Below are positions 1 through 54,980 of a stretch of DNA of 54,980 nucleotides, piece after piece. The position numbers were made by a program, and so were the translations under genes. The stretch lies in the NCBI GenBank assembly GCA_021792405.1, contig JAJYUU010000007.1, positions 1 through 54,980 of the forward strand, written 5' to 3'. The first letter of the stretch is position 1; every line of letters begins with the position of its first letter. The stretch comes from Actinomycetes bacterium. GTDB lineage: Bacteria; Actinomycetota; Actinomycetes; Streptosporangiales; Streptosporangiaceae. The notes under the pieces were generated by a model that ran no database searches, had not been told where the DNA came from, and was given only the letters and a program-made list of their open reading frames with translations.

Positions 1-467
1 GCGGCGACCGCGCTGGCCGTGACGAGCACCGCCAGGACACCGTAAGCGTTGCGGATCGCCAGCAGCGTCGCGGCCAGCAGCGCGAGCAGCAGCCACAGCA
101 CCGCGGTCACGTGGTGCGCGGCCAGCAGCCAGGCCGCCCCGGCCCCGAGCAGCGAGGGAGTCAGGTAGCCGGCCGCTGTGGTGAGCACCACCGCCGGGCC
201 AGTCCGCCTGCCGCGGGAGTAGGTCACGCCCGAGGTGTCCGAGTGCAGGCGGATCCCGCGCAGGCGCCGACCGCTCAGCACGGAGATCAGCGCGTGGCCG
301 CCCTCGTGGGCGATCGTGATCGAATTACGTGCCAGGTGCCAGGTGCTGGCGTTCAGCACGATCAGTAGCGCGGCGGCGCCGCTCGCCGCTATCACCCATG
401 CGGGGGGAACGGGCTGTAGCCCGGCTACGCGGTCCCACAGCTCGCGGAACAATCCGACGACCGGCAT
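1..467 (-). CDS. M50-type membrane metallopeptidase, C-terminus beyond the window edge
   Basis: Partial gene on the minus strand; about 155 N-terminal residues are visible. It reads MPVVGLFRELWDRVAG, then a hydrophobic segment, then the zinc motif HEGGHAL (HExxH type), then GIRLHSDTSGVTYSRGR and a second and third membrane segment. This matches the actinobacterial M50B-like family of about 230-240 residues: integral membrane zinc proteases related to site-2 proteases. The substrate cannot be told. The ATG at 465-467 is chosen because it puts a short cytoplasmic tail before the first membrane segment; no clear ribosome site is visible. The second half of the protein lies outside the window. 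Confidence 0.8.
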   Translation of the reverse strand, partial: MPVVGLFRELWDRVAGLQPVPPAWVIAASGAAALLIVLNASTWHLARNSITIAHEGGHALISVLSGRRLRGIRLHSDTSGVTYSRGRRTGPAVVLTTAAGYLTPSLLGAGAAWLLAAHHVTAVLWLLLALLAATLLAIRNAYGVLAVLVTASAVA

Positions 468-540
468 GCCGGAAAGGATAGGCGGCTTGCGGCCGTGGTC
501 GATGGCACTGCGCGCGAGCAAGTCAGCGGACTGGACCGGG

Positions 541-1608
541 TCAGTCCTTGGTCGCGACGAAGTAGGCGTTGGCGATGTCGCCGTCGACGTGTGAGACGTC
601 AACCGAGGTGAAGCCCGCATCGCTGAGCATCTCGAGTGCCTTTTGCCGGCCCCACATCGTGCCCAGCCCGAGCCCGCCTTCGGCCAGGGAGACCGTCATG
701 CAGTGCATGCACGAGATCGTGTAGAAGAACGGGCCGAGCGGATGACTCAAGTTCTCCGACAGCGTGCTGGAGGCGCGGACGTCGACGCAGAGGTAGACAC
801 CGCCGGGACGCAGCGCGTTGGCGATGCCGGCCAGCACCAGGTCGGGACGGGCCTGGTCATGGACGGCGTCGAAGGTCGTGATGAAGTCGAACTGGGCGGT
901 TTCGCCTAGGCGGGCGGCATCGCGCTTCTCGAACCGCACGTTCGCGAGGCGCTTGCTGGCAGCTTCCGCTCGGGCTGCGGCGAGCCCGGCGTCAGACACA
1001 TCGAACCCGGCGAACCGGGAGCGCGGGAACGCCCCGGCCATGAGGTTGATCGCGTGCCCGGACCCGCACCCCACGTCTGCGACGTCGATGCCCTGCTCGA
1101 GCCGGGCCGTCAGGCCGGGGACCAGCGGCAACGTCACGCTGATCAGCCGTGCGTCGTGCACCGCGCCGCTGTCCTCGGCCATCAGGGCCTGGAAGTTCGG
1201 GAACGCGGAATAGGGAACTCCGCCCCCGTGCCGGAAGCAGTCGACGACCTGATCTTCCACGCGCGCGAGCAGGCCCACGAACTGGGCCTCAACCGCGATG
1301 TTGTCGGGACCAGCCGCCCGGGTGAGCCAGGCAGAGTGGTCCGCAGGCAGCGAGAAGACACCGGTCGCACCGTCGTGATCGATGATCCTGCCCGTCGTCA
1401 TGGCCGCCAGCCATTCCCTGACGTACCGCTCGTCGAGCGCGGCCTTCGCGGCGATCTCCGCGCTCGTCGCGGGCGGCATCGTGGCCATGATGTCGAAAAG
1501 CCCGGTACGGTGGCCGACGCTGACCATCAGGGCCAGCATGGCCTCATTCACCATGTGGATCATGCGTCCGGCGAATTCGGCCCCGTCGCCAGCACCTGCG
1601 TCAGCCAT
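541..1608 (-). CDS. Class I SAM-dependent methyltransferase with N-terminal winged-helix domain
   Basis: 355 residues. Residues 1-100 are helical and resemble the winged-helix dimerisation domain of small-molecule methyltransferases (TGLFDIMATMPPATSAEIAAK, then DERYVREWLAAMTTGRII). The Rossmann SAM domain follows, with motif I DVGCGSGHAINLM near residue 177, the acidic FAGFDVSDAG after strand 2, and FDFITTFDAVHDQ before the LRPGGVYLCVDV strand. This layout matches the mycobacterial Rv2258c family, whose substrates are unknown. It ends 73 bases before the M50 start on the same strand, so the two may be cotranscribed. Length is usual for the family and the frame is intact. Confidence 0.85.
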   Translation of the reverse strand: MADAGAGDGAEFAGRMIHMVNEAMLALMVSVGHRTGLFDIMATMPPATSAEIAAKAALDERYVREWLAAMTTGRIIDHDGATGVFSLPADHSAWLTRAAGPDNIAVEAQFVGLLARVEDQVVDCFRHGGGVPYSAFPNFQALMAEDSGAVHDARLISVTLPLVPGLTARLEQGIDVADVGCGSGHAINLMAGAFPRSRFAGFDVSDAGLAAARAEAASKRLANVRFEKRDAARLGETAQFDFITTFDAVHDQARPDLVLAGIANALRPGGVYLCVDVRASSTLSENLSHPLGPFFYTISCMHCMTVSLAEGGLGLGTMWGRQKALEMLSDAGFTSVDVSHVDGDIANAYFVATKD

Positions 1609-1620
1609 CGAGGCCTCCCT

Positions 1621-1740
1621 GACCGCAGCTTACAAGTCCTGCACGCCGCGCTGGACCAGCTGACCGCGGACGGCTACGTCCGGCTAGTCAGCGAGGAGAT
1701 GGCCGGCGGCCGGCCGGGTAATCGCGGCGAGCGCGGCGCT
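1621..1740 (+). pseudogene. Possible gene remnant, C-terminal-like fragment
   Basis: Between two minus-strand genes the plus strand can be read as a natural-looking 40-residue stretch, with LHAALDQLTADGYVRLV followed by a basic Gly-rich tail. It resembles the end of actinobacterial primase/helicase-type accessory proteins, where a winged-helix tail ends in a GRP-rich segment. No start codon belongs to it and it runs without a stop into the neighbouring gene's antisense. It is probably debris of a mobile-element gene, but chance coding cannot be excluded. Confidence 0.25.
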
Positions 1741-2702
1741 CACGGGGGCGCGAGCTTGGTGATGGCCTCGCTGAGATCGAGGCCGGGAACGGGGGTAATC
1801 GCGATGACCGGCGTGTCCAGCCCGGTCGCGTGGTACTCAGCCACCCGCTCCCGGCAGTGCTCCAGGGGGCCGTGGATGACCAGTTCGTCGACAAGTTCGT
1901 CGGGTATCGCCGCCAACGCGCCCTTTCGGTCGCCGGAGTTCCAGGCCGAAAGCATCGGCGCGATCACCTCGCCACGGCCGAGCCATTCGTGGAACGCGGC
2001 ATAAACGGGAACGGTCAGGTATGCCGCGATCATCCGCTTGCCAACGTAACGGGCGGTATCGGCATCTGTGGTCGGGCAGACGAAGATCCGGGCGACGAGC
2101 TCGCAGTCCGGGCCGGCCACGCCGCGTACCTTCGGGACGTCGGCCGGCGCGAGCCAGTTGGTGATCGCGATGCCGGCCTCGGCTGCCGCCAGGGCGACCA
2201 TGCCCGGCCGCAGCGCCGCCAGCGCGAGCGCGGGCGGGATCTCGGGCGCCGGGTCGAGCCGGAAGCCGTTCACCGTGAATGTCTCGTAGGAGTGGGTGAC
2301 CTTGCCGCCGGCCAGCGCTTCCCGCAGGAACCGCAGCATGTCCCTGGAGCGCTGGTAGGGGTTCTCGAACGGGATGCCGTTCCACTGCTCGACCGCGACC
2401 TGGGACGACGTGCCGACGCCCAGCACGAACCTGCCAGGGGCCAGGGCGGCCAGTGTGCCCGCCTGTACCGCGAGGGAAACTGGCGCCCTGGTGTAAATGC
2501 CGACGATGGCCGTGCCGAGCCGCAGTTGCGGTGCCCACTGGGAGGCGAGCGTGAGCGGCGTGAAGCCGTCTATCCCGTTCAGTTCCGCCGACCACACGTC
2601 GGTGTAGCCAAGGTCGGGCAGGCCGGCCACGAGCTCTTGCTGCCCGGCTAGCGGCACGCCGGGCAGCGGGAGGGTCAGGCCCCAGCGAGATTGCGATCCC
2701 AT
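1740..2702 (-). CDS. LLM-class F420-dependent oxidoreductase
   Basis: 320 residues from the ATG at 2700-2702. The open frame extends upstream to 3200, but the extra part is the antisense of the next gene. The N-terminus WGLTLPLPGVPLAGQQELVAGLPDLGYTDVW is the classic first strand and helix of luciferase-like TIM-barrel flavoproteins. Further family signs are LRLGTAIVGIYTRAPVSLAVQAGTL split over two elements, GRFVLGVGTSSQ, and a conserved C-terminal helix. Actinobacterial members use coenzyme F420; that is inferred from the family, and FMN is an alternative. The hydride acceptor is unknown. The upstream region shared with the divergent small gene carries two palindromes (2745-2760 and 2823-2839). 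Confidence 0.85.
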   Translation of the reverse strand: MGSQSRWGLTLPLPGVPLAGQQELVAGLPDLGYTDVWSAELNGIDGFTPLTLASQWAPQLRLGTAIVGIYTRAPVSLAVQAGTLAALAPGRFVLGVGTSSQVAVEQWNGIPFENPYQRSRDMLRFLREALAGGKVTHSYETFTVNGFRLDPAPEIPPALALAALRPGMVALAAAEAGIAITNWLAPADVPKVRGVAGPDCELVARIFVCPTTDADTARYVGKRMIAAYLTVPVYAAFHEWLGRGEVIAPMLSAWNSGDRKGALAAIPDELVDELVIHGPLEHCRERVAEYHATGLDTPVIAITPVPGLDLSEAITKLAPP

Positions 2703-2744
2703 GCTCGGGAGTATGCCAGCCCCATTGCCCGGCGATCGGAGGAA

Positions 2745-2760
2745 CGTGATCCAGATCACG
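2745..2760. promoter_or_regulatory. Candidate CRP-family operator
   Basis: Perfect 16-base palindrome CGTGATCCAGATCACG. The core GTGA-N6-TCAC equals the binding consensus of CRP/FNR-type regulators, which include the actinobacterial cAMP receptor proteins. It lies 43 bases upstream of the oxidoreductase start and 109 bases upstream of the small plus-strand gene, so it could act on either. Binding is inferred from the pattern only. Confidence 0.55.
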
Positions 2761-2822
2761 CAACGGAAACGGTCGGTGACTGCGTCATAGCACTGAGTGA
2801 TCGAAACGGATCCGCCGGATGG

Positions 2823-2839
2823 TGTGCGGATTCCGCACA
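2823..2839. promoter_or_regulatory. 17-base perfect palindrome in the 5' leader of the small gene
   Basis: TGTGCGGATTCCGCACA, 8-base arms around one central T, ends 29 bases before the GTG start at 2869. It could be an operator or a short mRNA hairpin. No regulator family is recognised from it. Confidence 0.4.
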
Positions 2840-2868
2840 TGATCTTCCTAGACCCCCGGAGGCCGACC

Positions 2869-3183
2869 GTGAACAGCCTGAACGTCAATGTGAACGAAGC
2901 GGTGTGCGAGGCGCTGTTCGCGTCACAGCTGCAGCCGACGGACGCTCTGACGACCCAGGCAGTCGCGGACGCGATTGGCAGCACCCTGCGGCGCCTCGGC
3001 CCGGCGGGCTGCGCCAGCCGCATGGCCCAGGAGTTCGGCGACCACCCGGACGCAGCGACCGACCGGATGCGCTGGATCCGTGAGCTGACCGGTGACCTGT
3101 GCGGGTGCCTGTTCTTCACGCCGGCCGCGCCGGCTCCCAGCGGTTCGACAGGAGACCTGCTGCCGGTGCGCGAGGCCGCCTGA
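2869..3183 (+). CDS. Small conserved actinobacterial protein of unknown function
   Basis: 104 residues. The GTG start at 2869 is preferred to an earlier ATG because CGGAGG sits six bases before it. The protein starts VNSLNVNVNEAVCEALFAS and has a mid-region with CASRMAQEFGDHPDAATDRMRW, a pattern I associate with small, helical, soluble actinobacterial proteins without assigned function. There is no signal peptide or membrane segment. Four cysteines are present, including a CGC near the end. It is divergent from the F420-type oxidoreductase and shares the palindrome-rich intergenic region with it, so joint control is possible. Confidence 0.65.
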   Translation: MNSLNVNVNEAVCEALFASQLQPTDALTTQAVADAIGSTLRRLGPAGCASRMAQEFGDHPDAATDRMRWIRELTGDLCGCLFFTPAAPAPSGSTGDLLPVREAA

Positions 3184-3198
3184 GGGCCGCGGTGCAGC

Positions 3199-3241
3199 AA
3201 GCAGGCCGCGAACTGACCTCAGGTCAGTTCGCGGCCTGCTT
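3199..3241. terminator. Perfect 21-base inverted repeat, bidirectional terminator
   Basis: The arms at 3199-3219 and 3221-3241 are exact reverse complements around a single central base. The hairpin sits between two convergent genes and includes the last codons (QAAN) and stop of the minus-strand regulator. There is no U-tract on either side, which is usual for actinobacterial terminators. Confidence 0.75.
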
Positions 3242-4141
3242 ACTGTCGCGGTGCAGCTCACGCAACCGCTCAGCGGTCTGCTCGTCGGCCGGGCTATAGG
3301 TCGTCATCCGGGTGCCGAGGCGCTGGCCCAGCCACAGATGCGTGTAATTGAGCTTGAGCAGGCCGGCTTGCGGGTGCATGAACCGCTTGGTGAGGTTCTC
3401 CGGGCTGGCGACCTCGTGCCGCTCCCACAACTCGGCGAACTCGGGCGACGCCTTGATGAGCTTGGCTACCAGGCACTTCCAGGCAGGCTCGGCGACGTGC
3501 CCGGCCATGGCGGCACGGTACTCGGCGACCATCCGCCGGGTGCCTTCCTCCCAGTCAAGCGTCGCGGCGCGGCAACTCGGCACGGTGAACATCCGCCACA
3601 GCGAGTTCCGCTCCTCGAACGGCAGCTCCGCCAGCGGGCCCATGAGCAGGTCATAGGTCTGGTTGTAGGCCAGCACGTCGTAGCGGGCATTGCGGATGCA
3701 GGCCGGGAACGGGTCGAGCTGGTCGAGCAGCACCTGTGCGGTCGGCGGCAGTGAACTGCAGTCGGCCTGGCCGGTGCCGTCCGGGGTGTCGGCGAGGCGG
3801 AACAGATGGTCACGTTCATGCGGGTCGAGCAGCAGGGTCCGGGCAACCGCATCAAGCACCTGCGGGGAAGCGTTGATGTCCCGGCCCTGTTCCAGCCAGG
3901 TGTACCAAGTGACGCCCACTCCGGCCAGGGTGGCGACTTCCTCGCGGCGCAGCCCCGGCGTGCGCCGGCGGGAGGCCGGCGGCAGGCCGACCTCCTCAGG
4001 CCCGATACGCTCCCGCCGGCTGCGCAGGAAGTCGGCGAGCTCGCGGCGGCGGGTAGCGGCGCCGTCAGGAAGCAGCCTGGCCGCCGCAGTCACCTGCGGC
4101 GCATTATTCGGTAGCAGGGCCTGCTCGCTCATGGCTACCAT
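3224..4141 (-). CDS. MmyB-like helix-turn-helix transcriptional regulator
   Basis: 305 residues. An XRE-type HTH occupies about residues 25-95, with RRRTPGLRREEVATLAGVGVTWYTWLEQGR, split here as RTPGLRREEVA and GVGVTWYTWLEQGRDI, the hallmark of the MmyB family. The remainder is the family's ligand-binding PAS-like domain (YDVLAYNQTYDLLMG, FERHE-like LWERHEVASPE, HPQAGLLKLNYTHLWL). Such regulators are often divergent from an oxidoreductase or exporter gene. Here the partner is the MFS exporter at 4235, so local control is likely. The ATG at 4139-4141 follows GAGGG; a second ATG three codons later is possible. The open frame extends to 4225 without a better start. Confidence 0.85.
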   Translation of the reverse strand: MVAMSEQALLPNNAPQVTAAARLLPDGAATRRRELADFLRSRRERIGPEEVGLPPASRRRTPGLRREEVATLAGVGVTWYTWLEQGRDINASPQVLDAVARTLLLDPHERDHLFRLADTPDGTGQADCSSLPPTAQVLLDQLDPFPACIRNARYDVLAYNQTYDLLMGPLAELPFEERNSLWRMFTVPSCRAATLDWEEGTRRMVAEYRAAMAGHVAEPAWKCLVAKLIKASPEFAELWERHEVASPENLTKRFMHPQAGLLKLNYTHLWLGQRLGTRMTTYSPADEQTAERLRELHRDSKQAAN

Positions 4142-4162
4142 TATGCCCTCGCTCTGATGCTG

Positions 4163-4191
4163 TTGCCAGGTAGTGTCAATACCAGTATAAC
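4163..4191 (+). promoter_or_regulatory. Promoter of the MFS exporter with possible operator
   Basis: TTGCCA (4163-4168) and TATAAC (4186-4191) are separated by exactly 17 bases, a strong sigma-70-type match for this genome. The spacer contains GGTA-N7-TACC dyad symmetry (GGTAGTGTCAATACC), a plausible binding site for the divergent MmyB-like regulator. Confidence 0.6.
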
Positions 4192-4234
4192 TGCGCTCTA
4201 GTACCCGGCTCGAGTTTTCCATCATGCTAGCCGC

Positions 4235-5731
4235 ATGCCTTCCGATCCTGCTTCAACCCTGGCGCCCAGCGTTCGGTGCAAGAGGGGTCAGCAACCTGAG
4301 CCGCAGGCGCTGACCGCAGCCGGACTGACCGTCATCCTCATCGGCGTGCTGCTGCCGATGATCGATTTCTTCATAGTGAACGTCGCGCTGCCGACCATCG
4401 ACCGGGACCTGCAGGCCAGCCAGCCGCTGCTCGAACTTGTCGTGTCGGGCTACGCGACTGCATACGCGCTGTTGCTCGTACTCGGCGGCCGGCTGGGCGA
4501 CAGCATCGGCCGCAAACGGCTGTTCCTGCTTGGCATGGCCGCCTTCACCGTCACGTCGCTCGCCTGCGGGCTGGCGCCTACGGCCGATTTCCTGGTGGTC
4601 GGGCGGGTAGCGCAAGGCGCATCTGCGGCCCTGATGGTGCCCCAGGTGCTCGCGACTATCCAGGCGGCGACAACCGGGGAACGGCGCTCCCGTGCGATTG
4701 GCCGCTACGGCGCGACTGGCGGCCTGGCGGCAGTGCTCGGCCAGGTACTTGGCGGCGTGCTGGTTTCCGCCAACATCGACAACCTTGGCTGGCGGCCGAT
4801 TTTCCTGGTGAACGTGCCCATCGGGCTTGCTGGCCTGCTGCTGGCCCGGCGCTATGTGCCCGACACCAGGCATGGCGCTCCGGCGCCGATTGACGCGTCA
4901 GGAACGGTCCTGCTCGGCCTGACCGTGCTGCTCCTGCTCGTGCCGCTGACCGAGGGCCAGTCGGTCGGCTGGCCGGCCTGGACCATCGCACTGCTGCTGA
5001 TCGTCCCGCTCGCGGCAGCCGCGTTCATCCGGTTCGAGGTCAGGGCCGAGCGCGCGGGCCGGGCGCCATTGGTGCCACCGTCGCTGCTGCAGCACCGCAG
5101 CATGCGCCGGGGCCTGCTGCTCGCGCTGCCGTTCTTCGCCGGATTCGGCGCGTTCATGTTCTGCTACGCGCTGCTGGTACAGGAAGGCCTGCACGCCAGC
5201 GCCCTGACGGCCGGCCTTGGGCTGGTGCCGATGGCCGCCACGTTCCTGGCGGCCTCACTGTCCACCGCGAGGCTGCTCGCCCGGTTCGGCGCCAGAGTGC
5301 TGGCCGCTGGCGGCCTCCTGCAGGCTGCGGGCCTGGTCATGCTCGGCCTTACGGTCTGGTTCGGCTGGCCGCACCTGGCCGTCGCGGCACTGGCACCAGG
5401 ACTTGCCGTTGCCGGCCTTGGCCAGGGCCTGGTGATGAGCCCGCTGTTCGGCGTCGTGCTCTCCGAAGTGCCGCCCGCGGTGGCCGGGGCGGGTGCCGGA
5501 GTGCTGACGACGACTCAGCAGACGGCGCTGGCGCTGGGCGTGGCCACGCTCGGCAGCCTGTTCCTCACGCTGGCCGCCGACGGCACCGGCATCAGCACCG
5601 CATTCCTGGTCGTCATCACAGTCCAGGTGGTGATCGCGATCGGTGTCGCTACCGGGGCGCGCGGCCTGCCAGGCTGGCGCGGCAGGGCAGCAGTGGCCAA
5701 CCAGGAACTAGCCGCCGCCGGGCACAGCTGA
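4235..5731 (+). CDS. MFS exporter, DHA2 family (14 membrane segments)
   Basis: 498 residues, the usual length of 14-segment drug:proton antiporters. The first membrane segment contains IDFFIVNVALPTIDRDL, the DHA2 signature, followed by the loop 2-3 motif GGRLGDSIGRKR and motif C-like GQVLGGVLV. It probably exports hydrophobic compounds in exchange for protons; the substrate cannot be told. It is divergent from the MmyB-like regulator, with a good promoter between. The ATG at 4235 is the first in frame; no strong ribosome site is seen, and the first 30 residues are polar and unconserved, so the true start could be a little later. Confidence 0.88.
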   Translation: MPSDPASTLAPSVRCKRGQQPEPQALTAAGLTVILIGVLLPMIDFFIVNVALPTIDRDLQASQPLLELVVSGYATAYALLLVLGGRLGDSIGRKRLFLLGMAAFTVTSLACGLAPTADFLVVGRVAQGASAALMVPQVLATIQAATTGERRSRAIGRYGATGGLAAVLGQVLGGVLVSANIDNLGWRPIFLVNVPIGLAGLLLARRYVPDTRHGAPAPIDASGTVLLGLTVLLLLVPLTEGQSVGWPAWTIALLLIVPLAAAAFIRFEVRAERAGRAPLVPPSLLQHRSMRRGLLLALPFFAGFGAFMFCYALLVQEGLHASALTAGLGLVPMAATFLAASLSTARLLARFGARVLAAGGLLQAAGLVMLGLTVWFGWPHLAVAALAPGLAVAGLGQGLVMSPLFGVVLSEVPPAVAGAGAGVLTTTQQTALALGVATLGSLFLTLAADGTGISTAFLVVITVQVVIAIGVATGARGLPGWRGRAAVANQELAAAGHS

Positions 5732-6352
5732 ACCCTGGACAAGCTCCTCGCCACGAACGCATTCGGCCTGCTGTCCCAGCGCAACTGCGGTGCCCCTCGT
5801 CTCCACCTCGCAGGTGGACGACGTCTCGTTCTGGCAGGCGCCTGGGCGACCGCAGGCGGTGCTGGCCTGGGAGCAGGCGCACCTGTCCCGCCCGGCGCTC
5901 GTCGATGACCTCCAACTCTCCCGGATGCTCCCTGCCCGCTGACGCCAGGCGGCGGGATCCGGCTGGTCGAGCGCGCCTTCCAGCGCCGCCCTGGCGATCC
6001 CCTGGGCGCGATGCTTCCTGTCGACGTAAAAGCAGGTAATCCGCCAGTCCGGCGATGGCGGCGCGTCCTTGTCATATTCGCGCCTGTGCTTGATATTCGG
6101 GAGTTCCTCTGGGCTTCCGTACTGGCACCACCCCTGCGCAGCGCCGTCGTCGTCGAATACCAGCGCCGCGTGCGCGCGGCCACCCGCAACCCTGGCCTGT
6201 TTCGCCGCGCGATAATCGGTCCCCTTCTCGCCGCGCTCGAGGTGATACGCGATGCACCAGCATCCTCCGAAGATGCCGTTGTTGCGTTCGACAAGCTCCG
6301 CGAAGGCGTCCCACGTGGAGGCATCTAGAGGACGGACTGCGTACGACTTCAT
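5708..6352 (-). pseudogene. GNAT acetyltransferase, C-terminal part lost
   Basis: From the ATG at 6352 (AAGGA five bases upstream) the first ~128 residues match a well-known GNAT family: YAVRPLDASTWDAFAELVERN, then GGCWCIAYH, DDDGAAQGWCQYG, and DWRITCFYVDRKHRAQGIA, which is the acetyl-CoA loop region. After ALEGALDQ near 5966 the expected last ~60 residues (helix 4 and final strands) are missing. They are replaced by Arg/Ser/Cys-rich sequence that does not look coding. The plus strand of that stretch instead carries a different gene fragment (5790-5942). A deletion or rearrangement probably fused two remnants. Confidence 0.6.
5790..5942 (+). pseudogene. Gene fragment opposite the degraded GNAT tail
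   Basis: Fifty residues in the plus direction look coding, with FWQAPGRPQAVLAWEQAHL followed by a stop at 5940-5942. I recall similar W-A/V-P-x-x-P-x-x-VLAWExAHL segments in uncharacterised actinobacterial proteins, but cannot name the family. No promoter, ribosome site or upstream part of the gene is present. Confidence 0.3.
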
Positions 6353-6432
6353 CGAGTCCTTCCAAGCACCGCCGGGGCAGACATGCCGCGCTCGTCACAC
6401 CCCGCGCGGCATTGCTGTGCCAGGCTGCCCGG

Positions 6433-6939
6433 TTACGTGGCATCGTCGCTGACTGGCCCCGGCTGGCCCGGGTTGCCGGAAGGCGGCTGGTCGGTGCCTG
6501 GCGCGAACGCCGGGACGTGGTGGCCCATGTGCCGGGCGGCATCGCTGCAGACGTAGTGCAGGAGGCGGTGCGTCTCACGGGCGAGCCTCAGCCGCTCCTC
6601 CTCGACCTTCCGGCGCTTGCGGCTCTGTGCTACCAGGTGAAGCGTGCCGCCGGCCGCGATGCACGCGCCGATGTCACTGGTGACGTTGGTGTAGTTGCCG
6701 CCGATCAACTCGGCATTCGCGCTCACCCGCACACCGGTCAGCGGCAGCACGATGAGGTAGATGCCCAGGCCGAGCAGCACCAGCACGTGCGGCTTGCTCG
6801 ACAGTATGCGGGGAACCCACTGCAGCATCCGGTCGATCAGCGAGTGTGGCTGCTCCTCCGCCAGGTCGTCCGTCGGGCCGATCAGTGCACTCAGGCCCGT
6901 AGCGCCGTTCTCCGTCGCTGTGGTGTCATCTGCCGACAA
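6433..6939 (-). CDS. Hypothetical two-segment membrane protein
   Basis: 168 residues starting with TTG at 6939, supported by GGGAGG seven bases upstream. An acidic N-terminus is followed by hydrophobic segments near residues 52-68 (VLVLLGLGIYLIVLPLTG) and 85-104, then a basic, helical stretch SRKRRKVEEERLRLARETHRLL that may form a coiled coil, then a Pro/Gly tail. No family is recognised. It lies on the same strand as the degraded GNAT gene, 80 bases upstream of it. The 221 bases between it and the ABC operon carry only that operon's promoter. Confidence 0.55.
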   Translation of the reverse strand: MSADDTTATENGATGLSALIGPTDDLAEEQPHSLIDRMLQWVPRILSSKPHVLVLLGLGIYLIVLPLTGVRVSANAELIGGNYTNVTSDIGACIAAGGTLHLVAQSRKRRKVEEERLRLARETHRLLHYVCSDAARHMGHHVPAFAPGTDQPPSGNPGQPGPVSDDAT

Positions 6940-7076
6940 TTGGTGGCCTCCCGTTCATGGCCTGCTGCGTCCGGTCAGAGTACAGCGGCATCGCGCATCG
7001 GGAAGCATCGAGAAGTGTCATGTGCCGTGCGGTCAGGGACGGCGATGGCTTCTTGATCAGGCCGCAATGGCTGGAC

Positions 7077-7106
7077 TTGACGGGATTAATTCAACATACG
7101 TAGAAT
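7077..7106 (+). promoter_or_regulatory. Promoter and palindromic operator of the ABC export operon
   Basis: TTGACG (7077-7082), an 18-base spacer and TAGAAT (7101-7106) form a strong promoter. The dyad TTCAACATACGTAGAA at 7090-7105 (12 of 16 bases symmetric) covers the spacer and most of the -10 box. A repressor bound there would block RNA polymerase. The TetR protein encoded at the end of the operon is the obvious candidate, giving autoregulation. Confidence 0.6.
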
Positions 7107-7160
7107 TCACCGTGCGTTGATATCTAGCCTGGGCACGCTGCTCACCGCCGGAGGCCGCCA

Positions 7161-8285
7161 ATGTGGGCGATGATCGTCAAGGAATTCCGGCAGCTGCGGC
7201 GAGACCGGCGCACGCTGGCCATGATGATCGTGATGCCGGTCCTGCTGCTCGTGGTGCTCGGCTACGCGGCGAGCTTCGACGTGAGCTCGATCCCGGTCGC
7301 GGTCGCTGGCCCGCAGTCGGCCGCCCTGGCCAGGGCACTGCCAGCCGTCTCGTGCGGCTCGGGCTGCGCGTTCTCGCTGGCTAGTTCCGACCCCGCCGCC
7401 AGCCGAAGCTGGGCGCAGGACCAGTTGCGGGATGGCAATGCCGGCGTCGCCATTGTGACCGGCGGCCAGGCGCCGACCGTGCTGATCGACGGCAGCCAGA
7501 TCTTCACCGCGCAGGCCACGCTCGCGGCCCTGGCAAAGTTGCACGTCGCCGCGCCTGGCAGTGCGCTGTCCAGGCCGCGGGTGACAATCTTGTACAACCC
7601 TAAGCTCAAGACGTCAGACGTGATGATTCCCGGCCTGGCCGGCGTGGTGCTGGTATTCATCGGCACGATCATCACCAGCCTCGGCGTGGTCAGGGAGCGC
7701 CAGTCCGGGACGCTTGAGCAACTGGCGGTGATGCCGCTGCGTCCGCGAGACGTGTTCCTCGGCAAGATCGTGCCGTACTTCGCCGTGGCTATCGTCGACC
7801 TGGCGATCGTGCTGGCGGTCGGCATCGTGGTCTTCGGCGTGCCGTTCCGCGGCTCCCCGCTGGTGTTCGCGCTTGGCGCCGTCTTGTTCGTGTTCGTGAC
7901 GCTCGGGCTCGGCGTGCTGATCAGCACCGTGTCGCAGAACCAGGGCCAGGCGATTCAGCTGGCCATGATGACCACGATGCTGCCGCAGGTCTTGCTGTCC
8001 GGCCTGGTGTTCCCGCTCTCCTCGATCGCGGCCGGGGTTCGCTGGATCGCCTACCTGCTGCCGCTCACCTACTTCAACGAGATCGCCCGCGGCGTCATGC
8101 TGCGGGCTGAGCCGATCGGCCCGCTATGGCAGCCGTTCGTCCTTCTCGCCGTGCTCGGGCTGGTGATCGTCACGCTGGCGATCCTGCGGTTCCGCAGTTA
8201 CCTAGCGCCTGCGCCGCCCGCACGCCGGCGGCTGCGCAGGCGTCCGGTGGCTGCCGTTCAGCAGGACCAGGCACGGCCCGCATGA
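7161..8285 (+). CDS. ABC-2 type exporter permease
   Basis: 374 residues. One membrane segment at residues ~20-40 (MMIVMPVLLLVVLGYAASF) is followed by a ~130-residue extracytoplasmic domain and five C-terminal segments with SLGVVRERQSGTLEQLAVMPLRP, the amphipathic coupling helix typical of YhhJ/YbhR-like ABC-2 permeases. It forms the membrane part of the exporter driven by the double ATPase that starts within its stop codon (ATGA). GGAGG lies six bases before the ATG. A single permease gene in the operon implies a homodimer. Confidence 0.88.
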   Translation: MWAMIVKEFRQLRRDRRTLAMMIVMPVLLLVVLGYAASFDVSSIPVAVAGPQSAALARALPAVSCGSGCAFSLASSDPAASRSWAQDQLRDGNAGVAIVTGGQAPTVLIDGSQIFTAQATLAALAKLHVAAPGSALSRPRVTILYNPKLKTSDVMIPGLAGVVLVFIGTIITSLGVVRERQSGTLEQLAVMPLRPRDVFLGKIVPYFAVAIVDLAIVLAVGIVVFGVPFRGSPLVFALGAVLFVFVTLGLGVLISTVSQNQGQAIQLAMMTTMLPQVLLSGLVFPLSSIAAGVRWIAYLLPLTYFNEIARGVMLRAEPIGPLWQPFVLLAVLGLVIVTLAILRFRSYLAPAPPARRRLRRRPVAAVQQDQARPA

Positions 8286-10099
8286 CGGGCGGAACGGGCG
8301 GATCGGCGCCGGGCCAGCCGTGGGGCGCGGCAGCGCTCCGCCTGAGCTATGACGGCGCGCTCGCACTCGACGACGTGACCGTCGCCGTCACGGCGGGTCA
8401 GGTTACCGCGGTCGTCGGCGGAGACGGCGCGGGCAAGACGTCGCTGCTGCGGTGCCTGGCCGGCGTGCTGCGGCCGGACGCCGGGGAAGTGCGGAGCCCG
8501 GCCAAGTCACGGATCGGGTTCCTGCCGGCCGGCTCCGGCCTCTACCCGGACCTGACCGTCTCGGAGAACCTCGCCTTCCGTGCCACGGCCTACGGGCTGC
8601 GAGGCGCCGCGGCGGTCCGGCGCGCCGCCGAGCTGACCGAGCAAGCGGGCCTGGCAGCCGCGCGGGACCGCCTCGCCGCCCATCTCTCCGGCGGCATGCG
8701 GCAGAAGCTCGGCGTGATCGCCGCGCTGCTGCACCGGCCCGAGTTGCTGATACTGGACGAGCCGAGCACCGGCGTCGACCCGGTCAGCAGGTCCGGATTG
8801 TGGTGGCTGATCGCCTCCGCTGCCGCCGACGGCGCCGCGGTGATCCTGGCGACGACCTACATCGATGATGCGCAGCGGGCAGCCGACGTGCTCGTGCTCG
8901 ATGCTGGCCGGCCGCTGGCCTCCGGCGCACCGGAGCAGATCATCCGTCGGATGCCCGGCTCGGTGCGGGCGGTAGCTACCCGGCCGGCCGCCGAACTCGC
9001 CTGGCGGCGCGGTCCTGGCTGGCGCGTCTGGTGCCCGCCGGGCAGCACCGAAGCGGCCGGCCCGGCCGCTGAACCGGACCTGCAGGACGCCGTGATCGTC
9101 GCCGCGCTGGCCCGGCAGTCGCCGGACCAGTCAGAGCGGGAACGGGCAATACTGCGACGGGCCGCGCCGGAACGGGCAACGACAGGCCAGCAGCACCGCG
9201 GGCAGCAGCGGCTAGCCGGACCGCTCGCCGAGAGCGTTGCCGTCACTTGCCGTTTCGGCACCGTCACCGCGGTCAGTGATGTCAGCATCGCCGTCCGCCC
9301 CGGTGAGATTGTCGGCCTGCTCGGCGCGAACGGCGCCGGCAAGACCACCCTGATCCGCATGCTGCTCGGCCTGATTCCCGCCACGGCTGGCGAGGTACGC
9401 CTGCTCGGCGGCCCGCCCAGCCGGGTGACCAGGCGCCGGATAGGTTACGTCCCGCAGGGCCTCGGCCTGTACGAGGATCTGACGGCGGCCGAGAATATGG
9501 CCTTCGCCAGCGCGGTGTTCGGTAGCCCGGCGGGACGCTGGCAGGCGCCCGATGACCTGCCCGGCACCGGCGGCGGGCCGGCGCTGCCAGTCGGCCAGCT
9601 GCCGCTCGGCCTGCAGCGCCGGGCCGCTTTCGCGCAGGCACTCGCGCACGCCCCGGACTTGCTGATCCTGGATGAGCCGACCTCAGGCGTGGACGCGCTC
9701 GGCCGGACGCGGCTCTGGCAGACCATCGGCGCGGCAGTCGAGTCGGGCGCCGGCGCGCTGGTCTCTACCCACTACATGGAAGAGGCGGACGAGTGCGACA
9801 GGCTGATCATCATGGCTGATGGCATCGTGGTCGCGGCCGGCACAGCCGACGAGATCATCGGCGGCGCGCAGGTCACCGTCGTGGACACACCTGACTGGGC
9901 GGTTGCCTTCGGCCTGCTGCAGCGCGCCGGCCTGGCGGTCGCGCTGGCCGGCCGCGGGCTGCGGGTGCCGGGAGCGACCCCGGACCAGGTGCGGCAGGTG
10001 CTGCCGCCGGATTGCCGCGTCGCCGCCGAGCCGGGCACGCTCGAAGAGCGGTTCTTCGAGCTCGTCAGGGCCGCTGGGCGACCGGAGGCGCCGGCGTGA
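8282..10099 (+). CDS. ABC exporter ATPase with two fused nucleotide-binding domains
   Basis: 605 residues. Domain 1: Walker A GGDGAGKTS near residue 46, signature LSGGMRQ near 135, Walker B LLILDEPSTGVDP near 155. Domain 2: Walker A GANGAGKTT near 349, Walker B LLILDEPTSGVDA near 460, but the signature is LPLGLQRR instead of LSGGQ, so one composite site may be weak or non-hydrolytic. A ~100-residue linker rich in Ala, Arg and Gln joins the domains. Tandem ATPases of this kind occur with YhhJ-like permeases. The ATG overlaps the permease stop. The open frame extends back to 8126, but that part is permease antiphase. Confidence 0.9.
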   Translation: MTGGTGGSAPGQPWGAAALRLSYDGALALDDVTVAVTAGQVTAVVGGDGAGKTSLLRCLAGVLRPDAGEVRSPAKSRIGFLPAGSGLYPDLTVSENLAFRATAYGLRGAAAVRRAAELTEQAGLAAARDRLAAHLSGGMRQKLGVIAALLHRPELLILDEPSTGVDPVSRSGLWWLIASAAADGAAVILATTYIDDAQRAADVLVLDAGRPLASGAPEQIIRRMPGSVRAVATRPAAELAWRRGPGWRVWCPPGSTEAAGPAAEPDLQDAVIVAALARQSPDQSERERAILRRAAPERATTGQQHRGQQRLAGPLAESVAVTCRFGTVTAVSDVSIAVRPGEIVGLLGANGAGKTTLIRMLLGLIPATAGEVRLLGGPPSRVTRRRIGYVPQGLGLYEDLTAAENMAFASAVFGSPAGRWQAPDDLPGTGGGPALPVGQLPLGLQRRAAFAQALAHAPDLLILDEPTSGVDALGRTRLWQTIGAAVESGAGALVSTHYMEEADECDRLIIMADGIVVAAGTADEIIGGAQVTVVDTPDWAVAFGLLQRAGLAVALAGRGLRVPGATPDQVRQVLPPDCRVAAEPGTLEERFFELVRAAGRPEAPA

Positions 10100-10740
10100 C
10101 GCGAGATGCCCACGAGGCCAGGTCACGGACCGGGCGCCGGTCCGGTGACAGTGGCAGCAAGGTGGCGATACTGGCGGCCGCCAGGCTCCAGTTCGCCGAG
10201 TACGGCTACGACGGCACCACTATCCGCGGGATCGCCGCGGCGGCCGGCGTTGACCCGGCCCTCGTGCACCATTTCTACGGCACCAAGGAACGACTGTTCG
10301 CGGCGGCGACGGAGCTGCCGATTGTCCCGAGCGAGGCGATCAACGCGGCCCTGGCGAGTCGCGAGCCCGGCCGTTCGCTCGGCACGCACCTGGCCTACTC
10401 CGCGCTCGCGTTGTGGGAACGGGCAGATATGCGCGGAGCGTTTCAGGCGATGCTGCGATCGGCGCTGACCAGCGAGCAAGCCGCAGCCACCCTGCGTGAC
10501 TTCATCGCCGAGGCGATACTCGGCCCGGTGGCCAGCGCCGCCGCCGGAGCGGACGCCGGCAATGCCGCGTACCGCGCTTCGCTCGTCGCGACCCAGATGC
10601 TCGGTCTTGCCGTCGGCCGCTACGTGCTGCGCTTCGGCCCGGTCGCGCAGGCAAGTAAGGAGGAACTGGCCGTCGCGATCGGCCCGGCCATCGATCGCTA
10701 CCTGACCGGGGACCTCGGCCAGGCCGGCCGCGGGCACTAA
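10096..10740 (+). CDS. TetR/AcrR family regulator of the exporter
   Basis: 214 residues from GTG at 10096, which overlaps the ATPase stop (GTGA) and follows GGAGG by seven bases. The HTH is seen at residues ~22-68: AILAAARLQFAEYGYDGTTIRGIAAAAGV, then LVHHFYGTKERLFAAA. The C-terminal ligand domain is helical and resembles that of AefR-like regulators. As the last gene of the operon it probably represses the operon through the dyad at 7090-7105 and is released by the exported compound or a proxy; that is inference. Confidence 0.88.
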   Translation: MTRDAHEARSRTGRRSGDSGSKVAILAAARLQFAEYGYDGTTIRGIAAAAGVDPALVHHFYGTKERLFAAATELPIVPSEAINAALASREPGRSLGTHLAYSALALWERADMRGAFQAMLRSALTSEQAAATLRDFIAEAILGPVASAAAGADAGNAAYRASLVATQMLGLAVGRYVLRFGPVAQASKEELAVAIGPAIDRYLTGDLGQAGRGH

Positions 10741-10750
10741 CATCCGCAGA

Positions 10751-11920
10751 GTGGACCCGATTCTTGGTGATTGCTCCCTGGCGAAGCTGCGCGAACGTAC
10801 CAGTCATAAGTGGCGGACCTACCCGCCAGACGTGCTGCCGGCGTTCGTCGCCGAGATGGACTTCGACCCGGCCGAGCAGATCAAGGAGGCGATCAGGGCC
10901 GCCGTCGCGGCTGGCGACCTGGGCTACCCGCACAAGGGTGAGCTGGGCGAGGCATTCGCCGAATTCGCGGCTGCCCGGCTGGGCTGGTCGCCGGATCCGG
11001 ACCTGGTATTCGCCATCCCCGACGTGATGACCGGCATCGCCGAGCTCGTCCAGGCTCTGGTCGGGCCCGGCGACGGAGTCGTGATCAACCCGCCGGTGTA
11101 TTCGCCGTTCTTCATCCGCGTCCAGCTGGCCGGCCGGCGAGTCATCGAGGCGCCGCTGGCGGTCCGCCCGGACGGCGGCTACGACCTCGACCTGGACGCC
11201 ATCGAGGTGGCGCTGAGCCAGCCGGGAACCGGCGCCTACCTGCTGTGCAACCCGCACAATCCGCTCGGCAGGGTCTGGTCGCGCGCGCAGCTGACCGCGA
11301 TCGCCGAGCTCACCGACCGCCACGGCGTACCGTTGCTGGTCGACGAGATCCACGCGCCGCTGGTGCTGCCGGGCGCGCAACACGTGCCGTTCCATACGAT
11401 CGAGCATCCCGCCGCCCGCCGCGCCGTTGTCTTCACCTCGGCGTCCAAGGGCTGGAACATCCCCGGTCTCAAGTGCGGCGTGGCCGTGGCCGGCGACAGT
11501 GACGGGGCGGCGATCCTGACTCAGCGCTGGGATGCGCTGCTCGCCAGCCACCTCGGCGTGCACGCAACCATCGCTGCGCTGCGCAGCGCCGGGCACTGGC
11601 TGGACGCCGCCATCGCGCAGATCGACCGCAATGCCAGGTTGCTCGCCCGCCTGCTGGCCGACTACCTTCCGGCGGTCAGCTACCAGCCGGCGCAGGCCAG
11701 CTTCCTGGCCTGGCTGGACTGCCGCGACCTCGGGCTTGGCGAGGACCCGGCCGCTGCGTTCCTGACCGCCGGCCGCGTCGCGCTCAGCCCCGGCCCCGAC
11801 TTCGGCGTGCAGGGCACCGGATTTGCCCGGCTGAACATCGGCACTTCACCGGAACTGCTCAGCGAGGCAGTCCGCCGGATGGCGGCCGCGCTGCCCGGTA
11901 CTGGCGCCGCCCGCGGCTGA
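10751..11920 (+). CDS. PatB/MalY-like PLP-dependent aminotransferase or C-S lyase
   Basis: 389 residues, GTG start. It is a fold-type I PLP enzyme: YPPDVLPAFVAEMDFDPA at the N-terminus is the MalY/PatB hallmark, with YSPFF, LLCNPHNPLGRVW, DEIHAPLVL and the PLP lysine in FTSASKGWNIPGLKCG. Family members cleave cystathionine or related C-S bonds to pyruvate, ammonia and a thiol. It begins ten bases after the TetR gene, so it may be the last gene of the exporter operon, although its function suggests independent metabolism. Confidence 0.85.
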   Translation: MDPILGDCSLAKLRERTSHKWRTYPPDVLPAFVAEMDFDPAEQIKEAIRAAVAAGDLGYPHKGELGEAFAEFAAARLGWSPDPDLVFAIPDVMTGIAELVQALVGPGDGVVINPPVYSPFFIRVQLAGRRVIEAPLAVRPDGGYDLDLDAIEVALSQPGTGAYLLCNPHNPLGRVWSRAQLTAIAELTDRHGVPLLVDEIHAPLVLPGAQHVPFHTIEHPAARRAVVFTSASKGWNIPGLKCGVAVAGDSDGAAILTQRWDALLASHLGVHATIAALRSAGHWLDAAIAQIDRNARLLARLLADYLPAVSYQPAQASFLAWLDCRDLGLGEDPAAAFLTAGRVALSPGPDFGVQGTGFARLNIGTSPELLSEAVRRMAAALPGTGAARG

Positions 11921-12033
11921 CTCAGGCGCGGGCACCCTTCATGACGAGCCAGGACACACCTGGTCAGGCGCCTTGTTACGTGCGAATGTGGAACCTAGTC
12001 CCCCCGCCCAGGTCGCAGTTGGAGGGGTCATTT

Positions 12034-13509
12034 ATGGGCAGGGATGTCCCGTCCATCATTGTGAGCCAGCAAGATCGCCGCGCTTACCGGGAGAAAGTTC
12101 GCCAATGCCTCGATGTGTTCGCCCGGATGCTGCGCGAGTCCAGGTTCGACACTGAGCCGCGCCAGGCTGGCCTGGAGATCGAGCTCAATCTGGTCGGCGC
12201 CGACGGACGGCCGGCCATGACGAACACCACGGCGCTGGCAGCCATTGCCGATCCGAGCTTTGCCACCGAGCTTGGCCGGTTCAACCTCGAGATCAACGTG
12301 CCGCCGCGGCAGTTGACCGGCGACGCGTTCAGCGCGCTGGAACGCGACGTGACCGGCAAGCTCGCGCGTGCGGCGGACCGAGTACGGCGCACCGGCAGCC
12401 GCCTGGTCATGGTCGGCATCCTGCCCACGCTGCGCCAGGGCGACGTCACCGACGACGCGATGTCCGCCAACCCGCGGTACCGGCTGCTGAACGAGCAGAT
12501 GATCGCGGCCCGTGGCGAGGACATGCGGATCAGCATCGACGGCCCGGAACGGCTGCTGACGCACGTCGGCACGATCATGCCCGAGGCGGCCTGCACCAGC
12601 GTCCAGTTTCACCTGCAGGTGAGCCCGGAGGCATTCGGCAGTTACTGGAACGCGGCACAGGCCGTAGCAGGCATCCAGGTAGCGCTTGCGGCTAACTCGC
12701 CGTACCTGTTCGGGCGTGAACTCTGGCGGGAGACAAGGATCCCGCTTTTCGAGCAGGTCACCGACACCAGGCCGGAGGAGCTTCAGCAGCAGGGCGTACG
12801 GCCCAGGGTATGGTTCGGCGAGCGGTGGATCACCTCGGTCTTTGACCTGTTCGAGGAGAACATCCGGTACTTTCCGGCGCTGCTGCCGCTGCGCGAGGAG
12901 GAGGATCCCGAAGCCGCACTCGACAGCGGCGAAGCGCCGCAGCTTGCCGAGCTGACCTTGCACAACGGCACGGTGTACCGGTGGAACCGGCCGGTGTACG
13001 CGGTCAACGGCGGCCGGCCGCACCTTAGGGTGGAGAACAGGGTGCTGCCGGCCGGTCCCACCGTCGCGGACGTGGTGGCGAATGCCGCGTTCTACTACGG
13101 CCTGGTCCGCGCGCTGGCGGAGACAGAACGGCCGGTATGGACGCAGATGTCGTTCGCTGCTGCCGCCGACAACCTGGTCGAGGGCTCCCGGCACGGGATC
13201 GATGCCCGGGTCTACTGGCCGGGGATAGGCGAGGCGCCGGTCACTGAACTGACATTGCGGCGGTTGCTGCCGCTGGCAGCGGAAGGGCTGCGGCAGTGGG
13301 GCGTCGACCCGGCGGACGCCGGCCGGCTGCTCGGGATCATCGAGCAGCGCTGCCTCACCGGCAGGACCGGGGCGACGTGGCAGGTCGAGACGGTGCAGCG
13401 GCTGGAGCGCGGCGGAGCCGACCGGCGCGAGGCGCTGCGCCTGATGACGCAGGGATATATAGAGCGAATGGTGACTAACCACCCCGTGCACACCTGGCCC
13501 GGCCTCTGA
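12034..13509 (+). CDS. Glutamate-cysteine ligase family protein (GCS2)
   Basis: 491 residues. The ATG at 12034 is preferred to upstream starts because GGAGGGG lies six bases before it. Family signs: GLEIELNLV near residue 50 (the metal/ATP-binding strand), FNLEINVPPR, HVGTIMPEAACTSVQFHLQVSPE, and HLRVENRVLPAGPTVADVVANAAFYYGL. The GCS2 fold makes an ATP-dependent amide bond to the glutamate gamma-carboxylate. Actinobacteria use such enzymes for gamma-glutamylcysteine in ergothioneine synthesis (EgtA), but no egt genes are adjacent, and this longer branch has no assigned substrate that I know of. Confidence 0.75.
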   Translation: MGRDVPSIIVSQQDRRAYREKVRQCLDVFARMLRESRFDTEPRQAGLEIELNLVGADGRPAMTNTTALAAIADPSFATELGRFNLEINVPPRQLTGDAFSALERDVTGKLARAADRVRRTGSRLVMVGILPTLRQGDVTDDAMSANPRYRLLNEQMIAARGEDMRISIDGPERLLTHVGTIMPEAACTSVQFHLQVSPEAFGSYWNAAQAVAGIQVALAANSPYLFGRELWRETRIPLFEQVTDTRPEELQQQGVRPRVWFGERWITSVFDLFEENIRYFPALLPLREEEDPEAALDSGEAPQLAELTLHNGTVYRWNRPVYAVNGGRPHLRVENRVLPAGPTVADVVANAAFYYGLVRALAETERPVWTQMSFAAAADNLVEGSRHGIDARVYWPGIGEAPVTELTLRRLLPLAAEGLRQWGVDPADAGRLLGIIEQRCLTGRTGATWQVETVQRLERGGADRREALRLMTQGYIERMVTNHPVHTWPGL

Positions 13510-13588
13510 CGCTCGCTAGCTTTGCCGCTCCGGTGAGTGGGCATACCAGTCAGGCAAAGGTCCCGGAAACTCTAATCGGGGGTGGGAC

Positions 13589-14968
13589 ATGGCCGTGAAG
13601 CCGACGGTAACTCCAGCGGAGCCAGGCACCGGAGAACCCCAGCCCGGCCGCCGGTCCGCCTGGCCGCGATTCGGGTCACCAGGACCAGAAGGTGCCCCCA
13701 TGGTCGACACGGCGATGGCCCGCAGATACGCCGCCGAACTGCTGGGCACGGCGCTGCTGGTGTTCTTCGGCGCGGGCATGGCGACGGTCAACTTCGGCTT
13801 CCGCGCCTTCGGCAGCAGCGTCGCCGCCGGGATCCTGCTCACCGGCCTGGTGTTCGGGCTCGTGCTGCTCGGCCTCTTTGCGGTGATCGGCCCGATATCT
13901 GGCTGCCACGTCAACCCGGCCGTGTCGTTCGGCGCCTGGCTCGCCAGGCGCCTGACCGCCATCGACCTGGCCGGCTACTGGATCGCCCAGCTCATCGGCG
14001 GCCTGCTTGGCGCATTGCTGTTGCTGTGGGTCATGCACACCTCGCCGTTCTATAGCACATCGAGGATCGGCCTGGGCGCCAACGGCTACGGCCGGCTGTC
14101 GCTGCTGCACGCCTCGGGCGGCGGCGCGTTCCTGATCGAGGTGATCCTGACCGCGACGTTCGTGCTGGTCGTGCTGGCCGCCACGCGCCGGGACGCTGCC
14201 GCTCCGGCGGCTGGCGTTGCCATGGCCGTCACGCTGGCCCTGACCAACATCATGGGCATCCCGATCGACGGCGCCTCGGTCAACCCGGCCCGTAGCTTCG
14301 GACCGGCCATCGTGGTCGGCGGGCTGCCGCTGAGCCAGCTCTGGCTGTTCCTCATCGCCCCGCTGGTCGGCGCGGTCTTCGCCACCGGCATCTTCCTGCT
14401 CTTCAGCCATGTCAGCGCAGGCGCGGTCATGCCCGGCGCAGGCGGCGTGCGGGCACAACCCGCGACGACGATGTCGGCTGCCGACGAGGTGGTCGCCGAG
14501 CCGGCGGGCAGCACCGCGACGACGACGCCGGTCATGCCGCCGGGAACGCAGCGGGTAGTGAGCGGCGGCGCGACGGAGGGCGCCCGGACAGCAGGCTCGG
14601 GCACAGCTCCTGGCCAGGCCGCGCCCGGCGAAACCGGCGGCGGAGCCAACCCGACGCCACCCGAAGGCAACCGGTTAAAACGCATCGGGGGGCGGCCAGC
14701 CGCGGTGGTGAGACGATCGGGTAGTGACTGGCGTCGGCAACCCCGTTGCCGCCCCGCAATTGCGAGCCGGCAGCGCACCCGGCCGCTGGGTGCTCGCCGC
14801 AACGGTACTCGGCTCCAGCATGGTGATGCTGGACTCGACAGTCGTCAACGTGGCGCTGCCGACGATCGGTCGCGACCTCCGAGCCTCACTCGCCGGACTG
14901 CAATGGACGGTCACGGCGTACGTCCTGACGCTGGCGGCGCTGATCCTGCTCGGCGGCTCGCTGGGTGA
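13589..14968 (+). CDS. MIP-family aquaporin/glycerol channel with uncertain C-terminus
   Basis: Both half-helix motifs are present: GCHVNPAVSFG near residue 105 and GASVNPARSFGPAIV near 230, with six membrane segments between residues 45 and 275. The second motif NPARSFGP and the small side chains suggest a water channel rather than a glycerol channel. After residue ~280 the frame continues as Pro/Ala/Thr-rich sequence and then 245 bases into the next gene in a different frame, which is unlikely to be real. A TAG overlapping the next start (TAGTG, 14722-14726) is one frame away, so an indel near the G6 run at 14687-14692 would restore a normal end. The start could also be ATG 13700, preceded by AGAAGG. 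Confidence 0.8.
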   Translation: MAVKPTVTPAEPGTGEPQPGRRSAWPRFGSPGPEGAPMVDTAMARRYAAELLGTALLVFFGAGMATVNFGFRAFGSSVAAGILLTGLVFGLVLLGLFAVIGPISGCHVNPAVSFGAWLARRLTAIDLAGYWIAQLIGGLLGALLLLWVMHTSPFYSTSRIGLGANGYGRLSLLHASGGGAFLIEVILTATFVLVVLAATRRDAAAPAAGVAMAVTLALTNIMGIPIDGASVNPARSFGPAIVVGGLPLSQLWLFLIAPLVGAVFATGIFLLFSHVSAGAVMPGAGGVRAQPATTMSAADEVVAEPAGSTATTTPVMPPGTQRVVSGGATEGARTAGSGTAPGQAAPGETGGGANPTPPEGNRLKRIGGRPAAVVRRSGSDWRRQPRCRPAIASRQRTRPLGARRNGTRLQHGDAGLDSRQRGAADDRSRPPSLTRRTAMDGHGVRPDAGGADPARRLAG

Positions 14969-16244
14969 CCGGGCCGGGCGGCGCCGGGTGTTCCTGATCG
15001 GCGTCGCCTGGTTCGCCCTGGCCTCGGCGGTCTGCGGGCTGGCGCCCGGCATCGGCGTGCTGATCGGCGCGCGGGTGCTGCAGGGGGTGGGCGGCGCGCT
15101 GCTCACGCCGGGCTCGCTCGCGATCATCCAGGCGAGCTTCGCTGCGACCGACCGCCCGCGCGCGGTCGGCGCCTGGTCCGGGCTCAGCGGGGTGGCCGCG
15201 GCTATCGGCCCGCTACTCGGCGGCTGGCTGGTGCAGACGGCCGGCTGGCGGTGGGTGTTCCTGCTGAACGTGCCGCTCGCCGCGGCGGTCGTCGCGGTGA
15301 CGATGCGGCATGTCCCCGAGACCAGGAACACTTCCGTGAGCGGCGGATTCGACGTGGCGGGCGCATCGCTAGCCGCCCTGGCGCTGGCAGGCCTCACCTA
15401 TGCGCTGATCGAGGCGCCGGGGCGGTCGGCCAAGGCCGGGATCGCGGCTGCCGCACTGGCCGGCCTCGCCGCGGCCGTAGCCTTCGGCGTCATCGAAGTG
15501 CGCCGGACCCGGTCGCCGCGGCCGGTGGCGCCGATGCTACCGCTCGATGTCTTCGCGTCCCGGCAGTTCACCGTGATCAACGTGATCACATTCGGGGTCT
15601 ACGGCGCGTTCGGTGGCCTGCTGTTCCTGCTGATACTGCAGCTGCAAGAGGTGGCCGGGTTCGCGCCGCTGATGGCGGGCTCCGCGCTGCTGCCGGTGAC
15701 GGTGCTGATGCTCGCGTTGTCCGCCAGGTCCGGCCGCCTCGCCCAGCGGATCGGGCCGCGCCGGCCGATGACCATCGGCATCGCTGGGCTGGCGATCGGC
15801 ATGGCGCTGATGACCCGCATCGGACCGCATGCCAGCTACCTCGCGGACGTGCTGCCCGCGGCCATCGTGTTCGGCCTCGGCCTCGGCCTGACCGTCGCGC
15901 CGCTGACCGCGACCGTGCTCGCGAGCGCTGACGTCCGGAATGCCGGGGTGGCCAGCGGAGTGAATAACGCTGTCGCGCGGGCTGCCGGGCTAGTGGCGGT
16001 TGCCGCCCTTCCGGCAGCGGCCGGCCTCGGCCCGGCGAGTTACCGCCAGCCAGCCCGTTTCGATCACGGTTTCGATCTGGCGGTCACCGGATGTGCGGTA
16101 GCCCTGCTGATCACTGCGGTGCTGGCGGCGCTCCTGGTGGACGACAACGTGCTGCGCCCTGCGGGCCCGGTGCCGCCGGAGCCGGAGGCCAGGGTCGCCT
16201 GCCCGATCAGCGCGCCGCAACTCCAGCCGGTCCCGCGCCGCTGA
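14724..16244 (+). CDS. MFS exporter, DHA2 family, second copy
   Basis: 506 residues, 14 predicted membrane segments. MLDSTVVNVALPTIGRDL marks the first segment, GGSLGDRAGRRRVF the 2-3 loop and GWRWVFLLNVPL the loop after segment 6, all typical of EmrB/QacA-like proton antiporters. The substrate is unknown. The GTG at 14724 overlaps a TAG, and the first membrane segment begins near residue 20, so the start cannot be much later. It resembles the exporter at 4235 in family only. It is convergent with the BrkB gene; the 20 bases between hold no hairpin. Confidence 0.87.
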   Translation: MTGVGNPVAAPQLRAGSAPGRWVLAATVLGSSMVMLDSTVVNVALPTIGRDLRASLAGLQWTVTAYVLTLAALILLGGSLGDRAGRRRVFLIGVAWFALASAVCGLAPGIGVLIGARVLQGVGGALLTPGSLAIIQASFAATDRPRAVGAWSGLSGVAAAIGPLLGGWLVQTAGWRWVFLLNVPLAAAVVAVTMRHVPETRNTSVSGGFDVAGASLAALALAGLTYALIEAPGRSAKAGIAAAALAGLAAAVAFGVIEVRRTRSPRPVAPMLPLDVFASRQFTVINVITFGVYGAFGGLLFLLILQLQEVAGFAPLMAGSALLPVTVLMLALSARSGRLAQRIGPRRPMTIGIAGLAIGMALMTRIGPHASYLADVLPAAIVFGLGLGLTVAPLTATVLASADVRNAGVASGVNNAVARAAGLVAVAALPAAAGLGPASYRQPARFDHGFDLAVTGCAVALLITAVLAALLVDDNVLRPAGPVPPEPEARVACPISAPQLQPVPRR

Positions 16245-16264
16245 TGGCCGTGTCAGGCCCGGTA

Positions 16265-17272
16265 TCAGGCCCGGCCGGCCGAGTTGTCCGGGGCGGCCGC
16301 CGGGCGCAGCTCGACCTCCAGGTCAGGGCGGACCAGCCGGGACTCGGCGTAGAGCTGGTAAGCGCGCCAGTCCGCGTCGGTCAGCGGCGGCGGGTCGAGC
16401 GCCCGCGGCCACAGTCTCCGCACGCGCACCACAGTCAGCTCCGTCACGATGAGCGTGATCTGCGCCTGCAGATAGAACCAGGCGAGCAGGCCGAGCACGA
16501 CGCCGAACGTGCCGTAGGCCGAGTTGCTGGCATGCTTGACGATCACCCCGCCGGCCAGTTGCAGGATCTGCCAGGCGACCGCGGCCAGGATCGCGCTCAG
16601 CCGCAGATCACCGGTGGCGACCTCGGCGGCGGTCGCGGTCCGGAAGCCGAGCCAGAACAGCCCGATGTTCAGGATCAGGGACACCGCCGCGGCAGCGATC
16701 TGGCCGGCCACGCCGAAGTGACCCGCACCGCCCGCCACGGTCGACAGCGCGATCGTAATGATCTGGCCAGGGCCGATCACGGCGATCAGGCCAAGGCTGC
16801 GCATCAGCTTCTTCGGGAAGCGGGGGCGCCGGAATTGCGGCACCTCCCAGACGCTGTTCAGCGCATTCTGCATGGCGTTGGCGATGCCCCTGGCGCCGTA
16901 GAGCGTCAGCAGGACGCCGACCGCCAGCGCGATGCCCGTCCCGGCCAGCCCGTGTTTCATGCTGTCGCTCAGCTCGGTGCCGATGACGGGGTAGCTATGC
17001 AGCGCATCCAGCAGGTGATTGCCCACCGTCGGGTTCTTGCTCGCGATGATGCCGAGGATCGTCACGGCGATCAGCAGCAGCGGGAAGACCGAGGCGAATG
17101 CGTAGTAGGCGACAAGCACGGCGAGGTAACTGGCCCGGTCGTCGCTGAACTTCCGCACGGTCGCCACCGCGATAGCGATCCACGGCCGGTCTTGCTGCGC
17201 CCGGTCGACGGACTTGATCAAGCCGCTTGCCTTGGCCAGCCGGCCTTTACCGGTTTGCTGGTGCACGCCCAT
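16265..17272 (-). CDS. YihY/BrkB (UPF0761) family integral membrane protein
   Basis: 335 residues. A basic N-terminus is followed by six membrane segments: LAVLVAYYAFASVFPLLLI is the family's most conserved stretch, with YGARGIANAMQNALNSVWEVP and FGVVLGLLAWFYLQAQ further on. The family was once misannotated as ribonuclease BN; its role is unsettled, with envelope or export functions proposed. It is the last gene of a minus-strand run (GNAT, monoamine oxidase, VOC protein, this gene) with gaps of 54-77 bases, which could be one transcript. Confidence 0.88.
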   Translation of the reverse strand: MGVHQQTGKGRLAKASGLIKSVDRAQQDRPWIAIAVATVRKFSDDRASYLAVLVAYYAFASVFPLLLIAVTILGIIASKNPTVGNHLLDALHSYPVIGTELSDSMKHGLAGTGIALAVGVLLTLYGARGIANAMQNALNSVWEVPQFRRPRFPKKLMRSLGLIAVIGPGQIITIALSTVAGGAGHFGVAGQIAAAAVSLILNIGLFWLGFRTATAAEVATGDLRLSAILAAVAWQILQLAGGVIVKHASNSAYGTFGVVLGLLAWFYLQAQITLIVTELTVVRVRRLWPRALDPPPLTDADWRAYQLYAESRLVRPDLEVELRPAAAPDNSAGRA

Positions 17273-17334
17273 GAGGCCGCAGTATGTACTACCCGGCGAG
17301 CGGGAGCAGCGGCCGCGGCACCTGATGTCGCCGG

Positions 17335-17751
17335 TTAGCCGGCAACGAAGATGCAGAACGGATGACCTGAGGGGTCCGCCAGGACGTACAGCGGTTCGTC
17401 TGGGTCCGGTGTCCGGTCCAGCAGAAGCTGCGCTCCGAGCGACTCTGCCCGCTGCCGTTGCCGTTGCAGCTCGGTCAAGCTGGAGACGGTGAAGTCGAGG
17501 TGCATCTGCATCGGGATGTCAGGCTCCGGCCAGGTGGTCCGCTCCAGCCGTTCGACCTGCTGGAACGCCAGCTTCCTGCGGCCGCTTGAGTCCACCAGCA
17601 CGAGCCAGTCGGCATCATCTGCAGCCCCGCCGGCTGGCGGCTCGTCGCCCGCCCGGTACTGCAGGCCAAGGAGCTGCCGGTAGAACTCGGCCAGCTGCCG
17701 GACGTCGGTAGTGTCGATGGCGGTGTGCAGCAGTTGCGGGTACTCACTCAC
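17335..17751 (-). CDS. VOC (glyoxalase/bleomycin-resistance-like) family protein
   Basis: 138 residues from GTG at 17751; the longer open frame upstream is antisense to the next gene. The pattern is one VOC module pair: LLHTAIDTTDVRQLAEFYRQLLGLQY, MQMHLDFTVSSLTE, and a final YVLADPSGHPFCIF, where the DPxGHPFC ending is typical of glyoxalase-like domain proteins of actinobacteria. His and Glu metal ligands are partly kept. No substrate can be assigned. The ribosome site is weak. Confidence 0.8.
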   Translation of the reverse strand: MSEYPQLLHTAIDTTDVRQLAEFYRQLLGLQYRAGDEPPAGGAADDADWLVLVDSSGRRKLAFQQVERLERTTWPEPDIPMQMHLDFTVSSLTELQRQRQRAESLGAQLLLDRTPDPDEPLYVLADPSGHPFCIFVAG

Positions 17752-17828
17752 CAGGGCATTATGCCGGTGATCGTTGTCAGAGCCCGAACTTCCGAAGGCA
17801 GCCGGCGACGCCTCGTTGCCACGGGCAG

Positions 17829-19178
17829 CTAAAGGGCGGCAAGCACTTCGGCGGCCGCCCGCTCTCCGGAGCGGATCGCACCGTCCATGTAGCCGGCCCA
17901 CATCGGGGAGGTCTCGGTGCCGGCCCAGTGGATCGGTCCGGCTGGCTCGCGCAGCGCGGGCCCGTACCTGGTCCACACGTTCGGCCCGAACAGGGTGCCG
18001 TAACAGCCGCCGCTCCACCGCTCCTGCTGCCAGTCCAGTTCCAGGTATCCGGCCGGCTTGGCAGCCCGCGGGCCGAAGTAGCGGACTAGCGAGCCGACCA
18101 CCGCCTGGCGCCTGACCGCGGCCGGCTCGCGGCCGAGCCGGCGTGCCTCGTCCCCCTCCAGGAATGCCAGCAGGATGCCGGGGGTGGCATCTGGCGGGGA
18201 GTTGTCGAATACCACCCGCGCTCCGTCGCCGTCACCGGTCGCCTGCCCGCAGAGGCCCTCGCTGCGCCAGAACGGGTCGTCGTAGATCACCTGGCACTTG
18301 ATCACCGAGCCCATCGGGGTGCGCTGGGTCAGCTGCTCGCGCCAGGCCGGCAGCGCCGGGACGTACTCGATCCTGCCAGCCAGCAGCGGCGGCGCGGTCA
18401 CGATGATGTGCCTGGCCTCGAACTGGCCCGCCGGCGTGCTGGCAGTCACCGCGTCGCCGCGCACCTCGATCCGGCTGACCGGCGCCGCCAGCCGGACGGC
18501 ATCCCCGAAGCGGGCGGCCAGCCGTTCGGCGAGCACTGCCGAGCCGCCGGCGAACCGGTCCTGCTGCGCACCGCCGGTGGTGTCGATGAGCCGCTGGAAC
18601 GACCCCCCGGAATGCGAGTAGAACAGCACGTGCAGCAGCGAGACGTCACCCGGCTCGGCGGCGAACACGGCCTCGATGCCGAGCGCCAGGAGCTTCCTGG
18701 CGCTGCTGCTCGCGGTGTTCCTGCGAACCCAGGTCTGGAACGTCTGGCCGTCCAGCTGCGCCGCGCGCGCGGCGGTCCAGGGCGCGTCGGCCGGCACCTT
18801 CCTGGCGAGCGCCTCCAGCCGGGCCTGGGCCCGGCCGACGTCAGCCAGCACGAGCGGATTGATCCGCGGTATCGCGCCGGTGTAGGTGCCGCGCCTGCCG
18901 TTGAAGTGCAGGACCTTGCGGCCGGTGTCGTAGGTCGGGAACGTGGCTACGCCGAGGTCCTCGGCCAGCGCGTACAGCCGGTCCTGAGTCGGCCCCGCCC
19001 ACTGGCCGCCCATCTCGGCGATCTTTCCGTCGCCGATAGCCTCGTTGACGATGCGGCCGCCCACCCGGTCCCTGGCCTCGAGCACCACGACCGACCGTCC
19101 GGCGGCAGTCAGGTCACGGGCGGCAGCTAGCCCGGCCAGGCCGGCGCCGACCACGAGGACGTCCGCTGCTTCGCTCAT
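17829..19178 (-). CDS. Flavin monoamine oxidase family protein
   Basis: 449 residues. The FAD Rossmann motif VVGAGLAGLAAARDL is at residues 9-23, with EARDRVGGRI next. Near the C-terminus SGGCYGTLF places Cys392 where human MAO-A and MAO-B carry the cysteine that binds FAD covalently, and WAGTETSPMWAGYMDGAI is the second flavin motif. It probably oxidises a primary amine to the aldehyde with release of ammonia and peroxide; putrescine-like substrates are known for bacterial relatives, but nothing here fixes the substrate. The start ATG is 54 bases from the GNAT stop. Confidence 0.88.
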   Translation of the reverse strand: MSEAADVLVVGAGLAGLAAARDLTAAGRSVVVLEARDRVGGRIVNEAIGDGKIAEMGGQWAGPTQDRLYALAEDLGVATFPTYDTGRKVLHFNGRRGTYTGAIPRINPLVLADVGRAQARLEALARKVPADAPWTAARAAQLDGQTFQTWVRRNTASSSARKLLALGIEAVFAAEPGDVSLLHVLFYSHSGGSFQRLIDTTGGAQQDRFAGGSAVLAERLAARFGDAVRLAAPVSRIEVRGDAVTASTPAGQFEARHIIVTAPPLLAGRIEYVPALPAWREQLTQRTPMGSVIKCQVIYDDPFWRSEGLCGQATGDGDGARVVFDNSPPDATPGILLAFLEGDEARRLGREPAAVRRQAVVGSLVRYFGPRAAKPAGYLELDWQQERWSGGCYGTLFGPNVWTRYGPALREPAGPIHWAGTETSPMWAGYMDGAIRSGERAAAEVLAAL

Positions 19179-19232
19179 CCCGGCAGCCTAGCTAGGTGCG
19201 CGTCATGCGTCCCAGCCAGCGCGACGGGGCGG

Positions 19233-20042
19233 TCACGGCAGCGGGTGCTCGGTGATCACGGCGAACGGCTGGAAGCCGAGCCTTCGGTAGACCGGCTCGC
19301 CCTCGGCCGACGCTGCCAGCACCGCGATGCCCGCGCCCATCGTGCGGGCGGTGTGCAGGCAGGCCCAGGTGATCGCGGTGCCGAAGCCGCGCCGCTGATG
19401 ACTTGCCAGCGTCGAGATGTTGTAAAGGCCGGCCACGCCCGCGTGACTGAAAACCTCCGCCGTGCATACCGGGCGGCCGTCCTGGTAGCCAGTCAGGTAG
19501 CGGGCCCGGCTGGTCCGCGACAGCGCCGGGCCGGCGGTCCGGGCGAAGAACTCGATCACGGTGGGCGCGAGCGGATCCCAGTTCGCGGCCAGTACCCAGG
19601 ACCAGTCGCGCAAGTCGGCTGGCGCGGCCGCCAGCCTGATGTCCAGGCCGGAGCCGGACGGCAGGCTGGCTGTCACCGGGCTGCCCGTTCCCGCGCGCGC
19701 CGTCTCGCCGGGCAGGTCGGCCAGGTGCCGCCACATGGCCGGTTCGGCGCCTGCGGCTGGCAGCCCGGCAGTGGCCAGCACCGCCGCCAGGTTAGCCGGG
19801 GTCGAGGCCGGGCCAACTCGCCAGGCAAACCACCGCCCGGTCGCGGAGAGCTCAGCGATGGTCTGCGCCACCCGCACGGGCGCGGACGCCGGCGTGAACC
19901 GCGCAGCGCCGACGAAGTTGAAGGTGTCGTCATCCAGCCCGCTGTCGGCGACCAGCAGGTCCGGCGCCTCGCGGACGGTCATGCCCGGCGTCTGGCGGTG
20001 CAGGTGGCAGGCATGCTCGGCGAGATTGAGTTCCAGCCGCAT
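19233..20042 (-). CDS. GNAT family N-acetyltransferase
   Basis: 269 residues from the ATG at 20042, chosen because [16 protein letters not shown] is the expected N-terminus; the frame is open back to a GTG at 20111. The first half resembles a degenerate GNAT fold ([24 protein letters not shown]). The second half carries the acetyl-CoA loop [13 protein letters not shown] and the closing strands [16 protein letters not shown]. The acceptor is unknown. Upstream, 123 bases separate it from the divergent hisG gene. Confidence 0.8.
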
Positions 20043-20165
20043 GCCAAGGTCGGCAGGTCGCCGCGTGACGGCCGGCCGCTGACCGCCCGATCTGCTGGTC
20101 ACCGGGCCCACGGTAGTCTTGCGCGGGGGACAGGCACGGGGATCCGCGCTTGAAGGGCTGACACG

Positions 20166-21041
20166 GTGCTATCGCTGGTAATACCCAAGGGCTCGCTTGA
20201 GCGCGCCACGCTCGATCTGTTCGACGCTGCCGACCTGACGGTGCGCCGGTCCTCGGACCGTGACTACCACGCGAGCATCGACGACCCGCGCATCGAGCGG
20301 GTCCGGTTCCTTCGCCCGCAGGAGATTCCCGCTTATGTCGAGCAGGGGCTGTTCGACTTCGGCATCACCGGCCGGGACTGGATCACCGAGACCGGTGCCG
20401 ACGTGGCGTCGCTGGGCGAACTCCAGTACTCCAAGGCCACCGCGGACCCGGTCCGGGTGGTGCTCGCCGTGCCCGCAGCCGTGCCCTGGAGGTCGGTCGC
20501 CGACCTGCCCGAGGGCGTGCGCATTTCCACCGAGTTCCCCGCGCTGACCCGCAGGTTCCTGGAAGCACACGGTGTCAAGGCGGTGGTGATTCCCTCCTAT
20601 GGGGCGACCGAGGCAAAAGTGCCCGACATCGTGGACGCGATCGTGGACCTCACCGAGACCGGAGCCTCCCTGGCCCGTAACGGCCTGCGCATCCTGGACA
20701 CCCTGCTGACCAGCTACACCGAGCTGGTGGCGAACCCGGCTGCGTACGCCGATCCGGCCAAGCGGGACGCGATGGAGGACGTCGCCCTGTTGCTGCGCGG
20801 TGCTATCAGCGCCCGCGGCAGCGTGCTGCTCAAGCTCAACGTGAGCGCAGCCGACCTGGCCGCGGTCTCGGCGATCCTGCCGGCCATGTCCTCGCCGACG
20901 GTGACCTCGCTGGCCCGTGGCGACATGCATGCGGTCGAGGCGGTCGTCCCCAAGCGCGGGGTGAACCGGCTGATCCCGGCGCTCAAGGCAGCCGGCGGGC
21001 GAGACATCCTGGAGATCCCGATCAGCAAGATTGTCGAGTAG
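20166..21041 (+). CDS. hisG: ATP phosphoribosyltransferase, long form
   Basis: 291 residues, GTG start. It catalyses the first step of histidine synthesis, ATP plus PRPP to phosphoribosyl-ATP. [34 protein letters not shown] and the PRPP loop [13 protein letters not shown] are present. Residues ~215-291 form the ACT-like domain of long HisG proteins ([29 protein letters not shown], quoted in part), which gives feedback control by histidine. No hisZ is needed. A TAGTCT at 20114-20119 could be the -10 box. In many actinobacteria hisE precedes hisG; here the upstream neighbour is the GNAT gene on the other strand. Confidence 0.95.
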
Positions 21042-21080
21042 CCCAGATTGTCGACTAGGCCCGGATTGTCGGATAACGCA
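21028..21080 (+). repeat. Three imperfect 17-18-base tandem repeats at the hisG-hisD junction
   Basis: Units begin AGATTGTCGAGTAGCCC (21028), AGATTGTCGACTAGGCCC (21045) and GGATTGTCGGATAACGCA (21063). The first holds the hisG stop codon, the third ends exactly at the hisD ATG. The repeats pushed the two genes 39 bases apart, whereas all other his genes downstream overlap. Confidence 0.7.
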
Positions 21081-24096
<3,016 letters not shown>

Positions 24097-24098
24097 CG

Positions 24099-24236
24099 TT
24101 AACGCGTAAATTCTTTAGCCCGAAACGGTGCAATATCCTTCGAGATCATGGTCTTGCCCGGCGAGCTGGCCATGTAGCGCGGGTCGGACACGTACAGTTC
24201 GGCCAGGCCGCAGTGCATCTCTCGTAGCCGCAGTCG
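24099..24236 (-). pseudogene. C-terminal remnant of a TipAS-like domain
   Basis: Directly after the stop of the merR gene, and in the same reading frame, the minus strand continues as 45 codons including MHCGLAELYVSDPRYMAS. This is the pattern of the final helix of TipAS drug-recognition domains (H-x-GLAEMYVADPRF in related proteins). It ends at TAA 24099-24101. The roughly 90 residues that should link it to the merR part are missing. Confidence 0.6.
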
Positions 24237-24671
24237 TTAGCGCTGCTCGGCCTCCGCAGCGTGTTCCTCGAGCCGGTCGGTCCCGAAGATCTCTAGCTGC
24301 TCCTCAGGGGTCAGTGAGATGCCCATCTTTCTCGCTTCCATTTCTCGCTCGACGGCGGTCAGCAGCCTGGCCGCCCGGTCGCGGCGTGTCCGTAGCAACT
24401 GGTGCTGGCGGCGCAGGTGCTCGTCGGTTCCGGCATCCGGGTCCGCGAGGATCGCGGTGATTTCGTCGAGCCCGAAGTCCAGTTCCCGGTACAGCAGGAT
24501 CTGCCGCAGCCGCCGCAGGTCGCCCGGCGAGCAGAGCCGGTAGCCAGCCGGACTGCGGCCGCTTGGCACCAGCAGGCCGATCTCGTCGTAGTGGTGCAGC
24601 GTACGGACCGAGACGGCCGCCAGCCTGGCGGCATCGCCTACGGTGCAGTGGCCCGGCGTGCTCTGCGTCAT
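24237..24671 (-). CDS. MerR-family regulator, TipA type with truncated effector domain
   Basis: 144 residues. The HTH and wing are complete: CTVGDAARLAAVSVRTLHHYDEIGLLVPSGRS, then GYRLCSPGDLRRLRQILLYRELDFGLDEI, followed by the long dimerisation helix (RRDRAARLLTAVEREMEARKMG). TipA-like proteins continue with a ~110-residue TipAS domain that traps thiopeptides and other drugs. Here only its first residues ISLTPEEQLEIFG and EEHAAEAEQR remain before a stop. The product resembles the TipAN half and may still bind DNA. Its promoter (24679-24709) suggests autoregulation and leaderless transcription. It sits between hisB and hisH on the opposite strand. Confidence 0.8.
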   Translation of the reverse strand: MTQSTPGHCTVGDAARLAAVSVRTLHHYDEIGLLVPSGRSPAGYRLCSPGDLRRLRQILLYRELDFGLDEITAILADPDAGTDEHLRRQHQLLRTRRDRAARLLTAVEREMEARKMGISLTPEEQLEIFGTDRLEEHAAEAEQR

Positions 24672-24678
24672 AACGCCT

Positions 24679-24709
24679 ACTCTGCGGCCTCACGCTGCGT
24701 CAGAGTCAA
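24679..24709 (-). promoter_or_regulatory. MerR-type promoter with operator dyad
   Basis: On the minus strand TTGACT (24709-24704) and CAGAGT (24684-24679) are 19 bases apart, the stretched spacing that MerR regulators correct. The spacer holds the dyad CTGACGCAGCGTGAG (24703-24689, one mismatch). The predicted RNA start falls at about 24672, next to the ATG at 24671, which implies a leaderless mRNA. Confidence 0.6.
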
Positions 24710-24787
24710 GCGGCCGGGCTCGCTAGCCTGTTAGCACCCGGTCCAGCCGTGGCCGGTGCCGATGATGATCAAGGAACTGGAGTTGCC

Positions 24788-25450
24788 GTGGCCAGCCGCC
24801 GGCCGAGTGTCGTGGTGCTCGACTACGGCTCAGGCAATCTGCGGTCGGCCGAGCGGGCGCTGCAGCGGGCCGGGGCGGCTGCCGAGATCAGTGCCGATCC
24901 CGGTGCGGCGCTGCGGGCCGACGGACTCGTCGTGCCCGGCGTGGGGGCGTTCGCGGCGTGCATGAGCGGCCTGCGGGCAGCGGGCGGCGACCAGGTGATC
25001 CTGACCCGGCTAGCCGCCTCGCAGCCGGTGCTCGGCATCTGCGTGGGCATGCAGATCCTGTTCGCGGCCGGCGACGAGCACGGCGTCACGACCAGCGGGG
25101 TAGGCTGCTGGCCTGGCACGGTGCGGAAGCTGACCGCTGGCGTGCTCCCGCACATGGGGTGGAACGTAGTAGCCCGGCCACCGGAATCCCGCCTGCTAGC
25201 CGGGCTTGACGCGAACGCGATGTTCTACTTCGTGCATTCCTACGCCGCCCGGCAGGCCCCTCCGGCCAGGCCAACACCGTCGGCCAGGCCCGGTGCGGCG
25301 GAGCCGCCGCTGACCGGCTGGACCACGCACGGCGAGCCGTTCGTCTCGCTGGTCGAGGACGGAGCGCTGATGGCAACTCAGTTCCATCCGGAGAAGTCGT
25401 CCGACGCCGGCGCGGTGTTGCTGGCCAACTGGCTGGAGGAACTGCGGTGA
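24788..25450 (+). CDS. hisH: Imidazole glycerol phosphate synthase, glutaminase subunit
   Basis: 220 residues from GTG 24788, which has GGAG five bases upstream; an in-frame GTG at 24749 lacks a ribosome site. It hydrolyses glutamine and passes ammonia to HisF. The class I amidotransferase triad is visible: Cys in LGICVGMQILF, His and Glu in QFHPEKSSDAG. GSGNLRSAERAL and PGVGAFAACM are the usual N-terminal motifs. A Pro/Ala/Arg-rich insertion (ARQAPPARPTPSARPGAAEP) sits between FVHSYA and LTGWTTHGEPF, a loop that is shorter in most HisH proteins. Confidence 0.93.
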   Translation: MASRRPSVVVLDYGSGNLRSAERALQRAGAAAEISADPGAALRADGLVVPGVGAFAACMSGLRAAGGDQVILTRLAASQPVLGICVGMQILFAAGDEHGVTTSGVGCWPGTVRKLTAGVLPHMGWNVVARPPESRLLAGLDANAMFYFVHSYAARQAPPARPTPSARPGAAEPPLTGWTTHGEPFVSLVEDGALMATQFHPEKSSDAGAVLLANWLEELR

Positions 25451-25502
25451 GCGTGGAGGTGCTGCGGTGAGCGTGGAGGTGCTGCGATGAGCCTGGAATT
25501 GC
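25443..25502 (+). repeat. Three 20-base tandem repeats spanning the hisH stop and hisA start
   Basis: TGCGGTGAGCGTGGAGGTGC at 25443-25462 is repeated exactly at 25463-25482. A third copy with four changes, at 25483-25502, contains the hisA ATG. Each copy provides a start codon (GTG 25447, GTG 25467, ATG 25487) and a GGAG-type ribosome site for the next. The 20-base period puts them in three different frames. Confidence 0.85.
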
Positions 25503-26209
25503 TGCCGGCCGTCGACGTCGCGGGCGGCCAGGCGGTCCGGCTGGTGCAGGGCGTCGCGGGCACGCAGACGAGTTACGGCGACCCCGTGGACGCGGCCCTG
25601 GCCTGGCAGGACGCCGGGGCCGGCTGGATCCATCTCGTCGATCTTGACGCCGCGTTCGGCCGGGGATCGAACGGCCCGCTGCTGGCCAGCCTGATCGGCC
25701 AGCTGACGGTCCGGGTCGAATTGTCCGGCGGCATCCGCGACGACAAGGCGCTTGATGCGGCGCTGGCGACCGGCTGCAGCCGGGTGGTGATCGGCACTGC
25801 CGCACTCGAGGACCCGGACTGGGTCGCCGCGGTGATCGCCGAGCACGGTGACCGGATCGCGATCGGGCTCGACGTGCGCGGTACCCGGCTGGCCGCACGG
25901 GGCTGGACCGCCGACGGGGGCGAGCTTGACGACGCACTGGACCGGCTGGAGGCTGCAGGGTGCGCGCGTTACGTCGTCACCGACATCGAGAAGGACGGCA
26001 TGCTCCGCGGTCCCAACACCGACCTGCTGCGCCGGGTTTGCGCCCGGACAGCGCGGCCGGTGGTCGCCAGCGGCGGCGTGTCGAGCCTGGCTGACCTGCG
26101 GGCGATCGCCGGGCTGGCCGACCTGGGGGTGGAGGGCGTGATCGTCGGCAAGGCGCTGTACGCCGGCGCGTTCACGCTGACGCAGGCACTGGCGGAGGTG
26201 CGGGAATGA
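25487..26209 (+). CDS. priA: Phosphoribosyl isomerase A (HisA/TrpF bifunctional)
   Basis: 240 residues. It is a (beta-alpha)8 barrel with two phosphate-binding halves: [57 protein letters not shown] and [13 protein letters not shown]. It isomerises ProFAR in histidine synthesis; actinobacterial PriA also does the TrpF reaction because a separate trpF is missing. The dual role is inferred from the taxon and from the GTxLAARGW segment typical of PriA. The ATG at 25487 lies in the third tandem repeat, with GGAGG eleven bases upstream. Confidence 0.93.
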
Positions 26210-26628
26210 CCGGGATCCGAAAGGTATCCAGCGGCGCGAAGTGGGAGCCGATCGTCGGCTACAGCCGGGCGGTCGCGGCTGGCGACTTCGCCTTCGTGTC
26301 CGGCTGCACATCCATCGACGGCGCCGAGTTCGTGCACCCAGGTGATGCGTACGCGCAGACCGTCCAGGCCATCGCGAATGTGGCTATCGCTCTCGGCACG
26401 CTCGGCGCCGGGCTGGCCGAGGTGGTGCGGACCCGGCTTTATGTAACGGATATTTCTCGCTGGCAGGAGTACGCACGAGCGCATGGCGAGGCATTCGCCG
26501 GCGTGCTGCCGGCGACGTCGATGATCCAGGTCAGCGCGCTGATCGACGCCCGGATGCTGGTGGAGGTCGAGGCGGTTGCCTACCGGCCGGGAATCGGCGG
26601 GCCGTCAGTGCCCGGGGCGGCCCTGTGA
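26206..26628 (+). CDS. RidA/YjgF family enamine-imine deaminase
   Basis: 140 residues. [34 protein letters not shown] is the family start, with [37 protein letters not shown] and the C-terminal [17 protein letters not shown], where Arg (in DARM) and Glu (VEVEAVA) are the usual active residues. RidA proteins hydrolyse reactive enamines made by PLP enzymes and protect other PLP enzymes. Its position between priA and hisF, overlapping both by four bases, ties its expression to histidine synthesis. I call it RidA-like because subfamily placement cannot be made by eye. Confidence 0.88.
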
Positions 26629-27404
26629 CGGTCGCGGTGCGGGTCATTCCCTGCCTGGACGTCGACGCCGGCCGGGTCGTCAAGGGAGTCAAGTTCGCCG
26701 GCCTGCGCGATGCCGGCGATCCGGTCGAGCTCGCCGCCCGCTACGACCGCGCGGGCGCCGACGAGCTGACGTTCCTGGACGTCACCGCATCCAGCGACGA
26801 CCGGGAAACCATGTACGACGTGGTCAGCCGCACTGCGGAGCAGGTCTTCATCCCGCTGACCGTCGGGGGCGGGGTCCGCAGCACCCGCGACGTGGACCGG
26901 TTGCTCCGGGCCGGGGCCGACAAGGTCGCGCTGAACACCGCCGCGGTCGCCCGGCCGGAACTGCTCAGCGAGGCCGCGCACCGGTTCGGCGCGCAATGCG
27001 TGGTGCTGTCGGTGGACGCCAGGCGCTCGCCGGGGATGGACTCCGGGTATGAGGTCACCACCCACGGCGGGCGGCGGGGGACCGGGATCGACGCGGTCGG
27101 CTGGGCCAGACAGGGCACTGAGCTGGGAGCAGGCGAGATCTTGCTCAACTCGGTGGACGCCGATGGCACCAGAGCCGGATTCGACCTCGAGCTGATCGCA
27201 GCGGTCCGCCGGGCCGTGCCCGTTCCCGTTATCGCCAGTGGCGGCGCGGGCGCGCTCAGTCACTTCGCGCCCGCGGTCGATGCCGGGGCCGATGCGGTGC
27301 TGGCGGCGAGCCTGTTTCATTTCGGCGAGCTGACGATCGGAGCCGTGAAGGCCGCACTTGCGGCGTCCGGGCATCTGGTTCGGGAGGTGAGGAATGCGGA
27401 TTGA
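26625..27404 (+). CDS. hisF: Imidazole glycerol phosphate synthase, cyclase subunit
   Basis: 259 residues, GTG start overlapping the ridA stop. The barrel enzyme combines PRFAR with HisH-derived ammonia to make imidazole glycerol phosphate and AICAR. The first catalytic aspartate is in [16 protein letters not shown] and the second in [18 protein letters not shown]; phosphate sites are GGGVRS and [20 protein letters not shown] and the Gly-rich loop [13 protein letters not shown] are as expected. Length is normal. The hisI gene starts inside its last codons. Confidence 0.95.
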
Positions 27405-27762
27405 CGCCGCGGCCTCCGGGCTCGATCCGGAGATCGCAGCCAGGCTGAAGAGGACCGACGGCGGGCTCGTTGCCGCGATCGCGCAGCAGTACGACACCGG
27501 CGAGGTGCTGATGCTGGGCTGGATGGACGACGAGGCGCTGCATCGCACGCTGACGACCGGCCGCTGTACCTACTGGTCCCGCAGCAGGCAGGAGTACTGG
27601 GTCAAGGGGGAGACGTCTGGCCACGTGCAACGGGTGGTCGCGGTGGCGCTCGACTGCGATGGCGACGCGGTGCTCGTCCGGGTGGATCAGACCGACGGTG
27701 CCTGCCACACCGGTGACCGGACGTGCTTCGACGCGGACGTGCTGCTCAGCGACGAGCGCTAG
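27394..27762 (+). CDS. hisI: Phosphoribosyl-AMP cyclohydrolase
   Basis: 122 residues, starting eleven bases before the hisF stop with GGGAGGTGAGG upstream. It opens the purine ring of [48 protein letters not shown], and the zinc/magnesium site [26 protein letters not shown] (in parts) carry the conserved Cys, His and Asp ligands. It is monofunctional, with no HisE pyrophosphohydrolase domain fused at the C-terminus. Twelve bases separate it from a convergent gene; no terminator hairpin is seen. Confidence 0.95.
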
Positions 27763-27774
27763 GCGGCCAGCGAG

Positions 27775-28104
27775 TCAGGGCGCCGAGTATGCCTGCGCCC
27801 GGCTGAGGCCGGCCAGACGGCACTGCGGGCGGGTCAGCATCGACTCGGAGTCCGTCCCGGCGTAGGCGCGCTTGCAGAGCGCGCGGGCGGCCGCACCGCA
27901 CTCGTGGATGAGCGCGCCGCCGGTGCTGCTCGGCATGGTCACGGTGACGCAGCCGCCTTTCGAGCTCCCGTAGCTGCCGGGCCGGACGGCCGCCCAGACC
28001 GCTACGGCAGCCAGTACCAGCAGGACGACGGCAACAGCGGCCGCGATCCTGCGCTTGTCCCGGACGGTTACCTGCTCGGCGGCAGGCACGCTGGCGAACG
28101 GCAT
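27775..28104 (-). CDS. Small single-pass membrane protein with cysteine-containing outer domain
   Basis: 109 residues from ATG 28104; an ATG four codons earlier is also possible. The cytoplasmic N-terminus VPAAEQVTVRDKRRIAAA is followed by one membrane segment (VAVVLLVLAAVAVWAAV) and a ~70-residue outer part with four cysteines (GGCVTV, HECG, LCKR, QCRLAG), probably two disulfides. I recall similar short proteins in actinobacteria but no function. It is convergent with hisI. The later DUF3040-like protein (46052) has a comparable short Cys-containing tail. Confidence 0.6.
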   Translation of the reverse strand: MPFASVPAAEQVTVRDKRRIAAAVAVVLLVLAAVAVWAAVRPGSYGSSKGGCVTVTMPSSTGGALIHECGAAARALCKRAYAGTDSESMLTRPQCRLAGLSRAQAYSAP

Positions 28105-28121
28105 TATCCGGAGCATACGAC

Positions 28122-28349
28122 GTGCATTGCCAGCACCCCGGCCGCGACCTGCTCGAGTTCTGCAAGGAACGGGAAGACGACGTGCTGCGCTTCGTCAGCG
28201 ACACCGGATCTGGCCCGCGAGCAACATCAGCAAGCGCGGCATATAGGCCGGTCAGAACCCTGCTTGGCTGCTGGCTGCGCGATCACGCGGAGCTGATGCT
28301 CATGGTTGGCGTGCCGGGGCACCCGGCCGGGCTATTCCGGGGCGGTTAG
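28122..28349 (+). pseudogene. Frameshifted transposase remnant
   Basis: Reading across frames, the stretch gives HPGRDLLEFCKEREDDVLRFVSDTGSG, then in another frame PASNISKRGI, a stop, and AGQNP. This resembles the C-terminal part of transposases in which LRF-x-x-DT-x-x-PP-x-SN-x-AER-x-LRPAK is conserved (IS66-like). At least two frame breaks and a stop are present. No terminal inverted repeats are visible. It fills the gap between two minus-strand genes. Confidence 0.4.
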
Positions 28350-29179
28350 CGCTTGCGCCCGACGCCCGCCCAGACCGGGATGACCCGCCCCGTCGCGATG
28401 GCAGGATGCCATTGCTCGACGGACACCAGACCAGGTGCGACAAGGTCGAGCCCATCGAAGAACCGTGAGACCTGGTAACGGTCGCGGAACGTGTACTGCT
28501 GGAAGCTGAGTTGGTTAACGCGTTCCCGCATCGCTGCCATCCGCTCCGCATCGATGTCGGAGGCAGGATGCGTGAGCGCCAGGTAACTGCCGGGCGGCAT
28601 CGCGCGCATGATCGTGGCGATGACGGCGTGCGGGTCGTCTGCATCTGTGATCGCGTGCAGGGTCATGAGGACCGTGACAGCGACTGGCTCGGAGAAGTCC
28701 AGAATCTGGGCCGAGCGCTCCAGGATCTCGTCGGTGTCGCGCAGGTCGGCGTCAATGAAGTCAGTACGGCCTTCTGGCGTGCCGACCATCAGCGCCCGCG
28801 CGTAGCTGAGCACCACTGGGTCATAGTCCACGTACGCTACGCGGCTCGCCGGTGCTACCTCCTGGGCGACCTGGTGCACGTTGGGCGCCGTCGGGATGCC
28901 GGTGCCCAGGTCGAGAAACTGGCGGATGCCCTCCTCCGCCGCTAGATAGTGAACTGCCCGCGTCATGTACTGGCGGTTCGCCCGCAGGCCCGCAACCGTG
29001 TCAGGCTGGGCTGCGATCATCGCGTCGCCCGCCTCCCGGTCAGCGGCAAAGTTGTCCTTGCCGCCGATCAGATAGTCGTAGATTCGCGCCTGGTGCGCGA
29101 TGCTGGTGTTAAACGTCCGGCGCTGGCCGCCTCCTGACCGCTCAGCGGGGTCGGCCCCCTGCGTACGCTCAGCTGTCAC
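28346..29179 (-). CDS. DUF574-type SAM-dependent methyltransferase
   Basis: 277 residues. The family hallmark is complete: NTSIAHQARIYDYLIGGKDNFAADREAGDAM, RANRQYMTRAVHYLA, FLDLGTGIPTAPNVHQVAQ, VAYVDYDPVVLSYARALM, and the closing GRVIPVWAGVGRK. This family (PF04672) is expanded in Streptomyces and relatives; its substrates are unknown. The start GTG or ATG at 29179 gives the usual length. It is 183 bases downstream of the mntH stop on the same strand. Confidence 0.9.
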   Translation of the reverse strand: MTAERTQGADPAERSGGGQRRTFNTSIAHQARIYDYLIGGKDNFAADREAGDAMIAAQPDTVAGLRANRQYMTRAVHYLAAEEGIRQFLDLGTGIPTAPNVHQVAQEVAPASRVAYVDYDPVVLSYARALMVGTPEGRTDFIDADLRDTDEILERSAQILDFSEPVAVTVLMTLHAITDADDPHAVIATIMRAMPPGSYLALTHPASDIDAERMAAMRERVNQLSFQQYTFRDRYQVSRFFDGLDLVAPGLVSVEQWHPAIATGRVIPVWAGVGRKR

Positions 29180-29362
29180 GCGGCGTTACCTCCTGGCCCT
29201 CGCGATGTATTGGCCTGTAGCCACACGCTCCATTATGACTACCATTCGGGCAACTTCATCTTCGAGCGCGCCGGCGACCAGGCGGATTGCGGGGTCGACC
29301 GCAAGGCAACGGCGGCAAGTTCTAGGGCGGCGTCTGCACGGAGGTGGCGCGGATCGTGACAC
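29180..29362. other. Gap between mntH and the DUF574 gene, weak coding trace
   Basis: No complete gene. On the minus strand about 40 codons look coding (LVAGALEDEVARMVVIMERV then GQYIARARR) and end with a stop just before the methyltransferase, but no start is linked to them. It may be the tail of a lost gene. No hairpin is evident. Confidence 0.3.
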
Positions 29363-30655
29363 TCAGTGCGCGAACGTCACGGCGAGGAGGTAGACGTTCA
29401 TCGCGATGATCAGGCCGGCGGTCCCTGCTGCCGCGCACGTGGTAAGCCGGCGGTTGACCAGCGCTCCCATGATGTCGGCACGCCGCGTGAGGGCGACCAG
29501 CGGTACCAGTGCGAACGGGATGCCGAACGAGAGCACAACCTGGGAGAGCACCAGGGTGGCCGTCGGCGGCAGCCCGGCCGCCAGCACGATCAGGGCCGGC
29601 AGCATGGTGACGCCGCGGCGGGCGAACAGCGGCACGCGGCGCCCGATGAAGCCCTGCATCACGACCTGGCCGGCGTAGGTGCCCACGCTCGATGCGGACA
29701 GCCCGGAGGCGAGCAGGGCCACGGCGAACGCCAGCGCGGCGCCGCCGCCTACCAGCCGGACGAGGTCAGCGTGCGCCGCCTCCAGCGGCCCGCCTGCCAT
29801 CCCGGCTGCCGTGGTGGCAGCGCCGGGATGGCCGAACAGCGTCGCCGCAACGACCAGCATCGCCAGGTTGATAAGCCCGGCGGCGCCCAGCGCGACAACC
29901 ACGTCGAGTTGCTGGTAGCGCAGCAACTGGCGGCGCTCGCCCTCGTTGGCACAGGACACCCGGGCCTTGGTAAGTGCGGAGTGCAGGTAGACCACGTGCG
30001 GCATTACGGTTGCCCCGACGATGCCCACGGTCAGCAGCAGATAGGCCGGCCCGCCTAGCTGGGGGACCAGGCCGCTAGCGACGTCGGCCGCGCTCGGGTG
30101 TACTTCGGCGAGGTCGTAGGCGAAGCCGAGCAGGACGATGCCCAGCAGCGCTATGACTGCCAGCTCGAACCGCCGGTAACCGCGCTGATTCAGGGCGAGG
30201 ATGCCGAGCGCCACGACCGCCGTGATCAGGCCGGCGACCAGCAGCGGTGTGCCGAAGATCAGGTTCAGCCCGATGGCCGCGCCAACGAACTCGGCCATGT
30301 CGGTGGCCATGGCAACCAGTTCAGCCTGAACCCACAAGGCGCGGGACACCGGGCGCGGCAGCTGCTCGCGGCACAGTTCGGGCAGGTCCTTGCCGGTTGC
30401 GACGCCCACCTTGGCCGACAGGTACTGGACCAGCATGGCCATCAGGTTGGCGACGACGATCACCCAGCCGAGGCGGAAAGCGAACGTCGCCCCGGCCGAG
30501 AAGTTGGTGGCGAAGTTGCCGGGGTCGACATAAGCGATCGCGGCCACGAATGCGGGTCCGAGCAACGCGACCGACCCGCGCAGCCGCCCGCGCGAGCGCA
30601 GCAGGGCAAGCTCCGGCCCGGCCGGCTGCGCGGCTACCTCGGTCTGCGCAGTCAC
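29363..30655 (-). CDS. mntH: Nramp-family divalent metal transporter
   Basis: 430 residues, 11 membrane segments. The first helix contains DPGNFATNFSAGA, where Asp and Asn bind the metal. The sixth contains VMPHVVYLHSALTK, with the selectivity Met; the residue after H is Val where most MntH have Asn. It imports Mn(II) or Fe(II) with protons. Regulation by an MntR- or Fur-type protein cannot be judged, because the upstream region is taken up by a groEL remnant. The gene start overlaps that remnant's stop by four bases. Confidence 0.9.
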   Translation of the reverse strand: MTAQTEVAAQPAGPELALLRSRGRLRGSVALLGPAFVAAIAYVDPGNFATNFSAGATFAFRLGWVIVVANLMAMLVQYLSAKVGVATGKDLPELCREQLPRPVSRALWVQAELVAMATDMAEFVGAAIGLNLIFGTPLLVAGLITAVVALGILALNQRGYRRFELAVIALLGIVLLGFAYDLAEVHPSAADVASGLVPQLGGPAYLLLTVGIVGATVMPHVVYLHSALTKARVSCANEGERRQLLRYQQLDVVVALGAAGLINLAMLVVAATLFGHPGAATTAAGMAGGPLEAAHADLVRLVGGGAALAFAVALLASGLSASSVGTYAGQVVMQGFIGRRVPLFARRGVTMLPALIVLAAGLPPTATLVLSQVVLSFGIPFALVPLVALTRRADIMGALVNRRLTTCAAAGTAGLIIAMNVYLLAVTFAH

Positions 30656-31173
30656 CAGCCGTCAGCCGATCGACGGGCCGAGACCTGGCGCACGATCGCG
30701 ACTCCGATGGCGTAGTCACCGCAGACGTTCAGGCCATCAAGCGCCGGACCGGCCTGCAACAGCGCGGCGCCGCCGCCCGCCACGATCCCCTCGGCCATCG
30801 CTGCCCTGGTAGCCGACAGCGCGTCTTCGACCCGGTGCCGCAGTTCTCGCAGCTCCGCGTTGGTCGGCGCGCCCACCCGGATCACCGCGACCTTCCCGGA
30901 CAGAGCGCCGACTCGCTCGGTCAACTCGTCCTCGTCGATGCCGAAGGTGGCACGGTCCCGCTCCGCGCGCAACTGCGTGAGGCGGAACTGGACCGCGTCC
31001 GGCGAACCGTGACCGTCGATGATCGCGGTACGTTCTGCCGTCACCCGGACCTGCGCAGCCCGGCCCAGCTGATCTGCCCGCATGGCTTCCAGCGTGAAGC
31101 CGGACTGCCTGCTGTGCACCGCGCCGCCGGTGATCGCAGCGATGTCCTCGAGCTTGTGCAGCCGCCGGGCCTC
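30652..31173 (-). pseudogene. groEL remnant
   Basis: The minus strand encodes about 170 residues of a chaperonin 60: KLEDIAAITGGAVHS, LGRAAQVRVTAERTAIIDG, TERVGALSGKVAVIRVGAPT, LRELRHRVEDALSATRAAM and AEGIVAGGGAALLQAGPALD, in the order found in GroEL from the end of the apical domain into the intermediate domain. The N-terminal half, the hinge, the ATP-binding sequence DGTTT and the C-terminal equatorial domain are missing. The frame ends with a stop four bases inside mntH. It is a truncated copy that cannot form a chaperonin. Confidence 0.85.
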
Positions 31174-31473
31174 AACGCGCGGCGGCTGAGCCCTTTCGGC
31201 CGCGCTGCAGGAATCGGTCGGGGCGGGCCGGAACCGGTCGCTGTCTCGGCATGTCCAGGGCCGCCATTTACCGCAAGATCCATGAGAACCGGATCGTCGT
31301 TCCGGGCTGCTGACGTCGGGCGAGACCAGGCCGACCGAGCTGACCGGCCATAACCGAGCGCAGGCCTGATTGGCCTTGTGTTAATGGCTGACCCAGGCTT
31401 GACCCGGCCGCAGTGATTATGGTTCATTGCATCAAATGAACTCCGGAGGGGATCGGCAGCCTGGGGGGCGCCG
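31174..31473. other. 300-base gap before the mau-like operon
   Basis: Mostly non-coding. A short plus-strand frame at 31251-31313 (MSRAAIYRKIHENRIVVPGC) resembles the recognition helix of excisionase-type HTH proteins and may be debris. The promoter of the following operon should lie here; TTGACC near 31399 with an AT-richer stretch GATTATGGTTCATT downstream is the best candidate. GGAGGGG at 31445 is 22 bases upstream of the first start. Confidence 0.4.
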
Positions 31474-32037
31474 TTGAGTTGGGCTATCGCGCTCACGGTG
31501 TGTGGAGCCGTGGCGTGCGCTGCGGCTGCCCTTGCGTTCGTGGGCCTCGGGCAGGCCAGGCTTTCCGGCGCGGCAGCTCTTGCGCACGACGGCCTCGGTA
31601 CCGGGATGCGCGCACCCGCGTGGTCGCTGGCGGACTCGGCGGGGGTCGTGCACACTTCCCCGCCATTGCTGCCGCTGCAACTGGTGGTCTTTGCCGACCA
31701 TTCGCTGAAGTCGTTTCCCTCGGTTGCCGAGGGGCTGCGCGAACTGCTCGCCGACCAGGCCAGTCAGAGCGACCAGGACGCGGTGGAAATCGTGCTGCTG
31801 CTCAAGCATCCGAACCCGATGGCCGAGCCGGTGCTCGCCGAGCTCGGCCTCGGCGCGGTCAGCGTGCTGCAAGGATCCCCGGCCCTGTACGCCGACTACA
31901 ACGTGCGGGTCGGGCCGTTCCTGATCTTTGTCGACTCGGCGGGGCTGGTGCGGGCGTCGAGCCTGGTGAACTACTCGTGGCAGGTGGCCAAGCTGCGGCA
32001 GTTGGCCGGCTTGCCGGTGACGGCGGCCAAGCGGTGA
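31474..32037 (+). CDS. Membrane-anchored thioredoxin-fold protein without active cysteines
   Basis: 187 residues, TTG start after GGGGGGCGCCG. One N-terminal membrane segment (WAIALTVCGAVACAAAALAF) is followed by a thioredoxin-like domain: MRAPAWSLADSAG, LQLVVFADHSLKSFP and the cis-Pro loop VGPFLIFVDSAGLV. Residues 74-82 (ADHSLKSFP) take the place of the CxxC site in the MauD-like protein two genes later (DPTCPACEQ), so this copy cannot be a redox enzyme of the usual kind. It may bind or present a partner. It is the first gene of the operon; the next gene starts within its stop (GTGA). Confidence 0.75.
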   Translation: MSWAIALTVCGAVACAAAALAFVGLGQARLSGAAALAHDGLGTGMRAPAWSLADSAGVVHTSPPLLPLQLVVFADHSLKSFPSVAEGLRELLADQASQSDQDAVEIVLLLKHPNPMAEPVLAELGLGAVSVLQGSPALYADYNVRVGPFLIFVDSAGLVRASSLVNYSWQVAKLRQLAGLPVTAAKR

Positions 32038-32582
32038 CCACGCTCCTGCTCGCGGCCAAGGCGGCGGTCGCCGTCCTCCTGCTCGCCTCGGGCGGCGCGA
32101 AACTGGCTGACCTGGCCGGGTTCGCCGGCACGGTCCGGCTCTTCGCCCCGGCCCGGTCGTCGGGCTGGGTGGTGGCGGCGGTCCGGCATGCCGCTGTGAT
32201 GATCGCGGCTGCCGAGTTGATGGTCGGCGCGGTGAGCCTGTGCTGGCCCGCCCTTACCTGGGTCAACCTGGCGGTGCTAACGCTGACCTGCGGCTTCGTG
32301 ATTGCCGCCGGGCTTGGCTATGCGCGTCACCGGGGACGGCCGTGCCATTGCTTCGGCGCGCTGACCAAGCGGGGATTCGGGCTGAGCAGCCTGCTGCGCG
32401 CGGCGGTCGTGCTGGCCGCGGCAATCGCATCCTGCATGCCGGTGCGGCCAGCCCCGCAACTGCACTTCACGCTGGTGTTCCACCTGCTCCTGCTGGCTGG
32501 AGCGGTACTCATGGCAGCCGCGGCCGCAGCCGCGGCGAAGGCGCTGCTGACACAGCCGGATTCTGCTGGGACGGTTGCCTGA
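32034..32582 (+). CDS. MauE/DoxX-like membrane protein
   Basis: 182 residues from GTG 32034; the open frame extends back to 31479 antiphase to the previous gene. Four membrane segments. The loop after the third holds RGRPCHCFGAL with Cys104 and Cys106, the CxCFG motif of MauE-domain proteins. In methylamine utilisation MauE is needed, with MauD, for maturation of the disulfide-rich light chain, and MauE-like proteins are thought to pass electrons across the membrane to thioredoxin-like partners. Overlap with both neighbours (GTGA and TGATG) supports one complex. Confidence 0.8.
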   Translation: MTTLLLAAKAAVAVLLLASGGAKLADLAGFAGTVRLFAPARSSGWVVAAVRHAAVMIAAAELMVGAVSLCWPALTWVNLAVLTLTCGFVIAAGLGYARHRGRPCHCFGALTKRGFGLSSLLRAAVVLAAAIASCMPVRPAPQLHFTLVFHLLLLAGAVLMAAAAAAAAKALLTQPDSAGTVA

Positions 32583-33145
32583 TGCACATACCGGTCTACC
32601 TGGAGATCGCGCAGTGGGCGCTGCTGCTCGGGCTCGGTTCGCTGCTCGTCGTGCTATACCGGCAACTCGGACGGCTGCTTGGCGACAAGCAGGACACCGC
32701 CGACCTCGGTCCGCCGGTGGGCAGCAGGGCGACGCCCATCCGGTACACGGCGGTGCCGGATGGCAGCCACGAGCGGCTGGCACCCGGTGACGGTCAGCCG
32801 GCGCTGATCGCGTTCGTCGACCCCACCTGCCCCGCCTGTGAGCAGTTGGTCGCCAGCCTCGGCGAACTGCACGCAGCAGGGGAACTGGCCGGCTGCCGCG
32901 TGCTGCTGCTCATCTCTGATCCGCCCGGCTATCTCGGTATCTCGGCCGCGTTCCAGGCAACCAGCCTGCCGATCGGGCGGCCGGTCAGCGCGGCGGAAGT
33001 GACCGGATACCGCGCCAGCGGAACGCCGCTGCTGGTTGCCGTCGACGGCGCCGGCACCGTGCGCGCGGCCGGGGTTGCCAGCAAGCTGCCGGAGGTCCGG
33101 TCCTACGTGGCCGCTGTGGCCGCCGAGCGAGAGGTTGCCCGATGA
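32582..33145 (+). CDS. MauD-like membrane-anchored thioredoxin
   Basis: 187 residues. A single N-terminal anchor (ALLLGLGSLLVVLYRQLG) precedes a thioredoxin domain with the active site DPTCPACEQL (Cys83, Cys86) and the cis-Pro loop YRASGTPLLVAVDGAG. This matches MauD/TlpA-like proteins, which act outside the membrane in making or isomerising disulfides. Its client is probably the Cys-rich protein encoded next, whose start overlaps this gene's end by four bases. The upstream in-frame extension to 32240 lies over the MauE-like gene and is not real. Confidence 0.85.
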   Translation: MHIPVYLEIAQWALLLGLGSLLVVLYRQLGRLLGDKQDTADLGPPVGSRATPIRYTAVPDGSHERLAPGDGQPALIAFVDPTCPACEQLVASLGELHAAGELAGCRVLLLISDPPGYLGISAAFQATSLPIGRPVSAAEVTGYRASGTPLLVAVDGAGTVRAAGVASKLPEVRSYVAAVAAEREVAR

Positions 33146-33627
33146 ACTGGAAGAATGCCGGAGAGCGCCTCGACGCTCGGATTGGTGCGCTGGCCGAGCG
33201 CGCGGCCAGGCAGGTCAGCAGGCGCAACGCGCTGCGCGGCGTAGTGCTCGGCGGCACCGCCGGGCTCGCCGCGCTCGCCACCGGCCAGCGTCCCGCCCTG
33301 GCCGCGAGCTGCTACTGCGGGCCGACCCGCCGGTGCTCGAACTGTCCCGCGGTCGGCTGCCCGCACGGCTACGAGCTGTGCAAGAGCTCGTTCAACCCTG
33401 ATTGCTTCAATGCTCAGGGGTACCGGTGTGAGTGGCCGCAAGGCACCTGGATCGCCTGCATGGGCACCGGCAAGGGGTACGGCTACCGGATCTGCTACGA
33501 CTGCAAGGGCAGGTCGGGCTGCAGGGGCTGGTGTACCTGCCTGAGCGAGTGCATCTGCTGCCACTGCCAGACAGTCGAGGAGGTCCGGGCTGAGCAGGAC
33601 CGGATCCAGCTGCTCGAGGCGCAGTGA
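33142..33627 (+). CDS. Secreted 18-cysteine protein resembling methylamine dehydrogenase light chain
   Basis: 161 residues. A long Tat-like signal (QVSRRNALRGVVLGGTAGLA, then cleavage near ALA-AS at 52-56) resembles the MauA leader, which also ends its n-region in SRR. The mature ~106 residues hold 18 cysteines (57 to 142) and three tryptophans (98, 103, 130). Residues 101-133, GTWIACMGTGKGYGYRICYD and C-KGRSGCRGWCTC, align by eye with the MauA region around the first TTQ tryptophan (SWVASC ... YRDCCG ... GRCPC). The protein then ends, so the region with the second TTQ tryptophan is missing. Whether a quinone cofactor forms is therefore open. No heavy-chain gene is adjacent. Confidence 0.75.
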   Translation: MNWKNAGERLDARIGALAERAARQVSRRNALRGVVLGGTAGLAALATGQRPALAASCYCGPTRRCSNCPAVGCPHGYELCKSSFNPDCFNAQGYRCEWPQGTWIACMGTGKGYGYRICYDCKGRSGCRGWCTCLSECICCHCQTVEEVRAEQDRIQLLEAQ

Positions 33628-33776
33628 CCGGCGCCCGCAGGGCAGTGGCTGGCGTGGTCGCGGCCGGCGCCGGGCTGGCGGCAGCCTGGCTGGCCTCCGG
33701 TGCCATCGGCATCCTGTGCGCCATGGCGGTTTTGCTGGCGGCGGGCAATGGCTATGCGAAGGCTTACTCGCCTTGA
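33624..33776 (+). CDS. 50-residue hydrophobic protein in the mau-like operon
   Basis: GTG 33624 overlaps the previous stop (GTGA). The product has a basic N-terminus (TGARRAVAGVV) and two hydrophobic stretches (AGAGLAAAWLASGAIG and ILCAMAVLLAAGN). It ends at TGA 33774-33776, and the same reading frame continues as clear membrane-protein coding sequence for another 196 codons. It may therefore be the first 50 residues of a longer protein interrupted by a stop codon. Confidence 0.6.
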   Translation: MTGARRAVAGVVAAGAGLAAAWLASGAIGILCAMAVLLAAGNGYAKAYSP

Positions 33777-34364
33777 GGTGCCAATTCCGCGGCCTCGCTT
33801 GCCGCCCGTCTTCCGGTCGGGAGACTCGCCAGGACGTGTGCCGTCCTGCTCGCCTACCTCGTTCCCGGTGCCGCTGCCTGGGCGCTGCTCGGCCTGGCGC
33901 TCGGCGTTCTTCCGCTCGCGCAAGCGGCAGTCGTCGCGGTGGCCGTGTACGGGTGCGGCTACGGCTTGGCCGAAGTCACTGGCCGTCACTGGCCCGCTCC
34001 TGGCCGCCGCTGGCAGGTGCCGCAGGACCTGCTCATCGGCGCCGGCGGCACCCGTCGGCTGGTCATCTGGGGCGCCGTTCTCGGGCCGGGCTTCCTCACC
34101 AGGAACCCCTACCCCGGCTTCGGCATGCTCGTGCTGCTCGCCGCAGCGGCGGGCCGCTGGCCGGCGGCCATCATCGTCGCGGCGGCGATCGGCGCCGCCC
34201 ATGCTGCCGGCCGGGGCATCGCGCTGCTCCGCGACAGCAAGACCGGCCAGCACGACCCGTTCGCGCTGGTGCTGCGGTCGCTTCGGTGGCGAGCGCTGGA
34301 TGGCATGGCGCTGCTCGCGGTAGCCGGCGCCGCAATCGTGACGGCCGGGCACCAGCTCGGCTGA
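33777..34364 (+). pseudogene. Membrane-protein frame with no start codon of its own
   Basis: Frame continuing from the 50-residue ORF after one TGA. It encodes ARTCAVLLAYLVPGAAAWALL and LGVLPLAQAAVVAVAVYGCG (two membrane segments), then VPQDLLIGAGGTRRLVIWGA, FGMLVLLAAAAGRWPAAIIV and a C-terminal segment ending AGHQLG. The only usable start is GTG 33939, which would remove the first two segments. Either the gene is inactivated by the TGA, an indel near 33778-33790 hides the true start, or the TGA is read through. No family is recognised, but position suggests a role with the Cys-rich protein. Confidence 0.5.
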
Positions 34365-34389
34365 CTGGCCGCTAATGACGGGAGTACGC

Positions 34390-34980
34390 ATGCGCGGCAC
34401 GCTTGCCAGCAGGGCAGTTCGCGGTAGGGCAGTTCGGGTGGCCATGGCCGCGCTGGCGGTGGGCTCGGCGGGGTTGCTGGCCGCCTGGCCCGCAGGGACG
34501 GCAGTCGCGGCACCGGCGGCCGCGCAGTCGGCATCCGCGCAGTCGGCGGCACCGGCGTCCGCGCGGTCGGTGACCGCGCCGGAGCGCTTCCACCTGACCA
34601 CCGACAACGAGAACTCCAACCGGCAGCAGGTGCAGGCGACCGGCCCGTTCACCCAGGACGGCTACGCGGTGGCCGGAATCTTCAGCTCAAGCCACAGCGT
34701 CAGCCGGCTGGTGTTCCGCCGCGGCACGGTGCGCCTGGTGACCAGCATGACCAGCTTTCTGCTGCCGCCGCCGAATACGCGTACTTGTAAGTTCACCGAG
34801 CAGTTCAGCGGCTCGTACGTGATACGCGGCGGCTTCGGCAGGTACCCGCATGCCAGCGGTACCGGCCGCTACGTCAGCAGGATCTTCGGCCAGGTCTGGA
34901 AGCGGCACGATGGGATCTGCGGCTACGCGGTGGTGTCATTCTGGCAGTCGACGAGAACCGTGGGCTCACTGCACCTGTAG
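34390..34980 (+). CDS. Secreted protein with possible AOC-like barrel
   Basis: 196 residues from ATG 34390, which has GGGAG five bases upstream; an ATG at 34375 is in frame. A signal peptide (VRVAMAALAVGSAGLLAAWPAGTAVAAP) is followed by an Ala/Ser-rich linker and a ~130-residue beta-rich domain: RFHLTTDNENSN, GPFTQDGYAVAG, VFRRGTVRLVTSMTSF, YVIRGGFGRYPHASGTG. The order of short strands and the G-x-G-R-Y-x-x-A-x-G-TG element resembles allene-oxide-cyclase-like or dirigent-like barrels. Two cysteines (TCKF and GICG) may pair. Function unknown. It starts 25 bases after the mau-like operon and may belong to it. Confidence 0.65.
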   Translation: MRGTLASRAVRGRAVRVAMAALAVGSAGLLAAWPAGTAVAAPAAAQSASAQSAAPASARSVTAPERFHLTTDNENSNRQQVQATGPFTQDGYAVAGIFSSSHSVSRLVFRRGTVRLVTSMTSFLLPPPNTRTCKFTEQFSGSYVIRGGFGRYPHASGTGRYVSRIFGQVWKRHDGICGYAVVSFWQSTRTVGSLHL

Positions 34981-35004
34981 CGCAGGCAGGGGTAGGACAA
35001 AGGC

Positions 35005-35847
35005 ATGAGCGGCGATCTGTCCGGGCGCACGTTCCTGATCACCGGCGCCAACACCGGGATTGGCCTGGCGACTGCCCGGGCGCTGGCGATGCGCGGCGGA
35101 CGGGTCTATGTGGCCTGCCGGTCAGAGCAGAAAGGCCGGGCAGCGGCTGAGTCAGTCGCGGCGGCGGCTGGCGCCGATGTAGCCCGTTTCCTGCAGCTGG
35201 ATCTGGCCGATCTCGCTGCGGTTCGGGCGAGCGCTCAGGCATTCCTGGCCTTGGGCGAGCCGCTGCACGTGCTCATCAACAACGCTGGCGTGGCCGGTCG
35301 GCGCGGGCTGACCAGGGACGGCTTCGAATTGATGTTCGGAGTCAATCACCTCGGTCACTTCGCCTTCACAACCGCGCTGATGGAGTGCCTGACCAGCAGC
35401 GGGGCCCGGATCGTCAACGTCTCGAGTGACGCGCACTACGCGGCGCGCGGCGTCGATTTCGGCCAGTTGCGGCGTCCTGCGCGTGGCATCACCGGAATGA
35501 CCGAGTACGCGGTTTCCAAGCTGTGCAACGTGCTGTTCACCCAGGAACTTGCCCGCCGCCTGGCCGGCACGGGCGTCACCAGCTACGCGCTGCACCCCGG
35601 CGTGGTCGCCTCCGACATCTGGCGGCGGGTGCCGTGGCCAGTGCGCCCGCTGGTGACTCGGCGCATGCTGACCGTCGACCAGGGCGCTTCGACCTCGCTG
35701 TACTGCGCGACGTCTCCGCAGTTGGCCGATGTCAGCGGCCGGTACTACGACAACTGTGCAGAGCGGGAGCCAAGCCCGGTGGCTACCGCTGAGCTCGCCG
35801 GGGAGCTCTGGCAGCACAGCGCGGACTGGACGGCTGCCGCGGGCTAG
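35005..35847 (+). CDS. Short-chain dehydrogenase, retinol-dehydrogenase-like
   Basis: 280 residues. The cofactor loop TGANTGIGLATARAL starts at residue 13, followed by ACRSEQKGRAA, which suggests NADP use, NNAGVAGRRG, the catalytic Ser in NVSSDAHYA and YAVSK (Tyr and Lys near 167 and 171). LHPGVVASDIWRR is typical of the RDH/WW-oxidoreductase-like branch. AAAGG lies before the ATG. The substrate, probably a lipophilic alcohol or ketone, is not known. It is convergent with the DUF929 gene. Confidence 0.88.
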   Translation: MSGDLSGRTFLITGANTGIGLATARALAMRGGRVYVACRSEQKGRAAAESVAAAAGADVARFLQLDLADLAAVRASAQAFLALGEPLHVLINNAGVAGRRGLTRDGFELMFGVNHLGHFAFTTALMECLTSSGARIVNVSSDAHYAARGVDFGQLRRPARGITGMTEYAVSKLCNVLFTQELARRLAGTGVTSYALHPGVVASDIWRRVPWPVRPLVTRRMLTVDQGASTSLYCATSPQLADVSGRYYDNCAEREPSPVATAELAGELWQHSADWTAAAG

Positions 35848-36108
35848 AAGCGTCCGGGCCCGCGTCCGCGTCGCCTTGCCTCCAGCAGTTCCAGCTGGTC
35901 CATGAGTTCGGCGGCCCGGCAATTGCCCGAGGCTCGGATGATCTTGATGCCGCCTGATGATCTTGATGGATGTTGGTTTTCTGCGCCTATAGCAACAAAA
36001 AACCTACATCCATGACTGGCGACGGGTCAGCAAGACCGACCCAAACTTCGTAAGTCGGGCGCTACCTGGGCCGGCTGGCGCCTGTGTGAACCGCCATGAC
36101 GAAGGCGG
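35848..36108. other. Gap between convergent genes with minus-strand coding trace
   Basis: On the minus strand, 35950 to 35844 reads as a plausible protein tail (IRASGNCRAAELMDQLELLE, then ARRRGRGPGRF and stop), with no start. Next to it TGATGATCTTGATG occurs twice in close succession (35936-35967). The AT-rich inverted repeat at 35966-36013 is listed separately. No complete gene is seen. Confidence 0.35.
35966..36013. terminator. AT-rich inverted repeat, likely bidirectional terminator
   Basis: ATGGATGTTGGTTTT (35966-35980) and AAAACCTACATCCAT (35999-36013) pair with one mismatch around an 18-base loop. Much lower GC than the surroundings. It lies between convergent genes, so termination is the simplest role; the sharp composition change also allows a mobile-element end. 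Confidence 0.5.
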
Positions 36109-36972
36109 CTAGATCTGGCCTTCCAGAGCGCGCACCGGCGCCGTGGTGCAGACGTTCGCCGGTAGGTTGCCGGTGATCTTGCAGATCGCCGCGGTGATCA
36201 GGTTGGCCGAGCCGACCGCGCCCTGCGCTACCGGCGAAGCGGGGTCATGCAGGTTGGCCGCGATCTGACTCCAGGTCAGGCCGTGCAGTATCTGCGGGTC
36301 ATAGGTGGTGCCCGCGATGAACCGGTTGCCGATGTCGATGAACGGGTAGCCGTTGCTCGGATCGTATTTGTTCCAGATTGCCTGCTGTGCCGGGGTCGGT
36401 TTCTGCAGCGGGTTGTGATTGATGTCCTGGTTCTCCACTGGCGTGAACACCAGGTACTTGCTGGTGTACGTCGCCCCGTAGAAGGTGAGCGTCGCGGTGT
36501 TGGGATAGACGTCTGTTGCCGAGGAGTGGATGCCCCGCAGCGGCGAGAAGGTGCCGAACCGGCTCAGCGCGACGGCCATCGCCCACCGCTCTGCCGCGCA
36601 GTACGGGCACCACTCAGCGCCGATGTAGAGCATCTCCGGCTTACCGCCGGAGACCAGCGCGGTGCCGGTGGCGGGCCGGATCGCGCCTGGCAGCGCTGCG
36701 CCGGCGCCGACCTTGGCCAGGGTGCTGGCGGGCACGGTGAGGTCAGCCTGGACGCCGGCGGGCAATGGGCCATTGGTCGCGGTGGCCTGCTTGGGCTTGT
36801 TACTGCTCGCGACAGCCGCGACGATGATGACGACGATCACCACCAGCAGCACGGCGCCGACGCCGCTGACGGCGAGCGTGCGGCGGCGCTTCTCGGCCTT
36901 GCGCTGCGCTGCCTGCTGCTCGGCGATCCGCGCCCGCGCGGACTGGCTCTTGTTCCGGTCAGCCTTGCCCAT
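36109..36972 (-). CDS. DUF929 membrane-anchored thioredoxin-like protein (copy 1)
   Basis: 287 residues. A highly basic cytoplasmic tail (residues 1-32), one membrane segment (33-55, [18 protein letters not shown]), and an outer domain with [23 protein letters not shown] (CxxC at Cys122 and Cys125), [16 protein letters not shown], and [16 protein letters not shown]929 proteins are thioredoxin-like. The C-terminal region has a conserved cysteine pair ([17 protein letters not shown]). With VKOR encoded 108 bases upstream on the same strand, it probably works as a disulfide-forming partner outside the membrane. Confidence 0.85.
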
Positions 36973-37080
36973 GGTCAGGATCTGGCTCCTCGGACTCGGC
37001 GCGATCGCTACGGACAGTCACTCAATGATGACATGTTGTCTTCGAGGCCCGCGGGACCGGTTCGCTCTCCCGGCGGTCCG

Positions 37081-37914
37081 CTAACTTGCGCGGCTCTCGG
37101 CCGCAGCCGGCTTCTCCCAGCTGAACGCGGTGTAGAAGACCAGCAGCGCGAAGAGCAGGAAAGTGGCCACATGCACGCTGGTGCACCACAGGCAAATGGC
37201 GTGGATCAGGTCGACCTCGGCGTAGATCAGGTAGAGGACGAAGCCCATGCCGGCGATGACGGACCCGAGCCGCAGCCAGCGGACTGCGGGTGAGCTGAGC
37301 CGCCAGCCCCATGGCGAGTTGACCGCAACCATGAAGAGGTAGAACGCAAGTCCCAGCACGGCGACCGGGAAGATCCCGAACACCATCGACTCCGGACTGG
37401 TGGTGACCTCCGCGCAGTTGATCAGGCCCTTGTCCGAGCAGGCCAGGGTGATGCTCGTGTCATAGTGCGCGAGCGTCAGGTAGATCGATGCGCCGAGGCC
37501 GTACAGCGACAGGATGAACGTGGCGATGGGCACGGCGCCCAGCGAGCGGAACTGGGACCAGGCCGCCCGCAGCAGCCTGTCCGCCGGACCGTCGGCCGGC
37601 TGGGCCGCCGCCGGGAGACCCGTGGCCTTACCGCCGGCCGCTGCCTTTCCGCCGACTGCGGCACTGCGGCCGGCCGGGCCGGATTTCCCGCTATCTGACC
37701 CAGCCGGAGTCCAGGCAGCGCTGGCCGGTAGTGCGCCGGCCGGCTTGCCGGTACCGGCGGCCTTCGGCGTGCTGCCCTGGCGCTTGCCGGACGCCTGGCC
37801 CTTGCCCGCGGAAGCCGACCGCGCGGTCGGCGAGCCCGGCCGGACCGGCGGTTGCCTGGTGCTGGACTGCCGGGTGCTGCCCGAGCGGCGCCCGGCAGGC
37901 TTCTGGCCGGCCAT
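37081..37914 (-). CDS. VKOR-family disulfide-generating membrane oxidase
   Basis: 277 residues. Residues 1-115 are an unusual disordered Pro/Ala/Gly/Lys/Arg-rich tail. Four or five membrane segments follow. Between segments 1 and 2 the outer loop has two cysteines (ITLACSDKGLINCAEVTTSP) and the fourth carries the active CxxC, ICLWCTSVH (Cys241, Cys244). VKOR passes electrons from thioredoxin-like partners to quinone, replacing DsbB in actinobacteria. The ATG overlaps the stop of the upstream DUF929 gene by one base, so coupled translation is likely. The long tail is not usual and may bind DNA, RNA or acidic lipids nonspecifically. Confidence 0.88.
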   Translation of the reverse strand: MAGQKPAGRRSGSTRQSSTRQPPVRPGSPTARSASAGKGQASGKRQGSTPKAAGTGKPAGALPASAAWTPAGSDSGKSGPAGRSAAVGGKAAAGGKATGLPAAAQPADGPADRLLRAAWSQFRSLGAVPIATFILSLYGLGASIYLTLAHYDTSITLACSDKGLINCAEVTTSPESMVFGIFPVAVLGLAFYLFMVAVNSPWGWRLSSPAVRWLRLGSVIAGMGFVLYLIYAEVDLIHAICLWCTSVHVATFLLFALLVFYTAFSWEKPAAAESRAS

Positions 37915-38852
37915 CAGAGTGATCCCGCCCCGGCCGTGGCCGCCGCTGAGCTGCAGACCGACGCGGGCGCGTTCTTGGTGATCTTGCAGATAGCCGCGGT
38001 GATCGAGTTCGCGGCTCCGTCGATGTCCTGAGCGATGGGGCTGGCCGGGTTCCTCAGGTCAGAAGCAATTTGCGTCCAGGTCAGGCCGAAGTGCCCGGGG
38101 TTAACGGATGGCGTGGTGCCGAGTGCGGACGGCAGGTACTGGCTCCCGATGATCAGGTACTGGTTGCCGATGTCGACGAATGGGAAGCTGCCGGAGTCAG
38201 TTGACGGTACGTACGGCGGGCCGTCGTAGGTGGACATCAGCGCGCTCTCCGCGGCCGTCGGCGTCTGCAGGGTCGCGTACCCGCTCCCGGATCGCTGCTC
38301 GCTGTACATCTCGACTGGCTTGAACACCAGGTAATTGCTGGTGTAGCTGGACTTGTAGAACGACAGCGTCGCGGTGTTGGTGAAGATGTCGGCGTTCGAC
38401 GAGCGGATCAGGTGCAGCCCGGAGAACCGCCCGAACCGGCTCAGCGCGATCACCATGGCCCAGCGCTCGGCCGCGCAGTAGGGGCAGTACTCCGCGCCCA
38501 TGTAGACGACCTCGGGCTTGCCGCCGGAGAGCAGGACCTTCTGGCCCTTGGTCGCGATCAGCGGGTTCACGGTGCCTTTGCCGACCGCATTCAGCGTGCT
38601 GGCCGGGACGCTGGTGAGTTCCCTGGTAACCGACGCCGTGGTGGCTGAACTGGCCGCAGAGCCGGCCGCGGCGGGCGGCGTGTTGCCGCCGCTCTTGACG
38701 ATGATCAGGACGATCACGACCACCAGCACGCCGAGCACGCTCCCGCCGGCCAGCATCATGCGGCGGCGAGTTTCCGCGCGCCGCGCGGCAGCTTGCTGCG
38801 CCGCGATTCTCTCCCGAGCGTTCATCCGCCGGATCCGCTCAGCCTTGCCCAT
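37914..38852 (-). CDS. DUF929 membrane-anchored thioredoxin-like protein (copy 2)
   Basis: 312 residues, first gene of the minus-strand set. The plan is that of copy 1: basic tail ([19 protein letters not shown]), membrane segment 34-53, and outer domain with [19 protein letters not shown] (Cys123, Cys126), [16 protein letters not shown] and [15 protein letters not shown]. The C-terminal cysteine pair ([17 protein letters not shown]) is kept. GAGGCAGG lies just before the ATG. Two similar proteins around one VKOR suggest division of labour, for example oxidase partner and isomerase; this is inference. Confidence 0.85.
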
Positions 38853-39043
38853 GCCTGCCTCGTCTGGGTACTTAGGGGGTTATCTGACGGCCGCGAAGGA
38901 CGCCGCACTCAATGCTAAGGCGCGCCGTCTGGTGCAGCCGCAACTGTTATCGAAGCGGAAGCAGTTGAAGGTTACCTGAAGGCCGGCTCTACCCGGACTG
39001 AGGCGCAGTGCCGGAAAACACCGTTTCACGCTGTCCATGATTC

Positions 39044-39071
39044 TTGCGGTGCGCAACCAGAGATAGCTATC
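39044..39071 (+). promoter_or_regulatory. Candidate promoter and palindrome before the oxyanion transporter operon
   Basis: TTGCGG at 39044-39049 and GCTATC at 39066-39071 are 16 bases apart. The 10-base palindrome GATAGCTATC (39062-39071), flanked by CAGA and TCTG, covers the -10 region and could bind the HTH sensor encoded at the operon's end. The predicted RNA start is within three bases of the ATG at 39081, so the mRNA may be leaderless; the GAGGA touching the ATG is too close to act as a ribosome site. Confidence 0.45.
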
Positions 39072-39080
39072 GTCTGAGGA

Positions 39081-40148
39081 ATGCTGACCTTCATCAACCG
39101 GTGCCGCAGCCAGCTGGCCCCGCGGGCACGGACATTCCGGACCGGCGTGATTCTCGCAGTAGCGTGTGCCGGGCTCGCCGCAGCTGGCTGTGGCAGCTCC
39201 GGATCTAGTAGCGCCGGATCTAACAGCCCGGCGTCGGGTTCGTCCGGTCCCGCGGTGTCCGGGACGGCGAGCGTGGCTTATGCGGGATCCCTGCAGGACC
39301 TCGACGAGAAGAGCATCGGGCCCGGCTTCACCAAGGCGACTGGCTACCAGTACTCCGGTCGCGGCGGGGGCTCGGTCGCGGTGGCGCAAGAGATCGCCGC
39401 AGGCGAGATAACGCCGAACGTCTTCGAGAGCATCGGGGCCAAGCCGATCAAGATGCTGGAGCCCAGGTTCACCAGCTGGTACATCCAGTTCGCCGCCAGC
39501 CCGATCGTGCTTGCCTACAACCCGCAGAGCAAGTACGCAAGCGAGCTCAAGGCCTACGCCGACGGCAGCAAGCCGATATCCGGCCTGTTCACGCTGCTTG
39601 AGACACCGGGGTTCAGGCTCGGCCGCACCGACCCGAATATCGACCCGCAGGGCGCAGCTTTCATCGAGATGCTGGAGCTCGCCCAGAAGCAGTACCACCT
39701 CCCCGCAGGCACGGTGGAGAAAATCCTGGGCGGCCCGCCCTCGTCTGCTTCCTCGCCAGAGATCTTCGACGAGACTGCGCTGGAGCCGCGACTGCAGGCT
39801 GGTCAGCTCGACGCGGCCAGCGCCTTCCTGTCGCAGGCGGTCCAGCTGCACCTGAGCTACATCCCGCTGCCTGACACCATCGACTTCGGCAACCCGGCCA
39901 TGGCGGCGCACTACGCCACGGCGAGCCTGAAGCTGGCCAACGGAACGGTGTCCACGGGCGGCCCGCTGGTGGTGGACGTCACCACGATCGGGAAGCCGAC
40001 CAAGGCCGCCGAAGCGTTCATCGCCTACCTGTTGTCCAAGACCGGCCTAGCCCTGCACAAGGCCGCCGGATACACGCTGCTGACCCCGACGATCGTCGGG
40101 AAGGCCAGTGCCGTTCCCGCAGCCGTGCGCAGTGAGCTGAGTGGTTAG
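39081..40148 (+). CDS. Molybdate/tungstate-type ABC transporter lipoprotein
   Basis: 355 residues. A lipoprotein signal ends in AGLAAAGC with the lipidated Cys37, then a Ser/Gly linker. The binding domain starts VAYAGSLQDLDEKSIGPGF, like the archaeal-type WtpA/ModA proteins, and has FTSWYIQFAASPIVLAYNP, GRTDPNIDPQGAAF and a C-terminal FIAYLLSKTGLALHKAAGYTL, all typical of oxyanion-binding proteins. It should deliver molybdate or tungstate to the permease. Which anion is bound cannot be read from the sequence. The next gene overlaps its end by eight bases. Confidence 0.85.
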   Translation: MLTFINRCRSQLAPRARTFRTGVILAVACAGLAAAGCGSSGSSSAGSNSPASGSSGPAVSGTASVAYAGSLQDLDEKSIGPGFTKATGYQYSGRGGGSVAVAQEIAAGEITPNVFESIGAKPIKMLEPRFTSWYIQFAASPIVLAYNPQSKYASELKAYADGSKPISGLFTLLETPGFRLGRTDPNIDPQGAAFIEMLELAQKQYHLPAGTVEKILGGPPSSASSPEIFDETALEPRLQAGQLDAASAFLSQAVQLHLSYIPLPDTIDFGNPAMAAHYATASLKLANGTVSTGGPLVVDVTTIGKPTKAAEAFIAYLLSKTGLALHKAAGYTLLTPTIVGKASAVPAAVRSELSG

Positions 40149-40968
40149 CCGCGCTCCGGTCGCAGCGGCCGGCTGGCATCGAGTCAGGTCAGCGCGCGCG
40201 GGGGCGTCGGTTGCGGGTGCGGCGATCATCTGGCTGGCGCTGCTCGGGCCGGTCATCGCGCTGCTCGCGCACCTGTCCTGGCATGCAGTGGTCAGTTCGC
40301 TGACCGCCCCCGGCGCGCTTGCGCCACTGGTGGTATCGGCTGAGTCCGGTGCCGTGACGCTGGCCGTGCTCATCCTCGTCTGCACCCCGCTGAGCTGGAA
40401 GCTGGCCAAGGGCACGCTGCCCTTCCCGCGGGTGTGGGAGGCGGGGGTGCTGACCAGCCTGTTGCTGCCGCCGCTGGTCATCGGCCTGCTGCTGGTCTTC
40501 ATGGTCGGGCCGTACACCGCCATCGGCCAGGCCATCGCGCACCTGAACCTGTCCGCGACCAACACCTTCCTGGCCCTGGTCGTCGCCGAAGTGTATGAGT
40601 CGGCGCCGTACTACGTGCTCGGCGCGCAAGCCGCGTTCGGCAGCGTCCCGCCGCAGCTAGAGCAGCAGGCCGCGCTGCTCGGCGACCCGCCGCGACGGGT
40701 CTTCCGCCGGGTCACGCTGCCGCTGGCCGGCCCCGGCCTGGCGACGGCGCTGACGATGGCCTGGGCCAGAGCAATGGGAGCGTTCGGCGCCGTGATCATC
40801 ATCGCCTATCATCCCTATGGTCTGCCAATGCAGATCTGGACGACACTGCAGGAAACCGGGCTGCCGTCCGCGCTGCCGTTCGCCCTGGTCCTGCTGGTGG
40901 TCGCGCTGCCGCTGCCGCTGGCTGCCTATGTCTGGAGCGCGCGTGCTCAGGGCCGACGTCGAGGTTGA
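40141..40968 (+). CDS. Molybdate/tungstate-type ABC permease
   Basis: 275 residues, GTG start. Six membrane segments; the cytoplasmic EAA loop is QAALLGDPPRRVFRRVTLPLAGPGLATAL, quoted in part as ALLGDPPRRVFRRVTLPLAG. SLLLPPLVIGLLLVF and AMGAFGAVIIIAYHPYGLP are typical ModB/WtpB segments. It forms a homodimeric channel with the lipoprotein and the ATPase. The ATPase gene starts 26 bases before this gene's end. Confidence 0.88.
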   Translation: MVSRAPVAAAGWHRVRSARAGASVAGAAIIWLALLGPVIALLAHLSWHAVVSSLTAPGALAPLVVSAESGAVTLAVLILVCTPLSWKLAKGTLPFPRVWEAGVLTSLLLPPLVIGLLLVFMVGPYTAIGQAIAHLNLSATNTFLALVVAEVYESAPYYVLGAQAAFGSVPPQLEQQAALLGDPPRRVFRRVTLPLAGPGLATALTMAWARAMGAFGAVIIIAYHPYGLPMQIWTTLQETGLPSALPFALVLLVVALPLPLAAYVWSARAQGRRRG

Positions 40969-41986
40969 CCGCAGGGACTTCACCGTGCGCGCGGCGATGG
41001 AGGTCGCGCCGGGGGAGCGGCTTGCGCTGTTCGGCCCGTCCGGAGCCGGGAAGACCACGCTGCTGGAGGCCATTGCCGGACTGGTGCAGCCGCGTTCCGG
41101 CCTGATCGAGCTGGCTGGCCGGACGCTCACCAGGACCGCCGCGCCCAGGGTTGCGGTTCCGCCATGGCGGCGGCAGGTGGGCCTGCTGCGGCAAGATCCG
41201 GGCTTGTTCCCGCACCTGTCCGTCAGGGACAACCTGACGTACGCCCGGTCGGCCCGCGCGGCCGGCCCGCTCGGCACCGAGCTTGCCGGGTTGGCGGCGG
41301 CGCTGGGCATCGCCGACCTGCTGGACGCGATGCCGGCCAGGCTGTCCGGCGGCCAGCAGCACCGGGTAGGGCTCGGCCGGCTGCTGCTCGCGCACTGCGG
41401 AGTGCTGCTGCTCGACGAGCCGTATTCCGGCCTCGACGCCGCGCTGCGCCGCATCTTGACGGCCCTGGTGGTCGCTCTGGTGACCGAGCGCGGCATCCCG
41501 GCCGTACTGGTCGCGCACGAGCTCGCCGACGCCCAGGCCTTCGCCAGCCAGCTCGCGATCATCGACAAGGGTGCCATCGTGCAGACCGGCGCGCCGGATG
41601 AGATCGTGCTGCACCCCGCCGTCCGCCGCGTCGCCGAGCTCGTCGGCTATCTCGGGTTCGTGCCGGTGGCTGGCCGGCCTGGCACGGTGGCCGGCATCCA
41701 CCCGGATCGGGTTGTGCCCGGCGCCGCCCCGGCCCGCGGGTTGGTACTGACCGGCACGATCGCGGCCAGCCGGCCTGCGGGCGCGACATTCGAGGTTGAC
41801 CTGCAGTGTGCGGACGGCCAGGTGATCACCTGCAGGCTGGCCGACCGTCCGGGCCCGGACGGCGCGAGCTTGTCGGTGACCGCGCTGGACCCGCCCTGCT
41901 TCGGGCCGGACGGCTCAGCGGTCGACCTACGGGCCCACGCGATGGCGGCGCCAGAGCCGGCGGCGCCAGAGCCGGCGGCGCCATGA
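40943..41986 (+). CDS. Molybdate/tungstate-type ABC ATPase with C-terminal TOBE-like domain
   Basis: 347 residues from GTG 40943. Walker A GPSGAGKTT, Q-loop LLRQDPGLFPHLSVRDNL, signature LSGGQQHRVGLGRLLL, Walker B LLLDEPYSGLDAAL and the switch His in VLVAHELADAQ are all present. Residues ~250-325 look like an oxyanion-binding TOBE module, by which ModC proteins are inhibited when the cell has enough of the anion. The last residues are the repeat APEPAAPEPAAP, encoded by a 15-base tandem repeat (41947-41983). The stop overlaps the next ATG (ATGA). Confidence 0.88.
   Translation: MLRADVEVDRRDFTVRAAMEVAPGERLALFGPSGAGKTTLLEAIAGLVQPRSGLIELAGRTLTRTAAPRVAVPPWRRQVGLLRQDPGLFPHLSVRDNLTYARSARAAGPLGTELAGLAAALGIADLLDAMPARLSGGQQHRVGLGRLLLAHCGVLLLDEPYSGLDAALRRILTALVVALVTERGIPAVLVAHELADAQAFASQLAIIDKGAIVQTGAPDEIVLHPAVRRVAELVGYLGFVPVAGRPGTVAGIHPDRVVPGAAPARGLVLTGTIAASRPAGATFEVDLQCADGQVITCRLADRPGPDGASLSVTALDPPCFGPDGSAVDLRAHAMAAPEPAAPEPAAP
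41947..41983 (+). repeat. 15-base tandem repeat, 2.5 copies
   Basis: GGCGCCAGAGCCGGC repeats at 41947 and 41962, with a partial third copy that runs into the next gene's ATG. In frame it adds EPAAP units to the ATPase tail. Confidence 0.8.
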
Positions 41987-43098
41987 CCGGGGAACCGTCC
42001 AGTCAGCGTGCCGGTGTCCAGCTGCGGCTGGCCCGCCAGGCCCGCGGCTTCTCCCAGCAGCAGCTGGCCGGTATGGCCGGGGTGTCCAGGCAGGCGGTGT
42101 CTGCCGTCGAGGCGGGCGCCTCGGACCCGTCGCTACGGGTCGCGCTCGCGCTGAGCCGGGCCCTGGGCCTGACCGTGGAGGAGCTGTTCGGGCCGGCCAT
42201 CCCCGAGCCGGTGGTCACGACCCGGCCGCTGGCGCCACTCGGCAGCCCGGGAGCGAGGGTCGGAATCGCTCCGGTGGGCGACTACTTCGTCGCCCTGCCG
42301 CTGTCGGGCGGAACCGTGACCAGAGCCGGTTTCGCGCCGGCCGGCGGCCGGGTTGCGCACGCCGCCGATGTCGCTCCCCTCGGTCCGCCTCGGCCGACGC
42401 TGGTGGTGGCGGGCTGCGATCCCGCGCTGCCGCTGATCGAGCAGCCGCTGAGCCTGCTCGACCCGCCGGTCTCGTTCGCCTGGTGGCCGTGCCCGAGCCA
42501 GGAGGCGCTGAGCCTGGCTGCGGCCGGCCTGGTGCACGTGGCCGGCGCGCACCTGCGCGGCCAGTCGGGTGATTACAACACCGGGCCGGCCGCCGAGCTG
42601 CTGCGCGGCGGGGGCGAGATCGTCGGGTTCTGCTCGTGGCGCGAAGGCCTGGTGCTGCGGCCAGCGGTGGCAGCTGGAGTCTGCAGCGTCGCGGATGTCG
42701 CGGCTGCACGGCTGCGGGTGGTCAACCGCGAGCCGGGCGCGGAAGCCCGCCGGGTGCTGGACCGGGAGCTGGCCAGGCAACGGATCGACGGCCGGGAGCT
42801 GCCCGGCTACTCGACGAGGGTGACGGGCCACCTGGAAGTGGCAGCGGCCATCGCCGCCGGACTCGCTGACGCCGGCATCGCCAGCGAGGCGGCCGCGCTC
42901 GCTTACGACCTGGCCTTCGTGCCGCTGACGCAGGAGCGATTCGACTTGGTGGTGCCCGCCATGCATGCCGGATCGCGTGAGGTGCAGGCGCTGCTGCGGG
43001 CATTGTCGTCGCGATGGCTGCTCGACCAGCTCGCCAGCCTGCCCGGATACACCGTGACGCAATGCGGCGAGCGACTTGCGACCATCCCGGCCGGCTGA
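41983..43098 (+). CDS. HTH regulator with periplasmic-binding-like sensor domain
   Basis: 371 residues. An XRE-type HTH at residues 10-65 (QLRLARQARGFSQQQLAGMA, GVSRQAVSAVEAGASDPSL) is followed by a ~290-residue PBP-like domain: LVVAGCDPALPLIEQPL, HVAGAHLRGQSGDYNTGPAAELL, LRVVNREPGAEARRVLDREL, GHLEVAAAIAAGLADAGI and LAYDLAFVPLTQERFDLVVP. This domain (the PBP-like family found in molybdate-linked regulators) probably senses the cytoplasmic oxyanion or a molybdopterin-related ligand. It is the fourth gene of the transporter operon and likely controls it. The ATG overlaps the ATPase stop. Confidence 0.85.
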   Translation: MTGEPSSQRAGVQLRLARQARGFSQQQLAGMAGVSRQAVSAVEAGASDPSLRVALALSRALGLTVEELFGPAIPEPVVTTRPLAPLGSPGARVGIAPVGDYFVALPLSGGTVTRAGFAPAGGRVAHAADVAPLGPPRPTLVVAGCDPALPLIEQPLSLLDPPVSFAWWPCPSQEALSLAAAGLVHVAGAHLRGQSGDYNTGPAAELLRGGGEIVGFCSWREGLVLRPAVAAGVCSVADVAAARLRVVNREPGAEARRVLDRELARQRIDGRELPGYSTRVTGHLEVAAAIAAGLADAGIASEAAALAYDLAFVPLTQERFDLVVPAMHAGSREVQALLRALSSRWLLDQLASLPGYTVTQCGERLATIPAG

Positions 43099-43113
43099 CG
43101 GACGCCGGCGCTG

Positions 43114-43167
43114 GCGACCACAGCGACCACAGCGACCACAGCGACCACGGCGACCACGGCGACCCCG
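43114..43167. repeat. 9-base tandem repeat, six copies
   Basis: GCGACCACA three times, GCGACCACG twice and GCGACCCCG once, ending exactly at the stop codon of the minus-strand methyltransferase. It separates two convergent genes. No hairpin potential. Confidence 0.85.
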
Positions 43168-43953
43168 CTAGCCAGCCTTGCGGGCGAGGGTGAGCGTAGT
43201 GCTGTACGGGACGGTCAGCTGGCCGTCGGGAAACCGGCCCACGATGATCTTCGCGAGCCGGCCGAGCACGGCTTCCCTGGTAGCGGGCTCCAGCTCAATG
43301 AAGTAGGACTTGCTGCGCTCGCCGGTGATCCAGTCGGTGGCCGGCACCTGCCGGGTCCACGGCGCGACCAGGGTGCCGGCCGGCTCCATCCGGCCGTGCG
43401 CCGCCGCCAGATCGCTGGCCCAGTCCGGGGCGAGGTGCTCCTCCCTGAGCCGCTGCCGCTGGTAGCCGGGGCAAAACACGGTGACGAGCTGCTCATACTC
43501 ATCGAACCAGGGCTCCCCGGTCGCGCTCGGCCGGTTCCACCAGGCTGCCCAGTGGCCGCCGGGCCTCAGCACCCGGGCGATCTCGGCGGCGGCCAGCCGC
43601 TGGTCGAACCAGTGCCAGGACTGGGCGAACGTCACCAGGTCGGCTACCGCGGGCCGGACGGGCATCCGGTTCCCGTCGGCCAGCACGCACGCCGATCGCG
43701 GATCGCGCGCTTTCGCCTTCGCCAGCATCTGCCCGCCGATGTCCAGCGAGACGACCCTGGCCCCGCGTGCCGCGAGCTGGCGGCTTGCGATGCCGGTCCC
43801 GGCTCCGCAGTCGAGCGTCAGTAATCCGGTCAGCGGCCCGGCCGCATCCTGAATGGCGGCGAATACCGCGTCCGGGTAAGTCGGCCTGGCGGCGTCGTAC
43901 TCGCTGGCAGCCGAGTCAAACACCGAGCGGGTGACCGCGTTACCTGCGGGCAT
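43168..43953 (-). CDS. Class I SAM-dependent methyltransferase, UbiE/Coq5-like
   Basis: 261 residues from ATG 43953; the frame is open to 44115, but the extension crosses a long hairpin. DSAASEYDAARPTYPDAVF is the family start, followed by motif I LTLDCGAGTGIASRQLA, VVSLDIGGQMLAKA, and VTFAQSWHWFDQRLAAAEIARVLRPGGHW, the HWF element typical of this actinobacterial group. The substrate is unknown. No operon partner is evident; the PEBP gene upstream is separated by the inverted repeat at 43975-44063. Confidence 0.85.
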   Translation of the reverse strand: MPAGNAVTRSVFDSAASEYDAARPTYPDAVFAAIQDAAGPLTGLLTLDCGAGTGIASRQLAARGARVVSLDIGGQMLAKAKARDPRSACVLADGNRMPVRPAVADLVTFAQSWHWFDQRLAAAEIARVLRPGGHWAAWWNRPSATGEPWFDEYEQLVTVFCPGYQRQRLREEHLAPDWASDLAAAHGRMEPAGTLVAPWTRQVPATDWITGERSKSYFIELEPATREAVLGRLAKIIVGRFPDGQLTVPYSTTLTLARKAG

Positions 43954-43974
43954 TGCCCCATTGTGGCGCGAAAC

Positions 43975-44063
43975 CTCACCAGTACGGGAACGGGCTCGAG
44001 CCGCCCGGCCGCTGGCGTAACCGGCGGCTGAGACCGCTTTGAGCCCGTTCCCGGCCTGGTGAG
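43975..44063. terminator. Long inverted repeat with inner stem between two minus-strand genes
   Basis: The 23-base arms 43975-43997 and 44041-44063 match at 21 positions; inside, AGCCGCC (43999-44005) and GGCGGCT (44023-44029) form a second stem. It follows the PEBP gene and precedes the methyltransferase in their reading direction. It could be a strong terminator or a small non-autonomous element. Confidence 0.55.
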
Positions 44064-44086
44064 TTCGGACGTGGGAGCGCCGCTGG

Positions 44087-44626
44087 CTAGCCGGCGTGCC
44101 CGTAGACCGGCACAATCACGGCCTTCGCGATCGTGGCGAAGGTCAGGTTGAAGCCCGCGACAGCGGGCGAGACCTCGGAGTCGACGCCCAGGTGGTCGGT
44201 GCTGAGCGCATGCACGGTGAACACGTACCGGTGCGGGTCGCCAGGCGGCGGCGCGGCTCCGCCGAAGTCCTTGGTCCCGTAGTCGTTGCGGACGCAGAAC
44301 GCTCCGGCGGGCAGCCGGCTGCCGTCGCTGCTACCCGCGCCGGCCGGCAACTCGGTCACCGATGCCGGGATGTCCAGCACCAGCCAGTGCCAGAAGCCTG
44401 AGCCGGTAGGCGCGTCCGGGTCGTAGCAGGTCACCGCGAAGCCCTTGGTCTCTGGCGGGAAGCCGTGCCAGCGCAGGGACGGGGAAATGTTCTGGCCGCT
44501 CATGCCGAAACTGTTGTAGACCTGCGCGTCGCTCATCTGCTGGCCGTCGGCGACGTCGTCGCTTTCGACCGTGAACGAGGGGACTTTCGGCAGGATGTCG
44601 TGCGGAAGTGGAGCGCGTTCAGTCAT
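44087..44626 (-). CDS. PEBP family protein (YbhB/YbcL type)
   Basis: 179 residues, no signal peptide. The fold's conserved ligand pocket is present: [42 protein letters not shown] (in parts: [16 protein letters not shown] and [13 protein letters not shown]), and [20 protein letters not shown]. Bacterial PEBP-like proteins are thought to bind phosphate-containing or small hydrophobic ligands; their roles are mostly unknown. GGAGG is five bases before the ATG. Divergent from the secreted propeller gene. Confidence 0.9.
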
Positions 44627-44729
44627 CGTTTCCTCCAGTTCTGGGCCGGCGTGGCCTGGTCCACGCTACTGAAACCGTTGCGGCCCGGCAGGCAAGGCTG
44701 GCCTGCCCGGTCGGCCAAGTGCGGTTAAC

Positions 44730-46007
44730 GTGTGCATCGTGAGGACGACGCGGGAGGCGGTCACCTGGGCCAAGCGGGCGGTTGTCGCTATTGTCCTGGT
44801 AGGGGCCGCTGTCATTCCCGGCCGGGCCAGCAACGGGCAGCCCCGGCACTGCGCCGGCCCACGCTGTACTACCGCCGGGTCGATCCTGTGGGCCGCCGCA
44901 CTGCCGGGGCTCTGGCTGGCCCGGCCCGGCGTGTCTGGCACCGCGCCCGCCGATGGCGGCGCCTATGCCGCGACCGGCGGCGGCCTCGCGGTGATCGGCA
45001 CGGGCACGACGGTGATCGCGTTCGACGACAGCACCGGGAAGCAGTCGTGGCGGGTGACGCTGGCCGGGCTTCCGGCGGGCTGGGCCGTCGTCGGCGTGCG
45101 CGCGTTCCAGGGGATCATCGCGGTCGGCGTGGCCCCGTCGCTAGGCCCGTCCAGCACCGCGCCAGGTCAGTCCGGTGCCGGGCGGCGCGAGGTCATGCTG
45201 TCGGCAGCGACCGGCCGGCAGATCCGCAGTTACCCGGCGGCAACGTACGGGGGAGCCGTCGCGGCGTCGCGCGCCAGCACAGTGATCGTCGGCGCGCGCG
45301 CGATCACCGCCTACGACAACGCGACCGGCCGGGTGCGCTGGAGTCGCGCCATCGGGGCGACCGGGCAGACCTGGCGCGTGACCGGGAACACCATCTACGT
45401 CACTGCTGACGGCGCCTCGGCCGGGGTGGCCGGCCGGGTCGCGCTGCGCCGGATCGACCTGCGAACAGGGGCACAGCGGATCGTGCACATCCAGGGAACG
45501 GCCCCTGGCTCCCTCACCGATGCGGTGGGCAACGTCGTGCTGTTCTCGGGCGCTGACGGTGTGCGGGCCTACCAGGGCAGTAACGGCACGTTCCGGTGGC
45601 GCGACGCTGCCGAGGTCGAACTCGTTGACAGCGGACAGGACAGCGTGTACCTGGCGAGCGGCAACCGCCTCCTCGGCGTCAGCCTCCCTACCGGGAAGGT
45701 CCTCAGTTCTGCGCCGATCTCGGTGGCGGCCAGCCTGTACGGGGTTGCTGACGGCGTGGCGCTCGGCTTGGACGAGAACGGACTCGGCGACGCCTGGGGC
45801 TACGACCTGCAGACCAGGCGGATCGTCTGGACGTCCGGGCCGCTGCCCTGGCCGCACTTCTTCGTCGACCTGTCGGGCCTCGGCGGGAGCCTGAGTCCCG
45901 GCGGTACGATCGCGCTGCTCGCGACGTGCACCGACGTCGGGCCGGCGGCGAACGCTACCGCCGCGCCGGCCTGCCGTCGGCCGGAACTCGAAGCGGTCCG
46001 GATCTGA
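44730..46007 (+). CDS. Secreted PQQ-like beta-propeller protein
   Basis: 425 residues. A basic start and one hydrophobic stretch (RAVVAIVLVGAAVIPG) act as signal or anchor. The rest consists of repeated four-strand blades typical of the PQQ-like/WD40 superfamily: TVIAFDDSTGKQSWRVTLAG, TAYDNATGRVRWSRAIG, LRRIDLRTGAQRIVHIQG, VRAYQGSNGTFRWRD and GYDLQTRRIVWTSG. No catalytic residues of quinoprotein dehydrogenases are seen, so it is probably a binding or scaffold propeller. GTG 44739 is an alternative start. Convergent with the DUF3040-like gene. Confidence 0.75.
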   Translation: MCIVRTTREAVTWAKRAVVAIVLVGAAVIPGRASNGQPRHCAGPRCTTAGSILWAAALPGLWLARPGVSGTAPADGGAYAATGGGLAVIGTGTTVIAFDDSTGKQSWRVTLAGLPAGWAVVGVRAFQGIIAVGVAPSLGPSSTAPGQSGAGRREVMLSAATGRQIRSYPAATYGGAVAASRASTVIVGARAITAYDNATGRVRWSRAIGATGQTWRVTGNTIYVTADGASAGVAGRVALRRIDLRTGAQRIVHIQGTAPGSLTDAVGNVVLFSGADGVRAYQGSNGTFRWRDAAEVELVDSGQDSVYLASGNRLLGVSLPTGKVLSSAPISVAASLYGVADGVALGLDENGLGDAWGYDLQTRRIVWTSGPLPWPHFFVDLSGLGGSLSPGGTIALLATCTDVGPAANATAAPACRRPELEAVRI

Positions 46008-46051
46008 TCGGCCGCCCGCATGGTCAGCGGCTGCCCGCATGGGTACTGCCG

Positions 46052-46483
46052 TTACTTGCCGGCATAGAGCGGGGTCAGGCTGTACGGCGAGCGGCAGAGC
46101 CTGGACTTGCTCTGGGCCGCGGATGCGTTCCGGACCTGGGTGCAGGTACCACCCGGCGTCGCGCGCGCGACGAAGACGATCGCGACGACCGCGAGCGCGA
46201 CGGCGATCGGGAAGAACAGCGCAGCACGCGGACGTGGCCCGATCCGGAACGGCGGCCGGAAGCGCGGCCGGAGGTGCAGCCGTCTGGCGACAGCGCCGGG
46301 AGCGCGGCGCAGCCGGGACGCGGCTATCAGCGCGCCGTGCCGCAATTGCTCTATCCTCGGCATCTCCTCGTCCTGGTTGAGCCGGGCGAAGATGGCGTAA
46401 AGCGCGGCAAGCTTCGGGTCTGATCCCTTGAGCGTGCCTTCGATCCGCTCAAGCACCCTGCGCTGCCGTACGGGCAGGCCCAT
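46052..46483 (-). CDS. DUF3040-like single-pass membrane protein
   Basis: 143 residues. The N-terminus LPVRQRRVLERIEGTLKGSDPKLAALYAIFARLN is the DUF3040-type amphipathic helix pair; a basic linker (RLRRAPGAVARRLHLRPRF) leads to one membrane segment (ALFFPIAVALAVVAIVFVA) and a 40-residue outer tail with two cysteines (GTCTQ, RLCRS). Function unknown. Actinobacterial DUF3040 proteins usually have two membrane segments; this one has one plus a Cys-containing tail. Confidence 0.65.
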   Translation of the reverse strand: MGLPVRQRRVLERIEGTLKGSDPKLAALYAIFARLNQDEEMPRIEQLRHGALIAASRLRRAPGAVARRLHLRPRFRPPFRIGPRPRAALFFPIAVALAVVAIVFVARATPGGTCTQVRNASAAQSKSRLCRSPYSLTPLYAGK

Positions 46484-46761
46484 CGACTACCTCCGATCTG
46501 GCCCCTCGAGATTCCCCCCGGCACAACCTAACAAGGCGTTGTGATCAATCTGTTACCGGGCTGACGTCGATGGGTGACATCTATGACCGTCGGATCCGGG
46601 CATCGGGCGCAAGCGGCACGCGGGCCATTCGCTCTAGCTGGACCCAGCGCTGCTCCGGCAATTGCCGCCGGGCTCACGAGCTCAGGCAGGAGCAGCTGAC
46701 AGTTGATATATGTCCAGCCAGGCGCTGTCCTACCGCGTTCTCGGCGTGGTCGTTCGCCGTC
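46484..46761. other. 278-base gap without a recognisable gene
   Basis: The region is relatively AT-rich around 46520-46560 (CCTAACAAGGCGTTGTGATCAATCTGTT split) and holds a short plus-strand frame from 46570 that soon becomes antisense to the epimerase gene. No hairpin, promoter or protein fragment was recognised with confidence. Confidence 0.5.
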
Positions 46762-47802
46762 TTAGCCGGCCAGTTCGGCGAGGTAGTTGTCCTCACGGGC
46801 ATAGTCGAGGAACGGGTCGAAGTACCCGTCACTGAGCCAGGCCAGCGCGTCCGCGCCCTGGAGGCCGGCTGCCGCGGAGGTCAGCCACTCGACCTGCGCC
46901 GCGACGGTGGTCAGGTAGTCGCCGGCCGGAACATAGCCGAGGCGAAGGGCTGCGGTCATGTCGAGCACGATCGGGAACCTGGCTTCCCACGGGTGCCGGC
47001 CGAGCGCCGGGTCGGCGGTCTCGTCGAGCAGTACTTCGTCCCAGCTATGGTGCAGCAGCCCGGCGATAGTCCTGGCGATCTGGAGTCCGCTCGGTGCATC
47101 GGGATCGGCGCTGTTGAGTATCCGCCGGCCAGGCCGGACGGCAGCCGTCTCGATCAGCGCCGCAAGGTTGGCGGCGGCGACTGTCTGGGCCACGTCGGCG
47201 CCGCGCCGCGCCAGGAACACGGCGGGCCGGCGGTCGAGCACCCGCTTGACGAAGACCCACTCCCGCGGCCGTGCGGCCCACGGGCCGTGCACCTTTCCCG
47301 GCCGGAGTACCGTCACCGGCGCACCACTGTCGAGCAGGACCTGCTCGGCCGCTACCTTGCAGGCTCCGTAGCCTTCCCTGCTCTGGTAATCGCCGTCCGC
47401 GGCCGGCGCCATCGTGGGCTGGTCCTCCCGGATCGGCTTACCGAAGTCCGGCGGTGCGTCGGAGTTCACGTGACGGCCGGCTGCGTCGACATAGACGGCG
47501 CTCGCCGAGATCATCACTGTCGAGGCCGAGGCGCGCGCCAGTGGCAGTAGCACGGCGGCGTCTGCCGCCGTGTAGCAGAGGCAATCCACGATCAGGTCAG
47601 CGCCATCCCCGGCGGCGGCGCGCACTGCGCCGGCATCGGAGCGGTCGGCCGCGATGAACCTGGCACCGGCCGCGGTCAGCGAGGCCGGCATCCGGGCGGC
47701 GTCCCGGCCGGTGAGGTCAACCTGCCAGCCCGCGGCGATGAGTCGGCTGGCGGTGGCCCGGCCGATGAGGCCGGTGCCGCCGATGATCAATGCGCGTCGC
47801 AT
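46762..47802 (-). CDS. NAD(P)-dependent epimerase/dehydratase family protein
   Basis: 346 residues from ATG 47802. The Rossmann motif ALIIGGTGLIGRATASRL is followed by DLTGRDAARMP, FIAADRSDAGAV, DCLCYTAADAAVL, SASAVYVDAAGRHV and REGYGACKVAAEQVL (the YxxxK-like pair is Y-GACK), then VLRPGKVHGPW. This is an atypical extended SDR, like those that act on nucleotide sugars or serve as chaperones; the substrate is unknown. A TTG three codons upstream is possible. Confidence 0.8.
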   Translation of the reverse strand: MRRALIIGGTGLIGRATASRLIAAGWQVDLTGRDAARMPASLTAAGARFIAADRSDAGAVRAAAGDGADLIVDCLCYTAADAAVLLPLARASASTVMISASAVYVDAAGRHVNSDAPPDFGKPIREDQPTMAPAADGDYQSREGYGACKVAAEQVLLDSGAPVTVLRPGKVHGPWAARPREWVFVKRVLDRRPAVFLARRGADVAQTVAAANLAALIETAAVRPGRRILNSADPDAPSGLQIARTIAGLLHHSWDEVLLDETADPALGRHPWEARFPIVLDMTAALRLGYVPAGDYLTTVAAQVEWLTSAAAGLQGADALAWLSDGYFDPFLDYAREDNYLAELAG

Positions 47803-47812
47803 TTCCGCCAAA

Positions 47813-48262
47813 CTAGCTCATCGCGCGCAAGCGTTGACCGGGAGGAGCCCGTTTCCGCATGCCTTCGGGGCCGCGAAGACTTCGCAGTGCGCGCGCCGCT
47901 GCTCCGCGCTGCGACCCCTTCATCCGAAACGACCGCGATCCCGGTTGTGGGCCAGGCGCCGGCCACGTCCATGCCCGGCTCGTGAGCAGGGCGGCTGCCC
48001 AGCAGCCGCCGGCTACCGGCCCGGTCGCCAGCAGCAGCCGGGCCGCGCGCCGTCCCGGCGCCTGGCGGGTGAACTCGCCGACCACGGTCTCCAGGTCGCC
48101 GAAGTCCGCGACGGCCGCGCGGGCGGCGTCCTGCTCGGCGGCGCCGGCGGCGAGGTTCTGCTCGTAGGTGTCGAGCAGGCCGCCGACGGCCTCGTCGGCG
48201 ACGCGGGCGGGAAGGCCGCGACGCAGGCCGGCCACATAGCCGGTGATCAGCTTGCTGGTCAT
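47813..48262 (-). CDS. HAAS/DUF1700-type domain protein, apparently truncated
   Basis: 149 residues. The first ~85 residues are a helical signalling domain (KLITGYVAGLRRGLPARVAD, EQNLAAGAAEQDAARAAVADFGDLETVVGEFTRQ in part), common next to PadR genes, followed by one membrane segment (LLLATGPVAGGCWAAALL). Relatives then have several more membrane segments; here the sequence turns into Arg/Gly/Ser-rich coding that does not look like membrane protein. A frameshift near 47960 is likely. It overlaps the padR stop by four bases (ATGA). Confidence 0.6.
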   Translation of the reverse strand: MTSKLITGYVAGLRRGLPARVADEAVGGLLDTYEQNLAAGAAEQDAARAAVADFGDLETVVGEFTRQAPGRRAARLLLATGPVAGGCWAAALLTSRAWTWPAPGPQPGSRSFRMKGSQRGAAARALRSLRGPEGMRKRAPPGQRLRAMS

Positions 48263-48588
48263 GGCGCCGGCTCCAGCAGCGCGGTGACCGCGGTGGCGAA
48301 GTCCAGCCAGGCGGCCCGGTCGCCGGCCAGCCGCCGCCGCCCGGCCGGGGTGAGCTGGTAGATGCGGCGCCGTCGTCCGCCGGCCTCGGCCCAGGTGCCG
48401 GTGACCAGCCCGGCTGCCTCCAGCCGGCGCAGCGCCGGGTAGATGGTGCCGGTCGGCAGGTCGAACCGGGCTCCGCTGCGGTCGCGCAGCGCCTCCCGCA
48501 CGGCGTACCCGTGCCGGGGGCCACTTTCCAGGCTGGCCAGCAGCAGGGTGTCCAGGTGGCCCTTGAGCGCTTGCGCCTCTGCCCTCAT
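48259..48588 (-). CDS. PadR-family transcriptional regulator
   Basis: 109 residues from ATG 48588. The winged helix is clear: ALKGHLDTLLLASLESGPRHGYAVREALRDRS, FDLPTGTIYPALRRLEAAGLV and RRRRIYQLTPAGRRRLAGDR (each quoted in part). The frame is open to an ATG at 48615, but that start would run through the operator-like repeat 48591-48603; a TAGGAT box at 48630-48625 could nevertheless give a leaderless mRNA from 48615. PadR proteins repress neighbouring transporter genes until a drug or phenolic ligand binds; the divergent DrrAB-like exporter is the probable target. Confidence 0.85.
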   Translation of the reverse strand: MRAEAQALKGHLDTLLLASLESGPRHGYAVREALRDRSGARFDLPTGTIYPALRRLEAAGLVTGTWAEAGGRRRRIYQLTPAGRRRLAGDRAAWLDFATAVTALLEPAP

Positions 48589-48590
48589 AC

Positions 48591-48634
48591 GTAGGTATGC
48601 TACTCCTGAAATCATTAAGTAGTTATCCTACTTA
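48591..48634. promoter_or_regulatory. Two palindromic PadR-type operators in the divergent promoter region
   Basis: TAAGTAGTTATCCTACTTA (48616-48634) has perfect 7-base arms around five bases; GTAGGTATGCTAC (48591-48603) has 4-base arms with the same GTAG/CTAC core and the same five-base spacing. Sharing a half-site in two positions points to one regulator, most likely the PadR protein. The sites overlap possible -10 boxes for both directions. Confidence 0.65.
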
Positions 48635-48667
48635 GCGGGTCAGGACGATGCAGGATGGAGGCAGTGG

Positions 48668-49693
48668 ATGACAGACGCGGCGATCACCACCGAGGGGCTG
48701 ACGAAGAGATTCGGGCCGGTGCTGGCGCTGAACGGCGTGGACCTGGAGCTGCCGGCGGGCGGCGTGCTGGGGCTGCTCGGCCCGAACGGGGCCGGGAAGA
48801 CAACGCTGGTGCGGATCCTGGCCACGCTGCTCAGGCCGGACCAGGGCCGGGCCAGGGTGGCCGGGTTCGACGTTTCGAAGCGCCCGGCAGAGGTACGGCG
48901 GCGGATCGGCCTGTCGGGGCAGTATGCCGCGGTCGACCCGTTCCTTACCGGAGCCGAGAACCTGATCATGATTGGCCGGCTCTACGGCCTTACCCGCCGC
49001 AAGGCCAGCCACCGGGCCGCGGAACTAGCCGCCCAGCTTCAGCTGACCGAGGGGGCCGGGCGGCTGGTGCGCACTTATTCCGGGGGCATGCGCCGCCGCC
49101 TGGATGTCGCGGCCAGCCTGATCGCCGCACCGCCGGTATTGTTCCTCGACGAGCCGACCACCGGCCTCGACCCGGCCGGCCGGCTCGCGCTGTGGAACGT
49201 CCTCGCCCAGCTGACCGCCGAGGGCACGAGCCTGCTGCTGACCACCCAGTACATCGAGGAAGCCGAGCGGCTTGCCGCGACGATCGTCATCATCAGCAGC
49301 GGACAGGTGATCGCCCGCGGCACTCCCGACGAGCTGAAGGCCAAGGCGGGCGGAGACCGGCTGGACCTGCAGGCCGCGCCAGGCCAGGATCTGCGCCGCC
49401 TGGCAGCCTCGATCGCCGCGCTCGGCAGCCGGCAGCCTGCCGTTGACGAGGCTGCGGGCCGCGTCGTGCTTCCCGTGGCGGACGGGGCGGCCATCCTGCC
49501 CGACGTCGTCCGCCGTCTGACCGCCGCCGGACTGCAGGTCAGCGCGCTGGCCCTGCGCAGGCCCACCCTGGAAGAAGCCTTCCTCGCCCTGACCGGGCAG
49601 GCTGCCGGCACCCTGCCGCCCGAGACCAGCGCTGCCAGCAGCGTTCCCGCTGACGCGCCGCGGCCGGCCGGCAAGAAACGGAGCACGTCATGA
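48668..49693 (+). CDS. ABC exporter ATPase, DrrA type
   Basis: 341 residues. GGAGG is six bases before the ATG. Walker A LGPNGAGKTTLVRIL, Q-loop IGLSGQYAAVDPFLTGAENL, signature YSGGMRRRLDVAASL, Walker B LFLDEPTTGLDPAG and switch region LLTTQYIEEAERLA. The C-terminal ~110 residues, ending in LEEAFLALTGQAA, are the usual DrrA extension. It drives export of a drug-like molecule together with the next gene, whose ATG overlaps its stop. Control by the divergent PadR regulator is likely. Confidence 0.9.
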   Translation: MTDAAITTEGLTKRFGPVLALNGVDLELPAGGVLGLLGPNGAGKTTLVRILATLLRPDQGRARVAGFDVSKRPAEVRRRIGLSGQYAAVDPFLTGAENLIMIGRLYGLTRRKASHRAAELAAQLQLTEGAGRLVRTYSGGMRRRLDVAASLIAAPPVLFLDEPTTGLDPAGRLALWNVLAQLTAEGTSLLLTTQYIEEAERLAATIVIISSGQVIARGTPDELKAKAGGDRLDLQAAPGQDLRRLAASIAALGSRQPAVDEAAGRVVLPVADGAAILPDVVRRLTAAGLQVSALALRRPTLEEAFLALTGQAAGTLPPETSAASSVPADAPRPAGKKRSTS

Positions 49694-50502
49694 CCGCTGT
49701 CGCCACCACGGCGCGCCCCCTGCACTCGCAACGGCCAGCGCGTGCGCTCGCCGACGTCGCCGTGATCACCGGCCGCAACCTCCGGCGGCTGGTCCGAGTC
49801 CCCACCCTGCTGGCATTCGCGACCGTGCAGCCGGTGCTGTTCGTCCTGCTGTTCACCTACGCCTTCGGCGGCGCCGTGCACGTCCCCGGCACCGCCCGCT
49901 ACATCGACTACCTGCTGCCCGGCATCTTCGTGCTATCGATCGGGTTCGGCGCCTCGCAGACCGGAGTCGCCATCGCCGAGGACCTCGGCACCGGGATGAT
50001 CGACCGGTTCCGTTCTCTGCCCATCACCGGCGCCGCCGTCCTGGCTGGCCGGGTCGCCGCGGACGCGATCCGGAACCTGTTCGTCGTCGGGCTGATGACC
50101 GGCGTCGGGGCGGCCGTCGGGTTCCGGTTCCACGCCGGACCTGTCGCCGCGGCCGCGGCCGTCGCGCTGGCAGTGGCCACCGGAGTCGCGTTCTCCTGGC
50201 TCAACCTGCTGCTCGGCCTGGCCGTGCGGGACCCCGAATCGGCGGGCCTGGCTGGGATCTTCCCCGTCGTCATCCTGTTCTTCACCAGTTCCACCCTCGT
50301 CCCGGTGGCGACCATGCCCGGCTGGCTGCAAGCCTTCGCCAAAGCCAACCCGGTCACTGTCATCGCCGACGCACTGCGTGCCCTGTGCCTCGGCGGACCC
50401 GCCACCCGGCCAGTCCTCGAGGCGACCATGTGGCTCGCCGCGCTGCTGGCCATCACGATCCCCGCCGCGATCGGCCGCTACCGCCACGCCATCACACCAT
50501 GA
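49690..50502 (+). CDS. ABC-2 exporter permease, DrrB type
   Basis: 270 residues, six membrane segments. The amphipathic N-terminus ALADVAVITGRNLRRLVRVP, VQPVLFVLLFTYAFGGAVHVPG and IDYLLPGIFVLSIGFGASQTGVAIAEDLGTGMIDRFRSLPI (in parts) are the DrrB hallmark; the last element contains the conserved loop E-x-x-G that contacts the ATPase. The partner ATPase precedes it with a four-base overlap. The substrate is unknown. 237 bases of non-coding sequence follow. Confidence 0.9.
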   Translation: MTAVATTARPLHSQRPARALADVAVITGRNLRRLVRVPTLLAFATVQPVLFVLLFTYAFGGAVHVPGTARYIDYLLPGIFVLSIGFGASQTGVAIAEDLGTGMIDRFRSLPITGAAVLAGRVAADAIRNLFVVGLMTGVGAAVGFRFHAGPVAAAAAVALAVATGVAFSWLNLLLGLAVRDPESAGLAGIFPVVILFFTSSTLVPVATMPGWLQAFAKANPVTVIADALRALCLGGPATRPVLEATMWLAALLAITIPAAIGRYRHAITP

Positions 50503-50739
50503 CACCACCGAGCCGCCAGGAGCGAGCGCACTGTGCCGGTGGTCCTGCCCTCGCGCGTCCACCAGGCGTGCGCTGCGGCCGTCATGGGCTAGTCCCGCGG
50601 CACAGGCGGGTCCGTCAGGGCCGTCCGGGTGCGGCTGGCTTACCGAAGTGGCAGCGGCCAGCGCGCTCGCGGGAAGGCAGGACCCGCTCCGGCCGGGCGG
50701 CGGGCCGGGAAGGCTGTGGTCCGGCCGGGTGCGTCTGCC
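50503..50739. other. 237-base gap downstream of the DrrAB-like genes
   Basis: Convergent intergenic region between the permease and the FmdE-like gene. No protein fragment was recognised on either strand. Short GC-rich inverted repeats (for example CCGGCCGGG near 50690 and 50723) may assist termination, but there is no single strong hairpin. Confidence 0.45.
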
Positions 50740-51405
50740 TTATGGCTGGTAGCCCGAGCATGGCAGGCATGCCGGGTTGCCGTCCTTCAGGCGTGCGGTG
50801 TTCTCGGCGACGAGTTCGCCGCACGTTGCGCAGGTCACGGTGGTGAAGCAGGAGGGCGACCGGACGTCGAGCGGGTAGGTGAAGATCCCCGATACCGTGA
50901 GCAGGCCAGCATCGTCCTCGGCCAGCAGGGCCTGGACCAGCGGGCGGCTGACCTCTGGCGGCACCTGAGTGGGCGGCACGCCCTGGCGGCGCAGGCCGAC
51001 GAACGGTGACTGCAGGGCTTCGCTCATCACGCCGGGCCGGACCGACACCCGTACCGCCCTCCCGGTCACGGCGTCGGCCAGGGTCATGGCCCACTTGCCG
51101 TAACCGGTCCGTTCGATGACGTCCTTGCCGAAGGTGCAGCCGGTAGCCAGTTGCGCGCCGTCGGCGAAGCAGCCTGCGACGTGCCCGGTCCCGGTCTCGA
51201 TGAACACCCGGTGTGCCATGTCGCCCTCACGCTCGACGCCGAGTGCGCGCAGAGCGGCGAGCCCGGCGCGGAACCCCAGCGGCATCGCGCCGCACAAGTG
51301 CCCGTGGATGAGAAACGACGCGTCCAGCACCTCGGCCCAGCCTGGCCCGAACCGCTGGCCTGCCCGCGCCAGTTGCCGCCACGCTTCGTGCAGGTCCGGG
51401 TTCAT
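50740..51405 (-). CDS. FmdE-family protein with C-terminal zinc ribbon
   Basis: 221 residues. AAGGA lies six bases before the ATG. The FmdE signature is FLIHGHLCGAMPLGFRAGLAAL (quoted in part; HGHLC with Cys), followed by ETGTGHVAGCFADGAQLATGCTFGKDVIERTGYGKWA in pieces, with the conserved Cys in TGCTFGK. The C-terminus has CATCGELV and CLPC, a zinc ribbon. The family is named after the E subunit of formylmethanofuran dehydrogenase but occurs widely without that enzyme, often near molybdenum or tungsten genes; its biochemistry is unsettled. A TauE/SafE permease is encoded 77 bases upstream on the same strand. Confidence 0.85.
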   Translation of the reverse strand: MNPDLHEAWRQLARAGQRFGPGWAEVLDASFLIHGHLCGAMPLGFRAGLAALRALGVEREGDMAHRVFIETGTGHVAGCFADGAQLATGCTFGKDVIERTGYGKWAMTLADAVTGRAVRVSVRPGVMSEALQSPFVGLRRQGVPPTQVPPEVSRPLVQALLAEDDAGLLTVSGIFTYPLDVRSPSCFTTVTCATCGELVAENTARLKDGNPACLPCSGYQP

Positions 51406-51482
51406 GGCAGATCCTTGTCGTCTCCTGTGCCTCGCATACTTCCCGGTCCCTCAGTGCACGGCTTCCCAGCGTGACGGCGCTG

Positions 51483-52271
51483 TCACAAGACCGCCTTGAC
51501 CACCATCGACCCGGCGATCAGAAGCAGGAACCAGCCGAACGCGGCCTTCAGCTTCTGCTGGTCCAGCCGGATGGTGATGCGGCTGCCGGCCTGGCCGCCG
51601 ATGAATGCCGCCGCAGCCAGGATCAGCGACAGCTGCCAGTCCCAGTGGCCGTGCAGCAGGTGCCCGGCGAACCCGCCGGCCGCGGTCAGCCCGACCATCA
51701 CCGCGCTGCAGCCGACCGCGATCTCCATCGGCACGCCCAGCACCAGCACCATCACTGGCACGTTGATCACGCCGCCGCCGATGCCGACCAGGCCGCTGAC
51801 CGCTCCGGCCGCAAGCGCCAGCGGCAGCGCGACCGCCATGTTGACGCAGTAGTGCTGCCTGCCCACTCTCCGGGCCCAGGCCACCACGCCGCCATGCCCC
51901 AGGACGCACGCCCGCCGCTGCGTCATAGGCCAGATCATGAACGCCGCGGCCACGACGATCACCCCGGCGATGATCAGCGACAGCACCGCCCCCGACAGCA
52001 GCGCCGACCCCAGGCCGCCGGCGAACGCGCCCGCCGTGGTCACGCTCTCCAATGTCAGCGCCAGCGGCCAGTCGATCCGCTGGGCCTTCCGGAACACCAG
52101 GGAGGCCGACACCGACGTCACCATGATCAGGAACAAGCTCGTGGCCGCCGCCTGATGGAACCCGATCCCGGTCCACACCTGCAGCGGCGTGTACAGCGTC
52201 CCCCCGCCCTGGCCCAGCATCGCAGCCACCACGCTGACCACAAGCGTGGCAAAGGCCAGGACGGCCACCAT
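51483..52271 (-). CDS. TauE/SafE-family permease
   Basis: 262 residues from ATG 52271; the frame extends to 52373 without a membrane-like start. Seven or eight membrane segments in two repeats: VVSVVAAMLGQGGGTLYTPLQ and AAGAVSGLVGIGGGVINVPVM share the G-x-G-GG-x-x-x-x-P signature of the family. Members export sulfite, sulfonates or other small organosulfur anions. Between the repeats is a basic cytoplasmic loop. Transcribed with the FmdE-like gene and away from arsR; shared regulation by ArsR is possible because their promoters lie in the same 165-base region. Confidence 0.87.
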   Translation of the reverse strand: MVAVLAFATLVVSVVAAMLGQGGGTLYTPLQVWTGIGFHQAAATSLFLIMVTSVSASLVFRKAQRIDWPLALTLESVTTAGAFAGGLGSALLSGAVLSLIIAGVIVVAAAFMIWPMTQRRACVLGHGGVVAWARRVGRQHYCVNMAVALPLALAAGAVSGLVGIGGGVINVPVMVLVLGVPMEIAVGCSAVMVGLTAAGGFAGHLLHGHWDWQLSLILAAAAFIGGQAGSRITIRLDQQKLKAAFGWFLLLIAGSMVVKAVL

Positions 52272-52395
52272 GTTGTCATGCCCTGCCCGGACCGCCCGGC
52301 CCCAAACGAGCCCGACCTCGGCGGCGCGGGAACCGCCGGCCGGAAGGACCAGCGGCCCGCATTCTCCGGGCATCCCGGCTGTTCACCGTGTTCGG

Positions 52396-52424
52396 TTGCG
52401 CCAGTGGCCCGTGTAGCGTTTAAT
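52396..52424 (+). promoter_or_regulatory. Promoter of arsR-acr3
   Basis: TTGCGC (52396-52401), a 17-base spacer and TTTAAT (52419-52424), with AGGA at 52426 and the arsR ATG at 52437. ArsR would be expected to bind over this region; no clean palindrome is seen. Confidence 0.5.
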
Positions 52425-52436
52425 CAGGATGTGCTG

Positions 52437-52742
52437 ATGTCAGAAACAGCTGATGGATTGCTCCGGGCGCTGGCCGACCCGCTCCGGGCGCGGATCATCG
52501 AATTGCTTGCCGGCGAGCAACTGTGCACCTGTCACCTGGTCGAACTGACCGGTGCCCGGCAGACGAACCTGTCCAATCACCTGCGGGTGCTGCGCGAGGC
52601 CGGGCTGGTAGAACCTCAGCCGGCGGGCAGGTATACGTTCTACCGGCTGCGGCCCGAAGCGCTGACCTCGCTGGCGGACCATTATGCGGCCCTGGCCGAC
52701 CGCGCCCGCAGCGCCGCCCAGTTGCGCAGGCCCTGCGCATGA
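52437..52742 (+). CDS. arsR: ArsR-family arsenite-responsive repressor
   Basis: 101 residues. The winged helix is LLRALADPLRARIIELLAGE, LVELTGARQTNLSNHLRVLREAGLVEPQPAGRYTFYRL in pieces. The metal site at the start of the recognition helix is EQLCTCHL (Cys30, Cys32), equivalent to ELCVCDL in classical ArsR, where three cysteines bind As(III); a third cysteine is at the C-terminus (RRPCA). It should derepress the downstream Acr3-ArsC gene on arsenite. ATG 52437 has AGGA eight bases upstream. Confidence 0.9.
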   Translation: MSETADGLLRALADPLRARIIELLAGEQLCTCHLVELTGARQTNLSNHLRVLREAGLVEPQPAGRYTFYRLRPEALTSLADHYAALADRARSAAQLRRPCA

Positions 52743-52818
52743 GCGCCAGCGGCCATATCTGGCTCCGGGGCCGGGCACCAGCCCGGCCCTGTTCAGCGAC
52801 GAGAAAGGCGATGAGCAG

Positions 52819-54375
52819 ATGAGCGACCACGCCGCGGCCGCCGCGGACGGCAGCCGCGCGGCCGGCCGCCTGTCGGTGGTGGACCGGTTCCTGCCGGTGT
52901 GGATCGCGGCGGCGATGGCCGCCGGGTTGCTGCTGGGGCGGCTGGTCCCCGGCCTGGGCAGCGCGCTGGGCAGGGTGGCGATCCACGGCACGAGCCTGCC
53001 GATCGCGATCGGGCTGCTGGCGATGATGTACCCGGTGCTGGCCAAGGTCCGCTATACCGAGGTCGGGCGGATCGCCGCCGACCGGCGGATGATGACCGCC
53101 TCCCTGATCCTCAACTGGATCATCGGCCCGGCAGTCATGTTCGCCCTGGCCTGGCTGCTGCTGCCGGATTTGCCCGCCTATCGCACCGGGGTGATCCTGG
53201 TCGGCCTGGCCCGGTGCATCGCCATGGTGCTGATCTGGACCGACCTGGCCTGCGGTGACCGGGAAATGGCCGCCGTGCTGGTCGCGCTCAACGCCGTGTT
53301 CCAGGTCCTCGCCTACGCCGCGCTCGGGGTGTTTTACCTCAACATCCTGCCCGGCTGGCTGGGCCTGCCGGCCCAGAGCCTGCGCGTTTCCTTCGCTGAC
53401 ATCGCGGTCACCGTGGTGGTGTTCCTCGGGATCCCCCTGGTCGCCGGGTTCCTTACCCGCACCCTGGGGGAACGGGCACGCGGCCGTGACTGGTATGAGT
53501 CCAGGCTGCTGCCGCGCATCGGACCCATCGCGCTGTACGGGCTGCTGTTCACCGTCGTGGTGCTGTTCGCGCTGCAGGGCAAGACCATCACCGCCCAGCC
53601 GCTGAACGTCGTGCGGATCGCGCTGCCGCTGCTGGCCTACTTCGCGATCATGTGGTCCGGCGGCTTCGCCACCGCCCGCCGGCTGCGCCTGACCTATGAG
53701 CGCACCGCATCGCTGGCCTTCTCTGCCGCCAGCAACGACTTCGAACTGGCCATCGCGGTAGCGATCGGCGTATTCGGCGCTACCTCCGGGCAGGCCCTGG
53801 CCGGAGTGGTCGGCCCGCTCATCGAGGTACCCGTGCTGCTCGGCTTGGTCTACGTTGCGCTGTGGCTGCACCGTCGGCTGTCCTGGCCGCAGGAAGCCAG
53901 CACCGGAGCCGCCGTGCCTGCGGCCACCCGGGTGCAACCGCCTGGCAGCCAGCCAGGCACCGTGGCCCAACACCCGCAGGTCATGTTCGTCTGCGTGCAC
54001 AACGCCGGCCGATCCCAGATGGCCGCCGCGCTGCTCGACCACTACGCCGCCGGGCGCGTCGAGGTCCGCTCGGCGGGCTCCGCCCCAGTCAGCACCATCA
54101 ACCCCGCCGTCATCGAAGTCATGGCCGAGGTCGGCCTGGACCTGACCAGGCAGGTCCCCAAGCCGATCACCACCGAGGACGTGCACGCCAGCGACGTGGT
54201 CATCACCATGGGCTGCGGCGACGCCTGCCCGGTCTTCCCCGGCAAACGCTACCTCGACTGGAAACTCGACGACCCCGCCGGCCAAGACATCGACACCGTC
54301 CGCCACATCCGTGACAACATCGACTCGCTCGTCCAGGAGTTGCTGGCAGACCTGCTGCCAGTCGCCCGGGGGTAG
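52819..54375 (+). CDS. Arsenite efflux permease Acr3 fused to arsenate reductase ArsC
   Basis: 518 residues. Residues ~20-355 are the ten-segment Acr3 antiporter, with GLARCIAMVLIWTDLACGDREMAAVLVALNAVFQ (in part RCIAMVLIWTDLACGD) carrying the essential Cys, and SNDFELAIAVAIGVFG. After a Pro/Ala linker, residues 386-515 are a low-molecular-weight-phosphatase-type ArsC: FVCVHNAGRSQMAAALL with nucleophile Cys392, and MGCGDACPVFPG with Cys466 and Cys470 as relay. Arsenate is reduced and the arsenite passed directly to the pump. Similar fusions are known in mycobacteria. The ATG at 52819 is chosen after the linker from arsR; the gene is 76 bases downstream of arsR. Confidence 0.92.
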   Translation: MSDHAAAAADGSRAAGRLSVVDRFLPVWIAAAMAAGLLLGRLVPGLGSALGRVAIHGTSLPIAIGLLAMMYPVLAKVRYTEVGRIAADRRMMTASLILNWIIGPAVMFALAWLLLPDLPAYRTGVILVGLARCIAMVLIWTDLACGDREMAAVLVALNAVFQVLAYAALGVFYLNILPGWLGLPAQSLRVSFADIAVTVVVFLGIPLVAGFLTRTLGERARGRDWYESRLLPRIGPIALYGLLFTVVVLFALQGKTITAQPLNVVRIALPLLAYFAIMWSGGFATARRLRLTYERTASLAFSAASNDFELAIAVAIGVFGATSGQALAGVVGPLIEVPVLLGLVYVALWLHRRLSWPQEASTGAAVPAATRVQPPGSQPGTVAQHPQVMFVCVHNAGRSQMAAALLDHYAAGRVEVRSAGSAPVSTINPAVIEVMAEVGLDLTRQVPKPITTEDVHASDVVITMGCGDACPVFPGKRYLDWKLDDPAGQDIDTVRHIRDNIDSLVQELLADLLPVARG

Positions 54376-54401
54376 GACTAAAGTGCCTCTGATTTGAGGC
54401 C

Positions 54402-54734
54402 TCACACGGACCTGTGACGATGCCGGACCGGCCGGCAGGCCTCGACGGGCTGGCGCCTGGCTCGCGAGCCTGATCGAAGGCCTGCCTGCGCCACTGCGAC
54501 TGCCAAGTCTGCCGCGACGGCTCGCCGGTACTCCTTGCCGGTGCTCACCGCCTCGTTGATTCGCTCGGCGTCAGCTTCGCTGTCCGGGTGCTCTCCACCG
54601 GCCAGGCATGGGAGGTCCGCGAAGAACCGGGTCTGGCAGCTCGAGCAGCCCGCCCTGCCGCCGGCCCCGCTCGGAGGCGCGGGAAATGGTCCCGCACTTC
54701 TCGCTATGCGCCGCTGGCCTGCCCGTTCCCGCAC
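54402..54734 (-). CDS. Doubtful small protein, cysteine-containing
   Basis: 110-residue frame on the minus strand. The middle looks coding: CSSCQTRFFADLPCLAGGEH and EADAERINEAVSTGKEYRRAVAADLAVAVAQAGLRS, split here. The beginning (Arg/Pro/Gly-rich) does not, and another frame upstream (54571-54798) has HSEKCGTISRASERG, so a small zinc-ribbon gene broken by a frameshift is possible. No ribosome site is clear. It occupies the gap between the Acr3-ArsC gene and the last ArsR gene. Confidence 0.35.
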   Translation of the reverse strand: MRERAGQRRIARSAGPFPAPPSGAGGRAGCSSCQTRFFADLPCLAGGEHPDSEADAERINEAVSTGKEYRRAVAADLAVAVAQAGLRSGSRARRQPVEACRPVRHRHRSV

Positions 54735-54786
54735 TTGGCGCGAACAAGCACGGTGACCGGGGCCGAGGCAAGACGTAAGGTTTTCC

Positions 54787-54802
54787 TGTTATAATCAACG
54801 CT
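54787..54802 (+). promoter_or_regulatory. Extended -10 promoter, leaderless start
   Basis: TGTTATAAT (54787-54795) is a perfect extended -10 element. The predicted RNA start at 54802 is directly before the ATG at 54803, so the second ArsR mRNA should have no leader. No -35 box is needed with an extended -10. Confidence 0.65.
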
Positions 54803-54980
54803 ATGAACGACAGTTCTGCAGTTCTCGCCGTCGACGAGGTCGACGAGATCTACGCGGCTGCCGGCGCCCGGTTCTTCCGGGTGCTGGGGGATGCGACCCG
54901 GCTGCGGATCCTGGAGTTGTTGCTGGAGCAGCCGTGTACCGTCTCGGAGCTGACCGCGGCGGTAGGGGTTCCGCGGGCGC
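54803..54980 (+). CDS. ArsR/SmtB-family regulator, cut by the window edge
   Basis: The first 59 residues are visible: an acidic N-terminus (NDSSAVLAVDEVDEIYAAAG) followed by the HTH start ARFFRVLGDATRLRILELLLEQPCTVSEL (in part). The Cys in EQPCTVSEL sits where metal-binding cysteines occur in several ArsR/SmtB proteins, but only one is seen so far. It differs from the arsR at 52437 and probably controls a neighbouring gene outside the window. Confidence 0.85.
   Translation, partial: MNDSSAVLAVDEVDEIYAAAGARFFRVLGDATRLRILELLLEQPCTVSELTAAVGVPRA

Follow-up and report, generated by a model that had tools for sequence, protein, structure and literature searches.

Operon layout

The window, a 54,980-nt stretch of contig JAJYUU010000007.1 from a Streptosporangiaceae bacterium, contains an operon of overlapping frames at positions 31474-34364 (Table 1). 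A first-pass annotation made from the letters alone had described these Mau-like frames, and an ORF check of the window confirmed both the frames and their overlaps, which measure 4, 1, 4, and 4 nt between successive frames from A to E. The gene order from A to F was found again at a further 12 loci in the family. Because the order is kept while the outer genes differ, we interpret the arrangement as going beyond chance. At one of the 12 loci (L031), the contig begins within gene B and frame F does not adjoin. Judged by sequence, the operon is a Mau-type maturation module, predicted to consist of two MauD-family thioredoxins, MauE, an 18-Cys Tat-type protein, and a MauF carrying selenocysteine (Sec). 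The order MauE-MauD-gene D matches the mauE-mauD-mauA order of Paracoccus. Directly downstream, the gene for a secreted protein has homologues that are about 24-87% identical, but conservation downstream is weak and its membership in the operon is uncertain.

Table 1. Features of the operon and its surroundings, in window coordinates
Feature	Position	Strand	Basis or remark
Gene A, membrane-anchored thioredoxin-fold MauD paralogue	31474..32037	+	TTG start; hhalign to MauD 9e-11, to gene C 2.4e-10
Gene B, MauE, CHCFG-containing membrane protein	32034..32582	+	PF07291, 53.6 bits (cut-off 27)
Gene C, MauD-like thioredoxin, PTCPAC	32582..33145	+	Profile match to three MauD-type proteins, 2.3e-18
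Gene D, Tat-type exported protein in mauA position	33142..33627	+	18 Cys in mature part; family homologues
mauF(Sec), predicted membrane protein, 246 residues, TGA read through	33624..34364	+	Comparative evidence
Frame E, upstream of TGA	33624-33776	+	ORF
TGA codon, predicted Sec51, AYSP-U-GANSA	33774..33776	+	Conserved TGA; aligns with invariant MauF Cys
Candidate bacterial SECIS, GTCTTCC-GGTC-GGGAGAC	33808..33825	+	Loop begins 39 nt past TGA
Frame F, downstream of TGA	to 34364	+	ORF
Possible associated gene, secreted 201-residue protein, no known family	34375..34980	+	Several loci have homologues close to F or D

Thioredoxin-fold and MauE proteins

Gene A carries FADHSLKSFP in place of the CPxC stretch. 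Its product had been described as a Cys-free thioredoxin-fold protein, which holds for the thioredoxin domain but not for the whole protein, as two Cys lie within the N-terminal membrane segment. The protein had no match in Pfam or NCBIfam and is probably not a thiol catalyst. The initial assignments of genes B and C as MauE-like and as a MauD-like CPAC thioredoxin were borne out. Gene B passed the Pfam cut-off for MauE and matched three proteobacterial MauE proteins in profile comparison (2.9e-7). Gene C fell under the curated cut-off of TIGR02661 (MauD; E 3.5e-8, 33.1 bits versus 188.6) but was homologous by profile, so we call it MauD-like.

A probable MauF homologue encoded across an in-frame TGA

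Frames E and F, initially taken for separate small membrane proteins, are better described as one frame with an in-frame TGA. The TGA position was identical in all 12 family sequences compared, and each of the 14 mauF matches in 150 family genomes had a single TGA. Invariant residues flank the codon on both sides in homologues, and third codon positions were the most variable both before and after it. Frame F has no conserved start codon; across the 12 sequences, the first in-frame ATG, GTG, or TTG past the TGA falls at codons 2 to 55. The MauF with predicted selenocysteine in these last frames had been overlooked in the first-pass annotation.

Run with an X at the site, hhalign aligned the protein to proteobacterial MauF over 194 columns (E 5.5e-5, probability 66%) and placed the UGA on an invariant Cys. 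Homology extends over most of the length, and the SPCG, QVP, and LG positions are present. MauF itself has no model match in Pfam or NCBIfam, so no curated cut-off can be applied; against NCBIfam (June 2026), mauF(Sec) had no meaningful match (best E 0.86). The corresponding protein of a distant genome (G458) matched MauF by blastp at 2e-11, with the site counted as C.

Similar genes occur across the phylum. A search with a family-only MauF profile gave eight matches, including G249:C81 and G458, which were real on reading, and G423:C53, which was recovered with a wider profile. With the wider profile, 66 of 396 genomes matched, at 69 places in all. Fifty-three of these places had one TGA, one had two, and 15 had none (seven of the 15 stop short of the site), while TAA and TAG did not occur. 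We also read the codon at 40 further actinobacterial loci, one each from 40 genomes, comprising top scores, eight full-length stop-free matches, and a spread of weaker ones. It was TGA in 32 and TGC in eight, and nothing else. The best tree of 64 MauF sequences required four changes between Sec and Cys, with fully supported branches forcing just one.

If the TGA were a true stop, the locus would encode a membrane peptide of 50 residues followed by a second, independent membrane protein no longer than 195 residues. TGA does end called genes in the window more often than any other stop (26 of 43), and candidate start codons are present downstream. However, the constancy of the site and of its single TGA, the exchange of TGA with TGC at the MauF Cys, the lack of a conserved start after the TGA, and the seven Cys-only genomes without a tRNA-Sec match make this extremely unlikely.

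The structure model of MauF(Sec) had a pLDDT of 82.5 and a pTM of 0.80, with Sec51 opening a short predicted helix (residues 50-60). A Foldseek search of the PDB with this model returned no similar solved structure (best E 0.37), which left a CcdA/DsbD-like fold, suspected from an SPC motif, unsupported.

Selenocysteine machinery and candidate stem-loop

The source genome has a tRNA-Sec of 73.9 bits with anticodon TCA, adjoined by selA and selB. Fourteen of the 16 first carriers had a tRNA-Sec of at least 64 bits. The operon also occurs in Allonocardiopsis opalescens DSM 45601 (locus L036), and the tRNA-Sec of G060, a genome with that very contig, scored 80.7 bits. G116 and G145 had none above 51 bits; G116 was not among the genomes matching selA, and G145 had a fragment only. 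In the wider sample, the tRNA-Sec search was positive for 44 of 50 TGA carriers (18 of the 50 classed by stop count alone) versus none of seven Cys-only carriers (Fisher 6.5e-6). Five genomes whose sole match misses the site (G338, G380, G416, G436, and G512; two have tRNA-Sec) belong to neither group, and G168 (E 0.004) was excluded. The six TGA genomes in which a strict-filter search found no tRNA-Sec include G166, G306, and G349, which are from one family and 92%-98% complete. The Sec trait is widespread in the source family anyway, with selA above cut-off in 92 of 150 genomes.

Evidence for a SECIS stem-loop is mixed. In the source sequence alone, the candidate stem was no longer than in synonymous recodings (p 0.52). 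The Arg codon of the stem is AGA or AGG in the 12 family sequences retaining LPVGR, compared with 12.7% of Arg codons. The longest downstream stem averaged 6.90 bp in Sec genes (at least 6 bp in 43 of 49) versus 4.93 bp in Cys genes (3 of 15), and a stem with a GGTC loop was commoner in Sec than in Cys genes. Relative to synonymous recodings, stems were weakly longer in the 49 Sec genes, which are related sequences (Fisher p 0.01). Minimum folding energy over the 54 nt after the codon did not tell Sec genes apart from Cys genes (mean z -0.64 versus -0.66 for TGC genes; Mann-Whitney 0.37).

The mixed stem-loop evidence and the six TGA genomes in which tRNA-Sec was not seen would both fit readthrough of the UGA as another amino acid, by a near-cognate or suppressor tRNA. 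This is nevertheless very unlikely, given that Cys is the only replacement in the 40 loci, that TGA accompanies tRNA-Sec across genomes, and that the source genome has selA, selB, and tRNA-Sec. We put the probability that Sec is inserted at the UGA and that the protein is a MauF homologue at roughly 85%.

The Cys-rich exported protein

All 18 Cys of the gene D product lie beyond residue 54. Homologues were found in 12 family genomes, including the source genome; a 13th match (G134, E 9.6e-4) was dropped, as none of the other operon genes was nearby. When the phylum was searched with the D profile, eight weak matches came up besides the source genome, none of which we took as real. The protein had been proposed to be a Tat-type, MauA-like protein. 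Its leader, which is of MauA type, and its position support this, but its mature part does not, and D had no match to PF02975. MauA was the best match in a PDB search with D, although not a significant one (E 0.12). In hhalign, D matched MauA at 7.7e-6, a value driven by the leader, and mature D against mature MauA gave a non-significant E of 0.006 over 24 columns. The mature part is not demonstrably MauA by these comparisons. D shares with MauA (PF02975, TIGR02659) the Tat-type leader, Cys richness, and the mauE-mauD-mauA gene order, but differs in having 18 Cys and in lacking a family match and a counterpart of the second TTQ Trp; no heavy chain was found. An AlphaFold model of D from 12 sequences was unusable (pLDDT 35).

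The mauE-mauD order would also be expected of an ordinary methylamine dehydrogenase locus with mauB and mauG elsewhere, and in G458 a TGA-containing MauF lies next to MauB and a homologue of MauA. However, PF06433 was matched in only one of 16 carrier genomes and not in the source genome, which is 98% complete, in agreement with the earlier proposal that the dehydrogenase heavy chain is absent. PF02975 had no match in the source genome either, a weak test, as the model was silent in control genomes as well and did not pick up the MauA homologue of G458. Beyond its last WCTC stretch, D contains no Trp. A mauB linked in related genomes, which the first-pass annotation had named as a refuting finding, was present in one distant genome only, G458. 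We consider an ordinary locus of this kind highly improbable. No dehydrogenase subunit was found, so D may be a product in its own right.

W103 is the sole Trp invariant across the 12 D homologues, and HMMER aligned it with the SWVAS Trp of MauA, which we take to be TTQ Trp57. D could in that case be a precursor, giving either a protein-derived cofactor or a large product of RiPP type, and the module would then install more than disulfides. Streptomyces MauE/MauD genes with precursors of at least eight Cys have been filed as candidate RiPP clusters (PMC7794033). On the other hand, the W103 alignment was not significant (E 0.12) and was not reproduced by hhalign on the mature part, and no MauG was among the matches listed when ORFs lying up to 5 kb from 40 related MauF loci were searched with phmmer. 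We regard this alternative as unlikely. D as a TTQ protein was rejected: W103 falls on the MauA Trp in only that one alignment, and the second TTQ Trp is absent.

Proposed function and relation to known systems

MauF is a gene needed around methylamine dehydrogenase, and it is not known to have an assigned chemistry. The MauF proteins of Paracoccus, Indioceanicola, and Methylobacterium mau clusters resemble ours in the 194-column alignment, the SPCG, QVP, and G-LG...T positions, and linkage to MauE and MauD. They have Cys where Sec is predicted here, and their gene leads the cluster, whereas here it follows D and is not adjoined by mauB, mauG, mauM, or mauN.

By homology to mau genes, a thiol/selenol relay may operate at the membrane, in which Sec51 of MauF would act together with the MauE CxC and the MauD CPAC motifs. 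Such a relay would make or sort the disulfides of D, of which there may be as many as nine, and the MauD paralogue that lacks CxxC would act as a holdase or adaptor. We favor this mechanism by a narrow measure.

A MauD-type match was close to MauF in 26 of the 40 further loci, and Tat-type Cys-rich proteins were near MauF in many of them. A recent table lists 119 prokaryotic selenoprotein families (2026; PMC13188914, Table 1), which resemble MauF in having UGA-decoded Sec with Cys homologues. MauF and the SPUG motif are absent from the whole table, which is also the source used here for the families described by Haft and Gwadz (2023) and by Haft and Tolstoy (2025). Literature searches combining selenocysteine with MauF, or selenoprotein with methylamine dehydrogenase, gave nothing relevant as judged by titles, and one combining methylamine utilization protein with selenocysteine gave nothing. 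We think it reasonably likely that MauF is an unlisted selenoprotein family, mostly with TGA and present in about one in six sampled genomes of the phylum. Together with MauE and MauD, it may make up a selenium-dependent module of general use that matures Cys-rich proteins of diverse kinds exported by Tat, with the methylamine dehydrogenase cluster as one specialized relative. The decRiPPter clusters of Streptomyces are similar in that a Cys-rich product accompanies MauE and, for one family, MauD as well. In the portion of PMC7794033 available, no other mau orthologues are reported, the products are taken as RiPP precursors, and MauF is not mentioned.

If correct, this would add a membrane selenoenzyme for protein oxidation in probably aerobic bacteria and tie selenium to Cys-rich protein export in actinobacteria. 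The natural exchange of Cys and Sec flags one MauF residue as the likely chemical center, which makes its role testable. For the added family, a standard gene caller would cut the gene at TGA in 54 of the 69 places found in the 396-genome sample.

A probable selenocysteine MauF homologue at the end of the operon

Sequence comparison suggests that the operon ends in a gene, mauF(Sec), in which UGA is decoded as selenocysteine and whose product is a MauF homologue, a reading to which we assign a probability of about 0.85. The frames and overlaps (4, 1, 4 and 4 nt) described in the first-pass annotation are present as A-B-C-D plus a last frame, but E and F, which had been taken for two separate small membrane proteins, are instead one gene interrupted by an in-frame TGA.

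Coordinates of the operon genes and of the candidate recoding element
Feature	Position	Strand	Description
Gene A	31474-32037	+	Reading frame
Gene B	32034-32582	+	Reading frame
Gene C	32582-33145	+	Reading frame
Gene D	33142-33627	+	Reading frame
Last frame (E/F), mauF(Sec)	33624-34364	+	Reading frame
Candidate SECIS stem-loop	33808-33825	+	7-bp stem, loop GGTC, 39 nt past TGA

Frame E ends in NGYAKAYSP at the TGA, and F continues with GANSAASLAARLPVGR... The TGA occupied the identical site in all 12 aligned sequences, with strongly conserved flanking residues on both sides. No start for F was conserved; downstream of the TGA, the earliest codon that could serve as a start fell between codons 2 and 55. 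Mismatch by codon position was alike before (0.34/0.31/0.49 over 40 columns) and after (0.38/0.32/0.50) the TGA. A profile of the joined protein matched 14 times in 150 family genomes, with exactly one TGA in each match, and two divergent members (G050 and G096) were each directly preceded by MauE-like, MauD-like and Cys-rich twin-arginine genes of their own, as judged by eye.

The joined protein is homologous to MauF, with the TGA codon falling on a Cys of that protein. In the annotated mau cluster of NC_008688, Paracoccus MauF (P0004) carries the motif STWSPCGYSS, and when the family profile was compared with seven MauF proteins, with the TGA site as X (194 columns, E 5.5e-5, probability 66%), X aligned onto the Cys of this motif. 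The match was plainer through an intermediate, the protein of genome G458, which is encoded by its own TGA-containing gene and matched Indioceanicola MauF by blastp at 2e-11, the site being counted as C. In the 19-row joint alignment, the residues that never varied were Sec/Cys, the following Gly, G66, V132, G150, G154 and T159. Sec51 begins a short helix in the AlphaFold MauF model (pLDDT 82.5), a predicted location consistent with a reactive site; no solved structure resembling the model was found.

Recurrence and exchange of TGA with TGC

The operon recurs within the family. The source genome (5.39 Mb, 98.4% complete; the window is its contig C243) was among the 12 sound matches of 13 obtained with D as query in 150 family genomes. 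Gene order was kept, with differing outer genes, in the 12 family loci re-read in detail, except at L031, which begins within B and has no F adjoining D. The MauF(Sec) of that genome lies on a separate contig (L091, G019:C378), away from the D operon. By source, 11 loci comprised one named isolate (Allonocardiopsis opalescens DSM 45601) and 10 MAGs. Downstream of mauF(Sec) in the window, 34375-34980 (+) encodes a secreted 201-residue protein with no meaningful family match, weak homologues of which follow MauF or D at several family loci.

Across 396 phylum genomes, the joint MauF profile matched 69 places in 66 genomes, with one TGA in 53, two in 1 and no stop in 15 (8 crossing the site, 7 ending short of it); TAA and TAG occurred in none of the 69. 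Read with a profile masked at the Sec/Cys site, 40 further loci (one per genome) had TGA at the site in 32 cases, TGC in eight, and nothing else. The best tree of 64 MauF sequences (49 Sec, 15 Cys) required four Sec/Cys changes (three to four in bootstraps), and its well-supported branches alone forced one. One genome, G249, carried both TGA and TGC copies (G249:C81, G249:C37).

Selenocysteine machinery

The source genome encodes tRNA-Sec (73.9 bits; ARAGORN anticodon TCA), selA (437 bits) and selB (266.7 bits), clustered within ~4 kb on contig C277. Of the 150 family genomes, 92 had selA above cut-off, and because the trait is so common, its presence here proves little and the weight rests on the contrast with Cys genomes. 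tRNA-Sec scored at least 64 bits in 14 of the 16 first carriers, the best scores in the other two (G145, 51.0 bits; G116, 49.4 bits) being in the range of other tRNAs. Of the 14 family carriers, 11 had selA above cut-off; G137 and G145 fell below it, and G116 did not figure among the genomes with a match. When 62 further carriers were searched (E up to 1e-9, strict filters), tRNA-Sec was found in 44 of 50 TGA-MauF genomes, 18 of the 50 being classed from stop count alone, versus none of seven Cys-only genomes (Fisher 6.5e-6, indicative because the genomes are related). The six TGA genomes lacking tRNA-Sec in this strict-filter search were G166, G298, G306, G349, G394 and G405 (98, 87, 92, 94, 84 and 73% complete, respectively).

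Candidate stem-loop after the TGA

The SECIS of E. coli has a GGUC loop. The longest stem 20-50 nt past the codon averaged 6.90 bp in 49 Sec genes versus 4.93 bp in 15 Cys genes (Mann-Whitney 6.6e-6); stems of at least 6 bp occurred in 43 and 3 of these, and GGTC in 33 and 4, respectively. Stem sequences varied among clades (TCTCCCC/GGGGAGG, CCCCCGTG/CACGGGGG, CGTGGCC/GGCCACG). The in-stem Arg codon was AGA or AGG in 12 family sequences that keep LPVGR (including two near-identical pairs; the L032 codon, AGG, was read directly from sequence), compared with 12.7% of Arg codons. Minimum folding energy over the 54 nt past the codon did not separate Sec from Cys genes, and the stem-length excess over synonymous recodings was weak. 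We consider the stem-loop supportive of MauF(Sec), but not proven.

Upstream genes and the heavy chain

Gene B is above the Pfam cut-off for MauE. Gene C, with CPAC and an hhalign match of 2.3e-18 to three MauD-type proteins, is by sequence a MauD-like thioredoxin, although it does not reach the NCBIfam cut-off. Gene A is a second MauD paralogue (hhalign 9e-11). It has other residues in place of the CPxC stretch, and its only two Cys lie within the N-terminal membrane segment.

Gene D encodes a Tat-type leader followed by 18 Cys and had been proposed to be MauA-like, which is supported for its leader and its mauA position but not for its mature domain. MauA (3c75) ranked first when a profile of 12 D homologues was compared with solved structures, but not significantly (E 0.12), and a D-MauA profile comparison (7.7e-6) drew mainly on the leader. 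The mature parts gave no match by hhalign (E 0.006 over 24 columns), so D fills the place of MauA, with common descent of the mature domain unproven.

The first-pass annotation had also described the operon as lacking a heavy chain. This stands for 15 of 16 carriers, in which PF06433 (MauB) had no match, but not for genome G458, the only carrier with a match adjoining MauF. Its gene order is MauD, a MauA homologue, TGA MauF and then MauB, and the MauA homologue aligned with MauA (hhalign 7.6e-14) across both Trp, which we take to be the TTQ pair. Selenocysteine MauF thus exists with and without a heavy chain. The G458 MauD (L093:2335-3263) is in two frames, from a frameshift or assembly error.

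At the 40 further loci, a phmmer scan of ORFs up to 5 kb away from MauF, insensitive because of its single-sequence queries, gave at least one mau match at 27 and none at 13 (MauD-type at 26, MauE at 3, MauA at 9; E 9e-4 or better). A four-sequence profile detected no MauB-type propeller near these loci. The exported neighbour varied; a Tat-type protein with ~10 Cys (YHICGH...GGGWSRCC...RINGDA type) directly preceded MauF at 17 of 40 loci, and 7 of 11 loci listed with a simple gene caller held a protein of ~430-730 residues containing 18-32 Cys, in several cases with a twin-arginine start. Such large Cys-rich proteins lie beside Sec or Cys MauF at L132, L138, L147, L149, L154, L156 and L159.

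Putative function and novelty

The reading we favour is that MauF, MauE and MauD form a membrane thiol/selenol relay that would oxidize or sort disulfides of an exported Cys-rich protein; we infer the relay, its direction and any role of gene A. According to a passage of PMC7794033, which cites other work, MauE may take part in forming the disulfides of the MauA subunit. The operon would be a Mau maturation module whose MauF contains selenocysteine, and this MauF would, as far as checked, also represent a new selenoprotein family. Neither MauF nor an SPUG motif appears in Table 1 (119 families/subfamilies) of PMC13188914 (2026), which describes itself as the most comprehensive selenoprotein inventory; NCBIfam (June 2026) gave no meaningful hit for MauF(Sec) proteins or MauF, and a literature text search, whose coverage excluded Haft and Gwadz 2023 and Haft and Tolstoy 2025, returned no link between MauF and selenium.

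Two other features lie near the operon on the opposite strand. At 36109-38852 (-), VKOR has a DUF929 protein on either side, together a gene set of disulfide-forming type, and at 30652-31119 (-), a lone Cpn60 chaperonin fragment (PF00118 positions 300-386 of 490), possibly a remnant, lies beside Nramp.
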